Shown here: piece after piece, positions 1 to 64,000 of the stretch
Layout of the letters: every line of letters starts with the position of its first letter
Numbering within the stretch: the first letter of the stretch is position 1
Source of the DNA: Opitutaceae bacterium
GTDB lineage: Bacteria > Verrucomicrobiota > Verrucomicrobiia > Opitutales > Opitutaceae
Assembly (NCBI GenBank): GCA_947474995.1
Contig: CANJNJ010000005.1
Span: 1 to 64,000, forward strand
DNA: 64,000 nt
Direction: 5' to 3'
The notes under the pieces: model-generated
Databases searched by the model: none
What the model saw: only the letters and a program-made list of their open reading frames with translations
What the model was told of the DNA's origin: nothing
Program-made: the position numbers and the translations under genes

Positions 1-545
1 ATGGCGAAGGGCCCCACATGGTGCTCTTCGACCGCACGGGCGAATGGGCCTTCGTCTCCAACGCGACCACCAACAACGTCGCCGCCATCCGCCTTGCCAC
101 CGGCGAAACCATCGTGATTCCCACGGGCAAGCGGCCGCAGGGCGGCGTGCTGTCGCCCGATGGCCGGACGATCTTCATCACCAATTCCAACGAAAACACG
201 ATCTCCCTGATCGACCCGGCGCAGCGCAAAGTCATCGGTGAAATCAAAACGGGCGACGGCCCGAACCGCGTCACGATCACGCCGGATGGGAAGACGCTCG
301 TCTATTCACTCAGCCGCGCGAACGCGGCCGCGTTCGCCGATGTCGCCACCCGGAAGGAGTTGAGGCAGATCCCGCTCGGGAGCCGCCCGCTGTCGCTGGT
401 GATGAGTCGCGACGGCCGGTGGGCGTTCAGCGGCATCCAGGACAAGGATTTGGTCCGGGTGATCGACGTCGCCCAACGCCAGATCGTGAAAACGATCGAC
501 ACCCCGAAAGACGCCGGCCCGGATTCGGTGTTTCCACTCGAGTAA
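1..545 (+). CDS. YVTN/YncE-type beta-propeller repeat protein, 5' partial
   Basis: The reading frame is open from base 3 and no start is visible, so the gene begins before the window; about 180 C-terminal residues are present. They contain repeated blades of the YVTN type, each with a motif such as SPDGRTIFITNSN or TPDGKTLVYSLS followed by a phrase like ISLIDPAQRKVIGEI. Proteins of this family are usually exported 7-bladed propellers of unknown substrate. It resembles in type, but is not a copy of, the propeller gene at 9027-10148. It ends convergently with the esterase at 653-1486, with an inverted repeat in between. The fold is well supported; the role is unknown. Confidence 0.85.
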   Translation, partial: GEGPHMVLFDRTGEWAFVSNATTNNVAAIRLATGETIVIPTGKRPQGGVLSPDGRTIFITNSNENTISLIDPAQRKVIGEIKTGDGPNRVTITPDGKTLVYSLSRANAAAFADVATRKELRQIPLGSRPLSLVMSRDGRWAFSGIQDKDLVRVIDVAQRQIVKTIDTPKDAGPDSVFPLE

Positions 546-570
546 GCAATCGCTGGCCAGGGGACGTTGT

Positions 571-646
571 CTCACGCGGAGACGCGGAGAGGCCCAGACC
601 AGGGAAAATCTTTGACCACTCCGCGTCCTCCGCGACTCCGCGTGAG
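571..646. repeat. inverted repeat between convergent genes (ctcacgcggagacgcggag family)
   Basis: The left arm 571-589 (ctcacgcggagacgcggag) is matched in reverse complement by 628-646 with one mismatch. It sits between two convergent gene ends, so it could act as a bidirectional terminator, but no T-tract follows. A related element is at 1547-1638. Confidence 0.75.
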
Positions 647-652
647 GCGGTT

Positions 653-1486
653 CTACTTCTTCAGTGCGGCAAAAACAAACGCCGAGACCGTTTTGACGAA
701 CTCGTCCATGTGGTTCGTCGGCGTGTGCGGTGCACCGGGAATCGGCATCAGCTCGTTCTTGATCCCTTTCGCCTTCAATCGGGCTACGAACGCCTCGCTG
801 TTGGCGAAGGGCACGCTCTGGTCGGCGGTGCCGTGCACGATGACCGTCGGCGGATAGTTTTCATCCACTCCCGCCAGCGTGAAATCCTCCGGCGGGCTGC
901 CCCACAAATCGATCAGCGCAAAGATGCGGGTCGTCCCGGCCTTGGCCGCCGCCGTGTTTTCGAGCGCCACCAAGCTGACCGCGAGTTCCCCGCCCGCCGA
1001 GCCTCCACCCACCGCGATCCGGTTGGGATCGACACCGAGCTCGGTCGCATGCGACCGCACCCAAGCCAAGGCCGCCCGCCCATCTTCCACGGCGTCCTTG
1101 AGCGTGGGGATCCGATCCTTGCCCTGATCCGCCCTCACCCGGTAGTCGGGCGCCACGCCCACGTAGCCGCGTTTCGCGAACGCCGTGGCCATGGCGACGA
1201 CGTACTTTTGCTGCTTGTCATTGCCGGGCCGAAAACCGCCGCCATGCAGCCAAAGAATCGCGGGGCGTTTGCGCTCCGCATCGCCGGCTGGCTGATAAAC
1301 GTCGAGCTTCAGCGCCTCGGCCTCGCCCTTGATGTTGGTCGCCGTGCGGTAAACGACGTTCGCCTTGATATCGACCTGGTCGAAGACGACCGACGCGTAG
1401 CGCCCAGACTGGGCAAAAGCGCTCGCCGCCGTGGCGAAAAATCCTGTCAGGTACACGACCCGGGGCAGAAGGCGTGAGAGGTTCAT
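653..1486 (-). CDS. secreted alpha/beta hydrolase (esterase/lipase, BD-FAE-like)
   Basis: This 277-residue protein starts with a signal peptide (MNLSRLLPRVVYLTGFF...AFAQ). The frame is open further upstream to 1627, but that extension is Arg-rich and lies in a repeat, so the Met at 1486 is preferred. The oxyanion-hole motif HGGG is at residues 81-84, the nucleophile elbow GGSAGG has Ser163, and Asp222 (HGTADQ) and His254 (GAPHTP) complete a plausible triad. The size and motifs match the carboxylesterase/acetyl-esterase group with a dienelactone-hydrolase-like fold. The substrate is unknown; acetylated sugars are one possibility, given the many carbohydrate genes nearby. Confidence 0.88.
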   Translation of the reverse strand: MNLSRLLPRVVYLTGFFATAASAFAQSGRYASVVFDQVDIKANVVYRTATNIKGEAEALKLDVYQPAGDAERKRPAILWLHGGGFRPGNDKQQKYVVAMATAFAKRGYVGVAPDYRVRADQGKDRIPTLKDAVEDGRAALAWVRSHATELGVDPNRIAVGGGSAGGELAVSLVALENTAAAKAGTTRIFALIDLWGSPPEDFTLAGVDENYPPTVIVHGTADQSVPFANSEAFVARLKAKGIKNELMPIPGAPHTPTNHMDEFVKTVSAFVFAALKK

Positions 1487-1546
1487 ACTCGAGCGAACAC
1501 CCACCGGGCACCGCGCCGCAAGCTGCTTGTTGCCATCCCGCCCCGG

Positions 1547-1638
1547 CCTCTGCGCCTTGGCGCCGTGAGTGAAGCGGGCGCGATGCTCTGTTCGAGTCAA
1601 AGCCAAGGAACTCGCGCCACGGCGCAAAGGCGCAGAGG
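1547..1638. repeat. inverted repeat (cctctgcgcc / ggcgcagagg)
   Basis: The arms are about 1547-1569 and 1611-1638 (cctctgcgccttggcgccg against the complement of cggcgcaaaggcgcagagg). It lies upstream of the esterase and the divergent oxidoreductase. It is of the same general type as 571-646. No gene is seen between 1487 and 1784. Confidence 0.65.
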
Positions 1639-1784
1639 AAAATATTCAGATCCCGAGAAGAAAGCCCAACGGGCGACCCGACGGGTGATCGTTCCTCCGA
1701 AATTATGCCGAAAAAAAATATCGGCATCGTTGCATCCTGCGCCACGCTGCGGGGCTCGAGAAACCCCACGCCCTTTAAGCTCCC

Positions 1785-2828
1785 ATGAAAAACGAACCCT
1801 ATCGCGCAGCAGTCATCGGCCTTGGCATGATCGGAGGCGCCGACCCCGTCTCGGCCGAAGCGCTCGGCCAGAAGGTGGAAAACATGGACGGCACCCACGC
1901 CGGCACCTACCTGAAGAATCCGCGCGTCAAGCTTGTCGCCGGCGCCAATCGCGAGATCGGGCGACGCCAGCGGTTCGAAGCCCGGACCGGCGCGAAGACT
2001 TATGCCGACTGGCGGGAAATGCTCGAGCGTGAGAAGCTCGATATTGTCAGCATCGCCACCTACTCGCCGGCCCACGCCGAAATCGCGCTGGCGTGTGCCC
2101 AGAAAGGCATTCCCGTCGTCTATTGCGAAAAGCCCGTCGCCCAGCGCCTCAGCGAGGCCGAGCAGATGCTCGACGCCTGCAACCGCAGCAAGACGCTGTT
2201 GGTGTTCAATCATCAACGCCGTTTCGATCCGAATCATCGCCGGCTCGCCAAGGCCCTCGCCGCGGGGCAAATCGGCGATCTCGTCTCCGTCCACGTCGAG
2301 TGGTCCACCGGACGCCTGGGCAATGTCGGCACCCACGTGCTCGACGGCTTGATGATGCTGACCGGCCGCCGATTCCAAGCGGTGTCGGCGACACTCGATC
2401 TCGCGGGCAAACCCGATTGCCGCGGCGCGGAGTTTAACGATCCGGGTTGCTGGGGTACGGTGCGCATGACCGGCGGACTAATGGTGTCTGTCAATGCGCC
2501 CGACTATGCGAAGACGCCGTTTTACACCGCCATCAGCGGTTCGAAGGGTCGCGTCCATGTCCGCGGGCTGGCCGTGACGATTGAGAACGGTGACGGAACC
2601 GTCGAAAACTGGGCCGCGGTCAAAGATGGCAGCACCAGCATGGATCGCGCGTTGGTCGAGATCATCGATTACCTCGATCACCAGAAACCGTTCTCCTGCG
2701 CGGCCGAAGATGCCGTGCATACGCTCGAGACGATCATCGGTTTTCACGCCTCCCACACGTACAATTCGGCCTGGACGGAGCTGCCGCTGAAGGGGAAGGA
2801 CCGGGAGATCGAAGTGAAGACCGGATAG
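1785..2828 (+). CDS. Gfo/Idh/MocA family NAD(P)-dependent oxidoreductase
   Basis: This 347-residue protein has the N-terminal Rossmann motif GLGMIGG at about residues 12-18 and the family motif CEKPV near residue 115, whose Lys is the usual catalytic or structural residue. The C-terminal alpha/beta domain starts near residue 130 (FNHQRRFDPNHRRL). No signal peptide is present, so it is probably cytoplasmic. Members oxidise or reduce hydroxyl groups of sugars, inositols and sugar acids; the substrate cannot be read from the sequence. It is divergent from the esterase at 653-1486. A second, distinct member lies at 21833-22876. Confidence 0.9.
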   Translation: MKNEPYRAAVIGLGMIGGADPVSAEALGQKVENMDGTHAGTYLKNPRVKLVAGANREIGRRQRFEARTGAKTYADWREMLEREKLDIVSIATYSPAHAEIALACAQKGIPVVYCEKPVAQRLSEAEQMLDACNRSKTLLVFNHQRRFDPNHRRLAKALAAGQIGDLVSVHVEWSTGRLGNVGTHVLDGLMMLTGRRFQAVSATLDLAGKPDCRGAEFNDPGCWGTVRMTGGLMVSVNAPDYAKTPFYTAISGSKGRVHVRGLAVTIENGDGTVENWAAVKDGSTSMDRALVEIIDYLDHQKPFSCAAEDAVHTLETIIGFHASHTYNSAWTELPLKGKDREIEVKTG

Positions 2829-2970
2829 GATTCGCCCGCTCGAGCTTGCTCCCCTCCGCTTCAGCCACGAGTCGGGCACAGCCACGCGTGTTCCAGATTC
2901 GGGGCGGTGCTGCTTTCGTGGTGCAATGATCTCGCGCTCGGCTTGGCGAAAGGCATTCGCTCGGGGCGCG

Positions 2971-3174
2971 ATGAAACCCACGCACGCGATCATCGGCGAT
3001 TATTCGCTCGAAGTCGTGGCGCATCGAGTGGCGGAACTCCGGACGACCGTGCATCCTTTTTTCGTCGGCACCTTGTTTCAACCCGAGCGCGCCGCCCTGC
3101 GCAGTGAAACGCCGCAGCTCGTTCGCGCCTTGGCCGCTGCTCTCGAAACCTCCAAACTGGTTGGCCACAAATGA
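2971..3174 (+). pseudogene. remnant of CTP-synthase-like glutamine amidotransferase, internally deleted
   Basis: Only 67 codons remain. The first 20 residues (MKPTHAIIGDYSLEVVAHR) look like the N-terminus of the CTP synthase C-terminal region-related proteins. They are followed directly by VHPFFVGTLFQPERAALR, which looks like the very C-terminal part of the same family, next to the HPE segment of class I amidotransferases. The middle, which should carry the nucleophile Cys of a roughly 230-residue protein, is absent. The last codons run into the repeat at 3164-3240. The frame is intact, so a small product is possible, but it cannot be an amidotransferase. Family recognition is by eye. Confidence 0.6.
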
Positions 3175-3240
3175 CACAAACTACACAAATTACACTGATG
3201 AATTCCGATCGCATTTGTGCCCATCGGTGAAATTTGTGGC
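3164..3240. repeat. inverted repeat (gccacaaat ... atttgtggc)
   Basis: The arms begin at 3164 (gccacaaatgacac) and end at 3240 (gtgaaatttgtggc), and the interior includes cactgatg and catcggtg. The left arm overlaps the last codons of the pseudogene ending at 3174, suggesting insertion or recombination at that 3' end. Confidence 0.65.
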
Positions 3241-3296
3241 TAAGAACCCAGCCGCATTCGGCCCCAGTCCCCGGCCGATTTAATGACCAAACTTCC

Positions 3297-3722
3297 ATGA
3301 ACATTTCCCTCGCCACCACCGATGAGGCCATCGCCCGTTGCTTCGCCGTGATGGCCCAACTCCGGCCGCATCTGGTCGAATCGCAGTTCGTCGCCCGCGT
3401 GCGCCGGATGCAGGCGGAGGGCTTTCACCTTGCCGCCCTCGAAGCGGACGGCGCGGTTCGGGCCGTCGCCGGCTACCGCTTTTACGACAAGCTCTTCTCC
3501 GGAAGAAATCTCTACGTGGATGATCTCGTCACCGATGGAACCCATCGCTCCAAAGGTCATGGCCGCGCCCTGCTGAACTGGCTCGACGACCAGGCCCGTG
3601 CCCACGGTTGCGCCCAACTCGAACTCGATTCGGGTGTGCAACGCTTCGAAGCCCATCGCTTCTATCTTCGCGAGCGAATGCACCTCTCCGCGCACCATTT
3701 TGTTCGTGGGTTGAAGGCCTAG
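3297..3722 (+). CDS. GNAT family N-acetyltransferase
   Basis: This 141-residue protein is the usual size for a single GNAT domain. The acetyl-CoA pyrophosphate-binding motif A is seen as RSKGHGRALL at about residues 83-92, preceded by the beta4 strand YVDDLVTD and followed by HGCAQLELDSGVQRFEAHRFY, typical of the C-terminal half. The start at 3297 is chosen because MNISLATTDEAIARCF matches family N-termini; the frame is open upstream into the repeat. The acceptor (small molecule or protein N-terminus) is unknown. It stands alone between the remnant at 2971-3174 and the DUF485/symporter pair. Confidence 0.85.
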   Translation: MNISLATTDEAIARCFAVMAQLRPHLVESQFVARVRRMQAEGFHLAALEADGAVRAVAGYRFYDKLFSGRNLYVDDLVTDGTHRSKGHGRALLNWLDDQARAHGCAQLELDSGVQRFEAHRFYLRERMHLSAHHFVRGLKA

Positions 3723-3877
3723 CGCCCTTTCGTCGACCCTCCACAACGCTGAGGGGTTAATTCCGAAACCACGAAGCCAGAAATTTGTTCATGGCTTCCT
3801 GGCTTCTGAATTAATTTTTTGTTCCCGCCGGCCAAGGCTTGCGCGGCACTGGACCGCCCGTAAATCTCCCGCCTCGC

Positions 3878-4198
3878 ATGCCACCGCCTCCCCCCGCCCA
3901 CGACGACGTGGTGCACAGTGAATCGTTTCTTCGCCTTTTGATGCGCCGGCAATTGCGCCTGTCCATCGCGAGCGCGGCCGCCTTCCTGGTCGCCCTGCTC
4001 GGGATGCCGCTCCTCAACTATTTCGCGCCAACCTTCATGGCCACGCGCGTGGGCGGTTTCACCCTCAGCTGGCTCATCCTCGGCGTGCTCTTCTTTCCTT
4101 TCGTCTGGATCATTTCCTGGATCTTCATCCAGCGCTCCATCGCCCTGGAAGACGAGGAAGTCGCTGAGGTGCGTCGCGGAAAGGAGCAGGCCAAATGA
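3878..4198 (+). CDS. DUF485-like small membrane protein, symporter partner
   Basis: This 106-residue protein has a short Pro-rich N-terminus and two clear membrane segments (roughly residues 37-58 and 68-92). It ends in a charged tail (EDEEVAEVRRGKEQ). Its stop codon overlaps the start of the SSS symporter (ATGA at 4195-4198), implying translational coupling. In many bacteria a DUF485 protein of about 100 residues (YjcH type) is encoded immediately before the acetate/cation symporter ActP, and the same order is seen here. The exact job of DUF485 is not established; a partner or assembly role for the transporter is the usual inference. Confidence 0.85.
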   Translation: MPPPPPAHDDVVHSESFLRLLMRRQLRLSIASAAAFLVALLGMPLLNYFAPTFMATRVGGFTLSWLILGVLFFPFVWIISWIFIQRSIALEDEEVAEVRRGKEQAK

Positions 4199-5934
4199 TC
4201 AACCCCCTGTTCGCCTTTCTCGGCGGCGTGGATCCTTGGATCTTCGCCTGCTCGTTCGTCACCGTGGTCGTCACGGTCGGCATGGGCTTCTGGTCGGCCA
4301 AGACGTCCAAGACCACGAGCGATTTCTTCGTCGCCGGCCGCGCCGTCTCGGTCGGTTGGAACGCCTCCGCAATTTCAGGCGAGTATCTTTCCGCCGCCTC
4401 GTTCATGGGCGTCGCCGGCATGGTGATGTCGAGCGGCTACGACGCGCTGTGGTACCCGGTGTGCTATGCATGCGGCTATCTTTTTCTGCTGCTGTTCATC
4501 GCCGGTCCCCTGCGTCGGTTCGGCGCCTACACGATCCCGGACTTTGCCGAGGGTCGCTACGACTCGCCCGTGTTTCGGAAGATCGCCGTCGTGTTCGTGT
4601 TGTTCATCGGGTTCTTCTACACGATGCCGCAGATGAAAGGCGCGGGCACGACCCTCGCCTACATTTTCCCCGGCATGCCCTATTGGGGCGGCGTCGTGCT
4701 GGTCGGTGTGGTCATCACCCTCAATGTTGCGCTCGGCGGCATGAAGGGCATCACGCTCGTGCAGGCCTTTCAGTACTGGGCGAAGATGTTCGCGATCAGT
4801 GTGCCCGTGTTCGTGCTGATGGGCGTCTTTGGTTTCTACAACGGCCATCTCGGCGCCACCGCCACGGCCACCACCCCAGCGGTCCACGTTGCCTCGGTGG
4901 AACGCAAGCCGCTGGTGGAAAAAGCCCCCGCCGACAGCGCCTGGATCGCTCCGTTCGGTCCGCTCACGACCAAGGCGGCCAAGGCCGCCGGCCTGTCGAA
5001 TGAGCAGGCCAAGCCTTATTCGCTCCTCTACACCTACTCCCTGATCATGGCGTTGGTCTGCGGCACCGCCGGCCTGCCGCACATTCTCGTCCGCTTCTAC
5101 ACCAATCCCAACGGCGTCGCGGCGAAGCGCACGACCATGTGGGTGATGATTCTCATCGGCATCTTCTACGTCTTCCCGCCGATCTTCGGCGTGCTCGGGC
5201 GCAACCTCCTGCCCGAGCTCTACGCGGCCACGGGGGCCAAGGGCACCGACAAGATCGTGCTCGAACTCCCGCGGATGATCAACGAGCGCTACGGCGTCTG
5301 GGGCTCGATCATGAGCGGCATCACCTGCGCGGGCGCATTTGCGGCGTTCATGAGCACGTTCAGCGGGTTGCTCGTTTCGATGACCGCGGCGCTCGCCCAT
5401 GACGTCTACGGACGGATGCTCCGCCCGGACGCCCGGCCCGCCGAGCGCCTGAAAGCCTTCAAGGTCGCCGCCGTCATCGTCGGGGGCGTCGCCATTCTCC
5501 TCGGCACCCAGGTCGAGGACCTCCAAATCAACTTCATGGTCGGCCAGGCGTTCGCCATCGCCGCCGCCAGTTACTTTCCCTTGCTCTTCATGAGCGTCTG
5601 GTGGCGCAACATGACGACCAAGGGCGCGGCCACCGGGATGCTCGGTGGCGGTCTGGCCGCCCTCGCGTGTACGACGATCATCAACCTGAGCGATTTGAAG
5701 AAAGTCGACCTGAACGCCTTTTGGGCCACGCATCCACTGATCCGCATTCTGTGTGAGCAGCCCGCCATCTGGACCGTGCCACTGGCGATCGGGCTCATGA
5801 TCGTCGTCTCCAAACTGACGGCCGCGCAGGTCCCCTCCGACATTCGCATGAAGATGCTCGTGCTGCACGCGCCCGAGCAACTCGGGTTGAAGCAGGAGTA
5901 TATCCAGGAACACGCCGCGGGCACGGGGCACTGA
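4195..5934 (+). CDS. SSS family sodium:solute symporter, acetate permease type
   Basis: This 579-residue inner-membrane protein has about 13 hydrophobic segments. The N-terminal region has SAKTSKTTSDFFVAGRAVSVGWNA and SGEYLSAASFMG, the conserved Na+-symporter region of the ActP-like branch, and the middle has GTAGLPHILVRFYTNPN, characteristic of ActP and of the longer VC_2705-type members. A periplasmic or cytoplasmic insertion rich in Ala/Thr sits near residues 220-265. It is coupled to the DUF485 gene by a four-base overlap. The likely substrate is acetate or another short monocarboxylate, by family only. The gene ends just before the composite repeat at 5941-6091. Confidence 0.88.
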   Translation: MINPLFAFLGGVDPWIFACSFVTVVVTVGMGFWSAKTSKTTSDFFVAGRAVSVGWNASAISGEYLSAASFMGVAGMVMSSGYDALWYPVCYACGYLFLLLFIAGPLRRFGAYTIPDFAEGRYDSPVFRKIAVVFVLFIGFFYTMPQMKGAGTTLAYIFPGMPYWGGVVLVGVVITLNVALGGMKGITLVQAFQYWAKMFAISVPVFVLMGVFGFYNGHLGATATATTPAVHVASVERKPLVEKAPADSAWIAPFGPLTTKAAKAAGLSNEQAKPYSLLYTYSLIMALVCGTAGLPHILVRFYTNPNGVAAKRTTMWVMILIGIFYVFPPIFGVLGRNLLPELYAATGAKGTDKIVLELPRMINERYGVWGSIMSGITCAGAFAAFMSTFSGLLVSMTAALAHDVYGRMLRPDARPAERLKAFKVAAVIVGGVAILLGTQVEDLQINFMVGQAFAIAAASYFPLLFMSVWWRNMTTKGAATGMLGGGLAALACTTIINLSDLKKVDLNAFWATHPLIRILCEQPAIWTVPLAIGLMIVVSKLTAAQVPSDIRMKMLVLHAPEQLGLKQEYIQEHAAGTGH

Positions 5935-5940
5935 GCCGAA

Positions 5941-6091
5941 AGTAGCGCCAGTCTCCGGCTGGCATCGCGTGGTGTTTGTCGTTCCGCCTTTAGGCGGAAG
6001 GTTTGTGTCGCGTAATGATTCGAGCCCAATTCCGCCTGAAGGCGGAACGACGAACGAGCCCAACAAACGCCGGCTGGAGACCGGCGCTACT
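5941..6091. repeat. nested composite inverted repeat
   Basis: The outer arms are 5942-5963 (gtagcgccagtctccggctg) and 6069-6090 (cggctggagaccggcgctac). Inside them are two copies of a ttccgcct-n-aaggcggaa palindrome (5981-5999 and 6030-6047) flanked by gtcg/cgac. It lies between convergent gene ends (5934 and 6101), so a role as a transcription barrier is plausible. Both the outer and inner units recur elsewhere in the window. Confidence 0.85.
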
Positions 6092-6100
6092 CGCCTCCCG

Positions 6101-7123
6101 CTAACCGCGCGCCGTCGCCCCGGTGGTTTCGCGTTTCAGTTCGCGCGTCATCAACGCCGCGAGCGCCGCAGCTGGCTTTTTGCCCTCGGCCAGGATGGCG
6201 TAGACTTCGCGCAGGATCGGCGCGTCGATGCCTTTCTCTACGCAGAGACCGGCGAACGACTTTGTCGTCTCGTAACCCTCGACCACCGTCTTGCGATGCG
6301 AAAGCAGATCCCGCGCGTTCGCCCCGGCGCCGATCTGCTGGCCAAAATCGCGATTGCGGCTCCAGCCCCCATAGCACGTGGCCACCAAGTCACCGAATCC
6401 ACTCAGGCCATAAAATGTTTCCGGCTGCGCCCCGAGCGCCGTTCCCACCCGCACCATCTCGGCCAGGGCCCGCGTGAGCAGCGCCGCCTTGGTGTTGTCG
6501 CCCAGTTTCAAGCCATCACAGCAGCCCGCCGCGATGGCATAGATGTTTTTCAGGCAGCCGCCAAATTCCACGCCGGCCAAATCGTGACTCGTGTAGATGC
6601 GCAGGGTTGCCCCGCTAATCGACGTCTGGACCTCCTGCATCGCGACCCCGACGGGATGCGCCGCCAGCACCATGGCGGCCGGCCGGCCCTGCGCCACCTC
6701 CTCGGCGTTGGTCGGTCCCGTTAACGAGCCCACCGGCAGTTCCGGCAGCACGTTTGCAATCACTTCGGACGGTCGCAAATGGGTGCCCAGTTCCAGCCCC
6801 TTGGCGAGACTCAGCACCAGGCGGGGGCGCCCCGCCGCCGGCAAAGCCTCGCGCACCTGCCGGGACGTCGCGCGCAGGACCTGCGCGGGACACGCCAGCA
6901 GAATGACCTCGGCCCTGGCCAGGACACTCCGGAGATCCGCCGTAACCTGCAGCGAAGCCGGCAACGCCAGGCCGGGGAGGTATTCCTTGTTTTCGCGGTC
7001 AGTCACCAGGGCGCCCGCGTGTTCTGCTCGGCGCGGGACCAGCGTGACCGCGTGGCCGGCGCGATTCAGGTGCAGCGCGAACGCCGTGCCCCAAGCCCCG
7101 GCGCCAAGAACCACGAAATTCAT
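6101..7123 (-). CDS. gpsA: glycerol-3-phosphate dehydrogenase [NAD(P)+]
   Basis: This 340-residue enzyme makes sn-glycerol 3-phosphate from dihydroxyacetone phosphate for phospholipid synthesis. The N-terminal nucleotide-binding motif GAGAWGTA is at residues 7-14, followed by SLAKGLELGT, GPTNAEEVAQGRPAA and the catalytic-domain signature KNIYAIAAGCCDGLKLGDNTKAAL with the active-site Lys. The start at 7123 puts the Rossmann strand at the normal position; a six-residue upstream start is also possible. It lies 83 bases downstream of lysA on the same strand and may be co-transcribed with it. Confidence 0.96.
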   Translation of the reverse strand: MNFVVLGAGAWGTAFALHLNRAGHAVTLVPRRAEHAGALVTDRENKEYLPGLALPASLQVTADLRSVLARAEVILLACPAQVLRATSRQVREALPAAGRPRLVLSLAKGLELGTHLRPSEVIANVLPELPVGSLTGPTNAEEVAQGRPAAMVLAAHPVGVAMQEVQTSISGATLRIYTSHDLAGVEFGGCLKNIYAIAAGCCDGLKLGDNTKAALLTRALAEMVRVGTALGAQPETFYGLSGFGDLVATCYGGWSRNRDFGQQIGAGANARDLLSHRKTVVEGYETTKSFAGLCVEKGIDAPILREVYAILAEGKKPAAALAALMTRELKRETTGATARG

Positions 7124-7206
7124 GGGCGAAGGATTAACCACGGTTCACCGGATCGGCACGGTTAATCTTTCCCTCATCGCCCCGCGCCCGGTGAACCGCC
7201 GCAAAA

Positions 7207-8511
7207 TCATTTCAGGAACGCCGGAATCCGTTCGCCACTGACCATGTGCTCGAAACTTTCGCGCGCATTGATGAGTTCGAAGGTACTGCCCTTGACCAGC
7301 ACCTCCGCCGCCATGCCGCGGGTGTTGTACCGGCTCGCCATCGCGTAGCCATAGGCCCCCGCGCTCATGAAGCCGAGGTGCTCGCCCTCGCCCACTTCCT
7401 GAATCTGCCGATCTTTCGCGAAGCAGTCGCCGCTCTCGCAAATGGGCCCGACCACGTCCGCCGTCAGCGCGCGTCGCGACGAATCGCGATGCAGGGGGAC
7501 GATTTCGTGGAAGCTCTCGTACATGGCGGGACGCACCAGATCGTTCATCGCCGCATCAACCACGAGGAAGTTCTTGCCCGCACCGCGCTTGAGATGCTCG
7601 ACCCTCGCGAGGAGGACGCCGGCGTTGCCCACCATGAAACGACCGTGCTCCAGCAGAATCTTCAGGCCGAGCGGCTTCAGCAACGGCACCAAGGCGGCGC
7701 CATAAGTCTCGGGCGTCAGCGGACGCTGGTCCGCCGGCTGAGCATCCCACCACGCCTGGTCGCCGCTCGCCAGGGCATCGCGGTAGACAATGCCCATGCC
7801 GCCACCGATGGAGAAATACGTGATCCCGTATTTCTTCTTCAACTCGGCGACAAACGGGGACACCTTCTGGACTGCTTCGACGAAAGGCTCGACTGACGTG
7901 AGCTGCGAACCGATGTGCATCTGCACGCCCTTAATCGTCAGATGCGGGTACTTGACCGCCGCCTCATAGGCCGCCGCCGCGTGCTTCAGGGGAATGCCAA
8001 ACTTGTTGTCGCTCTTGCCGGTCGTGATCTTGGCGTGCGTATGGGCGTCGACGTCGGGGTTAATGCGGATCGCGATCGGGGCCTTCACCCCGCAGGTGCC
8101 GGCGACGTGATTGATGCGGGCCAGTTCCGGTTCGCTCTCGACGTGAAAGGCGAAGATTTCGTTTTCGAGCGCCAGCTTGATTTCCGCTTCCGTCTTACCG
8201 ACGCCGGCGAACACGCTCCTCTTCACATCGGCGCCGGCGGCGAGCACGCGGCGGATTTCCCCGCCGCTCACGAGGTCGAAGCCGGAGCCGAGATTCGCGA
8301 AATGCCGCAGAATCGCCAAGTTCGAGTTGGCCTTCATGGCGTAACAAAGCTGGGCATCCAAGCCGGCGAGCCCCTTCTGGAGTCGGCGGTAGTTTTCCTC
8401 CATCGTGGCGGCGCTGTAGACGTAGGTCGGCGTGCCGTAGAGCTTGGCGACGGCGGCGAGATCGACCGACTCGCAGTGCAAATCGTGGCCGGTGTAATGG
8501 AAATGGTGCAT
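7207..8511 (-). CDS. lysA: diaminopimelate decarboxylase
   Basis: This 434-residue PLP enzyme (fold type III) catalyses the last step of lysine synthesis, decarboxylating meso-diaminopimelate. The PLP Lys is K60 in YAMKANSN. HIGSQL, the Gly-rich phosphate loop SIGGGMG, the substrate-binding EHGRFMVGNAG and the active-site Cys motif GPICESGD are present in order, with GAYGYAMASRYN near the C-terminus. The length is normal. It is divergent from the small gene at 8589-8852 with 77 bases between starts, and is followed by gpsA on the same strand. Confidence 0.96.
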   Translation of the reverse strand: MHHFHYTGHDLHCESVDLAAVAKLYGTPTYVYSAATMEENYRRLQKGLAGLDAQLCYAMKANSNLAILRHFANLGSGFDLVSGGEIRRVLAAGADVKRSVFAGVGKTEAEIKLALENEIFAFHVESEPELARINHVAGTCGVKAPIAIRINPDVDAHTHAKITTGKSDNKFGIPLKHAAAAYEAAVKYPHLTIKGVQMHIGSQLTSVEPFVEAVQKVSPFVAELKKKYGITYFSIGGGMGIVYRDALASGDQAWWDAQPADQRPLTPETYGAALVPLLKPLGLKILLEHGRFMVGNAGVLLARVEHLKRGAGKNFLVVDAAMNDLVRPAMYESFHEIVPLHRDSSRRALTADVVGPICESGDCFAKDRQIQEVGEGEHLGFMSAGAYGYAMASRYNTRGMAAEVLVKGSTFELINARESFEHMVSGERIPAFLK

Positions 8512-8588
8512 GTTGGTCTGAGAAAAGGGCGTTAAAAGTCCAACGCTAGCGGGTTTCGTCTTGAAAAAACGACCTCAAATTTTCAAGG

Positions 8589-8852
8589 GTGAGGCCTGTG
8601 CTGCGCTTTCTGCTCAACCTCTGCCATCGCCCCAGCCTCCGTTTCGGGCTGCGGCGCGACCCGCGCGGCCGGTTTCGCGATCCACGGTTTGTGAGTTTCA
8701 TGGCGCAGAACAACCGCACGAAGCTCGACACGGACCTGCACGACACCGTGCTGCGCGGCCGGCGGATTATGAAGAATGTCTTTCGCCTGGCCCTCGCGGG
8801 CGGGTGCGCCTGGGTGGTCTTGGAAAGCGCGAAGGCGCTGGCGGTGTTTTGA
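8589..8852 (+). CDS. small hypothetical protein with C-terminal membrane segment
   Basis: This 87-codon frame has a GTG start. It is Arg-rich in its first 60 residues (RPSLRFGLRRDPRGRFRDPRF), then contains a hydrophilic segment (NNRTKLDTDLHDTVLRGRR), and ends in a hydrophobic helix (VFRLALAGGCAWVVLESAKALAVF). I do not recognise a family. Support is moderate: it occupies a space that otherwise has no gene, it is divergent from lysA, and its composition resembles real small verrucomicrobial proteins. A second GTG lies three codons later. It is followed by a palindromic repeat at 8869-8939. Confidence 0.5.
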   Translation: MRPVLRFLLNLCHRPSLRFGLRRDPRGRFRDPRFVSFMAQNNRTKLDTDLHDTVLRGRRIMKNVFRLALAGGCAWVVLESAKALAVF

Positions 8853-8868
8853 GGGATTCGGCCGAATT

Positions 8869-8939
8869 TTGTTCGTCGTTCCGCCTGAAGGAGGAATCCG
8901 ACTGACCCAACTCTTCCGCCTGAAGGCGGAACTACCAAC
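8869..8939. repeat. ttccgcct/aaggcggaa palindrome pair
   Basis: Two palindromic units, gttccgcctgaagg (left, diverged) and cttccgcctgaaggcggaac (right), are flanked by gttcgtc and accaacgag. It belongs to the same family as the interior of 5941-6091 and as 56710-56778. It fills the space after the small gene at 8589-8852. Confidence 0.75.
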
Positions 8940-8964
8940 GAGGCCACGGAAATTTCCGACTTCC

Positions 8965-8999
8965 AAAAAAAAGAGCCCGGCCACATCGCGGCCGGGCTC
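8965..8999 (-). terminator. rho-independent terminator of the 9027-10148 gene
   Basis: On the minus strand a perfect 10-bp stem (8990-8999 against 8973-8982) with a 7-base loop is followed by eight T residues (the A-run 8965-8972 on the plus strand). It lies 27 bases after the propeller gene's stop codon. Confidence 0.92.
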
Positions 9000-9026
9000 G
9001 AAAGCTTGGAAAGGCGGGAAAACGGC

Positions 9027-10148
9027 TCAGCGCAGACCGCCGATGGCGAACTGGTCGCCCGATTTCACCGGCTTGCCGCCCGCGAAATCGACTTCGACGA
9101 CTTTTTCGCTGTGCACTTCATTGCCTTTTTCATCCTTCAGGGTCGCGACGATCTTGCGGGTCTTGATGTCGACCACTTCGCCCGTCGAGGGGTATGCCAG
9201 CGAGCCGTCGATGCTGAAGGTGATCCAGCCCGGCTGATCGCGCATCGAAACCGACTCCTTATACTTCGGCGGCATCACCGTGTTGTCGAAGATGTGCATC
9301 TTGCTGTTGTGGGCATCAGCGAGCCACAATTCCTTTTCGTCAATCGTCAGCGCCACCCCGTGACTCGGGCAGCCATGCCGCTTCGTCGGGCCGACTTCGA
9401 CGCCAGGGACTTCAACGCGATGCAGCACTTTGCCCGTCTTCAAATCGCCAATTTCAAAACCGAGCAACCCGTTCACGTTCACGTAAACCAGCGTCTGCTT
9501 GCCGTTGATCGTGAAGGGACGAATGACGTTGCTGAACGGCCCGACCGTGCGCGCGACCTGGTTGGTCGTCAGGTCCGCCACGGCAAGAAGCGGAGACTTC
9601 AGGCCCGCCATATAGCCTTCCTTGCCGTTCGGTCCGATGATCGTGTTGTGGGAACCCGCGTTGAACGGAATCTTCGTGATGAGCTCACCCGTGGTCGCAT
9701 TGATCACAAACCAGAAGTCTTTTTCGAAACCGGGTGAGAGGATCGTCTTGCCGTCCGGGGTAATCGCCATCCGGTCGAAGCCGCCCTCGAACGCCTTTTC
9801 CCAGAGAATCTTGTCCGTATTGAGATCGAAGCAAATCAGCGACTTGGTGTTGCTGACGTAGATGCGGCCCGTCGCGGCGCTCGCGCAAATGCCCTTCACG
9901 TTGAGCGGCTTTCCGTTGTCGTCGACCCCGCTGGAAGGAATCCGCTTCACGAGTTTATGTCCGTGATCGATGTCGTACACGAGCACGCCGTGACCGCCGT
10001 ATTCGAGATAGTCGCGGATGCCCGGCGACGCGGCATAGAGATAACGGCCGTCCGCCTGGGCGGCCCGGCTGTTCGTCAGGCCGGCGCTAACCAAGCCGGC
10101 GAGAAGTAAGAAAAGAAACACACGAGGGCTGATCAGATTTGATTTCAT
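9027..10148 (-). CDS. secreted YncE/YVTN beta-propeller protein
   Basis: This 373-residue protein starts with a signal peptide (MKSNLISPRVFLFLLLAGLVSAG). It is followed by propeller blades recognisable as GRYLYAASPG, GRIYVSNTKSLICFDL, DRMAITPDGKTILSPG, NTIIGPNGKEGYMAGL, ALTIDEKELWLADAHNSKMHIFD and WITFSIDGSLAYPSTGEVVDIKT. It should be exported to the periplasm or outside. The start at 10148 gives a clean signal peptide. No catalytic residues are recognisable; such proteins are often substrate- or protein-binding scaffolds. A strong terminator follows at 8965-8999, and a small membrane-type frame precedes it on the same strand. Confidence 0.86.
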   Translation of the reverse strand: MKSNLISPRVFLFLLLAGLVSAGLTNSRAAQADGRYLYAASPGIRDYLEYGGHGVLVYDIDHGHKLVKRIPSSGVDDNGKPLNVKGICASAATGRIYVSNTKSLICFDLNTDKILWEKAFEGGFDRMAITPDGKTILSPGFEKDFWFVINATTGELITKIPFNAGSHNTIIGPNGKEGYMAGLKSPLLAVADLTTNQVARTVGPFSNVIRPFTINGKQTLVYVNVNGLLGFEIGDLKTGKVLHRVEVPGVEVGPTKRHGCPSHGVALTIDEKELWLADAHNSKMHIFDNTVMPPKYKESVSMRDQPGWITFSIDGSLAYPSTGEVVDIKTRKIVATLKDEKGNEVHSEKVVEVDFAGGKPVKSGDQFAIGGLR

Positions 10149-10171
10149 GGGGACGGATTGACGGTGCAGAA

Positions 10172-10423
10172 TCATTCCGCGCTCGCAAGGACTCTTCTCG
10201 TTACCTCATCCCGGGCCCCTGCTGGTAATCGGCGCGCTTCACTGAAACCGCCGGGTTCGAAGCGATTTGAGGCAGAGGCCGATACGGCCCGGGCGTCGTC
10301 GGCGAACCTCGTCGCAAGCAACCCCGCGGACACGAGGAGCGAAACGGCCGGTTCGAACTGGAGGAAAGTCCGGGTCAACGCGGCAAGCGCGGCGAGAAGG
10401 GAGGGGAGAATGAGTATTTTCAT
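10172..10423 (-). CDS. small hypothetical protein with N-terminal hydrophobic segment
   Basis: This 83-codon frame starts MKILILPSLLAALAALTRTFL, a hydrophobic leader or single membrane helix. It continues with a second hydrophobic stretch (VSLLVSAGLLATRF) and an Arg/Ala-rich tail. It ends 24 bases before the start of the propeller gene, so both could share a transcript. No family is recognised, and no convincing ribosome-binding site is seen. The continuous open frame extends upstream to 10621, but that part lies inside the repeat at 10546-10695 and is unlikely to be coding. Confidence 0.4.
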   Translation of the reverse strand: MKILILPSLLAALAALTRTFLQFEPAVSLLVSAGLLATRFADDARAVSASASNRFEPGGFSEARRLPAGARDEVTRRVLASAE

Positions 10424-10545
10424 GGTGACAATGTTGATGTCCCAAAAACAGAGCAGCCCGCGGAAAGTTAAAAAAGAGGTGGCGCCCGTCGGTCCCGACG
10501 TGGTGCCACGCGAAAAAATTCCTCCGATCCGTCTGAAGTCGTCAC

Positions 10546-10695
10546 GGGTGGATCGCGCGTTCCGCCGTGTGGCCATGGCACGGGTGATCGAGCCCACCGC
10601 ATGGCCGCGCACGGAGTGCACGACCCACCTTCCACGATCCTCGCACGAGGTGGGTCGCGCGTTCCGCCGCGCGACCGTCGCTCATAAAATCGAGC
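10546..10695. repeat. dispersed repeat, ggccgcgcacggagtgc family
   Basis: The units are cacgggtggatcgcgcgttccgcc (10543 onward), ggccgcgcacggagtgcacg at 10605 onward, then an inverted ggtgggtcgcgcgttccgccg and a tail aaaatcgagcc. The same arrangement of ggccgcgcacggagtg, cccaccttncacgatc and gatcgagccc recurs at six or more other intergenic sites in this window. It abuts the sdhB stop codon at 10696. Confidence 0.8.
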
Positions 10696-11504
10696 CTAGC
10701 CCGCGCCGCCACCGCTCGAAGCCGACTCGACCTTGAACACGCTGCGCACGGACGCCGTCAGATAGTCACGATTCATCCGCGCGATGAAATCGTGCGAAAT
10801 CAATTTCGGACACGCCGCGCTGCACTCGTATTGGTTCGTACAGTTGCCGAAACCCAGTTCGTCCATCGTGTGCGCCATCGCCAGCACGCGGCGATCCCGC
10901 TCCGCCTGGCCCTGCGGCAGCAAACCGAGATGCGAAACTTTCGCCGCCACGAACAACATGGCGCTGGCGTTCTTGCACGCGGCGACACACGCGCCGCAGC
11001 CGATGCAGGTCGCGGCGTCCATGGCCAGGTCCGCATCCGGCTTCGGCACAGGCGCCGCATTCGCCTCCGGCGCGGAGCCGGCGCGGGCCGTGATAAAACC
11101 GCCGGCCTGTTGAATCTTGTCGAAGGCACTGCGGTCGGTGACGAGATCCTTGACGACCGGAAACGCCTCAGCCCGGAACGGCTCGACCGTGATGAGATCG
11201 CCTTCGCGGAACGAACGCATGTAGAGCTGGCACGTGGCGATGCCCTTGCCCGGGCCATGCGGCTTGCCATTAATCGTGCAGGAGCAGGTGCCGCAGATGC
11301 CTTCGCGGCAGTCGTGGGCAAAGGCGATGGGTTCGTCCCCTTTTAAAGTCAGCTCGTCGTTCACCACGTCGAGCATCTCCAAAAAGGACATGTTGGGGTC
11401 GAGGTCCTTCGCCGCGTACTCGACGAAACGCCCGGCCTGCTTGGTTCCGGCCTGACGCCAGACGCGCAGGGTCACGCTGAAGTTCTTGGTCGTGGTGGCG
11501 GCGC

Positions 11505-11508
<4 letters not shown>
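10696..11508 (-). CDS. sdhB: succinate dehydrogenase iron-sulfur subunit
   Basis: This 270-residue electron-transfer subunit of complex II has three clusters encoded in order. The [2Fe-2S] Cys are at 67, 72, 75 and 93 ([10 protein letters not shown] ... ATC). The [4Fe-4S] motif [11 protein letters not shown] is at 167-177. The [3Fe-4S] group is Cys222, Cys228 and Cys232 ([11 protein letters not shown]). A low-complexity linker ([16 protein letters not shown]) between the two domains is longer than in E. coli. Its start overlaps the sdhA stop by four bases, so it is the last gene of sdhCAB. It passes electrons from the flavin to quinone. Confidence 0.96.
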
Positions 11509-13427
<1,919 letters not shown>

Positions 13428-13460
13428 GGTTACGTGCGGTGGCGGTAAGCGAGGGGACCG

Positions 13461-14234
13461 TCAGCGGCCTGGGACGGCCACGAGGTGGGCAGATTGCTGC
13501 TTGAGCCGGCCGGCCACCACCGAACCGGGAATGGTCAGGTTGAAGAAGAAATAGGCCGCACAGAAAACGAGCGCGATTTTGCGCAGGCCGCCGGCCCAAC
13601 GTTCGGAACGCCAGCCCAGAGTCTGGAACATGCTTTCGATCCCGTGGAGCAAATGGAAACTCAGGAGGCCCACGGCGACGATATAGAACAGCGAGACGAC
13701 CGGGCTCTGGAAGCCCAGGATTACCATGCTGTGCACATCGAGCACTTCCGTGCCCGCCTTCACCACGGGAAATCCGGCGACGCGGTACTCACTCTGCATC
13801 GTATAGTGGGCGAGGTTTTCCTTGAAGTGACTGCGGTCCGCCACCCCCCACGTGAAGTGCGCCAGATGATAAATGACGAAGGCCAGCACCACGACACCCG
13901 TCTGCCGCATCATCCGGGATGAAAGTGTGGCGCGAAGGGTGTGGGCGACGGCGTAGGCCTCAGCCCCGCGTGCCGCCCGGTTCTCGAGCGTGAGCACTGT
14001 GGCCGCCCAAACGTGCAAAACCACGCAGACGAGAACCCCGAGGCGGGCCACCCACAAGAGCGGACCAAGCTGGTGCAGAAATTGCGCGTACCCGTTGAGA
14101 TGATCCGGGTGCTGAAAGATCTGCAGGTTGCCAACCAGATGGCCGATAATGAAGCCGATGAGAACCACCCCGGTGACCGCCATCAGGACCTTGCGGCCGA
14201 TGGAAGAGCGAAAGAGGAAGGCAATGGGATTCAT
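13461..14234 (-). CDS. sdhC: succinate dehydrogenase cytochrome b558 subunit, single-subunit anchor
   Basis: This 257-residue integral membrane protein has five predicted helices. The first contains RSSIGRKVLMAVTGVVLIGFIIGHLVGNLQIF, and later ones contain VVLHVWAA, VVLAFVIYHLAHF, IVAVGLLSFHLLHGIESM and IALVFCAAYFFF. Conserved His in these helices (GHLVGN, LHVWA, YHLAHF, HLLHG) are the expected ligands of two haem b groups. A one-protein five-helix anchor, with no sdhD, defines type B complex II. The start at 14234 is used because the frame upstream encodes a basic, non-homologous stretch. It is the first gene of sdhCAB. Confidence 0.94.
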   Translation of the reverse strand: MNPIAFLFRSSIGRKVLMAVTGVVLIGFIIGHLVGNLQIFQHPDHLNGYAQFLHQLGPLLWVARLGVLVCVVLHVWAATVLTLENRAARGAEAYAVAHTLRATLSSRMMRQTGVVVLAFVIYHLAHFTWGVADRSHFKENLAHYTMQSEYRVAGFPVVKAGTEVLDVHSMVILGFQSPVVSLFYIVAVGLLSFHLLHGIESMFQTLGWRSERWAGGLRKIALVFCAAYFFFNLTIPGSVVAGRLKQQSAHLVAVPGR

Positions 14235-14382
14235 CAAATGGGTCTGCGCTCGGGACGGGGAGGAGAAACGGGGGGGCGAAAATCGGCGAGCGTGCCATCG
14301 AAGTAAAGGCGCGCCCTTCGACACGCACGCTTATTAGTGAGCCTAACCGCGCTGAGAAGCGGCGGCTGCCAAAACCGTGGTC

Positions 14383-15645
14383 CTAGCGACCCAATGGTTT
14401 CAGGAGGGCAAACTTTCCGCTCGCGGCGGGCGGAATCGATCGCCGGCGAAACGCATTCACCCGGGCGCCGCCCCCGAGCAGGCCCGCGAGCGCGGTCTCG
14501 AGGTCGCGATGCATCGCCGTGTGGTCCGCCACATAGTGGAAATCCCAACGCGTGTCGCCCGTCTGCACGAGCGAGTAATGCCAGCACGCAAAGTTCGCCG
14601 GCAGCGCCGCATCAATGTCAGTAGGCGAAACCAACGAACCATCGGCGCGGAAATAAAGCCCCCCCTCGCGACCCAGCAGCCGGAAGCCGGTGGAAAACCG
14701 CTGCACGATGTCCCCGGTGTGATAACGCAGCAGCGGCATCGCCTCGCGGTCGCGCGTCGTCACATAGATTTGAAAGACGTCGGGCAGTCCCTGGCGCCAC
14801 GGCACGAGTTCGATAAAGGCATTGGCGTCGATCACGCGGGAGTCGTCCTGGAACGCCTCACCGACGAACAGGTAACCGGCCTCGGTCGACCCGTAGAGAT
14901 CGACCTGCGCGGCCGGAAAAACTTCGGCGATTCGCCGGCTGTGCTGCAGGCTCGCCTTGCCATACGTGAGAATCACCACCCGCACGCTCGGCACCTTGAC
15001 ATGGCGCTTTTTTGCCGCCCGGGCCAGCAGGGACAGATAGACCGGATCGCCCTCGATGACCTCAGGTTGCGTGGCCTGCAGTTCAAGCACGATACGGTCC
15101 CACTCCGCCTCGGGAAACGCGAACGGGTCGCTCGACAAATTCAGGTACACCGTGCCGTCGAAATACCGGTGCGGAAACGGGTGATCCTCGTAAGGACAAA
15201 GGTTGCTCGAGCAGCCCACCGGCGCGAGGACGCCCTTGCGGTACGGCCGGCCGGCATACTGCCGCAAAATCGGCGACGCCAGATAGGCCCGCTCCGTCTG
15301 GGCGGTCCACCAGCCGTTCTCCATGATCACGGTCATCGGCGACTGCGTCGTACCGCCCGTGCTTTCGTATTCGAAACGCTTGGTCTGCAACCCGCGCTCG
15401 ATTTCGGCATAGTCGGCGAAGAAGGCCTGATGGCCGCGCTCGACGATCTCTTTCTTCGACAGCGCCGGTATCTCCCGGAAACACGACCATTGCAGCGGCT
15501 GCGAATGCAGCGGGAACCGCTGTCCATAGAGGGGACTGCGTGCGTAGATCTTCCGCACCTCCTGCTCCAGCGAGGCCGGCAGCAGGTCGCCGGGCGCACT
15601 GCTCGACGGCTGCTCGGCGGCGTTGGCAAGAGTGAGGGAAGACAT
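14383..15645 (-). CDS. PaaK-like adenylate-forming enzyme (phenylacetate-CoA ligase family)
   Basis: This 420-residue protein has the N-terminal region EIPALSKKEIVERG and the phosphate-binding loop ESTGGTTQSPM, typical of the coenzyme F390 synthetase/phenylacetate-CoA ligase group. It also has LYGSTEAGYL (A5-type motif) and RYHTGDI (A7-type motif). It is activated-acid chemistry by family: ATP plus a carboxylate to an acyl-adenylate, then a thioester. The C-terminal domain is shorter and more divergent than in PaaK, so the acceptor could differ. It stands between sdhC (148 bases away) and a NUDIX gene, with no pathway partners beside it. The start at 15645 excludes an Arg-rich extension that lies in a repeat. 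Confidence 0.8.
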   Translation of the reverse strand: MSSLTLANAAEQPSSSAPGDLLPASLEQEVRKIYARSPLYGQRFPLHSQPLQWSCFREIPALSKKEIVERGHQAFFADYAEIERGLQTKRFEYESTGGTTQSPMTVIMENGWWTAQTERAYLASPILRQYAGRPYRKGVLAPVGCSSNLCPYEDHPFPHRYFDGTVYLNLSSDPFAFPEAEWDRIVLELQATQPEVIEGDPVYLSLLARAAKKRHVKVPSVRVVILTYGKASLQHSRRIAEVFPAAQVDLYGSTEAGYLFVGEAFQDDSRVIDANAFIELVPWRQGLPDVFQIYVTTRDREAMPLLRYHTGDIVQRFSTGFRLLGREGGLYFRADGSLVSPTDIDAALPANFACWHYSLVQTGDTRWDFHYVADHTAMHRDLETALAGLLGGGARVNAFRRRSIPPAASGKFALLKPLGR

Positions 15646-15748
15646 CAGTGGGTGTGCACTCAGGGAACGGGCCTGCCGACCGATGTCAAATGCCGCGGGC
15701 GGAGCCACAAGACGAAGTCTCAGTCGCCGCGAGCGACCAGCCGTTCGC

Positions 15749-15814
15749 TTTGGAGTGCAGCGACCCGGCACCGCTTTTTAAACCAGCGGCGCCGGGTCGC
15801 CGCACTCCACCCCA
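15749..15814. repeat. gagtgcggcgaccyggcgcc inverted repeat
   Basis: The left arm tttggagtgcagcgacccgg and the right arm ccgggtcgccgcactccacc flank a loop ctttttaaaccag. It lies between the stop of the NUDIX gene (15817) and the start of the ligase gene. The same family occurs at 22964, 50309, 53809, 60052 and 62419. Confidence 0.85.
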
Positions 15815-15816
15815 AA

Positions 15817-16389
15817 CTACTTGCCGGCCATCGCCCGCCAGTGCGGCTCGAAGAACATCAGCGCATCCAGCACCAGGCCGTGCGAAATGCCGCCCGCCCG
15901 GGCCAGCGCATACACGTCGTCGACCGGTTCGGTTGAAACCTGAATCTCTTCATCGGGGTCCCAGTCCTGCGCGTGCGTGGGCACCGCCGATTCGACGACG
16001 ACAAAATGGCAGCGGTTGGATTGAATCGCCGGATTCGGATGCACGCTACCGAGCAGCCGCGCCGACGTTCCCGCATAGCCGGTTTCTTCACGCAGCTCGC
16101 GGAGGCCCGCCGCCACAGGATCCTCGCCGGGCTCAATCACGCCGCCCGGAAGTTCGAGCGAGAACTCATCGATCCCGTACCGAAATTGCCGGACCAGCAC
16201 GAGCCGGCGCTCGGGAGTCAACGCGATGACGTTCACCCAGTCGGGCGCCTGGATGACGACGAAGTCGCGTTCCGCGCCCCGGGCCGGGTGCCGATAGCGC
16301 ACGTTGAAAATATCGAAGACCGCAGTTTTCGTGCGCAAAGCCCGGCCCAATTTTTCCCACCGCGACGGCCCCGAGTGTGGCGAGCTCAT
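15817..16389 (-). CDS. NUDIX hydrolase, ADP-ribose pyrophosphatase type
   Basis: This 190-residue protein has a complete NUDIX box beginning GGVIEPGEDPVAAG and ending LRELREETG at about residues 80-103. It is preceded by the beta-strand VRQFRYGIDEFSLELP, which is typical of the ADP-ribose/sugar-nucleotide pyrophosphatase branch. The product would hydrolyse a nucleoside diphosphate linked to a sugar, most likely ADP-ribose, using Mg2+ bound by the REE glutamates. It is cytoplasmic. It follows the LysM gene on the minus strand, but a terminator at 16402-16437 separates them. Confidence 0.9.
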   Translation of the reverse strand: MSSPHSGPSRWEKLGRALRTKTAVFDIFNVRYRHPARGAERDFVVIQAPDWVNVIALTPERRLVLVRQFRYGIDEFSLELPGGVIEPGEDPVAAGLRELREETGYAGTSARLLGSVHPNPAIQSNRCHFVVVESAVPTHAQDWDPDEEIQVSTEPVDDVYALARAGGISHGLVLDALMFFEPHWRAMAGK

Positions 16390-16401
16390 GAGTTGGCTGA
16401 C

Positions 16402-16437
16402 AAAAAAAATGCCTCCCGACCGGAAGGACGAGAGGCA
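16402..16437 (-). terminator. rho-independent terminator after the LysM gene
   Basis: On the minus strand the outer stem TGCCTC/GAGGCA (16432-16437 with 16410-16415) and inner pairs close around a short tetraloop, interrupted by two mismatches. Eight consecutive T residues follow (A-run 16402-16409). Confidence 0.8.
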
Positions 16438-16459
16438 GCAAAAAATTTGCGAAGCCCGG

Positions 16460-16972
16460 TTATTTCTTCGGCAACTTGATCTTCTGACCGACCTTGAGCT
16501 TGCCTGATTCCACGCCCGGGTTGAGCGCCGCGATATCCGCCGGCTTCACGCCATGAGCCGCGGCGATTTTGGAAAATGTATCGCCACCTTTGACGACGTA
16601 TTCGCCGGGACCGGCCACGACGGGGCCGCCGGCACCCTTGGCCGCCGCCGCCGGCTTCTTCGCGGCTTCCTCGAGTTTGGTAATCGCACCGGATAGACGC
16701 GCGAGCTCCGGCCCGACGGTATCGAACGCGCTCTGCGTTGAACGCTGCAAGGCCGCGACATCGTTCTTGGCCTTGTCCGCCGCCGCGGCGGTCGACGTGA
16801 CCTGACTTTCGATGCCGTCCATCTTGTCGACCTTCAGTTGGTGTTCAGCGATGGTCTTGTTAGCCTTAGAAATTTGCACAAGAGCAAGACCGCCGAGCAG
16901 CAGGCCGATGGCCCCGACAATGATGCCACCGACGGGAAGCATGCTGTTGTTTTCGCGAGAAATAGTGTCCAT
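16460..16972 (-). CDS. membrane-anchored LysM domain protein
   Basis: This 170-residue protein has an N-terminal membrane helix at about residues 11-33 (MLPVGGIIVGAIGLLLGGLA). A helical, probably coiled-coil segment follows at 34-105, then an Ala/Pro linker, and a single LysM domain at about 124-168 (YVVKGGDTFSKIAAAHGV ... LNPGV ... VGQKIKLP). LysM binds peptidoglycan N-acetylglucosamine, so the protein probably links the inner membrane to the wall. The start at 16972 is the first ATG; upstream codons offer only TTG or GTG starts. A terminator follows at 16402-16437. Confidence 0.85.
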   Translation of the reverse strand: MDTISRENNSMLPVGGIIVGAIGLLLGGLALVQISKANKTIAEHQLKVDKMDGIESQVTSTAAAADKAKNDVAALQRSTQSAFDTVGPELARLSGAITKLEEAAKKPAAAAKGAGGPVVAGPGEYVVKGGDTFSKIAAAHGVKPADIAALNPGVESGKLKVGQKIKLPKK

Positions 16973-17252
16973 GGAGAGAAGTTGGATCGGCAGCACAAAG
17001 GTAATCCAAGGGTGACGCAAGAAGAGATTGTTCACCGCCAAAGACTAAGTCCGCACCCATGCGGCGAGCCAAAAAGCACCCGTCCGTCCCGCAACGTCCA
17101 CCTTCCAAGCCCTTACCAGACGGGTGGAACCGGAAGCCATGGAGACTACGATCGGACGAGACACCAGCTCGGCGGACCTCCGCCGATTAACATCCAGTTA
17201 GAGACCACCATTGACACCGCCCCGGTTCAGCCAACCGTTCACCCTCCTTCGT

Positions 17253-17329
17253 CGGGGTGTAGCTTAGCCTGGTAGAGCGCCTGGTTTGGGACCAGGAGGT
17301 CGCAGGTTCGAATCCTGTCGCCCCGACCA
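17253..17329 (+). tRNA. tRNA-Pro (anticodon TGG)
   Basis: This 77-base cloverleaf has an acceptor stem CGGGGTG/CGCCCCG with one G-T pair, a D arm AGCTTAGCCTGGTAGAGC, an anticodon stem CCTGG/CCAGG with loop TTTGGGA (anticodon TGG), and a T arm with GGTTCGAATCC. ACCA follows, so CCA is encoded. A TTGACA at 17211-17216 could be its -35 box, but no good -10 is visible at the right spacing. Confidence 0.97.
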
Positions 17330-17462
17330 ATTTAACAAAAGAGGGGAGCCCCCTACGCGGCTCGGCGGGAGTGATTTGCCCGCGGCCGGGCTTTCCGGGC
17401 CGACCTGCATTTCGCTCATTTCCCTTTGCGCTCGGTGGAGCTTGGCCAAGTGTATCCCAGCC

Positions 17463-18581
17463 ATGGCTTCATTAAAGTTGAGAAAGTCCGCCGGGGTGTT
17501 GCACGCCGACTTGCGGGCACTGGAACCAGAGGGAGTCGTTCGAATGTATGCCCCAGGCCAGGTGATTTTTTCGACCGGAGATAAGGGTGACGGTTTTTAT
17601 GTCGTCGTGTCCGGGCGGGTGCAGATTTCGGCGGTGGTTGGACCCAAGGAATCGCGCGTGCTCGCGACCATCGGGCCCGGGGATTTTTTCGGCGAGATGG
17701 CCGTAGTCGACGACGCCCCCCGCTCGGCCACCGCGACCGCCGAGGCCCACACCAAAGCCGTCTTCGTCACACGGGAGAAACTGCTGAAATTGCTGGAGCG
17801 CCGGCCGGAGATCGCGCTGAACATCATCCGCGAGTTCAGCGCACGCATGCGCAGCCTGAACCAAAAATACGTGGAGGAGATCATCCAGGCCGAGCGGCTC
17901 GCCGTGGTGGGCCGATTCGCCACGACCATTGTGCACGATTTCAAGGTACCCCTGGCCATCATCGGACTGGCCACGGATCTCGCGTGCAGCCGGGGCAGCC
18001 GGATGCCGTTGCGCCGCCAGGCCCGCGCCATGGTTTCAAAACAAACCCTCCGGATGAAGACGATGCTGCAGGAGTTGATCGACTTCACCCGACCGGGCAC
18101 CACGCCGGCGGAGCTCAAGCCGATGAAATTCGCCCCGTACCTCAATTCCCTCGCGCAGGAGGTGAGCGCGGAACTGGCGCAACGCGGCGTGAAGTTGGTT
18201 CTGGAGACACCGCCGCCGAGCGTCCCGGTGAATATCGAACCCCAGCGATTGTCGCGCCTCTTCTATAATTTGCTCAACAATGCCGCCGACGAGATGAAAG
18301 ACGGGGGAAAGATCACCCTGCGTTTCAAGAAGAGCCACGGCGAACTGCAAGTCGAGGTTCAGGACAACGGCAAAGGCATCGCGCCGGAAATCGCGGAATC
18401 CCTGTTCAAGCCCTTTGCCACCTTTGGCAAACCGAACGGCACCGGGCTCGGCCTGACGATCTGCCGGAGGATCGCGGAGGATCACGGCGGTCGGATCTGG
18501 GTCACCAGCCAGCCCGGCAAAGGCGCGACGTTTTCGTTCACGCTGCCTTTGGCCCACAAATCGAGTAACGCCGCCGTCTGA
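17463..18581 (+). CDS. sensor histidine kinase with N-terminal cyclic-nucleotide-binding domain
   Basis: This 372-residue soluble protein has a Crp/FNR-type sensor domain at residues about 12-135 (MYAPGQVIFSTGDKGDGFYVV, GPGDFFGEMAVVDDAPRSAT), where the GEMA-x(6)-RSAT segment is the phosphate-binding cassette. A dimerisation helix carries His158 in IVHDFKVPLAI, the presumed phosphorylation site. The HATPase domain has NNAADEM (N box), DNGKGIAPE (G1) and GTGLGLTI (G2). There are no membrane segments. The start at 17463 excludes about 59 codons that would overlap tRNA-Pro. No response regulator is adjacent; the nearest is the degenerate one at 56953-58209. Confidence 0.9.
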   Translation: MASLKLRKSAGVLHADLRALEPEGVVRMYAPGQVIFSTGDKGDGFYVVVSGRVQISAVVGPKESRVLATIGPGDFFGEMAVVDDAPRSATATAEAHTKAVFVTREKLLKLLERRPEIALNIIREFSARMRSLNQKYVEEIIQAERLAVVGRFATTIVHDFKVPLAIIGLATDLACSRGSRMPLRRQARAMVSKQTLRMKTMLQELIDFTRPGTTPAELKPMKFAPYLNSLAQEVSAELAQRGVKLVLETPPPSVPVNIEPQRLSRLFYNLLNNAADEMKDGGKITLRFKKSHGELQVEVQDNGKGIAPEIAESLFKPFATFGKPNGTGLGLTICRRIAEDHGGRIWVTSQPGKGATFSFTLPLAHKSSNAAV

Positions 18582-18859
18582 CCGGCATCGCTGGCCCGCA
18601 ATCCCCGCGCTCAGACGCCGGCGATCCTTTCCAAATCGCGCCGTCCGACTGAGTACAGCCGCATCTGGGGGTCTGGATTGGAGCGAAATGTCCGACACGG
18701 AATCTCGGTTGGGTCCGCGGCAATCCGCCGTTTCAATCCCTTTTCCGGAGGCGGACGCACCCAACCTCGACGGTGGGGGCAATTGCATTGACAGGCTCCA
18801 TGCACTTTTATCCCGTTGCATACAATTCCAAGCACGGAATCGAAGAGAGCCCCCCACCC

Positions 18860-21064
18860 ATGAAAACTACCCATCGTAAGTCTAGATTCACGAGGCAAGT
18901 CACGCAGGCCATTGCCGTGATTCTTGCCACGTCCGCGCTCGCGCTCGCGCAAACCGCCCCGCAACCTTCCAATAAGAACGCCAGCGACACGGTGATGCTC
19001 TCGGCGTTCAAGGTGGAGACGACCCAAGACAAGGGCTACATGTCGTCGGCCGCCACGCCGTTCAAGACGAACCAAACACTCTTGGAAATTCCCCAGGGCA
19101 TCTCGGTCGTCACGCGCGATTTGGTCGACGATATCGGCCGCACCTCGACGGCCGACGCCCTGCAATACGCCGGCGTCGCGCCCAAATTCCGCGGCACCGA
19201 GGCGCTTTCGCTCCGCGGCTCCTCGACGACGATCGGCTATCCGCTGGAAGACGGGCAGATCAATCGCACCATTTTCATGGATAACATTTTCGTGGATTCC
19301 TACGAAATTATTCGTGGGCCAGCCGCGACGATGTATCCCAACACCGCACTGAGCGGCGTCGTGAACAAAATCACCCGCAAGCCGCTGCCCACGCGCCAGG
19401 ATTCGGTCACCGCAAGCGTTACCTCCTACGGACAGTACCGCGGGGAACTCGACACCACGGGGCCGCTCACGACCATCGGCGAAGCGAAAATAAGCTACCG
19501 GCTGCTCATCATGGACCAGCATGGTTCGTATCAGGGGTTCGATAACGCGGTCGACAACCGGTTCGCCATCCACCCCCTGCTGCAAGTCGACTATAAGAAC
19601 ACCCAACTCAACCTCGCGTTCGACTATCAGGATATCACGCGTCCCTCCAACCCGACCGCGGTCATCCAACCCGACGGCTCGGTCTTCACCGGCCTCGGCC
19701 GCGACAATATCTTACTGCCGCCGGGCGCGGGCGAGAATCACAAGCACTCGGGGTTCCGCCTGATGCTCATCCAACAGCTTTCGCCGGATTGGAGCGTTAA
19801 GATCGGGGGAGACGTCAACAGCTTGAACCGTCTCGGCAGCATCGTACTTCCGATTGGCGGCGTTAATTACGCCACGCGCACGGTCAGCTTTTTCAACCGC
19901 CGCAACGACATCAAGCTCGACCACTATTCGTTCTCCGTCGACGTCAACGGTAAGTACAAAATCGCCGGCATCGACAACCAGAGCACGTTCGGAATCGTCG
20001 CGACCGATCAGGAATCGATCAACAAGCTGTGGACCAACAGCCCGGGCTACGGTGCCACGCAGCGCATCATCCGGCCGCTCGACAATCCGCAGGTCGACAC
20101 CCTCCCAGTGCAACCCGTCGATCAATGGACGACCCCGGCCAATCCCGGTTCGCGCGCCCGCTCTGATCTGGGCAACCTGTACTTCCAGCAAATCGTCGAC
20201 GTCATTCCCAACCGTCTGAGTCTGGTCGGCGGCGGCTCGCTCTACAGCAACGAGACTTCCTCCAACGCGAATATCTCCGTGCGGCCTGCCGTGGCGACCG
20301 TTGCCAAGTCCTTCACCCACTTGTTCCGCGTCGGCGCGGTCTTCCACGTGACGAAGGACATCGTCATCTACGCGCTGAAAGCCAACACCTCTTTGCCGCC
20401 GACCGTGTTCACCACCTTCACGGGCGAACAGATTGCCCCGGCCGTGGGTCACAGCCAGGAGGCCGGCATCAAGGTCGACATGCTCGACAACAAGCTCTCG
20501 GCCACCGTGACCGTCTATGACATGAAGACGGACGGTATCGCCGTGTTCGGCGGGGTGCTGCCGAACGGGCAAAACTACCTCATTCCCCTCGGCTTCGTCA
20601 CGCAGAAGGGCTGGGAAGGGGAAGTCCAGGCCCGGCTCACCAAGAACTGGCAACTTACGGGCAACATCTACTCGGGTACCGTCAAGGATCAAAACGGACT
20701 GCCGGTCGACGACTCCTTCACCGACATGTGGAATGTCTTCACCCGCTATGAATTCACCGACGCGTCGCTCAAAGGCTTAGCCCTTGGCTTCGGCGCCGCG
20801 CGCGTTTCGGGCAAAGTGGTTTCCAGCGCGGGTATCGTACTGCCCGCCGGCCAGACCGCGCCCTACAACGGCAAGTTTTTCGACGTCAAGCCCGGGACCC
20901 ACGCCACGGCGTTTGCGACCTACACCGCGTCGAAGAACCTGTCGTTCCGGGTATCGATCGACAACTTGTTCGACTCGCAATACGCGATGGGCCTGAACGC
21001 CGCGTATCTGGTCGATCCCTCCCCGAAGCGGAATTTCACCTTCTCGGCCAAGTACAAATTCTGA
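18860..21064 (+). CDS. TonB-dependent receptor, siderophore-receptor type
   Basis: This 734-residue outer-membrane protein has a signal peptide (MKTTHRKSRFTRQVTQAIAVILATSALALAQ). A TonB-box-like segment SDTVMLSAFKVETTQ follows, then a plug domain (LLEIPQGISVVTRDLVDDIGRTSTADALQYAGV ... LRGSSTT ... IIRGPAATMYPNTALSGVVNKITRKP). The rest is a beta-barrel ending in the typical C-terminal Phe (FTFSAKYKF). The plug pattern IPQGISVVT and ALQYAGV matches the FhuE/TonB-siderophore family. The start at 18860 gives a proper signal peptide. The ligand is unknown; in Opitutaceae many such receptors carry carbohydrates or iron chelates. A hairpin follows at 21109-21133. Confidence 0.92.
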   Translation: MKTTHRKSRFTRQVTQAIAVILATSALALAQTAPQPSNKNASDTVMLSAFKVETTQDKGYMSSAATPFKTNQTLLEIPQGISVVTRDLVDDIGRTSTADALQYAGVAPKFRGTEALSLRGSSTTIGYPLEDGQINRTIFMDNIFVDSYEIIRGPAATMYPNTALSGVVNKITRKPLPTRQDSVTASVTSYGQYRGELDTTGPLTTIGEAKISYRLLIMDQHGSYQGFDNAVDNRFAIHPLLQVDYKNTQLNLAFDYQDITRPSNPTAVIQPDGSVFTGLGRDNILLPPGAGENHKHSGFRLMLIQQLSPDWSVKIGGDVNSLNRLGSIVLPIGGVNYATRTVSFFNRRNDIKLDHYSFSVDVNGKYKIAGIDNQSTFGIVATDQESINKLWTNSPGYGATQRIIRPLDNPQVDTLPVQPVDQWTTPANPGSRARSDLGNLYFQQIVDVIPNRLSLVGGGSLYSNETSSNANISVRPAVATVAKSFTHLFRVGAVFHVTKDIVIYALKANTSLPPTVFTTFTGEQIAPAVGHSQEAGIKVDMLDNKLSATVTVYDMKTDGIAVFGGVLPNGQNYLIPLGFVTQKGWEGEVQARLTKNWQLTGNIYSGTVKDQNGLPVDDSFTDMWNVFTRYEFTDASLKGLALGFGAARVSGKVVSSAGIVLPAGQTAPYNGKFFDVKPGTHATAFATYTASKNLSFRVSIDNLFDSQYAMGLNAAYLVDPSPKRNFTFSAKYKF

Positions 21065-21108
21065 GTCGGCGGGCGCTCTTCGATTCGGCGGCGGAATGCC
21101 GCCCGGCC

Positions 21109-21133
21109 CACGCGGCGCAATTCGCGCCGCGTG
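21109..21133 (+). terminator. possible hairpin terminator after the TonB receptor
   Basis: A perfect 10-bp stem cacgcggcgc/gcgccgcgtg with loop aattc lies 45 bases after the stop and is followed by gccccaaatttt. The T-run is short and four bases off the stem, so termination is uncertain. Apart from this hairpin, nothing is seen in 21065-21341. Confidence 0.5.
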
Positions 21134-21341
21134 GCCCCAAATTTTGACGGGAGAAACCGGCGTCCGGGCAGTGTGCCGACCGGCCTAGGGTCCAGTCGAA
21201 TTCCGAGTCGACCGAGACGCATCGGGGCGCTGGCCTCGCCGGTGCCGCGGTTCCACCCGTTTTCATCCGGTGGAAAACACCAGTCCAATCAGGCCAGCCA
21301 GCGGGGCAACGAGGTCCTGCATCCGAAATCGCCCCCTCCCC

Positions 21342-21647
21342 ATGAATCGCAAGAAATTCCTCTCCACGGTGGGCGGCGGCGTGATTGCCGCCGACTGCCT
21401 GTCGTCACCCGGCGCCACCTCTGCCGCCACAACCGCCACCCCACTCAGCGTCATGCCCACCAACCTCGCTGGCCGGATCTGTCTCGAGGAGATCGAGAAG
21501 CTCGCGGAGAAAATGATGCCGCCGGCGGTGCATGATTACATCGCCGGCGGCGCGGCCGATGAGCTCACGATTCGCTGGAATACCGAAAAATACCGCGATT
21601 TGCGCCTGCAGCCCAATGCGATCGACCGCTCGGTGCGGTGGGACTGA
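21342..21647 (+). pseudogene. truncated FMN-dependent 2-hydroxyacid dehydrogenase
   Basis: The 101-residue frame starts with a leader-like MNRKKFLSTVGGGVIAA. From residue 63 it reads LEEIEKLAEKMMPPAVHDYIAGGAADELTIRWNTEKYRDLRL, which matches the N-terminus of lactate/glycolate oxidases and L-lactate dehydrogenase (the family pattern is A..DYIAGGA.DE.T...N...F....L.P). Those proteins are about 350-400 residues long. Here a stop follows the first alpha/beta element, and the next 180 bases hold only a dispersed repeat, so the FMN barrel and the catalytic His/Arg are missing. It is very likely a dead fragment. Confidence 0.8.
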
Positions 21648-21703
21648 TTAGAATGCGTCCAAGCGAAACTGCGTTCCCACGACCGCTGCCAAAGCCCCTG
21701 AAA

Positions 21704-21785
21704 GGTGGGCCGGGCACTCCGTGCGCGGCCATCGAACGTGAGATCGAACCCAACAATTGGCCGCGCACGGAGTGCCCGGACCACC
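21704..21785. repeat. dispersed repeat, ggccgcgcacggagtgc family
   Basis: Two inverted arms, ggtgggccgggcactccgtg (21704 onward) and cgcacggagtgcccggacca (to 21784), flank atcgaacgtgagatcgaaccc. It sits directly after the truncated dehydrogenase, consistent with a link between the repeat and the deletion. Confidence 0.85.
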
Positions 21786-21832
21786 TAGTACGTCGACCGC
21801 GCCTAAATTCAGATCATAAATAATCTATCCCT

Positions 21833-22876
21833 ATGAAAAAAATCCGATTTGGCATCACCGGTTCCGGCTACATGGGCCGCACCCACGCGGAAGCAATCAA
21901 GTTCCTGAGCGACACCGCCGAGTTGGTCGCCATCTGGGGCGGCAGCCGCGCCCAGGGCCTGGCCGCAAATAATGGCGCGGCCTACGAACCGACGCTCGAG
22001 GCGCTGATGAAGCGCCCGGACATCGACGCCATTGTCATCACCACGCCGCACGCCTGCCACATCGCGGAGGTCATGCTCGCGCTCGAGTCCGGCAAACATG
22101 TCCTCATTGAAAAGCCGATGGCCACGCGACTGGAGGATGCCGACCGCATGCTCGCCGCCGCAGCCCAGCGCAAGCTGATCACCGGCGTCGCGCACAATCT
22201 GCGCTTTCGCGTGAACCTGCCGAAAGTTCGCGACTTGATTCAGAGCGGCGCGATTGGCCGCGTGCAGACCCTGCATTTTTCGATGATTCGGCAAATCGCG
22301 AATTTCGGGAATTTTGGGGGTAATAAACTCGGCTGGGTGCACCAGCCGGAATCCATCGGCTTTGTGATCGACGGCCTGCCCCACGGCGTCGACGCCATGC
22401 GCTGGGCAATGGGCGCCGAGGTCGTCAAGGCGGCCGGTTTCTCGCGCACCTATTACCCGGGCCGCGCCATCGAGGACAGCACCGTCGGAATCCTCGAGTT
22501 TTCCAACGGCGCGACCTGCTCGGTTCACACCACCTGCGCCTCCCACGGCGATTTTCCGGGGGAGATGGCCCGACTCATGATCATGGGCAGCAAGGCCAGC
22601 CTCAACATGGACGGTTTTGGCGATCTGCACCTGACCGATCGCGAAAAGGGCTGGCGCGTGATCTCCACGCAGCCACCCGTGATGGCGGATGATCCCGAGT
22701 CGGCGTTCAAGATCGGCCGCATGCAGGCGTTCCGCGATCAGATCCAAGCCTTCATCGATCGCATTCACGGGAAGCCCAGCCACGTCGCCACGGGCGCCGA
22801 CGGCCGGGCCGGGCTCGCCGCGTGCCTGGCGATGCTCACGTCGACGAAGGAAAATCGCTTTGTCGATCTGCCGTGA
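21833..22876 (+). CDS. Gfo/Idh/MocA family oxidoreductase
   Basis: This 347-residue protein has the Rossmann motif GSGYMGRTHAEA at residues 10-21 and the family signature LIEKPMATRLEDADRML near residue 95, with the conserved Lys. The C-terminal domain contains GWVHQPESIGFVIDGLPHGVDAMRW, where the His-Gly-Val-Asp near residue 186 is the usual catalytic His/Asp region. It is cytoplasmic and NAD(P)-dependent by family. It begins the co-oriented run with an MFS transporter, a Kelch protein and an enolase-superfamily enzyme, suggesting oxidation of an imported sugar or sugar acid. Confidence 0.9.
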   Translation: MKKIRFGITGSGYMGRTHAEAIKFLSDTAELVAIWGGSRAQGLAANNGAAYEPTLEALMKRPDIDAIVITTPHACHIAEVMLALESGKHVLIEKPMATRLEDADRMLAAAAQRKLITGVAHNLRFRVNLPKVRDLIQSGAIGRVQTLHFSMIRQIANFGNFGGNKLGWVHQPESIGFVIDGLPHGVDAMRWAMGAEVVKAAGFSRTYYPGRAIEDSTVGILEFSNGATCSVHTTCASHGDFPGEMARLMIMGSKASLNMDGFGDLHLTDREKGWRVISTQPPVMADDPESAFKIGRMQAFRDQIQAFIDRIHGKPSHVATGADGRAGLAACLAMLTSTKENRFVDLP

Positions 22877-22963
22877 AGATTAGGCCGACCTCGACGCGTC
22901 ATCTCCGATCGGGTTGAGTTCATTGCCGAATCCGGTGCCATTCGGGCCACGCCTCCTGGTTCG

Positions 22964-23026
22964 ATTTGGGGTGCGGCGACCCGGCGCCGCTATTCGCAAA
23001 AGCGGCGCCAGGTCGCCGTACTCCAG
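22964..23026. repeat. gagtgcggcgaccyggcgcc inverted repeat
   Basis: Arms ggtgcggcgacccggcgccgc and gcggcgccaggtcgccgtac surround the loop tattcgcaaaa. It lies between the oxidoreductase and the MFS gene, in the upstream region of the latter. Confidence 0.85.
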
Positions 23027-23074
23027 ATCCAGACTCTGATCACCCCGCGCCGCGCCACCATCCGCCCTCCCATC

Positions 23075-24334
23075 ATGCCACCCAAAAACAACCCTCCCTC
23101 CACCTTTCCACTTGCCCGGGGGGCGTGGACGACGGTGGCACTGCTGTGGGTTGCGGGCTGCCTGAACTACCTCGATCGAACCATGATCACCACGATGCAT
23201 GGTTCGCTGGTCAAGGCCTTCGACATGACCGAGGCCCAATTCGGACTGCTCACCACCGGCTTCCTGTTGGTTTACGCGTCCGTCAGTCCGCTCGGCGGTT
23301 TTCTCGCTGACCGCTTCGGTCGCCGCCGGATTATCCTCATCAGCATTTTTGGCTGGTCGCTCACGACCTGGCTGACCGCGTATGCGACCAACTATTCCAC
23401 GCTCCTCCTTCTGCGCGGCCTGCTGGGTTTGAGCGAAGCCTGTTACCTGCCCGCCGCGATGGGGCTCATCACCGACTATCATCGCGGGCCGACGCGCTCG
23501 TTTGCGACCGGTCTGCAAATGACCGGGCTGGTCTGCGGCTCCACCATCGGTGGCCTCGGCGGCTGGCTCGCCGAGCACCACGATTGGAGTTTCGCCTACA
23601 AGGTGATCGGAGCACCCAATGTCGCGTATAGCCTGCTCCTCATCTTCCTCCTGCGCGAAGGTCCGGGAAAGGAAGCCGACCAGCCCGGCGTCGCCGCCTC
23701 TCCGTCGGCCGGATCGGTTTCGTTTGGCGCCGCCATGCGCAGCCTATGCCTCAACAAATCCTTCCTGCTGGTGCTCTGTGCCTGGTGCCTGCAAGGGGCG
23801 GTGGGCTGGGTGATCATCGGTTGGATGCCCACGCAGATGCATGAGCAATTCAAACTGAGCCAGGGCGCTGCCGGGTTTTCCGCGTTGGGGTACGTGTATG
23901 TCCTGCAGTTCATCGGGCTCCTCATCGGCGGCCTTTGGTCCGACCGCTGGAGTCTCACCTATGAGCGTTCCCGCCTGATGATCCCCGTGATCGGTTTGGT
24001 GATGGCGGTCCCCGCCTTTTGGATGGCCGGGCACTCCCCACAAATTTCGTACACGATTTTCAGTCTGATGATGTGGGGTTTTGCCGCCGGATTCATGGGC
24101 GCGAACATGATGCCGATCATCTGCCTCGTCGTCCCGAACCAGTACCGGGCCTCCGGCCTCGGCGTCATGAACTGCGTCACGGCCATCTTCGGCGGACTTT
24201 CCATCTATGCCGTCGGGCTGCTGCGCGATGCCCGGGTCGATGTAACCCAAATGCTGGCCTTCGCCAGTGGCGGCGTGCTGCTGTGCGCGCTGTTTCTGTT
24301 CGTCGTCAAACCGGCGCCGGCTGCGGCCCGCTAG
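23075..24334 (+). CDS. MFS transporter, organic-anion/sugar-acid (ACS) type
   Basis: This 419-residue protein has 12 predicted membrane helices. The first is preceded by LPLARGAWT-like residues and followed by NYLDRTMITTMHG. MFS motif A is seen as GGFLADRFGRRRIIL between helices 2 and 3, and a related GGLWSDRWS lies in the second half. WVAGCLNYLDR near the N-terminus and the central hydrophilic loop (residues about 195-220) are typical of the anion:cation symporter group, which carries hexuronates, galactonate and phthalate. The following Kelch gene starts 5 bases after its stop, so they are one transcript. Confidence 0.9.
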   Translation: MPPKNNPPSTFPLARGAWTTVALLWVAGCLNYLDRTMITTMHGSLVKAFDMTEAQFGLLTTGFLLVYASVSPLGGFLADRFGRRRIILISIFGWSLTTWLTAYATNYSTLLLLRGLLGLSEACYLPAAMGLITDYHRGPTRSFATGLQMTGLVCGSTIGGLGGWLAEHHDWSFAYKVIGAPNVAYSLLLIFLLREGPGKEADQPGVAASPSAGSVSFGAAMRSLCLNKSFLLVLCAWCLQGAVGWVIIGWMPTQMHEQFKLSQGAAGFSALGYVYVLQFIGLLIGGLWSDRWSLTYERSRLMIPVIGLVMAVPAFWMAGHSPQISYTIFSLMMWGFAAGFMGANMMPIICLVVPNQYRASGLGVMNCVTAIFGGLSIYAVGLLRDARVDVTQMLAFASGGVLLCALFLFVVKPAPAAAR

Positions 24335-24339
24335 ATTTT

Positions 24340-25242
24340 ATGCCCAAAATGAATTTGAATCGCTGGATCGAACGCGCCCCCATGCAGGTCGCCCGGGCCG
24401 GTTGCGCCACGGGAGTTCTCGGCGGTAAACTGATCGCCGCCGGTGGCACCTACTGGCGCGACGGTAAAAAATTCTGGTGTGCGGACGTGGATATTTTCGA
24501 TCCCGCCGCCAACCGGTGGGAGCCCACGGCCCCGATGCCGCAACCGCATGGGGACGCGCCGGCGGCCGTGCTCGGTGACACCTGCTATGTTTTCGGCGGC
24601 GGCGCGGATGGACTGCCCAGCCATTCCGTGGTGGCCTACCAAGCCGGCAACTGGAGCGTGCGTCCCGAGATGGCGCTGCCGGCGCCGCGGCGCTCATCCA
24701 TCGTCGCCGTCCTCGATCAAACCTTCTATCTCCTCGGCGGCATCGCGGGAACGTGGACGGACTTCGCGTCGATCACCCCGACCTTTTGGTCCTACACGTC
24801 GGGTCGCGGCTGGCAATCGCTGCCCTCCCTCCCCGGCGTGACGCGATTCAACACCGCCGTCGGCGCCGTCGGTGGCCGCATCATCGTCGCCGGCGGATGT
24901 TCCGCCAGCGGCGGGCAGGTGCAGAATCTGGACGACATTTTCGCCTACGAACCCAAGACCCAAACGTGGGCGCTCGTCGGCAAACTACCCGTTCCGTCAC
25001 GCGGCGCCACCGGCCTGGCGGATGGCGATCGTCTGATCTATTTCGGCGGGTACACCGACAAATTTGAAGCGACCATCTGGAGTATCGACCCTGTCTCGGG
25101 CCAGGTCGAAGCCGCGGGCCAGCTGCCCTGCGGGCTCGCCGACACGCGCTTTCTGCGCACGGGGTCGAGCGTCTATGGTCTCACCGGCGAGAATGGCATC
25201 AAGATGCGCTTTCCCGGCACGATCGAAGCCTCGCTCGCCTGA
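24340..25242 (+). CDS. Kelch-repeat beta-propeller protein
   Basis: This 300-residue protein has five to six Kelch repeats, each with a hydrophobic strand ending in GG: LIAAGGTYW, CYVFGGGAD, FYLLGGIAG, IIVAGGCSA, LIYFGGYTD. Conserved Trp between repeats occurs in WEPTAPMP, WQSLPSLP and WALVGKLP. There is no signal peptide. Bacterial Kelch propellers beside transporters include the sialic-acid mutarotase NanM, so a sugar epimerase or mutarotase role is possible, but NanM is periplasmic and its active residues cannot be matched by eye. It follows the MFS gene by 5 bases and precedes the enolase-superfamily gene by 28. Confidence 0.85.
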   Translation: MPKMNLNRWIERAPMQVARAGCATGVLGGKLIAAGGTYWRDGKKFWCADVDIFDPAANRWEPTAPMPQPHGDAPAAVLGDTCYVFGGGADGLPSHSVVAYQAGNWSVRPEMALPAPRRSSIVAVLDQTFYLLGGIAGTWTDFASITPTFWSYTSGRGWQSLPSLPGVTRFNTAVGAVGGRIIVAGGCSASGGQVQNLDDIFAYEPKTQTWALVGKLPVPSRGATGLADGDRLIYFGGYTDKFEATIWSIDPVSGQVEAAGQLPCGLADTRFLRTGSSVYGLTGENGIKMRFPGTIEASLA

Positions 25243-25270
25243 ACCACTCCTCTTCAACGCCTAATCTTCC

Positions 25271-26392
25271 ATGAAAATCACCGGCATAAAAACCTTCTTC
25301 CTGAAGCACCCGATGACGAAGGCCACGGGTCCTTCGAATTTCTATTATCGGGTTCGCACGACGCTCATCATCAAGGTGGAAACCGACGAGGGCGTCTCGG
25401 GCTGGGGTGAAACCGTAGCCTTCACCGGCGTTCGGACCCTGATCGAGGAGCAGTACGCCTCCATCCTGATTGGCCGCGATCCGCTCGCGCACCGCGAAAA
25501 CAGCCGCGAGATCTGGGGCCAGAACTTTGGCAACGGCATGGCGATCGGCGGGCTGACCATCGCGCTGGACGATCTGCGCGGCAAAATCCTGAAGATGCCC
25601 GTCGTCGATCTCTACGGCGGTCGGTTGCGCTCGCAGATCCCGGCCTACGCGTCGGCCATGAATTATATCGAGGGCGAGGACCCCGCGGAATTTTATCCGC
25701 GCGAAGCAACGGAGCTCCTCGGCCAGGGCTTTCGCGCGATGAAGATGCGCCTCGGCGGCCAGTCGATTCCCAAGGATCTCGCCGCGGCGACCGCGGTGCG
25801 CAAGGCGGTCGGACCCGACGTCAAGTTGATGGCCGACGGCAACGGCGCCTACACGCTCGGCACGGCGATCAAGATGGGACGCAAGCTGGAGGAGCTCGAT
25901 TACTACTGGTGGGAAGAACCGTTGCCGCAGAACGCGCCGAACTACGCGGGCTACGAAGTGCTGACCGAGAAACTCGACATCCCGATCGCCGCCTGCGAAG
26001 GCCTGACCAATCGCGCCATGTTCCACGACGCGATTGCCCGGCGCGCGATGGCCATCGTGCAACCCGACGTCGCGTTGGCCGGCGGCATCGGCGAATGCCT
26101 CTTTGTCGCCGAAATGGCGCGACTCCGGGGCATCCAGTGCATGCCGCACTGCTGGGCGGGCGGTTTGGTCATCGCCGCCTCCGTCCACCTCCTCGCGTTA
26201 CTCCCCGACACGTCGTGGGGCCGCTACACGGAGGTGCCGATGCTGGAGCTCGATCGCGTGGAAAACCCCTTCCGCGAAAATATTTTCCACAAAACCATCA
26301 CGATCAAAAACGGCTTTGCCACCGTGCCGACGACGCCCGGGCTTGGAGTCGACGTGGATGAGGTCGCGCTCAAGCGCTACGCGGAGAAGTAA
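25271..26392 (+). CDS. enolase-superfamily sugar-acid dehydratase (mandelate racemase/MLE type)
   Basis: This 373-residue protein has a capping domain at 1-125 and a modified TIM barrel after it. Expected active-site residues are visible: K158 and R160 (AMKMRLGG) on strand 2, metal ligands D189 (MADGNGAY), E215 (WWEEPLP) and E243 (AACEGL), and a general acid/base His293 (MPHCWAGG). The K-x-R and late His pattern fits acid-sugar dehydratases more than muconate cycloisomerases. It would dehydrate an aldonate or uronate-derived acid to a 2-keto-3-deoxy acid. It is the last gene of the Gfo/MFS/Kelch run, which supports sugar-acid catabolism; the exact substrate is unknown. Confidence 0.9.
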   Translation: MKITGIKTFFLKHPMTKATGPSNFYYRVRTTLIIKVETDEGVSGWGETVAFTGVRTLIEEQYASILIGRDPLAHRENSREIWGQNFGNGMAIGGLTIALDDLRGKILKMPVVDLYGGRLRSQIPAYASAMNYIEGEDPAEFYPREATELLGQGFRAMKMRLGGQSIPKDLAAATAVRKAVGPDVKLMADGNGAYTLGTAIKMGRKLEELDYYWWEEPLPQNAPNYAGYEVLTEKLDIPIAACEGLTNRAMFHDAIARRAMAIVQPDVALAGGIGECLFVAEMARLRGIQCMPHCWAGGLVIAASVHLLALLPDTSWGRYTEVPMLELDRVENPFRENIFHKTITIKNGFATVPTTPGLGVDVDEVALKRYAEK

Positions 26393-26444
26393 GCGTGCTC
26401 AAGCGACGCTGACCGGTGAGTCGGCTAATCTGACCGCAAGACTA

Positions 26445-26560
26445 GGCCGCGCACGGAGTGCACGGCCCACCCGGTACGGCGATCGTGAACGGTGGGCCGG
26501 GCACTCCGTGCGCGGCCATCGTTGGGCTCGGCCTCACGTTCCTTGGCCGCGCAGCCCATC
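26445..26560. repeat. dispersed repeat, ggccgcgcacggagtgc family
   Basis: ggccgcgcacggagtgcacg (26445 onward), cgatcgtgaacggtgggccg and cactccgtgcgcggccatcg form opposing arms, followed by ttgggctcggcctcacgttc and a shorter ggccgcgcagccc unit. It separates convergent genes ending at 26392 and 26584. Confidence 0.85.
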
Positions 26561-26583
26561 TGCTAAGACCCGCTACCCCGATC

Positions 26584-27441
26584 TTACTTCCGCAGCCACC
26601 GGCTGGGCGCGATGCCGGGCGCCTCGCTCCGCATATTCGGCGGCTTGTTCGGATGATTGAAATCGAAGCCGCGGCGGACGTTCGGATTGTCGAAGAACCG
26701 CCGGAGGTGCGGCGGCAGCGCGGCCACCTTGTCCTCCGGCCAGAGCGGAATCTTCTCTTCCGTGGGACCGGCCCAGGCCGGCCGATACAAATAGGCCAGC
26801 ATCGCGCGGTCCCGGTTGCCCACATTCGGACAGTTGCCGTGGAAGCAGCGGTGATTCAACACCACCGCCGAACCCGCCTTGGCGGGCACCGCCACCTGCT
26901 CGGGATGACTCGTGTACCGCGTGTAAGGATTGGCGTCGGCATGCATCGAGAGATGCGACCGCGGAACCACCAGGAACGGCGACACGTCCGCGGTGAGATC
27001 GTCGAGATAGTAGAGCACGCGGATTTGCGCGGGGCACGACCCCGCATAACCGAAGATATGTGAGCCGTAAGGCTGACCGTCAGTGTGCAGGCTGATGCCG
27101 GGATGTCCGGGTTTTGACAACGCGTAGGTGGCCCCGAGGAAAACGATGTCGGGCCCCATCACCTCCTCGAGAAAGGTGATCGTTGGCGGATGGGCAATCA
27201 GCTCGGCGAAGGCCGGATGCTCCCAGTGAATGGCCCTCCGACCGCGCTGCTTGTCGCTGTAGTCGGCGGGGATCGTCTCCATCGGCGCCACGAGTTGTTT
27301 GAACTGGGTCACCTGGGCAGCGGAAAGCAGGTCGGGCGCCACGAGATAACCCTCGAACTCGATATGCTTGATTTTTTCACCAAGGGTCAGCGCCGACCAA
27401 TCGGTGGTGTCGAGTCGCATGGCGGGGGCGGAAGGAGTCAT
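26584..27441 (-). CDS. phytanoyl-CoA dioxygenase (PhyH) family protein
   Basis: This 285-residue non-haem Fe(II)/2-oxoglutarate oxygenase has the His-x-Asp iron motif at H119 and D121 (SLHTDG). The distal His is in LNHRCFHGNCPN (His201 or His197), with an Arg downstream (GNRDRAMLAYLY) to bind 2-oxoglutarate. YYLDDLTADVSPFLVVPRSH is typical of the family. The start at 27441 is chosen over a longer frame for its normal length. It is convergent to the enolase-superfamily gene and lacks other obvious partners. Substrates in bacteria vary widely (ectoine, small alcohols, natural products), so none is assigned. Confidence 0.88.
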   Translation of the reverse strand: MTPSAPAMRLDTTDWSALTLGEKIKHIEFEGYLVAPDLLSAAQVTQFKQLVAPMETIPADYSDKQRGRRAIHWEHPAFAELIAHPPTITFLEEVMGPDIVFLGATYALSKPGHPGISLHTDGQPYGSHIFGYAGSCPAQIRVLYYLDDLTADVSPFLVVPRSHLSMHADANPYTRYTSHPEQVAVPAKAGSAVVLNHRCFHGNCPNVGNRDRAMLAYLYRPAWAGPTEEKIPLWPEDKVAALPPHLRRFFDNPNVRRGFDFNHPNKPPNMRSEAPGIAPSRWLRK

Positions 27442-27549
27442 GAGGGGGAGGAGTTTGGGCTGAAACCGGACAACCGACTGCACCTAAATACCATCAGCCC
27501 CACGCCCGCCTGCAAGCCCATCGAGGTTGTCTATTGTCCAGACACGCCG

Positions 27550-27831
27550 GCCGCACGGCCGTCGAACCTGAGATCGAGCCCAACAATCTGGTCGCGCGCG
27601 GAGCCCGTTCGACAGGCTCAGGGTCTCGAGCCCGTCGAGAGGCGCCCGACCCCCAGTTCGATGATCGTGAACGGTGGGCCGTGCACTCCGTGCGCGGCCG
27701 TCGAACGCGAGATCGAGCCCAACATTTGGCCGCTCACGGAGTGGCCGGCCCACCCTTCGCGATTCTCGTACCGGGTGGGCCGCGCGCTCCGCCGCGCGGC
27801 CGTCGACCATTCGATCGAGCCTCCCGCTTTG
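27550..27831. repeat. array of dispersed repeats, ggccgcgcacggagtgc family plus ttcgacaggctcaggg unit
   Basis: About 280 bases contain at least four opposed units: ggccgtcgaacctgagatcg, ttcgacaggctcagggtctc, ggtgggccgtgcactccgtg with cggccgtcgaacgcgagatc, and ggccgctcacggagtggccg with its inverted partner. This fills most of the 492-base space between 27441 and 27934. No gene is seen in it. Confidence 0.85.
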
Positions 27832-27933
27832 GACATCGATATCTTCTCCGGACCCAACGGCGACAATCCGTCACCCCTGAAATGGGGTTTCCGCTGCATG
27901 GACACGTCACGACCCACTGGTTGAAACCCAGCC

Positions 27934-30900
27934 ATGCGTTGGAGCGTTCCAATTTTGGGTGTGTCGCTTTTCTTCCCCGGCGCGCTGCATGGACAGATTC
28001 CTTTGTCCGCGGGAAATATTACCCAAGGCTTCAACACTCTCGCCGCCGGACTCCCCGCGGGCTGGAGCGTCTACACGTCGTCCTCGCTCTCCTCCCTCGG
28101 CACGCCGGCGACCTTCACCGCCGCGGCGACCGCCTGGGGCGCCACGGGCGTGGGAACGGATTTTCGCAACAGCGCGAGCGACACTCTCGCCACCAACGCC
28201 GCGACCGCCACGCAGACCGCCAACGCGAATCGCGCCTTCGGCTGGCGACCCGTCGGGAGCAGCGCGAGCGAAGTCACCCCCGGCCGTGCGGGTTCGCTGG
28301 TCGCGACGTTCACCAGCACCACGGGTTTTATCTTCACCGCACTCAGCCTGCGGCTCTTCACCGCCAACGACGTCAGCGGCACCCAAACCTACCAGCTCGA
28401 ATATCGCGTGGGCGACACGGGGAATTTCACGCCGATTGGCAGCGCCTACTCGACCGGAACCCCCTTCAACTCCAGCACCGTCGTCGCCGATGCCGCGAGC
28501 CTGGCCGCGTTGAGCAACAAAACCGGTCCGGTCTACGTGCGCTTGCGCGGTACGGCCACCAGCGGCGCCTCGAATCTCGACACGCTCGGCGTCGACGACT
28601 TCAGCCTCACGGCGAGCGCACTACCGACCATCACGACGCAACCAGCCGCGCAAAGTGCGTTGGCCGGCCAATCCGTCACCTTCGCGGTGGCTGCGACCAC
28701 GACGGGCCCGTTGACCTATCAATGGCGCAAGAACGGCAGCGCCATCACGGGCAACGCCAGTGCCACCACCGCCACCTTGGTCCTTGGACCCGCCACCTCG
28801 ACTTCGGCCGGCACCTACGACGTGATCGTCACCGATACGGTCGGCAGCACCACGTCCGACGCCGCGGTCCTGACGTTCAACAAAGCCGCCGCCACCGTCA
28901 CGCTTGGTTCGCTCACCGCGACCTACACCGGCGGACCCCACGCCGCCTCGGCCACCACCACGCCCGCGGACCTTCCCGTGATCTTCAGCTACGGCGGCAG
29001 CGCCACGCCACCGACGAGCGCGGGCGCCTACGCCGTCACCGCCACCATCAACAGTGCAGATTACCAGGGCTCGGCCTCCGGCACCCTCACGATGGCCAAG
29101 GCGATTGCGACCGTCGTGCTCGGTTCGCTTGCGACGACCTACAACGGCACCGCGCGCGCCGTGAGCGCGACCACAAGTCCGGCCGGACTCACCGTCAATA
29201 TTACCTATGACGGGGCAACCACCGCACCCTCCAACGCGGGCTCCTACGCCGCGGTCGGAACCATCAGCGACGCGAATTATCAGGGCTCGGCCAGCGGCAC
29301 GCTCGTCATCGCCAAGGCCACTCAGCTCATCAGCTTCCCCGGACCGCAGCAGATCGTCCAACCCGGCGCACCCGTGACTTTGTCCGCCACGGCCAGTTCG
29401 GGACTGACGCCCGTGGTCTTCTCTATTTTCAGCGGCAATGCGACGCTCGCCGGTTCGACGCTCACGGCTACGGACGCCAATCCCGTCACCGTCCGCGCCG
29501 CGCAAGCCGGCAACGCCAACTACAACGCCTCCTCCGTCGATCTCATCGTCACCCCCGGCGCCCGCGTCAGCCAGTCGATCACCTTCCTCGTACCCGCCGA
29601 CCGCGCTGCCAACAGCGGCTCCGTTTCCCTCCAGGCCACCGCGAGCAGCGGACTGCCGGTCGTGTTTACCGTGAGCTCCGGACCAGCCACGATCAGTGGG
29701 ACCACGCTCACCCTCACTGGCACCCCCGGCACCGTGGCCGTTCGCGCCACCCAGCCCGGCAACCCCAATTTCCTTCCGGCCACCGACGTTGTCCGTCAGT
29801 TCAACGCCACCACGCCGCTCACGCTGCCCGCTGTATTTTTTTCGTCCGTGGACTTCAGCGGATTCGCGGGTGAGCGGCTGGTGCTCTCCGCGACGATCGG
29901 CGGACTTCCGTATCCGACCCTGCAATGGAAGAAGGAGGGAGTGCCCATCCCGGGCGCAACCACTCCCTCGCTGGAATTCGCCAACCTCACACCCGGCGAC
30001 GCCGGCACCTACGAACTTTACGCCACGAATTCCCTCGGCTCCGTTTCATCGCCACGCCTTTCGGTTCGCCTCCAAAAACAGACCCAAGCCATCACCTTCG
30101 AAACTCCGGTCATTTCCGCTACAGCCGGCAGCGGCATCACGCTGACCGCGGCCGCGAGTTCAGGTTTGCCGGTCACCTACGTCTTTGCCGCCGGGTCCGG
30201 TTCGCTCACCGCCAACGTGCTGACGGGGAACGGCGGCACCGTTGTGGTACGCGCGACGCAGCCGGGCAACGCGACCTACGCCGCCGCCGCCGACATCGAG
30301 CGGACGTTTTCTTTTCTCGCGGGCGGGCTGGCCCCGTTCATCACCAGCGCACCGCTTGATCAAACGGCCACGGCCGGCACCTCGGTAACTTTCCGGGTCA
30401 GCGTGATCGGTTCCCCGTCGCCGGCATTTCAGTGGCAACGAAACGGAGTCACGATCGCGACCGACGCGACGCTCCTGCTGTCCAATGTCGCCCTCGCCGA
30501 CGCCGGACGCTACACCGTCCTCGCCACCAACGCTGCCGGCACCGCCAGCGCCGCGGCAAGCCTGGTCATCCAAATCGCACCGGCCATCACGATGGCACCC
30601 GCGGACCAATCGCTTCTCGCGGGAGCGCCGGCCGCACTGGTCGTGGCCGCCGCGGGTTTTCCCACGCCCACCTTGCAATGGCGCAAGAACGGTCTCGCGA
30701 TCGCCGGCGCCACGAATCCCTCGCTGACCTTCGCCAGCCTCACCGCGGCGGACGCCGGACGCTACGAGGTGATCGCTTCCAACGCCGCAGGAATTGTCAC
30801 CAGTCGTTCGGCGACCCTCACGGTCAACCTGCGCGAATCAAGCCCCGACAATTCCGACCGCGTCACGCCGGCCGAAATCTCCGACGGTCCCGGACCCAGT

Positions 30901-31335
30901 ACGAATCCGGCGGCCCCACGGCTGACCAATTTTTCCGCGCGCGGTTTCGTCTCGCCTGGCTCGCCGCTCGCCGTCGGGTTTGCCATCGTCGGCCAGACGC
31001 CCCATCGCATGCTCCTGCGCGGCATCGGCCCGGCCCTTGGCGCCGCGCCCTTCGGCCTGACGGGCACGCTGGCCAATCCCAGGCTCACACTCTTTCGCGA
31101 CCTGGCAGTCCTGAGATCGAACGACGACTGGTCGGATGCGCCGGAAGCCGCCGTGATTCGTGAGATCGCGGCGAAAGTCGGCGCGTTTCCGCTGGAGGCC
31201 GGCAGTCTCGACGCCGCGACCGTGATCGATCTGGAACCTGGCACCTACACCGCCGAGATAAGTGGCCCAGCGAATGCGGACGGTCTGGAAGCGACCGGCC
31301 TCGTCCTCATCGAGATCTACGAAGTTGCGCGGTAG
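27934..31335 (+). CDS. large secreted protein with Ig-like and MBG-like repeats
   Basis: This 1133-residue protein has a signal peptide (MRWSVPILGVSLFFPGALHGQ). An N-terminal domain at about 22-228 includes ITQGFNTLAAGLPAGWSVY and GVDDFSLTA, as in verrucomicrobial surface proteins. An Ig-like domain follows (TITTQPAAQSALAGQSVTF ... YQWRKNG), then MBG/YDG-like repeats (TVTLGSLTATYTGGPHAA, ATVVLGSLATTYNGTARA; each ends NYQGSASGTL or similar). ITF-type repeats and three more Ig-like domains follow (LQWKKEG, FQWQRNG, LQWRKNG). The C-terminal 150 residues (FSARGFVSPGSPLAVGFAI ... RMLLRGIGPAL) recur at the end of many Opitutaceae exported proteins. It is probably displayed at the surface; the ligand is unknown. 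Confidence 0.88.
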   Translation: MRWSVPILGVSLFFPGALHGQIPLSAGNITQGFNTLAAGLPAGWSVYTSSSLSSLGTPATFTAAATAWGATGVGTDFRNSASDTLATNAATATQTANANRAFGWRPVGSSASEVTPGRAGSLVATFTSTTGFIFTALSLRLFTANDVSGTQTYQLEYRVGDTGNFTPIGSAYSTGTPFNSSTVVADAASLAALSNKTGPVYVRLRGTATSGASNLDTLGVDDFSLTASALPTITTQPAAQSALAGQSVTFAVAATTTGPLTYQWRKNGSAITGNASATTATLVLGPATSTSAGTYDVIVTDTVGSTTSDAAVLTFNKAAATVTLGSLTATYTGGPHAASATTTPADLPVIFSYGGSATPPTSAGAYAVTATINSADYQGSASGTLTMAKAIATVVLGSLATTYNGTARAVSATTSPAGLTVNITYDGATTAPSNAGSYAAVGTISDANYQGSASGTLVIAKATQLISFPGPQQIVQPGAPVTLSATASSGLTPVVFSIFSGNATLAGSTLTATDANPVTVRAAQAGNANYNASSVDLIVTPGARVSQSITFLVPADRAANSGSVSLQATASSGLPVVFTVSSGPATISGTTLTLTGTPGTVAVRATQPGNPNFLPATDVVRQFNATTPLTLPAVFFSSVDFSGFAGERLVLSATIGGLPYPTLQWKKEGVPIPGATTPSLEFANLTPGDAGTYELYATNSLGSVSSPRLSVRLQKQTQAITFETPVISATAGSGITLTAAASSGLPVTYVFAAGSGSLTANVLTGNGGTVVVRATQPGNATYAAAADIERTFSFLAGGLAPFITSAPLDQTATAGTSVTFRVSVIGSPSPAFQWQRNGVTIATDATLLLSNVALADAGRYTVLATNAAGTASAAASLVIQIAPAITMAPADQSLLAGAPAALVVAAAGFPTPTLQWRKNGLAIAGATNPSLTFASLTAADAGRYEVIASNAAGIVTSRSATLTVNLRESSPDNSDRVTPAEISDGPGPSTNPAAPRLTNFSARGFVSPGSPLAVGFAIVGQTPHRMLLRGIGPALGAAPFGLTGTLANPRLTLFRDLAVLRSNDDWSDAPEAAVIREIAAKVGAFPLEAGSLDAATVIDLEPGTYTAEISGPANADGLEATGLVLIEIYEVAR

Positions 31336-31390
31336 TTGGCAGCAGCGCCGGTCTTCGCCCGGCGTCGGAAGTAAACGGAAAACTTACCGG

Positions 31391-31565
31391 TTGGGCCGCG
31401 CGGCCAGGAAACGTAAGATCGAGTCCAACGTTATGGCCGCGCACGGAGTGCCCGGCCCACCTTTCACGATCTCCGCACCAGGTGGGCCGCGCGTTCCGCC
31501 GCGCGGCCTTCGACCGTAAGACCGAGCCCAACATTTTGGCCGCGCACGGAGTGCCGGCCCACCCG
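31391..31565. repeat. dispersed repeat, ggccgcgcacggagtgc family
   Basis: Opposed units include gggccgcgcggccaggaaac, ggccgcgcacggagtgcccg (31435 onward), ggtgggccgcgcgttccgcc and ggccgcgcacggagtgccgg (to 31560). It lies between the convergent ends of the surface protein (31335) and the PEP-CTERM gene (31573). Confidence 0.85.
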
Positions 31566-31572
31566 GGATCAT

Positions 31573-32256
31573 TTACGACCTTCGCTTCCGCCACGCCACC
31601 AGGGCCAATCCGGCCAGCCCAACGAGCGCCGCATACGCTGCCGGCTCCGGAATCGCCGACGTAGTGCCGGAAATCGACAAATCGCCACCCGAGTTGTCGC
31701 GAATCCGAAAGGTCGTGGTGCCCGTGATGTCCCTCCAGCCGTACAACCGAAACTCAACGGCGGCGGCACTGTTTTGCAGCGTCGACACACTCGCGAGCGC
31801 AATGGTCTGCGCCGCCGGTGAAGCCGTATTGAAGCTCAAGCTCCATAGTTCATTGCCCGCATTGAAGCCCGAGGCGCTGCTCGCGAGGGCCACGTTGAAA
31901 TTCGTGACCGCCGTCGCGACCCCGAATAACAGCGTCATCGACGAAAGGCTGAAGCTGCTCCCGCTCGCGGGTGTAACGGTAAACGAAAGATAATCTCCCG
32001 CGCTGAGGGCGCTCGCCAGCGACGTTTTGTCGAAACCCGAGGCGCCAAAGGTGCTCGCCGTCGCCGAAGCGGTGACGCCACTGCCGAGGGTCAGCGTCGC
32101 CGCCGAAAGGCGCAGGTCGAGCGTCGAGGCCACCAGCGGGTTGTTGGCGGAGGCCGTCTTGGCATTAACGTCCCAAATCACAATCTGGGCTTCGAGGCCG
32201 GCGGTGCCGACGAGGAACAGGGCCGTCAGCGCAACCGATCGCGCCAACTCCGACAT
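31573..32256 (-). CDS. PEP-CTERM sorting domain protein
   Basis: This 227-residue exported protein has a signal peptide (MSELARSVALTALFLVGTAGLEAQ) and a single Ser/Thr/Ala-rich beta domain. Its C-terminal sorting signal is AIPEPAAYAALVGLAGLALVAW plus RKRRS: the PEP motif, a hydrophobic helix and a basic tail. Such proteins are processed by an exosortase and delivered to the outer surface with exopolysaccharide. The start at 32256 gives the best signal peptide; a start at 32292 would add 12 basic residues. No exosortase gene is in this window. Confidence 0.93.
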   Translation of the reverse strand: MSELARSVALTALFLVGTAGLEAQIVIWDVNAKTASANNPLVASTLDLRLSAATLTLGSGVTASATASTFGASGFDKTSLASALSAGDYLSFTVTPASGSSFSLSSMTLLFGVATAVTNFNVALASSASGFNAGNELWSLSFNTASPAAQTIALASVSTLQNSAAAVEFRLYGWRDITGTTTFRIRDNSGGDLSISGTTSAIPEPAAYAALVGLAGLALVAWRKRRS

Positions 32257-32369
32257 TCGCTTACGCGGGTGAAAAATAGGGCGCGCGGTCATGGACAAGC
32301 GCCACCTCAGTCGCTTCCTCCCCTCACGGGAAGCGCCGGAAAACCCCAAAATAAGGGTGAGACACGAAG

Positions 32370-32429
32370 TGGGAGCGCGACCGTCCGCGGGCGCAAAGCC
32401 ACAATCGACCGTGGGCGGTCGCGCTCCCG
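32370..32429. repeat. gggagcgcgaccgtcc inverted repeat
   Basis: Left arm tgggagcgcgaccgtccgcg and right arm gtgggcggtcgcgctcccga surround gcaaagccacaatcgacc. It lies just downstream of the TPR-type gene ending at 32442. A sibling is at 58279-58336, also just downstream of a minus-strand gene, so a terminator-like role is possible. Confidence 0.8.
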
Positions 32430-32441
32430 AACCAACGAAAC

Positions 32442-33203
32442 TTACTTTCCCGGCAGCTTAATCTGCACGCCAGGCGACGCGTCGTCCTTCTTCGCCGGCG
32501 CGGCTGACGCTGCGGGAGCCGCGACCGCGGGTGCGGCCACCGGCATGCTCGCCCGCAGCATGAAGGCGCGTTGTGCCCAGGCACTCGACGGATCCATCTG
32601 CATGAGTTGATCGGAAATCTTCTGCACTTCGGCACTGTCGCCGGCCTCCGCCGCGAGGCTCGCGAGTTGATAGGACGATTCGGTCCGGATCGCCTTCAAC
32701 TGATTGGCGTCGTTCGCCAACTGCTTCAATTCGACGGAGCCTTCCGCCGTCTTGCCCGACTGAATCTTCGCCATCGCATGGCCCAGCCGGGTGCGCGCGG
32801 CCAGCGGCCCATTCTTGATCACGGCTTGGGCCTTTTCGTAGCCCGCCAAGGCGTCGGCAAACTTGCCGGCCACATAAGCGTCATCGGCCATCCGTAACTG
32901 CGCGACGCCGGCGAGAATGTGATCCGAGTGGCTGGCGGCAAACGCCTTCAATTGGTCGGGCGTCGTGGCCGCGGCGTAAGCCGTCTCGATTTCGAGCTGC
33001 TTCTGGCGCGCCATGTACTCCCAGCCGCCCTTGGCAATCACCCCGAGAATAATCAGGCCGCACAACATCAGCACGGCGTTGCCATTCTTCTCCCAAAATA
33101 GTTGCAGCTGGTCGGCGAACGTCACCGCGCTTTGCGGGTCGACCGCGACAAGGTTGCGGTCGTCAGCGGCTGGTTTCGGTTCGGATGAAGGTGTGGCGGA
33201 CAT
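32442..33203 (-). CDS. membrane-anchored tetratricopeptide-like protein (YfgM type)
   Basis: This 253-residue protein has a cytoplasmic N-terminus, one membrane helix at about residues 42-59 (GNAVLMLCGLIILGVIAKGG), and an all-helical periplasmic region. That region shows TPR-like pairs such as AGVAQLRMADDAYVAGKFADALAGYEKA and LGHAMAKIQSGKTAEGSVELKQLA. It ends in an Ala/Pro-rich tail. The layout matches the TPR_21/YfgM family, associated in E. coli with envelope protein folding and the SecYEG translocon. Support is from architecture rather than residue identity. It stands alone on the minus strand. Confidence 0.75.
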   Translation of the reverse strand: MSATPSSEPKPAADDRNLVAVDPQSAVTFADQLQLFWEKNGNAVLMLCGLIILGVIAKGGWEYMARQKQLEIETAYAAATTPDQLKAFAASHSDHILAGVAQLRMADDAYVAGKFADALAGYEKAQAVIKNGPLAARTRLGHAMAKIQSGKTAEGSVELKQLANDANQLKAIRTESSYQLASLAAEAGDSAEVQKISDQLMQMDPSSAWAQRAFMLRASMPVAAPAVAAPAASAAPAKKDDASPGVQIKLPGK

Positions 33204-33423
33204 GATTGGGCGGAAGGGTTTCTCGCTGGAACCGCGAACAAGAGCAAATGCCCGCGGCCATGTAAATGCCGGAAAAGGGCGGAATAAGCCGAAACCGCCG
33301 GCATTTGACTTAGATTACACGGATTGCGGCAGATAGGGCAGAAATCTGAAAACTAGCAGGAGCAGATTCTTCATCCAGCCTCTATCTTCGTGCTGCCTCG
33401 TCCCTCCTGCCCGGTGCCGCGAT

Positions 33424-34947
33424 TCATCGGAGCCCAGACGACGTCCATACCGTGAGACCCGGAAGCGCGGCCTGAGGCTTCCGGCGGACGACGCTTATGC
33501 CGTAGGCCGTCACCATAAACACGCCATTGACCGACGGCCCAACCCAATAGCTATGGATATTGCTCGTCCAACGAGCCGGAAGCACGTGCATCAAGCCCAG
33601 CGCGAAATATACATTCAAAGCGACGGCCACGCCCAGAGCGACATTGACGGAAAAGCCGTCCACCCGCCGGGTAAAGAATCCAAGCATATAGACACCCATG
33701 ATGCACCCGCCGAGCACACTGAGGAGAATCAGGCTTACGTCGTTCATGCTTTCCTTCTCCAGCCGGCTGAAAATGAGCGCGCCAATCACCGCCAGCGAAA
33801 GTCCCACGGCCGTCACGACCCGCGCGGCCCGAAGGTAGAAACGGTCTTCGCGACCGCGGGCGAGATAAGGTTTAAGGACGTCGACCACCACCACGGTCGC
33901 AATCGAGTTCACCCCGGAATCGAGGGCGCTCATGGCCGCGGCAAGCACGGCCGCGATGATCATGCCGGCCAGCCCGGTGGGCACTTGCTTGAACACGAAA
34001 TAAGGCAGCACTTGTTCCGGTTGAAGTTTCAAGACCGCGGGATCGGGCAGCACCTGAAAAAAGACGAAGAGCGAAGTCCCGAGAAAAAAGAACATCGTCC
34101 AGGTGGGCAGGGCCACGCAGGCAAACAGCATCGTTGCCTTCCTTGCCTCCCGGGTCGAACGGGCCGAAACGTAGCGCTGGACCACGGTTTGCTCACCCGA
34201 ATAGATGTGCAGCCAGTTGACGACTCCCAGGATTGCCACCGTCCAGAAGGTGCGGGCATGCACGTCCCAGGCGAAACTACCGAGGCTGAATTTGTCATGC
34301 GCCCGGCCGACCTGCAGAACCTGTCCGAATCCGCCGGGCAATTTCACCAGCAGGCAGCCGAGACACAGCATCCCGCCGGCAATCTTGATGGTCGCTTGGA
34401 CGGCATTGGCCCAAAGCACGGTTTCCATGCCACCGACCAGCGCATACAGTGCAACAAAGACGCCGCACCCGACGATGACCCACTCGAGTCGCGCTGCGGT
34501 GAGGAACTGCATCGGCAACGCCACGAGAAACAACACGATCGCGAGCCGGATTAGCTGCAACACTATGAAGCTGCCCGTGCAGTAGAGCCGCGCGCCGCCA
34601 CCGAAACGTTCGGCGAGATACTCGAAGGTCGAGGTCAGTCCCGCGCGCCGGAAAAACGGGATGAAAATCACGATGGCGACAATTCCGACGACCGGCATCG
34701 CGAGATTCACGGTTAGCTGTCGCCAATCGAGGACATAGGCGGCCGCCGGCAACGCGAGAAACGTCGTTGAACTCACGATGGAACCGAGCAGCGAAAGCCC
34801 AACCAACCACCCGGGGAAATTACGATGGCCGACGAAATAGTGCTCCGCCTTCGTGCTGCGCCTCGCCGACACGAATCCGATCGTCAACATGACCGCGAGA
34901 TAGAGCCCAACGGCGACGGCATCGAGGGGGCGGATGGTCAGATTCAT
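33424..34947 (-). CDS. SSS family sodium:solute symporter of the glycan locus
   Basis: This 507-residue protein has 13 predicted membrane helices. The start at 34947 gives MNLTIRPLDAVAVGLYLAVMLTIGF, with helix 1 correctly placed. SSS features include RRSTKAEHYFVGHRNFPGWLVGLSLLGSIVSSTTFLALP near the N-terminus, EQTVVQRYVSARSTREARKA, and AAMSALDSGVNSIATVVVVDVL. These are closest in style to the sugar, inositol and sialic-acid branches, not to acetate permeases. It is divergent from the FAD fusion gene. A conserved 24-base element at 35036-35079 lies 89-132 bases upstream of its start, tying it to the rest of the locus. Confidence 0.9.
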   Translation of the reverse strand: MNLTIRPLDAVAVGLYLAVMLTIGFVSARRSTKAEHYFVGHRNFPGWLVGLSLLGSIVSSTTFLALPAAAYVLDWRQLTVNLAMPVVGIVAIVIFIPFFRRAGLTSTFEYLAERFGGGARLYCTGSFIVLQLIRLAIVLFLVALPMQFLTAARLEWVIVGCGVFVALYALVGGMETVLWANAVQATIKIAGGMLCLGCLLVKLPGGFGQVLQVGRAHDKFSLGSFAWDVHARTFWTVAILGVVNWLHIYSGEQTVVQRYVSARSTREARKATMLFACVALPTWTMFFFLGTSLFVFFQVLPDPAVLKLQPEQVLPYFVFKQVPTGLAGMIIAAVLAAAMSALDSGVNSIATVVVVDVLKPYLARGREDRFYLRAARVVTAVGLSLAVIGALIFSRLEKESMNDVSLILLSVLGGCIMGVYMLGFFTRRVDGFSVNVALGVAVALNVYFALGLMHVLPARWTSNIHSYWVGPSVNGVFMVTAYGISVVRRKPQAALPGLTVWTSSGLR

Positions 34948-35035
34948 GAAAAATTGGGTTAGGCGATCAGAGCGGCGCGCCCCGGCACTCGACAGGCGGT
35001 TGGGCCTCACCCTGAGCCTGCCACGACTCCACGTT

Positions 35036-35079
35036 CATGCGAATAAGCTAGCAAGACAGGGAAAAACGTAGCGCGCGGG
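35036..35079 (-). promoter_or_regulatory. shared regulatory element, copy 1 (symporter promoter)
   Basis: On the minus strand the core runs from GCTACGTTTTTCCC through TGTCTTGCTA (24 bases), followed by GCTTATTCGCATG. The same 24 bases are found without change at 39241-39284 and 40665-40708. GCTA begins and ends the core with a 20-base period, as expected for two tandem half-sites of an AraC-type protein. It could be an operator or part of the promoter. Confidence 0.75.
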
Positions 35080-35269
35080 TTGCCGATCGCGGGGCCGCCG
35101 GTCGCGCACCGCCATTTCCGCCAGCCGCCAGGGGAACACCGGGCAAGGCTTCCCCTCTGGCCATAGAGCGGACCCCGGCAGTGTCTGCCTCCAACGGGAT
35201 GGCCCAGAGTGGTCGGCGCACGCCCTGCGGCTCCCAAGGGAGTAAATTCGAGGCGTGGCAGAATGCCGC

Positions 35270-35293
35270 GCTACTTTTTTCCATCTCTGAGTG
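35270..35293 (+). promoter_or_regulatory. shared regulatory element, diverged copy (FAD fusion gene promoter)
   Basis: GCTACTTTTTTCCATCTCTG and the four bases after it match the 24-base core at about 17 positions, in the orientation of the gene starting at 35352. The first half is kept and the second half has drifted. This is a weak match and should be treated as a candidate. Confidence 0.4.
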
Positions 35294-35351
35294 CCTCTTT
35301 ACCCTCCACCAGCAGGCGGACGGCATCTGATGCTGCACCCTCTTAACCACC

Positions 35352-37355
35352 ATGGCATCGAAAAGCTCCCTTGGCCTCTCCCTGAATGCCGGGATTTCGA
35401 ATGGTCCTGATTTCCTTGCGCCAGACCTCGTCGTGGTGGGCGGTGGTATGGCGGCCGTGATGGCGGCGCTGGCGGCGAAAACGCCCCATAATCGCGTGCT
35501 GCTCGTCGAGCCGAGCAACGTTCTGGGCGGGCAAGGGACGGCGGGCGGCGTCGCAGGTTTTTGCGGCGACACAGCGCGCGTCAATGAGGAGTTCGCCAAC
35601 CTTGTAGCGCAGCTTTCCCGCCACGGTCTGATTGAGCCGTTTCGACCGAACGACGATCGTCGGGCGTACGACTTGGAGTGGTGCGCGTTTTTCCTCCAGG
35701 AGATGGTCGCCGCGCGTGGAATCGAGGTGCTCTTACATTCCCGCGTCATTGCTGCGCGGGCCGCCGGGGGGCGGATTGCCGAAGTCACGGTGTCCACGGG
35801 TGGGGAGCTTCTGGCGTACACACCGCGGTTCGTCATCGACGCGTCGGGCGCCTGCGTCGTGCCGAGGTTGTGCGGGTTCGAGGTCATGCACGAAGGGGCC
35901 AACCGGCAACTGCCCATGAGCTTGTATTTCACGCTGTGGGACACCGGCCGCCCGGCAACCCCAATTCTGCCGCCCGGTTGTCCACGCTGGAAAACCGAGG
36001 AGGAAATACCGATGACGAGCGTCCATGCCTTTCCCACCGGCAAGATCGAGGTGAAGATGAAGGTCGTGGGTTTCGATGCGGCCGATGGTTTTAGTCGCTC
36101 AGCCGCCGAGATATTCGCCCGACGCCAGATGCACGGGTTGATCTATTTTCTCCAGACCGTGGGTTACCGAGGTCGCAAATTCGACACTCATGTGCTCGCC
36201 AGCGTGGCCCGTGGCATCGGCATCCGCGAAGAGCGCCGGATCGTTGGCGAACATCTGCTGACCGAGCAAGAGGCCCGGCGCGCGGTGATTTTTTCCGATG
36301 CGGTGGCGGTTAACACCTACCATATCGACTACCATTGGCCGGACCGGATGGAACGGGCGGACACGGGGATCAACGACATGCTCGATCCCCATCACTTGCC
36401 GCTGCGCATGATGATTCCGCGCGGCGCGCGCAATCTCCTGGTGCCGGGTCGAGGCGCCTCCGGCGACCAAATGGCGATGAGCGCGTTTCGCGTGATGGCA
36501 GTGGTCGCGCAAATGGGGTTCGCGGCCGGCCACGCCGCCCGCCAGTGTCTCGAGACCGACACCGACCTGACGACGATAGACATTCGCAAACTACAAACCG
36601 TGATCGAGGCTGGGGGGCAGTCGCTCAATCTTTCGGATTACGGGGAATATCTGCGCGCCGACCGAATCACCCAGGAGGAAGTATTGGCCGAGGGGGCGGG
36701 ATTCGCGAACCACGCGGCGATGGCTCTGCTGGCGCTAGACAACGGGCGATTCCTGGCGGCGTGGTACACCCCAGCGGCCGACGGCAGTGAGCGCGGAGAA
36801 ATCTGGACGGCCGAACGACGGGAAAAGCGGTGGTCCAAGGCCAGCCGGGTAGGCTCGGTGCCGTTGGACCGAGCGGCAAAATTGCACCTCACCTTCATCC
36901 ACGAAAAATCCGTGCGTCTTGCGTTCGACTCGAACCTCACGGGATTGCAGGCATGGGAATCGGTTGACGACGGATCAACCTGGCACATCGCGCCGATCAC
37001 CGCAGTCAACGAGGTCACCCCGCCGGCCTTGCCGTCCGCGCTTACAGGTCCGGCAAGCCGGGCCGCCTTTGCCGTGCTGGACAAATCCACGGTCGCCGCG
37101 GTGTTTACCGGGATTACCGTCGGTGGCCACGTTCCGCTGGTCGTCGCTCTTTCACCTGATCGCGGCGCGACCTGGCCAAATCATCGCGAAATCGATCCGG
37201 ACGCCGCGGCCGCACTTCCGGCGATCGTGGCCACCTCCACCGGATTGGCGATCCTCTATGCCTGCGCCGCCTCACGGCTCAGGTTCTGGCACGGTTCGGT
37301 CGAGCGCATCATTCACGGTCCGCCCAAAGCTCAGGCCCATGTCCTGCAAAGATAA
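35352..37355 (+). CDS. FAD-dependent oxidoreductase fused to a sialidase-like propeller domain
   Basis: This 667-residue two-part protein has residues 25-425 as an FAD_oxidored-type domain. The dinucleotide motif is VVVGGGMAAVMAAL (27-40), then VEPSNVLGGQGTAGGVAGFCG, VIDASGACVVPRLCG, and a C-terminal FAD-contact region MIPRGARNLLVPGRGASGDQMAMSAFRVM. From about 445 to 650 it reads as BNR/sialidase-type propeller blades with two Asp boxes, SVDDGSTW (537-544) and SPDRGATW (601-608). There is no signal peptide, which is odd for a sialidase-like domain and suggests cytoplasmic action on imported oligosaccharide. The dapA-like gene follows after 10 bases. Confidence 0.85.
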   Translation: MASKSSLGLSLNAGISNGPDFLAPDLVVVGGGMAAVMAALAAKTPHNRVLLVEPSNVLGGQGTAGGVAGFCGDTARVNEEFANLVAQLSRHGLIEPFRPNDDRRAYDLEWCAFFLQEMVAARGIEVLLHSRVIAARAAGGRIAEVTVSTGGELLAYTPRFVIDASGACVVPRLCGFEVMHEGANRQLPMSLYFTLWDTGRPATPILPPGCPRWKTEEEIPMTSVHAFPTGKIEVKMKVVGFDAADGFSRSAAEIFARRQMHGLIYFLQTVGYRGRKFDTHVLASVARGIGIREERRIVGEHLLTEQEARRAVIFSDAVAVNTYHIDYHWPDRMERADTGINDMLDPHHLPLRMMIPRGARNLLVPGRGASGDQMAMSAFRVMAVVAQMGFAAGHAARQCLETDTDLTTIDIRKLQTVIEAGGQSLNLSDYGEYLRADRITQEEVLAEGAGFANHAAMALLALDNGRFLAAWYTPAADGSERGEIWTAERREKRWSKASRVGSVPLDRAAKLHLTFIHEKSVRLAFDSNLTGLQAWESVDDGSTWHIAPITAVNEVTPPALPSALTGPASRAAFAVLDKSTVAAVFTGITVGGHVPLVVALSPDRGATWPNHREIDPDAAAALPAIVATSTGLAILYACAASRLRFWHGSVERIIHGPPKAQAHVLQR

Positions 37356-37365
37356 CCATCCTCCG

Positions 37366-38304
37366 ATGACTGCCCTGCGCTTACCAAGTCCCCTGACCGG
37401 CATCATTCCTCCCATGGTCACTCCGCTGCTCGATGCCGAGACGCTCGATCGCGAAGGCCTCACGCGACTCGTCGAGCATATTCTCGGCGGCGGGGTCCAT
37501 GGCTTGTTCATCCTTGGCACGACCGGGGAAGGCCCGAGTCTGGCCTATGCCTTGCGCCGCGAAATGATCTCGGCGGTGTGCGCTCAAGTCCGGGCGCGCG
37601 TGCCCGTTCTCGTCGGAATCACGGATACGGCTTTTGCCGAGTCGGTGGCACTGGCGCATCACGCCGCCCAATCTGGAGCGAGTGCCGTGGTCGTGGCACC
37701 ACCACCTTATTTCGCCTCGAGCCAGGCGGAGTTGCTCGGCTATTTTCGCCGCCTTGCCTTGGCGTCACCGCTGCCGGTCGTGCTCTATAACATGCCGGTT
37801 CACACGAAGGTGTTCATTGACACGGCCACGGTGCTGGCCGCCGCCGCGGTGCCTCAAATCGTCGGACTCAAGGACAGTTCGGGCAACATGACGTACTTCC
37901 ACCAAGTGCGCCTGTTGCTCTCGCAGCGCCCCGATTTCACGATGTTGGTCGGCCCGGAGGAACTACTGGGCGAATCGGTGCTGCTCGGCGGCCACGGCGG
38001 CGTAAATGGCGGAGCGAATCTATCTCCGGAACTTTACGTCGGCCTGTTTCACGCGGCGCGCGCCGGCGACCTGGCGAAAGTGCGGGCGCTGCACAAGCGC
38101 GTGCTGCAGCAAAGCACGGAGCTCTACACGGTCGGAGGTACCGGCGCGAGCCTCCTCCAAGGGTTGAAATGCGCCCTGTCGCTCCGCGGCCTTTGTCACG
38201 ATGCGCTGGCCGAGCCCTTCACGCGCTTCGGCCCGGCGGAACGCGCGACGATTGCCGCGAGGATGGAGGCGCTCGAGATCCCTGTGACCCACCGCACGGC
38301 GTGA
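37366..38304 (+). CDS. DapA/NanA-family aldolase or lyase
   Basis: This 312-residue class I (Schiff-base) TIM-barrel enzyme has a phosphate/carboxylate-binding loop GTTGEG at 51-56, Tyr141 (LYNMPVHT), and the Schiff-base Lys169 in IVGLKDSSGN. The family includes dihydrodipicolinate synthase, N-acetylneuraminate lyase and 2-keto-3-deoxy-sugar-acid aldolases. The gene is in a catabolic locus with a transporter and glycan-active proteins, so a role in cleaving a 2-keto-3-deoxy acid or a sialic-acid-like sugar is more likely than lysine synthesis. YNMP and GLKDSSGN do not decide between these. It starts 10 bases after the FAD fusion gene and is probably translated from the same message. Confidence 0.88.
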   Translation: MTALRLPSPLTGIIPPMVTPLLDAETLDREGLTRLVEHILGGGVHGLFILGTTGEGPSLAYALRREMISAVCAQVRARVPVLVGITDTAFAESVALAHHAAQSGASAVVVAPPPYFASSQAELLGYFRRLALASPLPVVLYNMPVHTKVFIDTATVLAAAAVPQIVGLKDSSGNMTYFHQVRLLLSQRPDFTMLVGPEELLGESVLLGGHGGVNGGANLSPELYVGLFHAARAGDLAKVRALHKRVLQQSTELYTVGGTGASLLQGLKCALSLRGLCHDALAEPFTRFGPAERATIAARMEALEIPVTHRTA

Positions 38305-38355
38305 CGCGGGAAGGCGGAGCTTGTCGGTGACGCCGGCGGCGGGTTAATTCGGGCC

Positions 38356-39237
38356 ATGCGTTTTTCCCCGGATCGCAAGAAAGTGATGGCCGCGCTTTCC
38401 GACTGGTTGGACTCGCCGCCCAACCTGCCGATTCTACGCGTGCTGGAGGGCAAGCGCCCCGCGAACGAACATCCGGCGTTTTTCATGGAGGTGCCGCGGC
38501 TCATCGTCGGCATCGAGGGGCGGGGCACCTTTCTCACGATCGAAAAAGACCGGGAAATCGTCTTCGATTTAGCCCCGGGACAAGTGCTCTTTCTTGCCCC
38601 CTGCACTTGGATCTGCCCGGTGCCCCATGCAGCCTATCGATCGCTCGGCGTCATTTTCCGACCGGATTCGACCCGGCTGACCATTCACGCCCGGCGGGCC
38701 ATGGCCGCAGACGGCCGGATCCAATCCCGCTACCTCGCCCAGTGGCGAACCCAGGAAACGCTCGGGCCCAAGGGCGATCATTTGCTGCAGCTGCTTCGCG
38801 GCGCTCGGGCCGAGCGACTCGGCGAGCGGACGTTCAACCTGCTGATGGAGATCCTGGTCGCCGAGGTCGCCGCGCTGGCCGAACGGGCGCCCGAACATTT
38901 GCGCGCCACCCAGACCGTGCTCTGGCAGTCCGTCTGCGACTACATCTCGGAACACTGGTCGGACCCGAAGTTGGGCCGCGATTCGGCCGCGCGGTTTTTC
39001 AACCGCCACCCGAACCATTTCTCGCGCTTTTTCCACGAGCACGCGCAACAAAATTTTCGCACCTATGTGAACGAGGTGCGGCTGGAGCGCAGCCTGCATT
39101 TCCTGCGCGATTTGCGCTACAACGCCACCGACGTGGCGAACCTCTGCGGCTTCACGGACCTGCAATATTTCATCCGCTGCTTTCGGCAGCGCTTTGGCCT
39201 GACCCCCGGGGCCTACCGCAAACGCCTCGAGGATTGA
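38356..39237 (+). CDS. AraC family transcriptional regulator
   Basis: This 293-residue protein has an N-terminal sensing half (about 1-180; a cupin-like strand pattern, VEGIEGRGTFLTIEKDREIVFDLAPGQVLFLAPCTW). The C-terminal double helix-turn-helix domain starts near residue 190 (VCDYISEHWSDPKLGRDSAARFFNRHPNHFSRFFHEHAQQNFRTYVN) and ends with the AraC signature ATDVANLCGFTDLQYFIRCFRQRFGLTPGAYRK. It sits inside the locus, 52 bases after the aldolase gene and just before copy 2 of the shared 24-base element, so it is the obvious candidate to bind that element. The inducer is probably a locus substrate or product. Confidence 0.93.
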   Translation: MRFSPDRKKVMAALSDWLDSPPNLPILRVLEGKRPANEHPAFFMEVPRLIVGIEGRGTFLTIEKDREIVFDLAPGQVLFLAPCTWICPVPHAAYRSLGVIFRPDSTRLTIHARRAMAADGRIQSRYLAQWRTQETLGPKGDHLLQLLRGARAERLGERTFNLLMEILVAEVAALAERAPEHLRATQTVLWQSVCDYISEHWSDPKLGRDSAARFFNRHPNHFSRFFHEHAQQNFRTYVNEVRLERSLHFLRDLRYNATDVANLCGFTDLQYFIRCFRQRFGLTPGAYRKRLED

Positions 39238-39240
39238 AAG

Positions 39241-39284
39241 CCCGACGCTACGTTTTTCCCTGTCTTGCTAGTTTATTTTCATGC
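39241..39284 (+). promoter_or_regulatory. shared regulatory element, copy 2 (first sialidase-like gene)
   Basis: It begins CCCGACGCTACGTTTTTCCC, then TGTCTTGCTA and GTTTATTTTCATGC. Over 44 bases it matches copy 3 (40665-40708) at 41 positions. It starts four bases after the AraC stop and lies 39 bases before the chosen start of the next gene. Confidence 0.8.
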
Positions 39285-39322
39285 GCCCTTTTCGGGCCGA
39301 ACCCCACCCTCCGGCTTGTCGT

Positions 39323-40591
39323 ATGAAATCCCCCTTCCTGTCGGCCTTTCTTTTTTCCACAGCCGGACTAGCGTCGCTGGCCGCCGCGGAGCCATCCGTC
39401 CCCAAGGAATCCGTCGCCCGAACGGCACCGAACCCCAATGTCGCCGCCCCGCATCCGGTGAAAAATCCCGGCTCGCGCATCATGCTCGCCGGCGACTGGG
39501 TGCCATCCGATTCCCACACGATCAATTTTGAAAAACTCCCCCGCCTGGCCGTTGAGCACGTCGTCGTGAGCGACGCCCACGCGCGGCAGGGCGTGAATCA
39601 GCACAATTACCTCATCCACCATGACGGCCGTTTCTGGGCGATGTGGAGCGACGGCCCACGCGTCGAGGATATGGTGGGGCAGGTGGTAAAGTATTCCACG
39701 AGTCCCGACGGCCTGAAATGGGAGACGCCGAAGTTCCTCACCGGCTATCCGCCGAATTCCGGCCCGGCTTCGCCGTATTACAACACGCGCCAAAAGGAAG
39801 GATTCCGCTACATCTCGCGCGGCCTGTGGGTGCGTGATGGACAGTTGCTGGCGCTCGTCTCGCTCGATGAGGCCGCGGGATTCTTCGGCGAGAGCCTGGA
39901 ACTGCGCGCCTTCCGGTGGAATCCGGCGGCACAGCAATGGGATGACGCCGGAGTGGTGCAGCAAAATGCGATCAATAACTTTCCGCCGCAGCGGTTGCCC
40001 ACTGGTGAATGGGCCATGACCCGCCGCCGCCATGATTACAAGGATACCGGCGTCGAGTTTCTGATCGGTGGCGTGAAGTCGCTGGACAGCTGGATTTCCG
40101 TTCCCGTGGTGGGAGGGGCCGGCGGGGACCTGACCCTCAAGGCCGAGGAGCCGATTTGGTGGCCGCTGCCGGACGGCAATCTCATGGCCCTCTTTCGCGA
40201 CAACAACAAGAGCCAGTCCCTCTTCCGCGCTTTCTCGACGGATGCGGGCCGGACCTGGAGCACGCCGGTGCAGACGGACTTCCCGGACGCACGTTCCAAA
40301 CTCCATGGTCTTCGTTTACAGGACGGGCGTTACGCCCTCGTCTCGAATGCCAATCCGAAGAAACGCGATCCTCTGACGCTCGCGCTGAGCAATGACGGCA
40401 TGGTGTTCGACAAATTGTTCTATGTGGTCGGAGGACGCTGGGTCGATTACCCGCACCTGCTGGAACACGACGGCTATCTCTACATCACGCATTCCGGTGA
40501 CAAGCAGTCGGTGGAAATCGAGCGGGTGCGGATCGCCGATCTGAACAAGCTGACGATGCCGGCCGGCCCCGCGCCCAAGGTCTCCCGCTAG
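39323..40591 (+). CDS. secreted sialidase-like (BNR) beta-propeller protein, paralog 1
   Basis: This 422-residue protein has a signal peptide (MKSPFLSAFLFSTAGLASLAAA). An earlier in-frame ATG at 39281 lies in the shared repeat and is not preferred. Propeller blades carry Asp-box-like sequences STSPDGLKWETP and STDAGRTWSTP. Conserved stretches shared with 46811-48040 are DGRFWAMWS, FRYISRGLWVRDGQLLALVS, NNFPPQRLPTGEWAMTRR and LVSNANPKKRDPLTLALS. The classical sialidase FRIP motif is not evident, so the glycosidic bond attacked is uncertain; it could also be a lyase or rhamnosidase-like propeller. It should act outside the cytoplasm before import through the neighbouring TonB receptor. Confidence 0.83.
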   Translation: MKSPFLSAFLFSTAGLASLAAAEPSVPKESVARTAPNPNVAAPHPVKNPGSRIMLAGDWVPSDSHTINFEKLPRLAVEHVVVSDAHARQGVNQHNYLIHHDGRFWAMWSDGPRVEDMVGQVVKYSTSPDGLKWETPKFLTGYPPNSGPASPYYNTRQKEGFRYISRGLWVRDGQLLALVSLDEAAGFFGESLELRAFRWNPAAQQWDDAGVVQQNAINNFPPQRLPTGEWAMTRRRHDYKDTGVEFLIGGVKSLDSWISVPVVGGAGGDLTLKAEEPIWWPLPDGNLMALFRDNNKSQSLFRAFSTDAGRTWSTPVQTDFPDARSKLHGLRLQDGRYALVSNANPKKRDPLTLALSNDGMVFDKLFYVVGGRWVDYPHLLEHDGYLYITHSGDKQSVEIERVRIADLNKLTMPAGPAPKVSR

Positions 40592-40664
40592 CGACACCCA
40601 CCCGCAAATGGCCCCGCCCCCGCAGGGCACGCGGCGGCTATTCCGCCCCAGGCATGGCGCCGAG

Positions 40665-40708
40665 CCCGACGCTACGTTTTTCCCTGTCTTGCTATGTTAT
40701 TCTCATGC
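40665..40708 (+). promoter_or_regulatory. shared regulatory element, copy 3 (TonB receptor)
   Basis: It is identical to copy 2 over its first 30 bases and then reads TGTTATTCTCATGC. It lies 89-132 bases upstream of the receptor start, almost the same distance as copy 1 from the symporter start (89-132). Confidence 0.8.
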
Positions 40709-40796
40709 CACTCGACCGGCGGTTCAGCTTTCCCTCCGATCACTTCGCTGGTGCCCCGCGTTCACTTCTGACTGTAGTTTCCTGCTTATTCCCGCC

Positions 40797-43754
40797 ATGA
40801 AATTCTCCCGACCTCATCTTCAATTCGGCGGAATCCAACTCCGCTTTTTTGCACTTCTCTTCAGTTGCGTGGCCGCCGTCGGATTCATGGCCGCGCAGTC
40901 CAATGTGGGTTCCGTCACCGGTTCCGTCGTCAACCGCGATACCAAGGGCTACCTCGAAGGCGCCCGCGTCACCTTGGTAGAGTTGAACCGCAGCACGCTC
41001 AGCCAACGCGACGGCAGCTTCATCATCGCCGATGTACCGCCCGGAACCTATCGCGTCACGACCTATTACACGGGTTTTGACGTCATGGCGACGACCGTGC
41101 AGGTGGACACCGGCCGGGCGTCAAACCTTGAGTTCAGCCTGCTGCCCGAGGTCTACAATTTGGATAAGTTTGTGGTGTCCGCCTCCCAAATTGGCGAGGC
41201 GGCCTCGATCACCAAGCAACGCAACGTGATGAACGTAATGAACGTCGTCAGCACCGAGGCGTTCGGCAACGTGGCCGACGGCAACATCGGCAATTTTCTC
41301 ATGCATCTACCCAGCATCTCCGGCGATATGGAGAACGGCGAGGTGACGGGCGTCCGCGTGCGCGGCCTTCCGCCGCATCTCAGCGCCGTCAATGTTGACG
41401 GGGTGCGTGCCGCCTCGGCTCTGGCGGGCTTCAATTCCATGTCGGATCGCGCCGCCCAAATCGATCACATCCCGTCCGAGTTCGTCAAGGAGATCGAATT
41501 GATCAAGGCCCCTCTGCCTGAACATGCCGTCGATTCCCTCGGGGGCGGGGTGAATCTCGTCACGAAGTCCGCGCTCGATTTTGATCATGACGTCTTCACC
41601 TACCGGGCGGGCGTCAATCACAACTTCCAACGCAGCGATCTGCGCCAATACACGCCCAACCTCGCGCTCAGCTATCTCACGCGTCGCGGCGAAAAGCGAA
41701 ACATCGGCATCGCGCTTTCGCTGACCTACACGGATTCCGTCTCCCCCCGCGATCGCATCGACGGTCAGCGCGTCGAAGCCGACCTGCGAAACACGCAGGC
41801 CCGGACTCTCGCCAATGCCAACGAACGCTGGCGCAAGGGCGTGGGCTTCAAATTCGACTACCGCTTCAACGACCAAGCCAGTGTCTACGCCAAATTCCAG
41901 CACAACTATTTTCTGACGCGCCGTCCCCGGACCGAACTTGCGGTCAAGGTCACCAGCCGGCTGGTGGCCGACTACAAGGTCGTCAGCCGTGCGGCGATCG
42001 AGGCGGGCACCACACCCCGCACCACCGCCGGCGCGGTGGCCGGGGTGGCTCCGGGATATACGGATACCTTCACTGAGCTGCTCGGCGCCTCGTTCCTCCA
42101 CCAAGTCTCGGGCGATAGCGCCCCGCGCATCTGGCAGTATTTCTACGAGCTCGGCGGAGCCCGCCAGTTCGGCGGCGATCAAAAGTTATCCTTCCAGGCC
42201 ACCTACAACCCCTCGAACGGCCGCACCACGGCGGAGGGACTGATTGCAACGATGGTGCCGAGGTTCGGCCTCTCCATCGACGCCCACGGGGACCAGCGCA
42301 AGCCGGTTTACCGCCAGACCTACGGACCCACGATCGGCCTCGGATCAGACCTGAGCCAATATACGGCGACGTACTCCGAATTGGAGGACCTCGCCGACGA
42401 CAACATGACCAACCTCAAGACGGATTACGAAAAGGTTTTTCGTTCGCTGTCCAATCCGATAAAACTCAAGAGCGGGGTGTCCTGGCGCCGGCAGATGAAA
42501 TACGGCGGCGCCGGAACCGCCCCCAACTACAACTTTGTCGGCGCCGACGGCGTGCTGGGACGCAATCCTGCCACGGGAATTAACGACGACAACCTGGCGC
42601 AGTTCCTGACGGGTCGTCCGGTTTTTCCCGTCAAGGTCCAGGGTTCCAGTCCGTGGCCGGCCATGGACGACTTGGACTTCAAGCGATCGCAGACGCTATT
42701 CAAAACCAACCCCAAGTATTTTGCCCAATTTGCGCCCGCAACCTACAACATCAATCAAGCCACGGAAGAAGTCTCGGCTGCCTATGCGCAAGCCAGTGCG
42801 CAGTACGGCAAGCTCAACGTCCTCGGGGGCGTGAGATTCGAACGGACCGCGGTGGTGGCAACCGGCCGGGTGACGGACCCGCGCAGTCCCACCGTCCTCA
42901 CCGCGACCAAGAACGGCGACTATCAGGGCTATTTCCCGAGCCTCCACCTTCGCTACGATGTTTCGAAATCGCTCGTCGGCCGCGCGAGCTACTCCACCAG
43001 CATGGCTCGTCCCAATATGACCGATCTCTTTCCGACGACCTCGGTCAGTTACTCCGGTGATATTGGCACCGTGACCCAGAACAATCCGGGCCTGAAACCG
43101 CAGTTCGCGAAGAATATCGACCTATCCTTGGAGTATTATTTCGAGCCGGCCGGCGTATTTTCCCTCGGTTGGTTCCACAAGGACATCACCGATTTCATCT
43201 CCCGCGGCCTCACCCAGATCGGAACCGGCCCCGACAACGGCTTCAACGGCAAGTATGCGTCTTTCGATCTCAACACGGCCTTCAACGTGGGTTCGGCCGA
43301 GGTCCAGGGCTTCGAGATCAATTACAACCAGAACTTCGCCATGTTGCCGAAACCCTTCAACGGCTTCTCGCTGTTTGCCAACTATACCAGCCTGAGAACC
43401 TCCGGAAAATATAACAACGGCGTCAGCGAACTCGACGGTTTCGTGCCGCAGACCGCCAACGCCGGCATCACCTACCACTGGCGAAGCTTCACCTCGCGGG
43501 TCAGCTATAACTACACCGGCGACTTCCTCCGCACCCGCAACAATGACATCAATCAGCAGCTGCGCTTCCGGCCGAAGACCGTGGTCGATATCAGCTTTCA
43601 GTACCAATACCGCCCGCAACTCGCGTTCTTTGTCGATTTCGTCAATCTCGGCGATTCTTGGCCCGTCTGGTATACCGGCACCAACCGCGAGCGGGTGCGC
43701 ATCGCCGATAGTTACGGGGCGCGGTCTAACATCGGAGTTTCGGGCCGATTCTGA
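40797..43754 (+). CDS. large TonB-dependent receptor with carboxypeptidase-like regulatory domain
   Basis: This 985-residue outer-membrane protein has a signal peptide (MKFSRPHLQFGGIQLRFFALLFSCVAAVGFMAAQ). An N-terminal CarboxypepD_reg-like domain follows at about 38-115 (GSVTGSVVNRDTKGYLEGARVTL ... DGSFIIADVPPGTYRV). A TonB-box-like LDKFVVSAS is next, then a plug (IGNFLMHLPSISGDMENGEVTGVRVRGL ... VNVDGVRAAS ... IELIKAPLPEHAVDSLGGGVNLVTKSA) and a barrel ending in Phe (RSNIGVSGRF). This architecture is that of oligosaccharide-type receptors. The start at 40797 is the one preceding the signal peptide; the upstream open frame crosses the regulatory element. It probably imports the product of the sialidase-like proteins. 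Confidence 0.94.
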   Translation: MKFSRPHLQFGGIQLRFFALLFSCVAAVGFMAAQSNVGSVTGSVVNRDTKGYLEGARVTLVELNRSTLSQRDGSFIIADVPPGTYRVTTYYTGFDVMATTVQVDTGRASNLEFSLLPEVYNLDKFVVSASQIGEAASITKQRNVMNVMNVVSTEAFGNVADGNIGNFLMHLPSISGDMENGEVTGVRVRGLPPHLSAVNVDGVRAASALAGFNSMSDRAAQIDHIPSEFVKEIELIKAPLPEHAVDSLGGGVNLVTKSALDFDHDVFTYRAGVNHNFQRSDLRQYTPNLALSYLTRRGEKRNIGIALSLTYTDSVSPRDRIDGQRVEADLRNTQARTLANANERWRKGVGFKFDYRFNDQASVYAKFQHNYFLTRRPRTELAVKVTSRLVADYKVVSRAAIEAGTTPRTTAGAVAGVAPGYTDTFTELLGASFLHQVSGDSAPRIWQYFYELGGARQFGGDQKLSFQATYNPSNGRTTAEGLIATMVPRFGLSIDAHGDQRKPVYRQTYGPTIGLGSDLSQYTATYSELEDLADDNMTNLKTDYEKVFRSLSNPIKLKSGVSWRRQMKYGGAGTAPNYNFVGADGVLGRNPATGINDDNLAQFLTGRPVFPVKVQGSSPWPAMDDLDFKRSQTLFKTNPKYFAQFAPATYNINQATEEVSAAYAQASAQYGKLNVLGGVRFERTAVVATGRVTDPRSPTVLTATKNGDYQGYFPSLHLRYDVSKSLVGRASYSTSMARPNMTDLFPTTSVSYSGDIGTVTQNNPGLKPQFAKNIDLSLEYYFEPAGVFSLGWFHKDITDFISRGLTQIGTGPDNGFNGKYASFDLNTAFNVGSAEVQGFEINYNQNFAMLPKPFNGFSLFANYTSLRTSGKYNNGVSELDGFVPQTANAGITYHWRSFTSRVSYNYTGDFLRTRNNDINQQLRFRPKTVVDISFQYQYRPQLAFFVDFVNLGDSWPVWYTGTNRERVRIADSYGARSNIGVSGRF

Positions 43755-43843
43755 CCCGGATACGCCGGAATCATCCGGCGGTTGGGGCGTCGCGCCTGCG
43801 ACCTGAGACTGCCACCGTCCGGAGCATCAGAAGAATTCACGCC

Positions 43844-44872
43844 ATGCGCTTCCGCCCCAAACCTCCGCTCCTGCGGTCCGGCGTAGTCTTTCTCGTGTGG
43901 TGGAACCTGACGTGCGGCCTGGCGGCGCCGGCGACGCGGCTCACGGAGACACCGGCGTCGTCCGCCGCCGCGGATGATTTCGTCCCCACCAAGGCCACGA
44001 TCGATCGCGCGGATTTTACGACTCACGCCTTTGTTCTGCGGGACCAAGCTCTGCTGGCCTACTACGTGCGGCCCGGCACCGGACCAACCTTGGTGCTGAG
44101 TCCCGGGACCCACGGTGATCGCAGCACATATTTCACCGACGAATTTCTTTCGTCACTCGACGCCCGGTTCGGTGTCGTGATCATTGAAACGCGCGGACAA
44201 GGCCGGAGCTGGCCGCCCCCGACCACGGCGCAGGCGACGATCGAAAGTTACGCGGCCGATGTTATCGAGGTCGCCCGCTACCTGAAATTGACGAACTGGT
44301 ATGTCTCCGGCCACAGCTTGGGCGGCATGACCGCGATCGAGATCGCCGGTCGTAAACCCGCCGGTTTGCGCGGCGTAATTACCCTGGAAGGCTGGGTTCA
44401 CTTTCGCGCGACCCAGCTCGCATTTTCCGGCCTGCCAGCCGCGACCCAGGAGCAAAACGCCGAGGGCCGACGACAACGCGAGGCCCGGCGGATTTCGCAG
44501 CGCTGGACTCCCGAGGAAAATGCCTTGTTGACGGGCATGTGGCGCATCTGGGACCACGGTGAGGCGATCATGCGGGAAACGGCGCTGCCCTTCCTGACGC
44601 TTTGGGGCGATCGCGATCTCGCCGTGCGACCGGGGCGAGAGAAACTGCTGCTGCCGGACCGACCGAATGTGCAGGTCGGGTGGATCGCTGGTTCGGGCCA
44701 CTATATCACGGCTCCACGCCACGCTGGCGACGTGGCCGCCCGCATTAATCGCTTCATCCACGAGGTTGAGAACGCCACCACCCGTAAATCGGGCGATTCG
44801 TCACGGTCACAGCACGGAATCCGGGTCAGCTCTGATTTTCAAACCTGCGCCGGATTTTCGAATTTGAACTGA
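43844..44872 (+). CDS. exported alpha/beta hydrolase
   Basis: This 342-residue protein begins with a basic-hydrophobic leader (MRFRPKPPLLRSGVVFLVWWNLTCGLAA), a likely signal peptide; the Cys may make it a lipoprotein. The fold has an oxyanion region VLSPGTHGDRSTYF, nucleophile elbow SGHSLGG with Ser158, acid Asp256 or Asp258 (LWGDRDLA), and His286 (GSGHYI). It is of the esterase/epoxide-hydrolase type. It lies 89 bases after the TonB receptor and 2 bases before the FAD oxidoreductase, so it is part of the same transcript; removal of acyl groups from the glycan is a reasonable guess. Confidence 0.87.
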   Translation: MRFRPKPPLLRSGVVFLVWWNLTCGLAAPATRLTETPASSAAADDFVPTKATIDRADFTTHAFVLRDQALLAYYVRPGTGPTLVLSPGTHGDRSTYFTDEFLSSLDARFGVVIIETRGQGRSWPPPTTAQATIESYAADVIEVARYLKLTNWYVSGHSLGGMTAIEIAGRKPAGLRGVITLEGWVHFRATQLAFSGLPAATQEQNAEGRRQREARRISQRWTPEENALLTGMWRIWDHGEAIMRETALPFLTLWGDRDLAVRPGREKLLLPDRPNVQVGWIAGSGHYITAPRHAGDVAARINRFIHEVENATTRKSGDSSRSQHGIRVSSDFQTCAGFSNLN

Positions 44873-44874
44873 CG

Positions 44875-46827
44875 ATGTCCTGTCCCGATGCCCCCAGTCC
44901 GCGCTCCTCGCCCAATTCCGGCGCGAACCGATCCTGCGAGGTCGTCGTGATCGGCGGCACGCCTGCCGGAATCGCTTTTGCCGTGAGGGCCGCGCGCGAA
45001 GGTGCCCGCGTTTTGTTGGTCAATCACACGAATCATCTCGGAGGCATGCTGGCCAACGGCCTCGGGGTGTGGGATACCCGCTATGAGCGGAAGCGTGCAC
45101 CCATCTACGACGAAGTCCGCCAAGCCATCTTCGACCACTATCGCGAGACCTATGGCGCGACCTCGCAACAGTGTGCTGACGCGCAGCCCGGAGCGACCGG
45201 ACACAGCAACGGCAAGTTCGAGCCGCACGTGGCTGAGACGATCCTGACCAGGCTGGTGCGGCAGGAAGCGGGAATTGAAGTGGTGCTGAATCACTACCCG
45301 GCCGCCGTCGAACGCACCGGCGCGACGATTAAGAGCGTCACGTTTGCGAATCAGGAGGGCACCGGCCGCTTCCGCGCCACGGCCCAAGTATTTGCCGACT
45401 GCTCTTACGAAGCGGATTCCTTTCCGCTCGCCGGCATCCCGTATCGCGTCGGTCGCGAGGCGCGCAGCGAGTTTGGCGAGACGCACGCCGGCGTGATATT
45501 CATGCAGTCGGTTGAAACCGCGCCGACGCTCGACGACGCCCGAAAGGCGGAGGCACAGTCGGCCTTGCGGTTGCGGCATTTTGGCGGTTTTCAGGTGCGG
45601 CGAGGCGAGAGCACGGGCGAAAGCGACTCCAACGTGCAGGCGATGAATTATCGGGTCATGCTGACGAAAGATCCGATCCGGCGCCGACCCGTCGCGCGAC
45701 CCGCCCATTACGAGCCGGCGCAGCTGCGCACATTGGAGTTCGGGGCGGAAGTGGCGGGGATACCGAACGGCAAGCTCTGCTTGAACCGGCCGCAGCTACC
45801 CGGGCCACACAACGCCTACGTGGAGGGCGACTGGCGGGCGCGCCGAGCGATAATGGACGCCCATTGGGAGACAGCGCTCGCCATGCTTTGGTTCAGGCAA
45901 AATGATTCGTCCGTGCCAGAGGAGGAGCGGCGCCGCTGGCGCGAATACGGCCTGGCGGGCGATGAATTCGCTGACCATCACCACCGCCCTCACGAAATCT
46001 ACGTCCGCGAGGGTCGCCGGCTTTGCGGGCGCTATCTGCTGACCCAGGCTGACACCCTGCCCGCGGCCGGGCTGGCCCGGCCTCCCCTGCATGCCGACAG
46101 CATCGCGTTCACGGAATGGTATGTTGATTCGCACGCGTGCACGCCGCGTCGCGTGAGCGGCAGCCTTCCGGAGGGAAAGGTCATGCTTCATCAGGAAACG
46201 TTCCCCGGGCAGGTGCCGCTCCGCGCTCTGCTACCGGAAGGGGTCGATAATCTGCTCGTACCGGTCAATCTCAGCGCGACGCACGTGGCCTGGAATACCG
46301 TGCGGCTGGAGCCAACCTGGATGCATATCGCGGAGGCCGCGGCCCACGCGGCCGTGCAGGCGTTGGAGCAACGCGTGGCCCCGGCGGCCATCGATGTCGA
46401 CGCGCTGCGGCAAACCCTCGCGCAGCGCGGGGTCCTACTGGCGTTTTTCAACGACCTCGAATCCGCTCCCAACGACGAAGTGGCGGCGGCCGCGCAATAT
46501 TTTGCCACTCGCGGTTTTTTTCCCGACTACAATGCCCGTCTCGAAATGCCGCTCGATCAGGGTACCTCCGAAATATGGCTGCGAGCGACCACCGGCTCCG
46601 GAGAACTCGATCCGATGGTGGTGGCCCGGGCCGTAATGGCGGCCTCCACGCGAGGCGGGCCGCCGCTCAGCCACGCCGAGTTCGCCGAGCGGTCCTCCCC
46701 TCAGGCCTCAGCACCCGCACGGCCCGGAGTCATTTCCCGCGGCGAGGCCTTGCTCCTCCTGTGGAGCCGCGTGCGAGCTGGTTCGGCCACAAACCCCGCC
46801 AATTTTTCCCATGCCGCTCTCAACTAA
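44875..46827 (+). CDS. FAD-dependent oxidoreductase (FAD_oxidored family)
   Basis: This 650-residue protein has an N-terminal dinucleotide motif VVVIGGTPAGIAFAVRAAREGARVLLV, then HLGGMLANGLGVWDTRY. A central helical region of unknown function follows, then an FAD-contact region PEGVDNLLVPVNLSATHVAWNTVRLEPTWMHIAEAAAHAA. It resembles the large verrucomicrobial/planctomycetal FAD-dependent oxidoreductases often annotated near xanthan-lyase or sialidase genes. There is no clear signal peptide. It is not a copy of the FAD domain at 35352 and has no propeller of its own, but its 3' end overlaps the start of the second sialidase-like gene by 17 bases, so the two activities are again paired. Confidence 0.85.
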   Translation: MSCPDAPSPRSSPNSGANRSCEVVVIGGTPAGIAFAVRAAREGARVLLVNHTNHLGGMLANGLGVWDTRYERKRAPIYDEVRQAIFDHYRETYGATSQQCADAQPGATGHSNGKFEPHVAETILTRLVRQEAGIEVVLNHYPAAVERTGATIKSVTFANQEGTGRFRATAQVFADCSYEADSFPLAGIPYRVGREARSEFGETHAGVIFMQSVETAPTLDDARKAEAQSALRLRHFGGFQVRRGESTGESDSNVQAMNYRVMLTKDPIRRRPVARPAHYEPAQLRTLEFGAEVAGIPNGKLCLNRPQLPGPHNAYVEGDWRARRAIMDAHWETALAMLWFRQNDSSVPEEERRRWREYGLAGDEFADHHHRPHEIYVREGRRLCGRYLLTQADTLPAAGLARPPLHADSIAFTEWYVDSHACTPRRVSGSLPEGKVMLHQETFPGQVPLRALLPEGVDNLLVPVNLSATHVAWNTVRLEPTWMHIAEAAAHAAVQALEQRVAPAAIDVDALRQTLAQRGVLLAFFNDLESAPNDEVAAAAQYFATRGFFPDYNARLEMPLDQGTSEIWLRATTGSGELDPMVVARAVMAASTRGGPPLSHAEFAERSSPQASAPARPGVISRGEALLLLWSRVRAGSATNPANFSHAALN

Positions 46828-48040
46828 GATCATCACACCCCTTCGCTCTCCTCGCCTGCTGTGCGCCCTGTTGGGCTTGTGGCTGCAGGCGGTCGGCGGC
46901 CGGGCCGCGGAAACCCTGCCGCCCATGCTCGATCTGCCAGGGACGCGCGGCGACCCGGACAAGATCGCTTTTAACACGCTGCCCACCTTGCGTGGCGCGC
47001 ACGCGATCGTGTCGCACGGCAACGCGCCGTGGGTGTTTCGGAACCACAGCTACCTCGCCTGGTTCGACGGGCGCTACTGGGCCATGTGGAGCCATGGTCT
47101 GCGCCAGGAGGATTTCCCCCAGCAGCATGTGCAATATGCGACCAGCCCGGACGGGCTGGTCTGGGCGGAATCAAAACCGCTCGTCGGTCCATCGCCCGAC
47201 CAAGACTTCCGCTATATTGCCCGCGGCTTCTGGGTGCACCAAGGCCAGCTCCTGGCCCTGGCCAGCCACGACGAGTCGTACGACGAGACGGGAAAGAAAA
47301 AACTTTTCGGCCCCAGCTTGGAGTTGCGTTCCTACCGATGGGATCCGGCCACGAGGTCGTGGCAACCGCACCTCGTGCTGGCCAAAGACACGATCAATAA
47401 TTTTCCGCCGGCCTCGCTGCCCGACGGCAAATGGGCCATGACGCGACGCGACCACAACCTAAAGGTCTCGATGTTGATTGGAGGAGTCGAAGCACCCAAC
47501 CAATGGACCGACATTCCGCTCACGATGCCACCCGGCAGCACGTTTCGCCCGGACGAACCCACGCTCTCGGTCCTGCCGGATGGTCGCGTGCTCGGCTACT
47601 TTCGTGACAACAGCCACTCGAAGCGCCTGTTTCGCGCCGTATCGCTCGACAACGGACGGAGTTGGTCGGAGCCGGCCAAGACCAATTTCCCGGACGCCAC
47701 GTCGAAGTCTTTTCCCCTCCGCACCTCGCGCGGTTACTATGTCCTCATTTCCAACGCCAATCCCGCGCCCGAGCAACGCATCCCCTTGTGCCTGTCGGTT
47801 TCGGAAGACGGCCTCACCTACACCCGGATGGCCCGGTTACCGGTCCCCACGGCACCGCAGGATTTCCTCCCGCGCACCGGCACGCGCAAGGCCGCGGGCT
47901 TTCAATATCCGCACGCCATCGAGCACGACGGCAACCTGCTGATTATCTATTCCCGCGACATGAAAACCGCGGAATCAATCTTGGTGTCGCTGGATGAGAT
48001 CGATCGGCTGCGGAAAAATAATTTGACCGGGAATCCATGA
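46811..48040 (+). CDS. secreted sialidase-like (BNR) beta-propeller protein, paralog 2
   Basis: This 409-residue protein has a signal peptide (MPLSTKIITPLRSPRLLCALLGLWLQAVGG). It is clearly homologous to 39323-40591: DGRYWAMWSHG, YATSPDGLVWAE, FRYIARGFWVHQGQLLALAS, NNFPPASLPDGKWAMTRRDHN, SLDNGRSWSEPAKTNFPDATSK and LISNANPAPEQRIPLCLS. YPHAIEHDGNLLIIYSRDM near the C-terminus matches YPHLLEHDGYLYITHSGD in the paralog. Shared Asp, Glu, Arg and His in these blocks are candidates for the active site. It begins inside the last codons of the FAD gene in another frame, implying coupled translation. Confidence 0.83.
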   Translation: MPLSTKIITPLRSPRLLCALLGLWLQAVGGRAAETLPPMLDLPGTRGDPDKIAFNTLPTLRGAHAIVSHGNAPWVFRNHSYLAWFDGRYWAMWSHGLRQEDFPQQHVQYATSPDGLVWAESKPLVGPSPDQDFRYIARGFWVHQGQLLALASHDESYDETGKKKLFGPSLELRSYRWDPATRSWQPHLVLAKDTINNFPPASLPDGKWAMTRRDHNLKVSMLIGGVEAPNQWTDIPLTMPPGSTFRPDEPTLSVLPDGRVLGYFRDNSHSKRLFRAVSLDNGRSWSEPAKTNFPDATSKSFPLRTSRGYYVLISNANPAPEQRIPLCLSVSEDGLTYTRMARLPVPTAPQDFLPRTGTRKAAGFQYPHAIEHDGNLLIIYSRDMKTAESILVSLDEIDRLRKNNLTGNP

Positions 48041-48109
48041 TGCGCGTCGACGCTCGGCTCCCCAGGTGACGAACGCCGTCGCCAGCGCGGGGGCGCTAGA
48101 GCAACTCGC

Positions 48110-49006
48110 CTAATCAAACACCACGGTTTTGTTCCCATACACGAGCACGCGGCCGTCGAGGTGCCAGCGGACCGCCTGGGCGAGGACCGATTTCTCCAGG
48201 TCCCGCCCCCGGCGCACCAGATCCTCCACGCCGTGGCGATGCGTCACGCGCGCGACATCCTGGTGAATGATGGGTCCTTCATCGAGGTCGCGCGTCGCAT
48301 AGTGCGCCGTCGCGCCGATGAGTTTCACCCCGCGCGCATGGGCCTGATGATACGGCCGGCCTCCGGCAAAAGCCGGCAGGAAGGAATGATGGATGTTGAT
48401 GACCGGTGCGCCGAATTTCTCGAGAAAGTCGGCCGACAGTACCTGCATATACCGCGCCAGCACGATGAGTTCGACGCCGCGCTCGCGCATCAGGGCGAGT
48501 TGCTTCGCCTCGACCGCCCCTTTCGTCTCGGCCGTCACGGGGAAGTGAACAAACGACAGCCCGTAACCTTCCGCTGCCTTGGCGAGGTCGGGGTGATTGC
48601 CCACCACCGCCACGATATCGCACGCGAAATCGCCCGCCTTCCAGCGCAGCGCGAGATCGTGAAAGCAGTGATCCGCCTTGGAAACGAAGATGGCCACCTT
48701 CGGCCGATCGGCGGACGAGAGCATGCGCACCTGCATCCCGAGCGAACTCCGCGCGAATTCCGTGAATTCCTTTTCGGCCGCCAGCAGGTCCACCGGACGA
48801 CGAGGCGCCGCTTCACCCATGGTCGGGCCGGCAAAGGCGGGCTCCCATTCCACGCGTTGGAAAAAGATCCCCGCTTCCCTGTCGCGGTGCTGGTCGGCGT
48901 GCAGAATGTTGCCGCCCCGTTCAAAAATCCAACCCGCCACGCGCGCCACGAGACCGGGCTGATCGGGACCGTGGAGAAGGGCAATCAGCGTGGCGTGGGC
49001 GGACAT
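48110..49006 (-). CDS. purU: formyltetrahydrofolate deformylase
   Basis: This 298-residue protein has an N-terminal ACT domain (about 1-85; ALLHGPDQPGLVARVAGWIFERGGNILHADQH) followed by a formyl-transferase fold. Catalytic residues are in NIHHSFLPAFAGGRPYHQAHARGVKLIGATAHYATRDLDEGPII, which contains the Asn-His...Asp of the family. The reaction hydrolyses 10-formyl-tetrahydrofolate to formate and tetrahydrofolate, balancing the one-carbon pool. The length is normal. It is convergent with the second sialidase-like gene (ends 70 bases apart) and is monocistronic. Confidence 0.95.
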   Translation of the reverse strand: MSAHATLIALLHGPDQPGLVARVAGWIFERGGNILHADQHRDREAGIFFQRVEWEPAFAGPTMGEAAPRRPVDLLAAEKEFTEFARSSLGMQVRMLSSADRPKVAIFVSKADHCFHDLALRWKAGDFACDIVAVVGNHPDLAKAAEGYGLSFVHFPVTAETKGAVEAKQLALMRERGVELIVLARYMQVLSADFLEKFGAPVINIHHSFLPAFAGGRPYHQAHARGVKLIGATAHYATRDLDEGPIIHQDVARVTHRHGVEDLVRRGRDLEKSVLAQAVRWHLDGRVLVYGNKTVVFD

Positions 49007-49110
49007 GAGGCGGATTAAGCAGCGGAGTTGAACTTTGAACCGACGATTATTCTGAGCGCAATCGCAGCCCTCGAGCGAGCAGTTATACCGACGCTTACGG
49101 TACTCCTGAA

Positions 49111-49222
49111 AGGTGGGTCGGGCGCCTCTCGACGGGCTGGAGACCCTGAGCCGGTCGAACGGGCTCCGCGCGCGACCAAAGCGTTGGGTTCGGCCTCACG
49201 TTCCATGGCCGCGCAGCCCATC
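49111..49222. repeat. dispersed repeat, ggccgcgc family with cctgagccggtcgaacggg unit
   Basis: aggtgggtcgggcgcctctc, ctgagccggtcgaacgggct, ttgggttcggcctcacgttc and tggccgcgcagcccatctc follow each other. The same parts occur in inverted order at 27550-27831. It separates purU from the quinone reductase gene. Confidence 0.75.
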
Positions 49223-49289
49223 TCCCCCCTTCGATGTCGGCGGCAAAAGGCCAGAGCCGATGCCCCAAAATCGGCCATCAGCCTCACCC

Positions 49290-50258
49290 TCACGGCAAGA
49301 GCAGCACCTTGCCCGTCGTCAGCCGGCCTTCGAGGGCACGATGTGAATCGGCCGCTTTCGCCAGCGGAAATTCCGCGCCGATACGCACCTTCAAGGCCCC
49401 TTTGGCCATCCAGGAAAACAGATTCGTGGCCCGCGCCCGCAGCTCGGTCGGGTTCTGCGTGTAATGCGCGAGCACCGGCCGCGTGCAAAACAGCGAGCCC
49501 TTTTGCGCGAGCAGCAACGGGGCAAAGGGCGCCACCGGTCCGCTGGCGTTGCCAAAGGATACCATCATTCCCCGCGGCCGGAGGCTGTTCAGCGAACCTT
49601 CGAACGTGTCCTTGCCAATGCCGTCGTAGACCACGTCCACGCCGCGCCCGTCCGTCAAGGCCTTCGCGGCATCCGTGAAGTTTTCCCGCGTGTACACGCA
49701 GACCGCATCAGCGCCGGCTTCGCGCGCGAGCTTGGCTTTGTCGTCGGTCCCCACCGTCGCGAGCACCCGCGCGCCACGCAACTTCGCGATTTGGATCAAC
49801 AGCAACCCCACCCCGCCTGCGCCCGCGTGCACCACCGCGGTATCGCCCGCCTTGAGCGGAAAAGTGTCACACGCGAGGTAATGCGCCGTCATCCCCTGCA
49901 GCATTGTCGCGGCGGCCAGCTTGGCGGTGACGCCATCGGGAATCTTTACCGCCTGACCGGCGGCGACCAGCGCCTCCTGCGCGTAACCGCCGTTGACGGC
50001 GGCGCTCGCCACACGGTCACCGACGCGAAAATCCGTCACCTCAGCGCCCACGGCAGTCACCACGCCGGCCGCTTCCTGTCCGACCGTGTGCGGCAACTTG
50101 ACCGCGTAGAGCCCACTCCGCTTGTAAGTGTCGATGAAGTTCAGGCCCGCGGCTTCCACGCGGAAGCGAATCTCGCCAGCGCCGGGCACCGGCACGGGCA
50201 CATCGTCGACTCGAAGTTTTTCCACGCCACCGGTTTCATGAATGCGAATTGCGAACAT
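49290..50258 (-). CDS. quinone oxidoreductase, zinc-independent MDR family
   Basis: This 322-residue NADPH-dependent reductase of the QOR type has an N-terminal GroES-like domain (GGVEKLRVDDVPVPVPGAGEIRFRVEAAGLNFIDTYKRSGLY ... LPHTVGQEAAGVVTAVG). A Rossmann domain with AGAGGVGLLLIQIAKLRGARVLATV follows. The zinc-binding Cys residues of alcohol dehydrogenases are absent. It reduces quinones or other electrophilic enones; the physiological substrate is unknown. It stands alone on the minus strand between purU and carB. Confidence 0.92.
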   Translation of the reverse strand: MFAIRIHETGGVEKLRVDDVPVPVPGAGEIRFRVEAAGLNFIDTYKRSGLYAVKLPHTVGQEAAGVVTAVGAEVTDFRVGDRVASAAVNGGYAQEALVAAGQAVKIPDGVTAKLAAATMLQGMTAHYLACDTFPLKAGDTAVVHAGAGGVGLLLIQIAKLRGARVLATVGTDDKAKLAREAGADAVCVYTRENFTDAAKALTDGRGVDVVYDGIGKDTFEGSLNSLRPRGMMVSFGNASGPVAPFAPLLLAQKGSLFCTRPVLAHYTQNPTELRARATNLFSWMAKGALKVRIGAEFPLAKAADSHRALEGRLTTGKVLLLP

Positions 50259-50308
50259 AGGAACTCGATCAAAGGGGCAGCCGCCCCGCTGTCAAAGTTC
50301 CGCTCGGA

Positions 50309-50343
50309 CTTTGGGGTACGGCGACCTGGCGCCGCACTCCACC
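50309..50343. repeat. gagtgcggcgaccyggcgcc repeat, loopless copy
   Basis: ctttggggtacggcgacctg runs straight into gcgccgcactccaccc: both ends of the inverted repeat are present without the usual loop. It lies between the carB stop (50365) and the quinone reductase start. Confidence 0.7.
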
Positions 50344-50364
50344 CCCATCCACCGCGCCACCCAC

Positions 50365-53300
50365 CTACACCAAGTTCACATTCCCCGCGTATTTCTGAAT
50401 CGGACGCACGCCGACGTGCTTTTCCTTCAAGGCATGGATGCCGGCCACCGCGGCGGCCGCGCCGGTGATCGTCGTCATGATGCACACGTTGTGGGCATAC
50501 GCCGCCGACCGAATCGCGTTCTCATCGCGCCGCGGCACCATGCCGCCGGGCGTGTTGATAACCATCTGGATTTGCCCGTTCTTGATCAAGTCGACCGCAT
50601 GCGGCCGGCCCTCGGAGATTTTCGCGAGGCGCTTCACCTTCAACCCGGCATCGGCCAGGGTCTTCGCCGTACCGCTCGTGGAATAAAGCGCAAAGCCGAG
50701 AGCCTCGAGGTGCCGGGCGATTTCCACCGCCCGCGGCTTGTCGGCGTCTTTGACGGACATGAAGACATTCCCTTTCACCGGCAGTCCGGGCTTGGCCGCG
50801 GCCTGCGCCTTGGCAAAGGCCACGCCGAGGTCGTCGTCGATGCCCATGACCTCACCGGTCGAACGCATCTCGGGTCCCAGCGCAATCGTCGCCCCCGGAA
50901 AACGCACGAAGGGAAACACGGCCTCTTTCACGCACCAGTGCTTGGGTGTCTGCTCCCGGGTGAAGCCGAGGTCCTTGAGTTTCAGCCCCGTCATCACTTT
51001 CGCCGCCAGTTTGGCCAGCGGCACGCCAATGGCCTTCGCCACAAACGGCACGGTCCGCGACGCCCGGGGATTCACTTCCAGCACGTAGAGTTGGTCGCCC
51101 TTGATCGCGAACTGGATGTTCATCAGACCCACGACCTTGAGCTCGCGCGCGAGGGCGTAGGTCGCCCGCCGCACGGTGTTCAACATGTCCGGCGAGAGCG
51201 TGTGCGGCGGCATCACCATCGCAGCGTCACCCGAGTGCACGCCCGCATACTCGATGTGCTCGAGCATGCCGCCGACGACCGAGGTCTCGCCGTCGCTGAT
51301 GCAATCCACGTCGAGCTCGATCGCATCCTCGAGGAACTTGTCGATCAACACCGGTTTGCCGGGCATGACTTCGAAAACCTGCCGCACCACGGCCCGCAGT
51401 TCTTCCTCGCTGTAGAGGATGAACATGCCGCGGCCACCGAGCACGAAGGACGGACGCACCAGCACCGGGTAACCGATCTCGCCGGCACTCGTGATCGCCG
51501 CGGCCTCGGTGAGTGCGGTGCGATTGTCGGGCTGGCGGAGTTTCAGTTTTTCAAGAACCGCCACGAAGAGCTTCCGATCTTCCGCAATCTCGATGCTCTC
51601 CGGCGACGTGCCGATGATGTTCACGCCCTTCGCCTTCAAGGCCGTCGCGAGGTTGAGCGGGGTCTGACCGCCGAACTGCACGATCGCCCCGAAGCAGCCC
51701 TCCTGCTCATAAACCTCCAGTACGTCCTCGAGCGTGAGCGGTTCAAAATAAAGCCGGTCGCTCGTGTCGTAGTCGGTCGAAACCGTCTCGGGGTTTGAAT
51801 TGACCATCACGGTTTCGTACCCCGCCTCGCGCAGCGCAAAACTCGCGTGCACACAGCAGTAATCGAACTCGATGCCCTGCCCGATCCGGTTCGGCCCACC
51901 GCCGAGAATCATGATCTTCTTCTTGCCCTTGGGCGGCAGCACTTCGTTTTCGTCGCCGTAACTCGAATAATAGTAGGGCGTAAAGGCCTCGAACTCCGCC
52001 GCACAAGTGTCGACCAGGCGGTACGTGGTCTGGATGCCACGATGCTTCCGATTCGCCCGCACCGTCGAGAACTCGCTTTTCAGGAGGTGGGCGAGCTGCA
52101 CGTCGGAGAACCCAAACTGCTTGGCCCGGCGCAGCGTATCCGTGTCGACCGTCGCCAAGGTGTGCTTCTTCAGCGTCTCTTCCATCTCCCACACCTCGCG
52201 GAGCTGATGCAGGAACCACGGATCGATCTTCGTCAGATCGAAAACATTCTCCACGGAGTAGCCGGCGCGGAACGCGTGCCGAATATAGAATATCCGCTCC
52301 GCGTTGGGCGTGCCGAGCTTGGTGTTGAGAAATTCTTCCTCGAACGCCTCGTCGCCGCCGTACTTCCCGCCGCCCCCAAAGCCGCGCGCCCCGATTTCCA
52401 GCGAACGCAGGCACTTTTGGATCGATTCCTTGAAGGTCCGGCCAATCGCCATCGCCTCGCCCACGGACTTCATCGCCGAGGTCAGGGTCGCGTCCGCATC
52501 CGGAAACTTCTCGAACGTGAACCGTGGAATCTTGGTGACCACGTAATCGATGGTCGGCTCGAAGCTCGCCGGCGTGAGCCGCGTGATGTCGTTGCGCAGC
52601 TCGTCGAGCGTATAGCCCACGGCCAGCTTCGCCGCGATTTTCGCAATGGGAAACCCCGTGGCCTTCGACGCGAGCGCCGAGGAGCGCGACACGCGCGGAT
52701 TCATCTCGATGACGACCATCCGACCGGTCTCGGGGTCGACGGAAAACTGGATGTTCGAGCCGCCGGTCTCGACGCCAATCTCGCGGATGACCGCAAACGA
52801 TGCATCGCGCATCACCTGATATTCCTTGTCGCTCAGGGTCATGGCCGGCGCGACCGTGATCGAGTCGCCCGTGTGCACGCCCATCGGATCAAAGTTTTCG
52901 ATCGCGCAGATGACCACGCACTGGTCCTTGTGGTCGCGCATGACCTCCATCTCGTACTCTTTCCAGCCGAGCAGACACTCCTCGACGAGCACCTCATGCA
53001 CGGGCGAAAGGTCGATCCCGTTGGCGCAAATCTGCTCAAATTCCTCCTTGTTGTACGCGATGCCGCCGCCGCTGCCGCCAAGCGTGAAGGACGGACGGAT
53101 GATGAGCGGCAACATCCCCAGCTCTTCGGCCGCGGCCCGCGCTTCTTCCATCGATTTCACCGTCTTCGAACGGGCGACATCGAGGCCGATGCGGAGCATG
53201 CACTGCTTGAACAACTCGCGGTCCTCACCCTTGTTGATCGCATCCGGCTTCGCGCCGATCATTTCGACGCCGTACTTGGCGAGGATGCCCGCCTTGTGCA

Positions 53301-53604
53301 GTTCCATCGAAAGGTTCAACGCCGTCTGGCCACCCAGGGTCGGCAGCAGCGCAGAGGGTCGCTCGGCCGCGATGATTTTTTCCACGATTTCGAGCGTGAG
53401 CGGCTCGATATAGGTCACATCCGCGAACTCCGGATCCGTCATGATGGTGGCGGGATTGGAATTCACCAGGATGACACGATAACCCTCCTCGCGCAGCGCC
53501 TTGCACGCCTGCGTGCCGGAGTAATCGAACTCGCAGGCCTGGCCGATGACAATCGGACCGGCGCCGATAATGAGGATTGATTTCAGGTCAGAGCGTTTGG
53601 GCAT
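50365..53604 (-). CDS. carB: carbamoyl-phosphate synthase large subunit
   Basis: This 1079-residue protein has the usual CarB length and order: a carboxyphosphate ATP-grasp half at 1-400 ([49 protein letters not shown]), an oligomerisation domain, and a carbamoyl-phosphate ATP-grasp half ([39 protein letters not shown]). The C-terminal allosteric MGS-like domain ([12 protein letters not shown] ... [30 protein letters not shown]) follows. It makes carbamoyl phosphate for arginine and pyrimidines with ammonia from CarA, which is not in this window. The start at 53604 ([14 protein letters not shown]) matches the family N-terminus. Confidence 0.97.
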
Positions 53605-54011
53605 GGGCGCGGATTTCATCGAGGGTTGAGAGCCGCGAAACGGCGGGCAAGCGGGAAAGGAAAAATGAGGGAATTTGGGCAGTTTAAACTTTTGCGGGCC
53701 CGATTTCCCCTAGGGAGGCCATGACTTTGGCGTCCGGCGGCCTGCCGCCGCTTTTACGACAAGTTCCAGCTCGTCGCCACGGCCTATCGGCGCGCCGAGG
53801 CGAGACGCGGAGTGCGGCGCCACGTCGCCGCACTCCAAAGGAACGCCCGGTTCACCTCGACCCAACCAACTATACCGCCCCAAAAACTGGAAAAAGCTAG
53901 ACTCCGGCCTCCCGGCATAGGAATCATCTTCAACTTTCCCGTCGTCGGGGCGGTGCGATTGATTGCCACGTTGCGCAATCGGCTCCGACGCCAACGGGAC
54001 GGAAACACCCC
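53605..54011. other. 407-base intergenic region between divergent carB and cytochrome genes
   Basis: It must hold the carB promoter on the minus strand and that of the cytochrome/PQQ pair on the plus strand, but no convincing -35/-10 pair was found. It contains a loopless gagtgcggcg repeat (53809-53837) and a cggcggcctgccgccg palindrome near 53737. No open frame in it looks like a gene. Confidence 0.6.
53809..53837. repeat. gagtgcggcg / cgccgcactc palindrome
   Basis: ggagtgcggcgccacgtcgc and cgccgcactcc form a compact inverted repeat, a member of the same family as 15749-15814, in the carB upstream region. Confidence 0.75.
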
Positions 54012-55013
54012 ATGTTGTCCCGCTCTATCACCCTGCTGCTTGTCCTCGCGCCTCTGGCGCTGCGCGCCCAACCGGCGCCGGCCACTCCGGCCACTCCGGC
54101 CGCTCCGGCCGCTCCCATCGAGCACGGCACCGAGATCGTTGTCGCGCCTGGTCCCGCCAACCTCGATCAAATCATCAAGAACCCCGCCAGCCTCGCGGAA
54201 GGCCGGCGGCTTTTCCAAACTCATTGCACCTCCTGCCACGGACCCAACGGCGAAGGCGCACGCGGCGCGTCCCTCCTCTCGCCCAATCTGCCCCGCGTCG
54301 CCGAAGCGGCCGTAGCGCCTGCCGAAGCACCCGGCGGAGGTGGCGGTCGTGGTCGGGGCCGCGGGGCCAATGCCGCCGCCGCGACGGACGGTCCTCCGGT
54401 GTCGCCGTACGACCGCGCCCTGCAACAAATCATCCAGCGCGGCATCCCGGCCACTGAAATGCAGCCCCCTCGCCTGCAGCCCGGCGAACTCCCGCTCGTC
54501 GCCGCCTTCGTCAAATCGCTGGGCCAGCTCCCGCCCGAGCCCGTTCCCGGCAACGCCAGCCACGGCGCCGAACTCTTCAAGACCAAGGGCGCCTGCATGA
54601 CCTGCCACATGATCAGGGGCGAAGGCGCCGTCATCGGGCCTGACCTCTCCGACGTGGGGCGGGCCCGCGGGGTCGCCTACATGCGCCGCGCCCTGACCGA
54701 TCCCAACGCCGACGTACCCAAGGCGTTCCAAGCCTACCGCAACGATATCAGCCTGCCGCAGAATTTCCTGTTTGTCCGCGCGGTCACCAAGAACGGCGAG
54801 ACCATCGGCGGCGTACGCGTGAACGAGGACACGTTCTCGATTCAATTGCGCGATCTCACCGGCAAGGTGCGTTCGTTCTTCAAGTCGGAGCTGTCCGAAC
54901 TGCACAAGGAATGGGGCCAGTCCCCGATGCCGAACTATTCGGCCGTCTTCGCGCCAGGCGAATTGGATGATGTCGTCGCCTTTCTCGTATCGCAGCGCGG
55001 AGGCAACAAATGA
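54012..55013 (+). CDS. exported dihaem cytochrome c, partner of PQQ dehydrogenase
   Basis: This 333-residue protein has a signal peptide (MLSRSITLLLVLAPLALRAQ). Two CxxCH haem sites are CTSCH at 72-76 and CMTCH at 195-199. A Gly/Arg-rich insertion (PGGGGGRGRGRGAN, about 107-120) interrupts the first domain, an unusual feature. The second domain, with GPDLSDVGRARGVAYMRRALTDPNADVPKAFQAY and ending PMPNYSAVFAPGELDDVVAFLVSQ, resembles the haem domains of Planctomycetes-Verrucomicrobia cytochromes. Its stop overlaps the start of the PQQ dehydrogenase by four bases, so it is the likely electron acceptor of that enzyme in the periplasm. Confidence 0.9.
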   Translation: MLSRSITLLLVLAPLALRAQPAPATPATPAAPAAPIEHGTEIVVAPGPANLDQIIKNPASLAEGRRLFQTHCTSCHGPNGEGARGASLLSPNLPRVAEAAVAPAEAPGGGGGRGRGRGANAAAATDGPPVSPYDRALQQIIQRGIPATEMQPPRLQPGELPLVAAFVKSLGQLPPEPVPGNASHGAELFKTKGACMTCHMIRGEGAVIGPDLSDVGRARGVAYMRRALTDPNADVPKAFQAYRNDISLPQNFLFVRAVTKNGETIGGVRVNEDTFSIQLRDLTGKVRSFFKSELSELHKEWGQSPMPNYSAVFAPGELDDVVAFLVSQRGGNK

Positions 55014-56686
55014 AATTTTTCCATTTGGTCGGTTCTGCCGCGCATTTCGTCACTTCGAAGGGCTGCTGGGTCGCGGCCGGCTCGCTCTCGTTTGGCCTCG
55101 CGTCGCTGGCTTCGGGGCAGTCGCCCATGCCTCCTCCCCAGGTCCAGGTGCCCTATCAGCGGATCCTGAAGTCGTCCGATGATCCCGGCAATTGGCTGAC
55201 GTACGGCGGTAATTATTCCAACCACCGGTTCTCGAAGCTCACGCAAATCACGCCAGCGAATGTGGCCCAACTCACGCCCAAGTGGATTTACCAGCAGGCG
55301 GACACCTCCAAGTGGGAAGTCACCCCGCTCGTCGTCGACGGCGTCATCTATGTCAGCGAGCGGCCCAACATCGTCACGGCCTTGGACGGACGCACCGGCC
55401 GGCCGCTGTGGAACTATCGCCGCCCTTTCCCGACTGATGTTTCGATCTGCTGCGGCACGCCGAATCGCGGCCTCGCGATTCTGGGTGATTCCATCTATCT
55501 CGCCACGTTTGACGACCATCTGGTTTGCCTCGACGCGAACACCGGGAAGGAGCGTTGGGACGAAGTCGTGGTGGACTACAAGCTGGGTTATTCCATGACC
55601 CTGGCCCCGCTCGCGGTGAAAGACAAAATCATCGTTGGCGTTTCCGGCGGCGAATTCGGCATCCGGGGATTTCTGGCCGCCCACGACGCCAAAACCGGCA
55701 AGCGAGCCTGGCAATTCTTCACGGTGCCCGGCCCCGGCGAGCCCGGCAACGAAACCTGGAGCGGCGAAAGCTGGAAAACCAGCGGTTCCCCGACGTGGCT
55801 GACGGGCGCCTACGACCCGGATCTAAACCTGGTTTACTGGGGAGTCGGGAATCCGAGTCCCGATTACAACGGCGATGTCCGGAAGGGCGACAACCTCTAC
55901 TCGTGTTCCGAAATCGCGCTCGACGCCGATACGGGCAAGCTCAAGTGGCACTTCCAATTCACACCGCACGACGTGCACGACTGGGATTCGAATCAGATTC
56001 CCGTCCTCGTCGACGCCCAGATTGGCGGGCAGCCCCGCAAGCTTCTGGTCAAGGCAAACCGCAACGCGTTCTACTACGTCTTGGATCGCACGAACGGCGA
56101 GTTCATCACCGGCGCGCCCTTCTCCAAGCAGACGTGGGCGAGCGGCCTCGACAAGAAGGGCCGGCCGATTCTTCTGCCGGACAAGGAACCCACGGCCGAA
56201 GGCGTTCTCGTTTACCCCGGCCTCGAGGGGGCGACCAATTGGTTGAGTCCCGCGTATAACCCGATGACAGGGCTCTTTTACGTCCAGACCAAGGAAGACT
56301 ACGGCCAGTATTATTACAAAATCCCCGGCCCACACATGGTGGCGGGACATTTCGAGAACGGGGGCGGGCGCAATGTGATGGGTGAGGAACCCTACGGTGC
56401 GCTCAAAGCCATCGAAGCCACGACGGGAAAGATCCGCTGGGAGTTTCGGCAACAGATTCCCGGAGTCGCCTCGCCCAACGCCGGCGTCCTTACGACGGCC
56501 AGCGGCTTGGTCATCAGCGGCACGCGCGAAGGTCACGTCTTCGCGCTCGATGCGACCACCGGCAAAGTGCTTTGGAACTTCAACACCGGCGGCGCCATTT
56601 GGAGCGGCGCGGTGACGTTCCTGATCGACGGCAAACAGTGTATCGCCATCGCCGCCGGCTCGGGGCTGTACGTGTTCGGGCTGTAG
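55010..56686 (+). CDS. PQQ-dependent alcohol dehydrogenase, lanthanide-type signature
   Basis: This 558-residue periplasmic eight-bladed propeller has a signal peptide (FVTSKGCWVAAGSLSFGLASLASGQ region). The family hallmarks are present: vicinal Cys147-Cys148 (SICCGTPNRG), metal ligands Glu215 (SGGEFGIRG) and Asn281 (NPSPDYNGD), and catalytic Asp324 in TPHDVHDWDSNQ. Asp326, two residues after the catalytic Asp, is the position that is Asp in lanthanide-dependent enzymes (XoxF, PedH) and Ala, Ser or Thr in calcium enzymes. Several W-motif blades (GRTGRPLWN, ANTGKERWD, ATTGKIRWEF, ATTGKVLWNF) follow. The substrate is an alcohol or aldehyde by family. It is coupled to the dihaem cytochrome gene. 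Confidence 0.93.
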   Translation: MKFFHLVGSAAHFVTSKGCWVAAGSLSFGLASLASGQSPMPPPQVQVPYQRILKSSDDPGNWLTYGGNYSNHRFSKLTQITPANVAQLTPKWIYQQADTSKWEVTPLVVDGVIYVSERPNIVTALDGRTGRPLWNYRRPFPTDVSICCGTPNRGLAILGDSIYLATFDDHLVCLDANTGKERWDEVVVDYKLGYSMTLAPLAVKDKIIVGVSGGEFGIRGFLAAHDAKTGKRAWQFFTVPGPGEPGNETWSGESWKTSGSPTWLTGAYDPDLNLVYWGVGNPSPDYNGDVRKGDNLYSCSEIALDADTGKLKWHFQFTPHDVHDWDSNQIPVLVDAQIGGQPRKLLVKANRNAFYYVLDRTNGEFITGAPFSKQTWASGLDKKGRPILLPDKEPTAEGVLVYPGLEGATNWLSPAYNPMTGLFYVQTKEDYGQYYYKIPGPHMVAGHFENGGGRNVMGEEPYGALKAIEATTGKIRWEFRQQIPGVASPNAGVLTTASGLVISGTREGHVFALDATTGKVLWNFNTGGAIWSGAVTFLIDGKQCIAIAAGSGLYVFGL

Positions 56687-56709
56687 CGCTGGTCCCCGAC
56701 CGGCGTTGT

Positions 56710-56778
56710 GTTCGTAGTTCCGCCTTCAGGCGGAAGGTTTGCTCCGCTCAGATTCCGCCTAAAGGCGGAACTACGAAC
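56710..56778. repeat. ttccgcct/aaggcggaa palindrome pair
   Basis: gttcgtagttccgccttcag and its complement ctaaaggcggaactacgaac enclose two palindromic units. It lies 24 bases after the PQQ dehydrogenase stop, and the same family occupies 5941-6091 and 8869-8939. Confidence 0.85.
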
Positions 56779-56812
56779 GGATAGGCTCCTCTTGATTTGA
56801 CGCACCAGAGCC

Positions 56813-56867
56813 GGTAGGGACGCCTCTCCGCAGGCGTCCGCGGACGGCTCGGAGAGCCGTCCCTGCC
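56813..56867. repeat. ggtagggacgcc inverted repeat
   Basis: ggtagggacgcctctccgca and ggctcggagagccgtccctg pair as imperfect arms around ggcgtccgcgg. It is one of several unrelated repeats stacked between the PQQ gene and the regulator gene. Confidence 0.7.
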
Positions 56868-56903
56868 CACGTTGCTCACTTCCGCGCCCAGCACCTTGGC
56901 CGC
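56867..56903 (-). repeat. diverged duplicate of the regulator gene's 3' end
   Basis: These 37 bases match 56958-56994, the last codons of the gene at 56953-58209, at 32 positions in the same orientation (offset 91). On the minus strand the copy encodes AKVLGAEVSNVG against AKVLGVDVSKLG in the gene. Confidence 0.8.
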
Positions 56904-56952
56904 GCAAGGGACTGCCCGGCCCACCAGGCAAGCAACACCGTTCGGCCGCCCC

Positions 56953-58209
56953 CTACCCCAGCTTGCTCACGTCCACGCCCAGCACTTTGGCCGCGGCAGC
57001 CTTGTCGCCACGGCAGGCGTGCAGGACCATGTCGATATACTGCTTTTCCTGCCCAAGAAGATATTCCGACAGCGCCGGCCAGTGCTTCAGTTCCCTCAAC
57101 CGCAGCGGCAATTGCTGCGACGTGATGACTCTCGTTTCCGTCGTCGCGGCGATCTTCGAGACCACCTGATAGAGTTCGGTGAGATTACCCGGCCAGTGAT
57201 ACGCCGCCATCACGACCAGCGCGTCATCCGTGAACTCAATTAAGTTCGATTCAAAGAGCGGATTGGCCGCTTGCGACGTGTAGTGCTTCACCAGCAGCGG
57301 AATGTCCTCTGCGCGTTCGCGCAACGGCGGCATCTGCACCGGGAGGGAGGCGACGCGGTAAAAGAGCTCGTCGTGGAACGTGCCTTCGTCGACCAGTTTC
57401 TCAAGGTCCACGCTCGTGGTGCAAATCAACCGAAACCCGTGGGCGGTGTTGCGCAGGACACTGACCAGTTCCTTCTGCACCGGCAGCGAGAGACATTCCA
57501 GGTGCTGAAGAAAAAAAGTGCCTCCCTTGGCGGCCTTCACCCACGCGCCTCCCTCCCCGTTCTGGCCCAGCAGCCCCTCGCGAAAATTTATTTCGGAACT
57601 CAGGGCGCAGTCGATCCGCACAAAGGTCGATTCCGGCCCACCACTCGCCGTGTGAAGAATTTCTGCCACGGCGCTCTTGCCGGTTCCGGTTTCCCCGATG
57701 AGCAGCACCGGACTGCGCACCGTCGCGAGTTTTTTGACCTGGGAAATCAGCTTCGTCAGTTTCGGGCCGTTGCCAATCATCCGGCTTTCGATGTCCGTGG
57801 CCTTCACGCCCGGCGCGAGACCCGTGAGCGCCCGCTCCGCCTGAAACTTGCGGAATTCGAGCCCACGCCGAAGGGTGGCAATCAGTTCGTCGACCCGGAA
57901 GGGCTTCTGCAGGTAATCGAACGCCCCATACTTCAACGCCTGCACCGCGCTTTCCGTGGAAGCGTAGGCCGTCATGATGATGACGACGGCATTGGGGTCG
58001 TACAGCTTCAGCTGTTTGAGCAGCGTGATCCCGTCCATCGGTTTCATGTCGATGTCGGCCAGCACGAGGTCGTACTTGTCCGCCTTGTAGCGCACGAGCC
58101 CTTTTTCTCCATCGGTGGCGAAGGAGGTGGCAAAACCCGTGGGCTGGATGACGGCCTCGAGCATCTCGTGGATCGAGACGAGATCGTCGACAATGAGTAC
58201 GGCGGGCAT
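56953..58209 (-). CDS. NtrC-like response regulator with degenerate AAA+ domain
   Basis: This 418-residue protein has a receiver domain at 1-120 with Asp8-Asp9, phospho-acceptor Asp52 (VLADIDM), Thr80 and Lys102 (QKPF). The AAA+ domain at about 140-365 keeps Walker A (GETGTGKS, 172-179). It has TFFLQHL where Walker B (usually TLFLDEI) should be, and the sigma-54-contact GAFTGA loop is absent; the region reads LLGQNGEGGAWVKAAKGG. WPGNLTEL and the arginine region FYRVASLPVQMPPLRERAEDIP are kept. The C-terminal Fis-type helix-turn-helix stops at AAKVLGVDVSKLG, before the recognition helix ends. It is probably not a normal sigma-54 activator. It lies 134 bases from the broken pilC gene. Confidence 0.88.
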   Translation of the reverse strand: MPAVLIVDDLVSIHEMLEAVIQPTGFATSFATDGEKGLVRYKADKYDLVLADIDMKPMDGITLLKQLKLYDPNAVVIIMTAYASTESAVQALKYGAFDYLQKPFRVDELIATLRRGLEFRKFQAERALTGLAPGVKATDIESRMIGNGPKLTKLISQVKKLATVRSPVLLIGETGTGKSAVAEILHTASGGPESTFVRIDCALSSEINFREGLLGQNGEGGAWVKAAKGGTFFLQHLECLSLPVQKELVSVLRNTAHGFRLICTTSVDLEKLVDEGTFHDELFYRVASLPVQMPPLRERAEDIPLLVKHYTSQAANPLFESNLIEFTDDALVVMAAYHWPGNLTELYQVVSKIAATTETRVITSQQLPLRLRELKHWPALSEYLLGQEKQYIDMVLHACRGDKAAAAKVLGVDVSKLG

Positions 58210-58278
58210 GAAACAGGAAAAAAAGGGTGGGAACGACGTTCCGGAAGTCGAAGCGTGATGTCAATCGACGCGTGAAAT

Positions 58279-58336
58279 GGGGGCGCGACCGTCCTCGGTC
58301 GCTTTCAATCCGCGGCCGGGGGCGGCCGCGCTCCCC
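58279..58336. repeat. ggggcgcgaccgtcc inverted repeat
   Basis: Arms gggggcgcgaccgtcctcgg and ggggcggccgcgctccccтт-like ending at 58336 (ggcggccgcgctcccc) flank tcgctttcaatccgcg. It has the same type and position, just past a minus-strand stop codon, as 32370-32429. Confidence 0.75.
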
Positions 58337-58343
58337 TTTTCGC

Positions 58344-59536
58344 CTACTGGAGACCGCCGGCGACGGCACCGAGTTGGAAGATGGGGAGGAACATCGCCAT
58401 GACGATGCCGCCGACCACGACACCGAGAAACACAATCAGCATCGGCTCGATCAGGGAGGTCAGCGCGCCGACCGTCGCCTCGCACTCCACGTCGTAGAAG
58501 TCCGCGATCTTGTTCATCATGCCGTCCACGTTACCCGTGGATTCCCCCGCCTTCACCATGTGTTTCATCATCGGCGGGAAAAATTCGTTGGCGGCCAGCA
58601 CTTCGGACACTTGTCCGCCCTGGCTGACGTGCTTGGCGATTTCCTCGCAGGCGTCTTCGATCTGCACCTTGCCGCTGGCCGAGGACACGATTTCCAGCGT
58701 GCGCAGAATCGGCACGCCGGAACGAATGAGCGTGGCGTAGGTACGGCAGAACCGCGAAAGCGTAATCTTGTGGACGAGGTTGCCGAAAATCGGCGCCCTT
58801 ACGAGAAACTGGTCCTTCACCCGACGACCCTTGGGCGTTGCGACGAATTTGCCGACCCCCACATAGGTGCCATACGCGCCGAGGCCGATGGCCCACCACC
58901 ATGCCTTCATGAAATTACTGAGGTCGATCAGAAATTGCGTCGGCGCCGGCAGCTTGGCCCCGAAGTCTTTAAACATCGCCGCGAACACGGGAATGACGAA
59001 GATCAGCAGCACGTTTACGAGGGCCGTCGCGAGGCCGATGACCGCGATCGGGTAAGTCATGGCTGACTTGACCTTCTTGGTCAGCTTGACGGTCGACTCG
59101 AAATAGCCGGCCACCTTGGCCAAGATTTCCGAGAGACCACCGCTCGCCTCGCCCGCCTCGACCATCGAGGTGAAAAGATTGGGAAAGCTGTTGGGGAATT
59201 TCCTGACCGCGGACGAGAAGGAATTACCTTGGGAGATGTCGCCACGGACATCCCGGATGACGATGCGGAAAATGGGATCTTCGGTCTGGTGGGATCTTCG
59301 GTCTGGTCCTGCAGGGCCTCGAGACATTGCACCAGCGGCAGACCGGCGGTGAGCAGCGAGGCGATCTGTTGGGTGAAAAGAGCCAGTTCGCCAAGTGGGA
59401 GCTTGTACGTCTTGGATTTCTTCTCCAGCGCCTTCTGTTTGGCGAGGGCTTGGGCGGCCTTGACGCTACTGCCTTTTTTCTGAGCGGACTGCGAACGGGA
59501 GGTTTGCCCCGGGGTGGCCGAAGATAGCAATGCCAT
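58344..59536 (-). pseudogene. pilC: type IV pilus/type II secretion inner-membrane protein PilC/GspF, frameshifted
   Basis: The start at 59536 gives residues MALLSSATPGQ ... ELALFTQQIASLLTAGLPLVQCLEALQDQTEDP, the normal N-terminal T2SF domain start. The rest of the protein continues in another frame as PIFRIVIRDVRGDISQGNSFSSAVRKFPNSFPNLF, with the first membrane pair (MTYPIAVIGLATALVNVLLIFVIPVF) and the second T2SF domain (LSRFCRTYATLIRSGVPILRTLEIVSSASG ... FLPIFQLGAVAGGL). The shift is caused by an exact tandem duplication of 17 bases, 59274-59290 and 59291-59307; deleting one copy restores one continuous frame of about 390 codons. PilC anchors pilus assembly in the inner membrane. Confidence 0.93.
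59274..59307. repeat. exact 17-base tandem duplication inside pilC
   Basis: gggatcttcggtctggt occurs twice in a row without mismatch. Since 17 is not a multiple of three, the second copy changes the reading frame of pilC. Confidence 0.97.
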
Positions 59537-59757
59537 AGGGGGAGTTGACAGCGGCCGGTCCCTGCTCGCAATCCCTTTTGCGGAGCCCCGAAGCTAAATT
59601 CGCGGTGAGAAATACGTATTGCCGGAGGGGAAACGACCCGAAACTGGGGTAAAGAAACGGTTCGACCCAGCAACCTCCCACGCGGTCCAGGCGAGCGGCG
59701 CGCCCTCTGTTTGGGGGTGCGGCATTCCCAAAATCCTCCACGGACTCGAGCGCAAAC

Positions 59758-59831
59758 TGGAGCGGGCGGACGGAATCGAACCGACGAGACCTGCTTGGAA
59801 GGCAGGAGTTTTACCACTAAACTACGCCCGC
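59758..59831 (-). tRNA. tRNA-Gly (anticodon TCC)
   Basis: On the minus strand the acceptor stem is GCGGGCG/CGCCCGC, the D arm is TAGTTTAGTGGTAAAAC, the anticodon stem-loop is CTGCC TTCCAAG CAG with anticodon TCC, and the T arm is GGTTCGATTCC. Discriminator T and an encoded CCA (59758-59760) follow. Confidence 0.96.
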
Positions 59832-60130
59832 GTGGCGCAGGAAGGCAGCTTCGCCGACCCTCTCGTCCGGTCAAGCCCGCATCATTAGGGCGGCGTTTGC
59901 GGAGTTAAGTCAGTTTTGAGATCTGAGATCTCGGTTTATCAGGCACCGACGGGTTCCGTGCGGGCCCATCGAAGGTTGAGCCGCGCACATTGCCCGACCT
60001 CTGACATCTCAAATCTGCGTTCGGAGACCTCCTCGCGCCCGCAGGGCGAAAAAACGGCGCCAAGTCGCCGCACTCCCAAGCACGCTGGGTTGCCTCGGGG
60101 CGGTTCTTCGGGCATGGACTGCGGGGTCGC
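59832..60130. other. 299-base region without a gene, repeats only
   Basis: It contains the short near-palindrome gagatctgagatctc at about 59920 and the related tctgacatctcaaatctg at about 60001. It also holds half of a gagtgcggcg-type repeat (60052-60081: cggcgccaagtcgccgcact). No open frame looks coding. It precedes rsmE. Confidence 0.6.
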
Positions 60131-60850
60131 GTGAATCTTGTACTCTTCGAAGCCCATGAGCTGGCCATCCCGTTGCCGCAGGAGGATCGGCGTGCGGCTC
60201 ATATTCTCACCATTCTGCGGCGGCGGGTCGGCGACACGTTCGACGCGGGAGTGGTCAATGGCCCGCGCGGGAAAGCGACCCTTGCCGCCATCGGCGAGAC
60301 GACCCTTTCACTCACGTTCAACGGAGAGAGCGCTCCGGCACCTATCGTTCCTCTCACGCTCATCGTCGGGCTGCCGCGACCCGCGACGGCGCGCGATATC
60401 CTGCGTGAGGCGGCCACCCTGGGCGCCGCCGCGATCCATTTTGTTGCCACCGAGAAGGGTGAACCGAGCTACGGCAAGAGCACGTTGTGGTCTTCGGGCG
60501 AATGGCGGCAACTTCTGCTCACCGGAGCCGCGCAGGCGTTCGATACGCGGATTCCCGAGGTTTCCCATGGTCGTTCGCTCGTGGACACGGTCGCGGGCCT
60601 GCCGGAGGGTTCACGGCGAATCGCCCTCGACAATTACGAAGCGCCGGCGCGTTTCGGGCAGCTGGAGTTTTCCAAAGAGGTTCCGGTCGCCGTGGCGATC
60701 GGGCCCGAGCGGGGCTGGTCGGCGGTTGAACGCGATAAACTGCGCGGCAGCGGATTCGAACTCGCGCATTTGGGAGCGCGCGTGCTGCGGGTGGAAACGG
60801 CGGCAATTGCGGCAATGGCAATTATTCGGGCGAAACTGGGGTTGATGTAG
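60131..60850 (+). CDS. rsmE: 16S rRNA (uracil1498-N3)-methyltransferase
   Basis: This 239-residue SPOUT-class enzyme starts at GTG. The N-terminal PUA-like part has AIPLPQEDRRAAHILTILRRRVGDTFDAGVVNG. The knotted SAM-binding domain follows with IVGLPRPATARDILREAATLGAAAIHFV, VAVAIGPERGWSAVERDKLRGSGFELAHLGARVLRVETAAIAAMAII, which includes the GPERG and LRVETA signatures. It methylates U1498 of 16S rRNA. The GTG start is preferred because MNLVLFEAHELAIPL aligns with family starts, and no ATG precedes it in frame. It is monocistronic. Confidence 0.95.
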   Translation: MNLVLFEAHELAIPLPQEDRRAAHILTILRRRVGDTFDAGVVNGPRGKATLAAIGETTLSLTFNGESAPAPIVPLTLIVGLPRPATARDILREAATLGAAAIHFVATEKGEPSYGKSTLWSSGEWRQLLLTGAAQAFDTRIPEVSHGRSLVDTVAGLPEGSRRIALDNYEAPARFGQLEFSKEVPVAVAIGPERGWSAVERDKLRGSGFELAHLGARVLRVETAAIAAMAIIRAKLGLM

Positions 60851-60902
60851 GGGAGCGGCGTTTAGGGTTTAGAGTTGAGGGTTGAGCGTGAGGACCTTCG
60901 TG

Positions 60903-61096
60903 CCGGATGGGCCGGGCGATCCGCGCGCGGCCATTTCTTGACGGGCGCAGTCGCGTTCTTCGGCCACGCGGCCGTTCGACTACGCTCACGGCAGGCGAAA
61001 CCCGTTCGGTAGAGTTCAGGTTTTTCCGCGCGCGGCCTACCTTTTAATGATCTCCCAAACGTGCTTCCCCCGACGCCGGTCGGAGACCGGCGCTAC
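60903..61096. repeat. degenerate ggccgcgc repeats and a cgccggtcggagaccggcg unit
   Basis: gatgggccgggcgatccgcg, ttcggccacgcggccgttcg and tttttccgcgcgcggcctac are diverged members of the ggccgcgcacggagtg family. At 61072-61096 gacgccggtcggagaccggc plus gctac is the outer unit of 5941-6091. The repeats fill the 281-base gap between rsmE and the next gene. Confidence 0.65.
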
Positions 61097-61131
61097 TTTT
61101 CGGGCTTTCGCGCACGTTCCGAGGTGGCATA

Positions 61132-62358
61132 GTGAAAAAATCTCCAACCCCCATGACATTTCGCTTTTTCACCGCCCTCGCCTTCAGCACGGTTGCTCCG
61201 TTTTGCGCCCCGGCCGCCACGTTTGGCGATGACCTGGCGTTTCTTCGCCAGCACACCTCGGTGGTACTGCTGGGCGATCCAGCAGGGCAGGCCCAGGTCG
61301 CGGTGGTGCCAGCGTGGCAGGGTCGGGTGATGACGAGCACGGCGCGCGCGGCGGGCGGCGCGAGTTTTGGCTGGGTTAACCGCGCGCTCATCGCGTCCGG
61401 CAAACTCCAGCCTCACATCAACGTTTTCGGCGGCGAAGATCGCTTCTGGCTCGGACCCGAGGGCGGACAATTTTCCATTTTCTTCGCGCCCGGCGCGGCG
61501 TTCGACCTCGAGCATTGGCAAACGCCCGCGGCGATCGATTCGGAGCCGTTCGAGATCATCAGCCAGTCCAAGGACCGGGTGCTGTGCCGGCGGACGGTCG
61601 CGTTGACCAACTATTCGGGCACGCGGTTGCGCGTCGAGGTCAACCGGGAGGTGCGGCTGCTGTCGGCGGCGGAGGCGCTAACGGCGCGGGGTCTGAAGTT
61701 GCCCGGCGGGGTGTCGGCAGTGGCGTTTGAATCGGTCAACACGATCAAGAACACGGGGACGGAGGTCTGGAAGAGAGAGACCGGCCTGCTCTCGATTTGG
61801 ATTCTCGGCATGTTCAACGCCTCGCCGTCGGCCACCGTCGTCGTGCCCTACAAGGCGGGCTCCGAGGCGGCGCTCGGGCCGGTCGTCAACGATGCGTATT
61901 TCGGGAAAGTCCCGGCGGATCGCCTCGTGGTGAAGGATGGCGTCGTTTACTTTAAGGCCGACGCGAATCACCGCGGGAAGATCGGGTTTTCGCCGCGGCG
62001 CGCGCCGAGCATCCTCGGCAGTTACGACGCCGAGGGCCATACGCTGACGCTCGTGACGTTTACCCGGCCCGAGGGCGCGACCGACTACGTCAATTCGATG
62101 TGGGAAATTCAAAAGGCCCCTTACGCCGGCGATGTCGTCAACAGTTACAACGACGGACCGCCGCAGCCGGGCGCGGCGCAATTGGGAAAATTCTACGAAC
62201 TGGAGAGCTCCTCACCGGCGCTCGCGCTGGCGCCGGGCGCGACGGCCACCCACGTGCAGCAGACGATTCACGTGCAGGGGGGCGAGGTGGCGTTGGACAC
62301 GCTGGCGAGGGCGGCGTTGGGGGTCGGGTTGGAGCAGATTAAGGCGGGGGGGAGGTAG
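61132..62358 (+). CDS. secreted DUF6786-like protein
   Basis: This 408-residue protein starts at a GTG preceded by GAGGTGG seven bases upstream, giving MKKSPTPMTFRFFTALAFSTVAPFCAPAAT, a good signal peptide. An ATG at 61153 would also give one. Conserved-looking blocks include FGDDLAFLRQHTSVVLLGDPAGQAQVAVVPAWQGRVMTSTA, FGGEDRFWLGPEGGQFSIFFAPG and NDAYFGKVPADRL, as in a family of unknown function common in Bacteroidetes and Verrucomicrobia. The fold recalls sugar mutarotase-like (galactose mutarotase) domains with EDRFWLGPEGGQ as a binding loop, but that is inference. It has no operon partners. Confidence 0.8.
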   Translation: MKKSPTPMTFRFFTALAFSTVAPFCAPAATFGDDLAFLRQHTSVVLLGDPAGQAQVAVVPAWQGRVMTSTARAAGGASFGWVNRALIASGKLQPHINVFGGEDRFWLGPEGGQFSIFFAPGAAFDLEHWQTPAAIDSEPFEIISQSKDRVLCRRTVALTNYSGTRLRVEVNREVRLLSAAEALTARGLKLPGGVSAVAFESVNTIKNTGTEVWKRETGLLSIWILGMFNASPSATVVVPYKAGSEAALGPVVNDAYFGKVPADRLVVKDGVVYFKADANHRGKIGFSPRRAPSILGSYDAEGHTLTLVTFTRPEGATDYVNSMWEIQKAPYAGDVVNSYNDGPPQPGAAQLGKFYELESSSPALALAPGATATHVQQTIHVQGGEVALDTLARAALGVGLEQIKAGGR

Positions 62359-62418
62359 TTGAGCGTTTGGAGTTGAGGGTTGAGAGTTGGGGGGAGCGAA
62401 TGGTTGGTCTTTCGCTCG

Positions 62419-62485
62419 CTTTGGAGTGCGGCGCCCTGGCGCCCCTGTTCGACAAAAAGCGGCGCTAGGTCGCCGCACTCCAAAT
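62419..62485. repeat. gagtgcggcgcccyggcgcc inverted repeat
   Basis: ctttggagtgcggcgccctg and ctaggtcgccgcactccaaa surround cgcccctgttcgacaaaaag. It lies between the convergent ends of the DUF6786-like gene and rsmD. Confidence 0.85.
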
Positions 62486-63051
62486 TAGGCGGAACGCCGA
62501 AAGAGGCACACCGTCGGCTGTCGGACGCCTTTGCCGAGGCGCTTGAGGAGGTCCCAACCGGCGGGGGCGAGAGTCACTTCGCCAGGGAGCTCGAAGGCGA
62601 CGAGGGCGTCGGGCTTCGCGGCGAGCGTGACGGAGAGGCGCGCAAACAACGCGGGGGCGAGGTCGACGATTAGCTCGTAGGGCGGATCGATGAAGACGAG
62701 GTCGGGCAACTCGCCCGCGGGCAGGGGCACGGTGCGCGCGTCGGCTTGAATTACCACGAGGTCGCCGGGGGCGCGGCCGAGGCTTTTACAGACGGCGGCG
62801 ATGTTTTGGCGCACGCAGGCGGCGGCCTTGGCGTTTTGCTCCACAAATACCCCACCCGCGGCGCCGCGGCTCAGCGCTTCGAGGCCGTAGGCGCCGCTGC
62901 CAGCGAAGAGGTCGAGGAATCGGGCGCCGCTGACGCGCTCGCCCAGGCTGGAGAACAGGCTTTGGCGCATGCCATCGGTCGCGGGGCGAACGGCGTCGCC
63001 TTTGGGCGCGACCAAAGGGATACCACGGGCGATGCCGCCGCTTATGCGCAT
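62485..63051 (-). CDS. rsmD: 16S rRNA (guanine966-N2)-methyltransferase
   Basis: This 188-residue SAM-dependent enzyme begins MRISGGIARGIPLVAPKGDAVRPATDGMRQSLFSSL, the RsmD-specific N-terminus (RI.GG..+G ... RPT.+.+R..+F). It continues with the SAM motif FLDLFAGSGAYGLEALSRGA and the catalytic DPPY (LVFIDPPYELI). It modifies G966 of 16S rRNA during 30S assembly. The length is normal. The 3' end touches the repeat at 62419-62485, and the start is followed upstream by a gacgccggtcggagaccgac unit at 63082. Confidence 0.95.
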   Translation of the reverse strand: MRISGGIARGIPLVAPKGDAVRPATDGMRQSLFSSLGERVSGARFLDLFAGSGAYGLEALSRGAAGGVFVEQNAKAAACVRQNIAAVCKSLGRAPGDLVVIQADARTVPLPAGELPDLVFIDPPYELIVDLAPALFARLSVTLAAKPDALVAFELPGEVTLAPAGWDLLKRLGKGVRQPTVCLFRRSA

Positions 63052-63081
63052 TGTTCGGACCTCCGCTGGGTTGACCGCATC

Positions 63082-63106
63082 GACGCCGGTCGGAGACCGA
63101 CGCTAC
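63082..63106. repeat. cgccggtcggagaccg unit
   Basis: gacgccggtcggagaccgac plus gctac is nearly identical to 61072-61096 (one base different). It lies between divergent rsmD and the MBL-fold gene. Confidence 0.75.
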
Positions 63107-63207
63107 TTCGAGCCGGCGGCGGCGCAGCGAAACGCGCCACCCTCCCGGGACGCGGGCCTCGCGCCAGTTGCGCCCGGGGCAGATTGGCATTTATAAACAC
63201 GCGTGCG

Positions 63208-64000
63208 ATGACACCGCCGCTTTCCGACCACTTCAACGGGAAAACTTTTTTTCAGCCTCATCACCGCGGGTCCGGTCGCTGGCGCGACCTGTGGCGCTGG
63301 AAAATGACCGCCAAGCCGGCACCGTGGCCCGCCCACGTATCCCTCGTGCCCCAACCCCCGCCACCGTCGCCCAGGGACAGCACCGTTGTCGCGACGTGGA
63401 TCGGCCATGCCTCGTTTCTCCTGCAGACTGCCCACGCAAACATCCTGATCGATCCGGTGTTCGCGGAGCGCGCCAGCCCGTTTCAATGGATTGGTCCGCG
63501 CCGGGCGCACCCGCCGGGAATTTCTTTCGCGAACCTGCCGCGCATCGACGTAGTCCTGCTCAGTCACGACCACTACGATCACTGCGACACCGAAACGTTG
63601 CGCCGGCTGGCGAAAGCTTACGCACCGGTATTTGTGGCGCCTTTGCGTCACCGCGACCTGTTGTCAGGCGCAGGGGCCACCAAGATCGTGGAACTCGATT
63701 GGTGGGACGCGCACGCACTCGAGTCCGGAATATCCGTCACGCTCACGCCCTCCAAGCACTGGAGCAACCGGCTCGGCACGCCGGTGAATCACCGGCTGTG
63801 GGGCGGTTTTTATCTCAATATCGGACTTCGACGCGCGTGGTTCGTCGGCGACTCAGGGTATGACGCGGAGTTATTTCGGGAGGTGCGCCGGCGCTGTGAA
63901 GCCCCGGATCTGGCCTTGGTCCCGATCGGGGCGTATGAACCGCGGTGGTTTATGGCGCCGATGCACATGAATCCGGTCGAGGCGGTGCAACTGCATCGCG
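63208..64000 (+). CDS. metallo-beta-lactamase fold hydrolase (UlaG/NAPE-PLD-like), 3' partial
   Basis: The start at 63208 opens a frame that reaches the window end with no stop; 264 residues are visible. TWIGHASFLLQTAHANILIDPVF (about 63-85) and the metal-binding motif SHDHYDHCD (HxHxDH at 120-125) are followed by TPSKHWSNRLG, with a further metal His, and VGDSGYDAELF, with the bridging Asp. GAYEPRWFMAPMHMNPVEAVQLH is typical of N-acyl-phosphatidylethanolamine phospholipase D-like and UlaG-like proteins. No signal peptide is seen. The substrate is not certain; a phosphodiester or lactone hydrolase is the family expectation. Confidence 0.9.
   Translation, partial: MTPPLSDHFNGKTFFQPHHRGSGRWRDLWRWKMTAKPAPWPAHVSLVPQPPPPSPRDSTVVATWIGHASFLLQTAHANILIDPVFAERASPFQWIGPRRAHPPGISFANLPRIDVVLLSHDHYDHCDTETLRRLAKAYAPVFVAPLRHRDLLSGAGATKIVELDWWDAHALESGISVTLTPSKHWSNRLGTPVNHRLWGGFYLNIGLRRAWFVGDSGYDAELFREVRRRCEAPDLALVPIGAYEPRWFMAPMHMNPVEAVQLHR

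Follow-up and report, generated by a model that had tools for sequence, protein, structure and literature searches.

Organization of the locus

The window, a stretch of 64,000 nucleotides of an Opitutaceae genome, carries a gene whose single product joins an FAD oxidoreductase domain to the remnant of a sialidase-type beta-propeller (Table 1). This combination in one polypeptide, proposed in an earlier note made from the sequence, was borne out by the profile searches (PF12831, E 2.1e-71; sialidase-like C-terminal half), and the architecture is conserved in relatives. The overlap of the second FAD gene with a sialidase-like gene, also pointed out there, amounts to 17 bp, and the pairing of FAD_oxidored and BNR_2 recurs elsewhere as adjacent or overlapping genes.

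Table 1. Features of the fusion gene and its neighbors, with positions in the window.
Feature	Position	Strand	Basis
SSS-family sodium:solute symporter, divergent from fusion gene	33424-35010	-	PF00474; best PDB match 5nv9, E 2e-55
Fusion gene, FAD_oxidored and eroded BNR_2 propeller	35352-37355	+	ATG 35352 to stop 37355, 667 aa
FAD_oxidored domain PF12831, residues 25-416, GR2-type flavoprotein fold	35424-36599	+	E 2.1e-71
Remnant of blades 1-2, residues 444-545	36681-36986	+	BNR profile positions 2-107
Asp box SVDDGSTW, residues 537-544	36960-36983	+	Motif position in ORF
Remnant of blades 5-6, residues 568-655	37053-37316	+	BNR profile positions 228-318
Second Asp box SPDRGATW, residues 601-608	37152-37175	+	Motif position in ORF
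C-terminal motif FWHGSVE, last strand	37284-37304	+	Motif position and alignment
DHDPS/N-acetylneuraminate-lyase family gene, 10 bp downstream of fusion gene	37366-38304	+	PF00701, E 5e-54
AraC-family regulator; adjoins fusion gene in most Opitutaceae loci	38356-39237	+	Profile match
BNRa, intact BNR_2 propeller gene, apparent signal peptide	39281-40591	+	PF13088, E 1e-24
TonB-dependent receptor; conserved in several neighboring loci	40608-43754	+	Profile match
Alpha/beta hydrolase	43844-44872	+	Profile match
Second FAD_oxidored gene, different subfamily	44875-46827	+	PF12831, E 6e-87
BNRb, second BNR_2 propeller gene, apparent signal peptide	46811-48040	+	PF13088, E 6e-17; overlaps second FAD gene by 17 bp

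Flavin domain

In a Pfam search, PF12831 scored 241.8 bits on the window protein against a cut-off of 27, and the match covered profile positions 1-414 of 416. The N-terminal glycine-rich FAD motif GGGMAA (residues 30-35) and the C-terminal FAD motif GARNLLVPGRGASGDQMAMSAFRVM (residues 358-382), both conserved in the subfamily, were found where the earlier note had placed them, and both of its Asp boxes are present. As it had also stated, there is no signal peptide: no hydrophobic stretch was seen by eye upstream of the Rossmann motif, and the product is probably cytosolic. An AlphaFold2 model of the window protein (pLDDT 80, pTM 0.83) gave geranylgeranyl-reductase-like and halogenase flavoproteins as the best structural matches of the flavin half (Z 18-20); among the Foldseek matches listed for this model, only the flavin half was represented, and the propeller match was obtained with VIA-align. 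A PDB sequence search with the window protein alone returned nothing significant, and an NCBIfam search returned no equivalog for the fusion protein. The flavin domain is fully conserved throughout and most likely the working part of the protein, and it is predicted to bind FAD. The window protein resembles the PF12831 family in its near end-to-end domain match, both FAD motifs and the GR2-type fold, whereas its subfamily is distinct and very conserved (a long, fully supported branch) and usually carries a C-terminal sialidase-type propeller.

Propeller remnant

BNR_2 (PF13088) matched residues 428-630 of the window protein with an E value of 4.5e-5 and 23.4 bits, below the Pfam gathering cut-off of 31.4. 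An HMM constructed from the C-terminal halves of intact relatives matched it in two pieces (profile positions 2-107 and 228-318; 96 bits), and by this profile the C-terminal half (about residues 436-655) is assigned as homologous to the BNR_2 propeller. Blade limits were taken from DSSP on an AlphaFold2 model of the intact KSB1 protein, in which profile positions 108-227 correspond to residues 538-657; these positions, which make up blades 3-4, are absent between the two remnants, leaving the window protein short of six blades. Both Asp boxes agree with the published consensus S-X-D-X-G-X-T-W (PMC2716378), and two such boxes did not arise once when the C-terminal half was shuffled 20,000 times. 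The model has about 16 strands between residues 439 and 648, and its residues 435-655 were superposed on bacterial sialidases with Z 17-18 and an rmsd of 3.0-3.4 A over about 211 residues, and the aligned region covers almost the full chain range of those propellers. We infer from the model an open arc of four blades set in a six-blade frame, a geometry that the intact homologues in the AlphaFold alignment may have imposed. The earlier proposal of a propeller was right as to kind, sialidase-like by profile and by AlphaFold2 superposition, but the propeller is partial, the alignment showing four of its six blades.

Nearly the same part of the propeller is missing in two other Opitutales genomes (L042 and L043). 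In most Opitutaceae relatives, what follows the FAD domain has shrunk to about 165 residues, made up of a first blade in degenerate form and one or two blades from the end; the proteins of closely related genomes, genus mates included, have about 60 fewer of these residues than the window protein. An assembly artefact or frameshift was ruled out, since many independent bins carry the short forms as open, in-frame genes. An alphaproteobacterial bin (L053, 807-4268) encodes a C-terminal part of 248 aa with no BNR profile match and the last-strand pattern kept, possibly an independent erosion. At another locus (L054, 1498-2637; G002:C149), the FAD gene ends at about residue 350 and is immediately followed by an AraC gene fragment, as in a truncated copy or an assembly join.

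The last strand contains F-W-H-G-S-x-E, of which W, H and G are invariant in all intact fusions and in 11 of the 12 eroded fused proteins. The WHG tail is not conserved in stand-alone propellers. This distribution suggests that the WHGSxE tail is a feature of the fusion, perhaps of its contact with the FAD domain.

Intact, split and FAD-only relatives

Strong matches over most of the FAD domain were found in 9 of 95 related genomes, the window's own not counted, and a scan of one genome per species with two peptide patterns gave at least 32 loci, a lower bound, of which about 28 are true members. Many of these loci come from metagenome bins, and a few look mis-binned; a member on a contig binned as Dechloromonas (L050, 927-2903), for example, is nested in the Opitutaceae clade, lies near an AraC gene 62% identical to that of the window, and is probably mis-binned.

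The search for the same domain order, recommended in the earlier note and made here in other genomes, yielded nine intact fusions of 740-804 aa in several phyla, each with a complete six-bladed BNR_2 propeller after the FAD domain. Their hosts are Opitutaceae, KSB1, Latescibacterota, a Gemmatimonadota bin, Phycisphaeraceae, another planctomycete and one further bacterium. In the KSB1 protein (766 aa), FAD_oxidored was matched with E 7.6e-75 and BNR_2 with E 4.4e-73, and the propeller of its AlphaFold2 model was superposed on sialidases with Z 35.4 and 2.4 A over 311 residues (Foldseek E 8e-18), human cytosolic NEU2 ranking first and bacterial sialidases also being matched. The premise that such propellers are normally exported does not hold in general, given this cytosolic top match and the cytosolic GH33 proteins already noted (PMC2716378); the stand-alone propellers closest in sequence likewise have no obvious signal peptide at their start by eye. 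In Phycisphaerales UBA7800, both parts are separate adjoining genes with the propeller first (L051, 8902-9981 and 9999-11339), and members consisting of the FAD domain alone occur in Flavobacteriaceae, Planctomycetota and Omnitrophota. One FAD-only protein of Omnitrophota (L059, 7090-8508) has a twin-arginine-like leader, RRNFVKK, by eye, and some members may work outside the cytoplasm.

A fusion that is unique, or known only in decayed form, was ruled out by the orthologues in many genomes. The earlier note had named a unique and decayed fusion as one outcome that would overturn its proposal: the fusion is not unique, being intact in several phyla, but it has decayed in the lineage of the window. 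No description of a pairing of FAD oxidoreductase and sialidase-type propeller was found in the open-access literature (most subscription journals lay outside its scope), and searches for literature on PF12831 with PF13088, or on a rhamnogalacturonan-II route, gave nothing usable.

Evolution and constraint

In the FAD-domain tree, the window protein falls in a clade of nine short forms (support 100/100), the sister of which is the shortened pair L042/L043 (66/88). A single clade of intact fusions was ruled out (AU p 4e-40), and FAD-only or short members therefore arose from or among them more than once. The tree, which has no root inside the family and does not polarize gain and loss, is consistent with an ancient fusion that was lost or split several times. 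For the short form of about 165 aa, the best tree has the longer window form nested among its members, and the AU test allows one clade (p 0.24).

Mean identity within the window clade was 80% for the FAD domain, 33% for blade 1, 29% for blade 5 and 50% for blade 6. Rough dN/dS estimates, with dS near saturation in most pairs, were 0.09-0.17 for the FAD domain, 0.24-0.66 for the eroded C-terminal half and 0.065-0.165 for intact propellers. Constraint on the C-terminal half of the window protein is weaker, which argues against a conserved binding pocket.

Sialidase-type residues

The profile of intact fusions was aligned by HMMER to the solved GH33 sialidases 4bbw and 4fj6. The conserved GH33 Glu, Arg, Arg and Tyr, which we take to be the active-site positions of the family, aligned with the Glu of WES, the Arg of LLRS, the Arg of xRxPL and the Tyr of SYP, respectively. 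Intact fusions carry the Glu in eight of nine cases and both Arg and the Tyr in all nine (9/9 each). The split propeller has the set as well, as do nearly all of the 11 stand-alone propellers. All four residues are missing from the 12 eroded proteins: the Glu and the first Arg lie within the deleted blades, and other residues stand in place of the second Arg and the Tyr (in the window protein, H and L). With these catalytic-type residues gone, it is very unlikely, on the alignment, that the window propeller is a sialidase-type enzyme, and the suggestion that it cleaves a substrate finds no support in this protein.

In GH33 sialidases, the Arg of (F/Y)RIP, the first of the triad, is located at the start of blade 1. 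Intact fusions have His-Ala-Ser (HAS) at the start of blade 1, and the sequence alignment to solved sialidases begins later. The intact relatives resemble GH33/BNR_2 propellers in having six blades, Asp boxes, a NEU2-like fold and the aligned Glu, two Arg and Tyr, with sialidase activity putative, and differ in being fused to a flavoprotein and perhaps also in the HAS at the start of blade 1; the window protein differs further in lacking blades 3-4 and the catalytic-type residues.

Gene neighborhood

The lyase gene product scored 183.4 bits on PF00701 (cut-off 22.1), with 4xky as the best PDB match, and missed the cut-offs for NanA (NCBIfam NanA equivalog, 89.4 against 382 bits; PRK04147, 106.6 against 281). 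Lyases 49-60% identical to it lie directly beside stand-alone propellers in G367 and G319 (order BNR-DHDPS) and also beside sister-subfamily FAD_oxidored genes in G266 and G370; in G370, propeller, lyase and FAD genes form a consecutive FAD-DHDPS-BNR run. In L042 and L043, the fusion gene is followed by a sulfatase gene, a BNR_2 gene and a related lyase gene, and several more loci have sulfatase genes close to the fusion gene or the FAD gene. A DHDPS-family gene adjoins in only part of the loci.

Adjacency in the window's own genome was counted from the match tables of the profile searches. Of the seven strong PF12831 matches, six have a BNR_2 match within 2.2 kb, against the 3.1% expected from the share of the genome that is this close to one; with the window contig left out and one match taken per contig, three of four PF12831 matches are near BNR_2 (p about 1e-4). 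Since these genes recur as neighbors or fusions, we conclude that the FAD_oxidored protein, the BNR_2 propeller and the DHDPS-type lyase are functional partners.

BNRa had a single PDB sequence match, 5mqr (E 4.8e-8), which is also the best PDB match of BNRb. This structure, named beta-L-arabinobiosidase, contains a BT_1020-like propeller; the match covers one propeller part and concerns the exported neighbors BNRa and BNRb, not the fusion protein.

Some further arrangements were observed. In the same gene neighborhood, one ORF of about 930 aa (L035, 2337-5141) combines an N-terminal sulfatase with a C-terminal BNR_2/BT_1020-like propeller. At two loci, a gene whose product has two tandem BNR_2 propellers directly follows a sister-subfamily FAD_oxidored gene (L097, 6468-8921, in G104; L098, 6717-8867, in G203). 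The genome G000 contains an unusually large set of 43 BNR_2 matches, several of them in tandem clusters (contigs C43, C124 and C132).

Discussion

From the directly computed architecture, distribution, erosion, loss of catalytic-type residues and gene partnership, we regard the window protein as, most likely, a working flavoprotein whose ancestral propeller has been worn down to a non-catalytic structural appendage and which belongs to a sugar-acid catabolic module. The ancestor would have been a PF12831 FAD oxidoreductase to whose C-terminus a GH33-like BNR_2 propeller, complete with six blades and catalytic-type residues, had been joined. Blades 3-4 would then have been deleted in the Opitutales lineage of the window together with the Glu and one Arg, and the other Arg and the Tyr replaced. 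The remnant was probably kept because the last blade and the WHGSxE tail would pack on, or stabilize, the flavin domain or its oligomer.

A different role was envisaged in the earlier note, namely a C-terminal half that works as a glycan-binding or -cleaving propeller and presents to the flavin site an oligosaccharide taken up from outside. The sialidase-like fold, and the presence of catalytic-type residues in the same polypeptide in intact relatives, make this plausible for the intact, ancestral-type form, and something like the cleave-and-present model may apply to those relatives. In the window protein, however, blades 3-4 and all of the GH33-aligned catalytic residues are gone, this half changes far more rapidly than the FAD domain, and genus mates are reduced still further, so that we consider such a role here very doubtful. 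Even with the sialidase-type residues lost, the remnant may have a lectin-like or protein-binding role.

At the other extreme, the remnant may play no structural part and be neutral material in the course of being lost, as the stepwise shortening on the tree, the relaxed dN/dS and the FAD-only members in three phyla would allow. This is unlikely, because dN/dS stays below 1, the last blade is better conserved in the window clade than blade 5, WHGSxE is nearly invariant after erosion, and several independent genomes have the short form as an open, in-frame gene. A remnant of four blades (about three in relatives) might also be closed into a propeller by a second protomer, with a new symmetric site. 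Blade fragments of two WD40 propellers build homo-oligomeric propellers (PMC6805158), and the window model, from its aligned length and rmsd, would place the remnant on a gapped six-blade frame. Yet the blade sequences are poorly conserved and the precedent comes from WD40 rather than Asp-box propellers, which makes closure by a second protomer highly improbable.

Under the preferred explanation of an eroded, non-catalytic appendage, the module comprises the flavin enzyme, the DHDPS/NAL-type lyase, the SSS symporter and the signal-peptide propellers, which keep several sialidase-type residues, with sulfatases added in relatives, and it most likely serves to break down a sugar acid of the sialic or ulosonic type. 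The exported propellers would release the sugar acid, the symporter would import it, the flavin enzyme would oxidize or reduce it or its aglycone, and the lyase would split off pyruvate. Known sialic-acid catabolic sets consist of a sialidase, a symporter and an N-acetylneuraminate lyase, and the window is like them in its 5nv9-related SSS symporter, its DHDPS/NAL lyase and its sialidase-type propellers. It differs in that its lyase scores below the NanA cut-offs (89-107 against 281-382 bits) and is closest to 4xky, and in that FAD oxidoreductases and sulfatases take part.

An extension of this explanation, bolder and on balance rather unlikely, is that the multi-phylum intact fusion is a two-site enzyme, in which the propeller and the flavin site, together with a DHDPS/NAL-type lyase, would act on an undescribed sugar acid and couple oxidation to ketoside cleavage. 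The Opitutales would then have handed cleavage over to exported propellers and kept the flavin half with a docking tail.

The conserved two-domain architecture across phyla, together with the graded loss of blades and catalytic residues, goes beyond the earlier note and is the most interesting point of this analysis. It provides a natural series of a beta-propeller shedding blades, from six to about four to about three, while the partner domain stays intact, and the series bears on the shrinking of repeat folds and on the retention of a dead enzyme domain as a structural part. A large flavoprotein family with few known substrates is now tied to sialidase-type glycosidases by fusion, split genes and gene order, and this link permits a defined search for a substrate with the intact fusion of 740-804 aa taken together with its lyase.

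Follow-up and report, generated by a model that had tools for sequence, protein, structure and literature searches.

The window analyzed here, a 64,000-nucleotide stretch at positions 1 to 64,000 of contig CANJNJ010000005.1 from an Opitutaceae bacterium, contains a minus-strand ORF (56953-58209, start ATG, stop TAG) that encodes a protein of 418 amino acids. Pfam matches on this protein are Response_reg (residues 4-113), Sigma54_activat (144-291), AAA_lid_14 (297-374), and HTH_8 (388-414). Along the contig, the features at the locus are:

50365-53619, minus strand: carB, the usual downstream neighbor, an ORF of 1084 aa that is 79% identical to the carB of related locus L142.
54012-55013 and 55010-56686: two opposite-strand ORFs between the regulator and carB, of 333 aa (with two CXXCH motifs) and 558 aa.
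56953-58209, minus strand: degenerate PilR/NtrC-type response regulator, 418 aa, called from its ORF, translation, Pfam matches, and 109 related loci.
56956-57084, minus strand: truncated Fis-type helix-turn-helix (HTH) tail, residues 376-418, with 4 residues of the recognition helix left.
57172-57189, minus strand: sensor II segment GNLTEL, residues 341-346, with Thr in place of Arg at 344.
57355-57378, minus strand: arginine-finger segment FHDELFYR, residues 278-285, with the first Arg gone and the second present.
57499-57519, minus strand: former Walker B, TFFLQHL, residues 231-237, with D-E changed to Q-H at 235-236.
57541-57567, minus strand: site of the deleted L1/GAFTGA loop, GQNGEGGAW, residues 215-223, with W223 invariant in 91 proteins.
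57673-57696, minus strand: Walker A, GETGTGKS, residues 172-179, kept.
57856-58209, minus strand: receiver domain, residues 1-118, with D8, D9, D52, T80, and K102 intact and a family-diagnostic H14 in helix 1.
58344-59536, minus strand: pilC (T2SSF family, for which gspF is also a possible name), the conserved upstream neighbor, frameshifted in the contig.
59273-59306, no strand assigned: an exact tandem duplication of 17 bp, which puts pilC out of frame, as seen from the reading frames.

The motif calls come from an alignment of the window protein to NtrC1 and other solved activators. Among the features of a sigma-54 activator (bEBP), the AAA+ fold and Walker A are present, and the GAFTGA loop, the Walker B Asp-Glu pair, and a complete HTH are absent. 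The sensor I Asn (S266), the first arginine finger (H279), and the sensor II Arg (T344) are missing as well, with the second arginine finger and the phospho-pocket residues of the receiver still in place. A first-pass annotation, made from the sequence alone, had described an intact receiver and Walker A, a missing GAFTGA, a replaced Walker B Asp-Glu (TFFLQHL), and a shortened Fis-type HTH, and on every one of these points the alignment and the Pfam matches agree: D8, D9, D52, T80, K102, and GETGTGKS are all there, the loop is deleted, Q-H stands at 235-236, and the HTH_8 match stops at profile position 32 of 42, so that the protein ends inside the recognition helix. AlphaFold2 modeling from 44 related sequences gave a best model with a mean pLDDT of 86.6 (67.8-83.3 for the other four) that stops 4 residues into this helix. 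The first matches of this model in Foldseek were Brucella NtrX, NtrC1, LuxO, NtrC4, VpsR, and FleQ. The whole-chain TM score was only about 0.5, the arrangement of the domains being different; against isolated AAA+ domains it was about 0.8 by target length.

The gene neighborhood is well conserved. All 61 related loci longer than 6 kb have pilC directly upstream of the regulator and on its strand. The distance from the end of the pilC match to the regulator's start codon is 54-271 bp, and these loci have no kinase gene in that gap of at most 271 bp. The gene encodes a T2SSF protein whose nearest models are PilC and GspF; because its scores fall below both cut-offs, we use the name pilC by resemblance, and pilus and type II secretion functions both fit. 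Downstream of the regulator, a family of about 1,079 aa, identified as carB by NCBIfam in L142, is present in 50 of the 61 long loci. In the window, carB, whose match spans 50392-53658, sits 3.3 kb beyond the regulator, with the two opposite-strand ORFs between. Next to this two-ORF insert, positions 56866-56904 repeat 39 bp of the regulator's 3' end (56957-56995; 87%), and a minus-strand tRNA-Gly gene (tcc) lies upstream of pilC at 59758-59831. The window pilC is read as two ORFs of one gene, the main piece being 86% identical to P0002, and four relatives (L031, L032, L033, and L111) align to it in one main piece. The duplication may be either a real mutation or an assembly error, and unless it is the latter, the frameshift means that the regulator in this genome may be orphaned.

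To follow these losses through close relatives, a related-locus search from which the best 80 of 339 loci were kept (68-88% identical, nearly all full length, with titles mostly Opitutaceae, Opitutae, or Verrucomicrobia) was extended by a genome search to 109 loci and 94 distinct proteins. Four of the 94 were left out for X residues, a missing stop codon, or a truncated start, and the remaining 90 relatives, complete and 62-89% identical, were compared together with the window protein as a set of 91. None of the 91 contains GAFTGA or the Walker B D-E pair, positions 279 and 344 are never Arg, and 84 of the proteins are 417-419 aa long. Asn survives at the sensor I column in 13; 81 retain the Walker A Lys, which is R or H in the other 10. 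D8, D9, D52, T80, K102, and W223 are invariant, and the second arginine finger (R285) is found in 91/91 of this close set and in 26 of 29 AAA+-bearing members from across the order. The earlier expectation that such a protein could not contact sigma-54 and would not be expected to hydrolyze ATP is thus well supported at the level of motifs, the key losses being common to 91/91.

Selection on these proteins is strongly purifying. The median dN/dS is 0.051 for the whole protein, 0.026 for the receiver, 0.050 for the AAA+ domain with its lid, and 0.076 for the tail, from 27 of 28 close pairs (those with overall dS below 1.5), which are not mutually independent; pairs with the window protein gave 0.06-0.09, rough values since their dS is near 1. 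Mean pairwise identity is 0.871 in the receiver versus 0.697 in the AAA+ domain for the close set (n = 91) and 0.685 versus 0.491 for order-wide members (n = 24). Intact activators show the reverse, both those of the pilC-linked type (n = 13, 0.622 versus 0.707) and others (n = 18, 0.460 versus 0.603), and since the sets differ in divergence, it is only the rank order of receiver and AAA+ domain that is compared. Conservation has moved toward the receiver, opposite to what is seen in intact homologs, and the strong preservation of the receiver half in relatives points to a probable new job over decay. The first-pass annotation had leaned the same way and had named an ortholog comparison and dN/dS as checks, adding that close relatives with intact motifs would mean simple decay. 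Its preference for a new function is well supported by key losses that are shared by the 90 complete relatives and the window protein under such selection (median 0.051), and in the sets compared, intact versions at pilC occur only in distant lineages.

The same losses extend across the order, in which the degenerate proteins have been cut down to different degrees. GAFTGA is absent from all 29 AAA+-bearing members and present, as such or as a close variant, in all 31 intact comparators; the Walker B Glu is found in 0/29, versus D and E in 31/31; and the end of the recognition helix, judged by a crude end pattern, is found in 0 of 24 full-length or coiled-coil forms versus 29 of 31 intact activators. 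A full-length form with a truncated HTH, whose first helices are still conserved, occurs in the window's family, in most of the f24 proteins read, and in f9. In f8 g55 and f24 g64 the HTH is wholly absent (374-377 aa), and in f5 g54 its end is replaced by an extension (525-528 aa) that appears coiled-coil-like by eye. In a fourth form the AAA+ domain has been excised, leaving a receiver and tail of 173-184 aa, in one genome of the window's family (G033) and five of f20 (G118, G138, G150, G104, and G128). A protein found at two loci (L076 and L128) is longer in one copy, where the reading frame continues to 537 aa and adds a C-terminal extension. Of the 35 proteins compared, 34 retain the receiver pocket (D, D, D, T/S, K), Thr80 being Ser in 5 of the 6 AAA-less forms; the exception, which has lost D8, D52, and K102, is a second, more divergent copy in G077 (L191), around which no pilC was found within the fetched stretch. 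Receiver helix 1 carries a signature of its own, with H14 in 34/35 and L10 in 31/35 degenerate proteins, versus 0/31 for both in intact activators. As relatives lack the HTH or the whole AAA+ domain, the receiver, rather than the DNA- or ATP-binding part, looks like the working unit. Since AAA-less forms still carry the tail, it is more than debris, and the survival of Walker A in most full-length members suggests that nucleotide binding may still matter there.

We examined how far regulator and pilC occur together in 273 genomes of the order. The family profile matched 50 at 1e-70, of which 6 (1e-71 to 1e-74) were set aside as intact-type activators, three after their loop was read (L210 in G039, L212 in G056, and L211 in G091) and three by score alone (G089, G171, and G207). 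The regulator is thus present in 44 genomes, the specific pilC (1e-95) in 94, and both in 43; the exception is G133, with a regulator and no pilC, whose locus (L200) is cut by the contig edge. Nine genomes of the window's family have neither a full-length regulator nor the specific pilC (G007, G028, G031, G136, G176, G239, G276, G288, and G296), and the relatives search found no full-length copy in G007, G028, G031, G033, and G036. Joint loss of this kind could come from adjacency alone. G033 has pilC with the AAA-less form only. In G120 the two genes lie apart: the 9-kb stretch that holds the regulator (L187) is free of pilC, and the pilC of that genome (L242) is not followed by a regulator. 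In G244 the regulator is a pseudogene beside an intact pilC, which rules out co-decay of the two there, the regulator alone being broken. The gene after pilC was read in 24 of 51 sampled genomes that have the specific pilC and no full-length regulator (G033 lies outside this sample): 5 encode AAA-less receivers, 1 is a pseudogene, 1 is HisKA-like, 1 is HATPase-like, and 1 (G039) meets a contig edge. In the other 15 (from f3, f4, f6, f11, f13, f20, f21, and f22) what follows pilC does not match the regulator; PilC can thus do without the regulator in some genomes.

Intact activators in other, distant lineages of the phylum point to where the family came from. We read 21 distant loci (L206 and L214-L233), picked for a high family-profile score, and all of their activators have GAFTGA or GSFTGA. 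The activator directly follows pilC on the same strand in 10 (gap up to about 205 bp) and lies farther after it in 3; in the remaining 8, pilC is absent from the fetched stretch. In two of the three loci with the larger distance (L215 and L218), pilC and the activator are separated by the gene of a HisKA kinase, which also matches the PilS-type transmembrane domain below threshold. In Geobacter, according to an excerpt of one paper, pilB, pilT4, pilC, pilS, pilR, and pilA lie together (PMC5065972). Because intact activators follow distant pilC genes, with a PilS-like kinase between them twice, and because pilC, pilS, and pilR cluster in Geobacter, the regulator's ancestor was probably PilR. 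In an unrooted tree, from which the six AAA-less forms were left out, the 29 degenerate proteins that bear an AAA+ domain group as a single clade (100/100). This tree neither places the clade inside the pilC-linked intact activators nor rejects such a placement (AU p = 0.315). Within the order, the HisKA-like protein of G038 (L238, 1828-2595) and the HATPase-like protein of G119 (L280, 1642-2529) directly follow pilC where the regulator is absent, and each is a possible PilS remnant; phosphorelay parts thus recur at the site. The G038 protein was considered as a shared kinase partner and rejected, having no close homolog in 33 other genomes (6 weak matches).

Absence of sigma-54 is not supported as the cause of the degeneration, since sigma-54 is present in 53 of 56 genomes tested, the window's own included. 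The three genomes with no match to the sigma-54 DNA-binding domain (G113, G133, and G145; 75-90% complete) belong to f8 g55 and carry the HTH-less form; G067 and G099 of the same genus do have sigma-54, and the absence in the three may reflect incompleteness. In addition to sigma-54, the window's genome encodes two activators with an intact loop (GSFTGA). A further ORF of this genome (70-2418 of L004, from C20) is RtcR-like, with an RtcR match just under the cut-off, a sigma-54 activator domain, and an HTH_8 match; GAFTGA is absent and its Walker B is changed (GGTLTLIKI).

The reading that we favor, and to which we give an even chance, is that the regulator descends from a sigma-54 activator at the pilus locus and is now a phosphorylation-controlled protein-protein switch acting on the pilus machinery. 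That ancestral locus would have encoded a type IV pilus and been of the pilC-pilS-pilR type. In this genome's order, sigma-54 contact, ATP hydrolysis, and DNA recognition would then have been lost, with the phospho-acceptor receiver kept under strong selection. A kinase, none having been found beside the regulator, would phosphorylate D52, and the receiver would then bind a component of the pilus or pseudopilus machinery, PilC or its motor being the simplest choice. Where remnants of the AAA+ domain and tail survive, they would act as scaffold or dimer contacts. Dependence on phosphorylation is plausible from the invariant receiver pocket. A broader proposal, which we hold more tentatively and rate somewhat below an even chance, is that an activator of pilus-gene transcription became, without leaving its locus, a phospho-switch acting directly on the machine to which the adjacent gene belongs, with the stages of its dismantling preserved in the order: the full-length pseudo-activator, the HTH-less form, the coiled-coil-extended form, and the AAA+-less receiver with tail. 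If true, this would be a documented passage from a transcription factor to a protein-level regulator of the type IV pilus motor.

A first alternative, which we consider unlikely, is that the protein still regulates transcription, at sigma-70 promoters, binding DNA through the shortened tail or another surface. Precedents for GAFTGA-less regulators on sigma-70 promoters, as described in excerpts of two papers, are Rhodobacter capsulatus NtrC and HupR, Caulobacter NtrC, and VpsR (PMC10274813, PMC3162934). The closest folds include VpsR and Brucella NtrX, the latter likewise without the loop in the alignment, and the first HTH helices of the family remain conserved. Against such a role, the recognition helix is cut off, and the members from f8 g55 and f24 g64 have no HTH at all.

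Somewhat less probable again is a phosphate sink or competitor, in which the receiver drains phosphate from a kinase that also serves another regulator, the remainder of the protein being scaffold. Kinases usually dock at the helix 1 region of the receiver, and this is where the signature of H14 and L10 sits; among the intact forms seen beside pilC, moreover, no part other than the receiver is common to all. No cognate kinase was identified, however, and the conservation of the AAA+ remnant (0.70 identity, dN/dS 0.05) exceeds what a sink would need. Poisoning or tuning of intact sigma-54 activators through mixed AAA+ rings is improbable. The genome does retain sigma-54 and two GSFTGA activators with which such rings could be formed, and the second arginine finger is nearly always kept (91/91 and 26/29 order-wide), but relatives without the AAA+ domain still occupy the same position, this domain has changed more quickly than the receiver, and the two intact activators of the genome both group apart from the pilC-linked type. 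Decay into a pseudogene, suggested by the many missing catalytic residues, the broken G244 copy, and the frameshifted window pilC, is highly improbable and we reject it, as it is contradicted by a dN/dS of 0.05, an open frame at conserved length, and a receiver pocket invariant in 91 proteins.

The family also suggests an as yet unstudied way of controlling type IV pili or pseudopili in Verrucomicrobiota. In the open-access literature, searched by title and the start of the abstract, we found no degenerate PilR or pilC-linked GAFTGA-less regulator in Verrucomicrobiota among the matches listed. Of known systems, PilR is the most direct comparison, sharing with the window regulator the receiver-AAA+-Fis layout and the place after pilC; in two distant loci a PilS-like kinase gene separates pilC from the activator. 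Unlike PilR, the window regulator has lost GAFTGA, the Walker B pair, the first arginine finger, the sensor II Arg, and the recognition helix, and no PilS gene was seen beside it. The name "sigma-54-dependent regulator" that the domain matches invite is very likely wrong.

An NtrC-type fold without the sigma-54 loop is likewise found in R. capsulatus NtrC and HupR, Caulobacter NtrC, VpsR, TyrR, and Brucella NtrX. To our knowledge, the characterized GAFTGA-less activators still bind DNA, through a complete HTH. The family described here differs from them in lacking the Walker B pair and the recognition helix, and its relatives drop whole domains; Caulobacter NtrC, according to an excerpt of the work on it, needs its Walker A and B residues (PMC10274813). 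The proposed likeness to single-domain response regulators is a protein contact mediated by the receiver, and one such regulator is said, in the excerpted text of its report, to activate a phosphoglycosyl transferase (PMC12802240). Unlike these, the window protein retains its AAA+ domain and tail, and only some of its relatives approach a single-domain form. GAFTGA-less regulators as such are known; what sets this family apart, as judged from sequence, is that it has also lost the Walker B pair along with most of its recognition helix and that whole domains have been excised in relatives. This makes the family a natural deletion series for asking what a receiver does once its output is gone.
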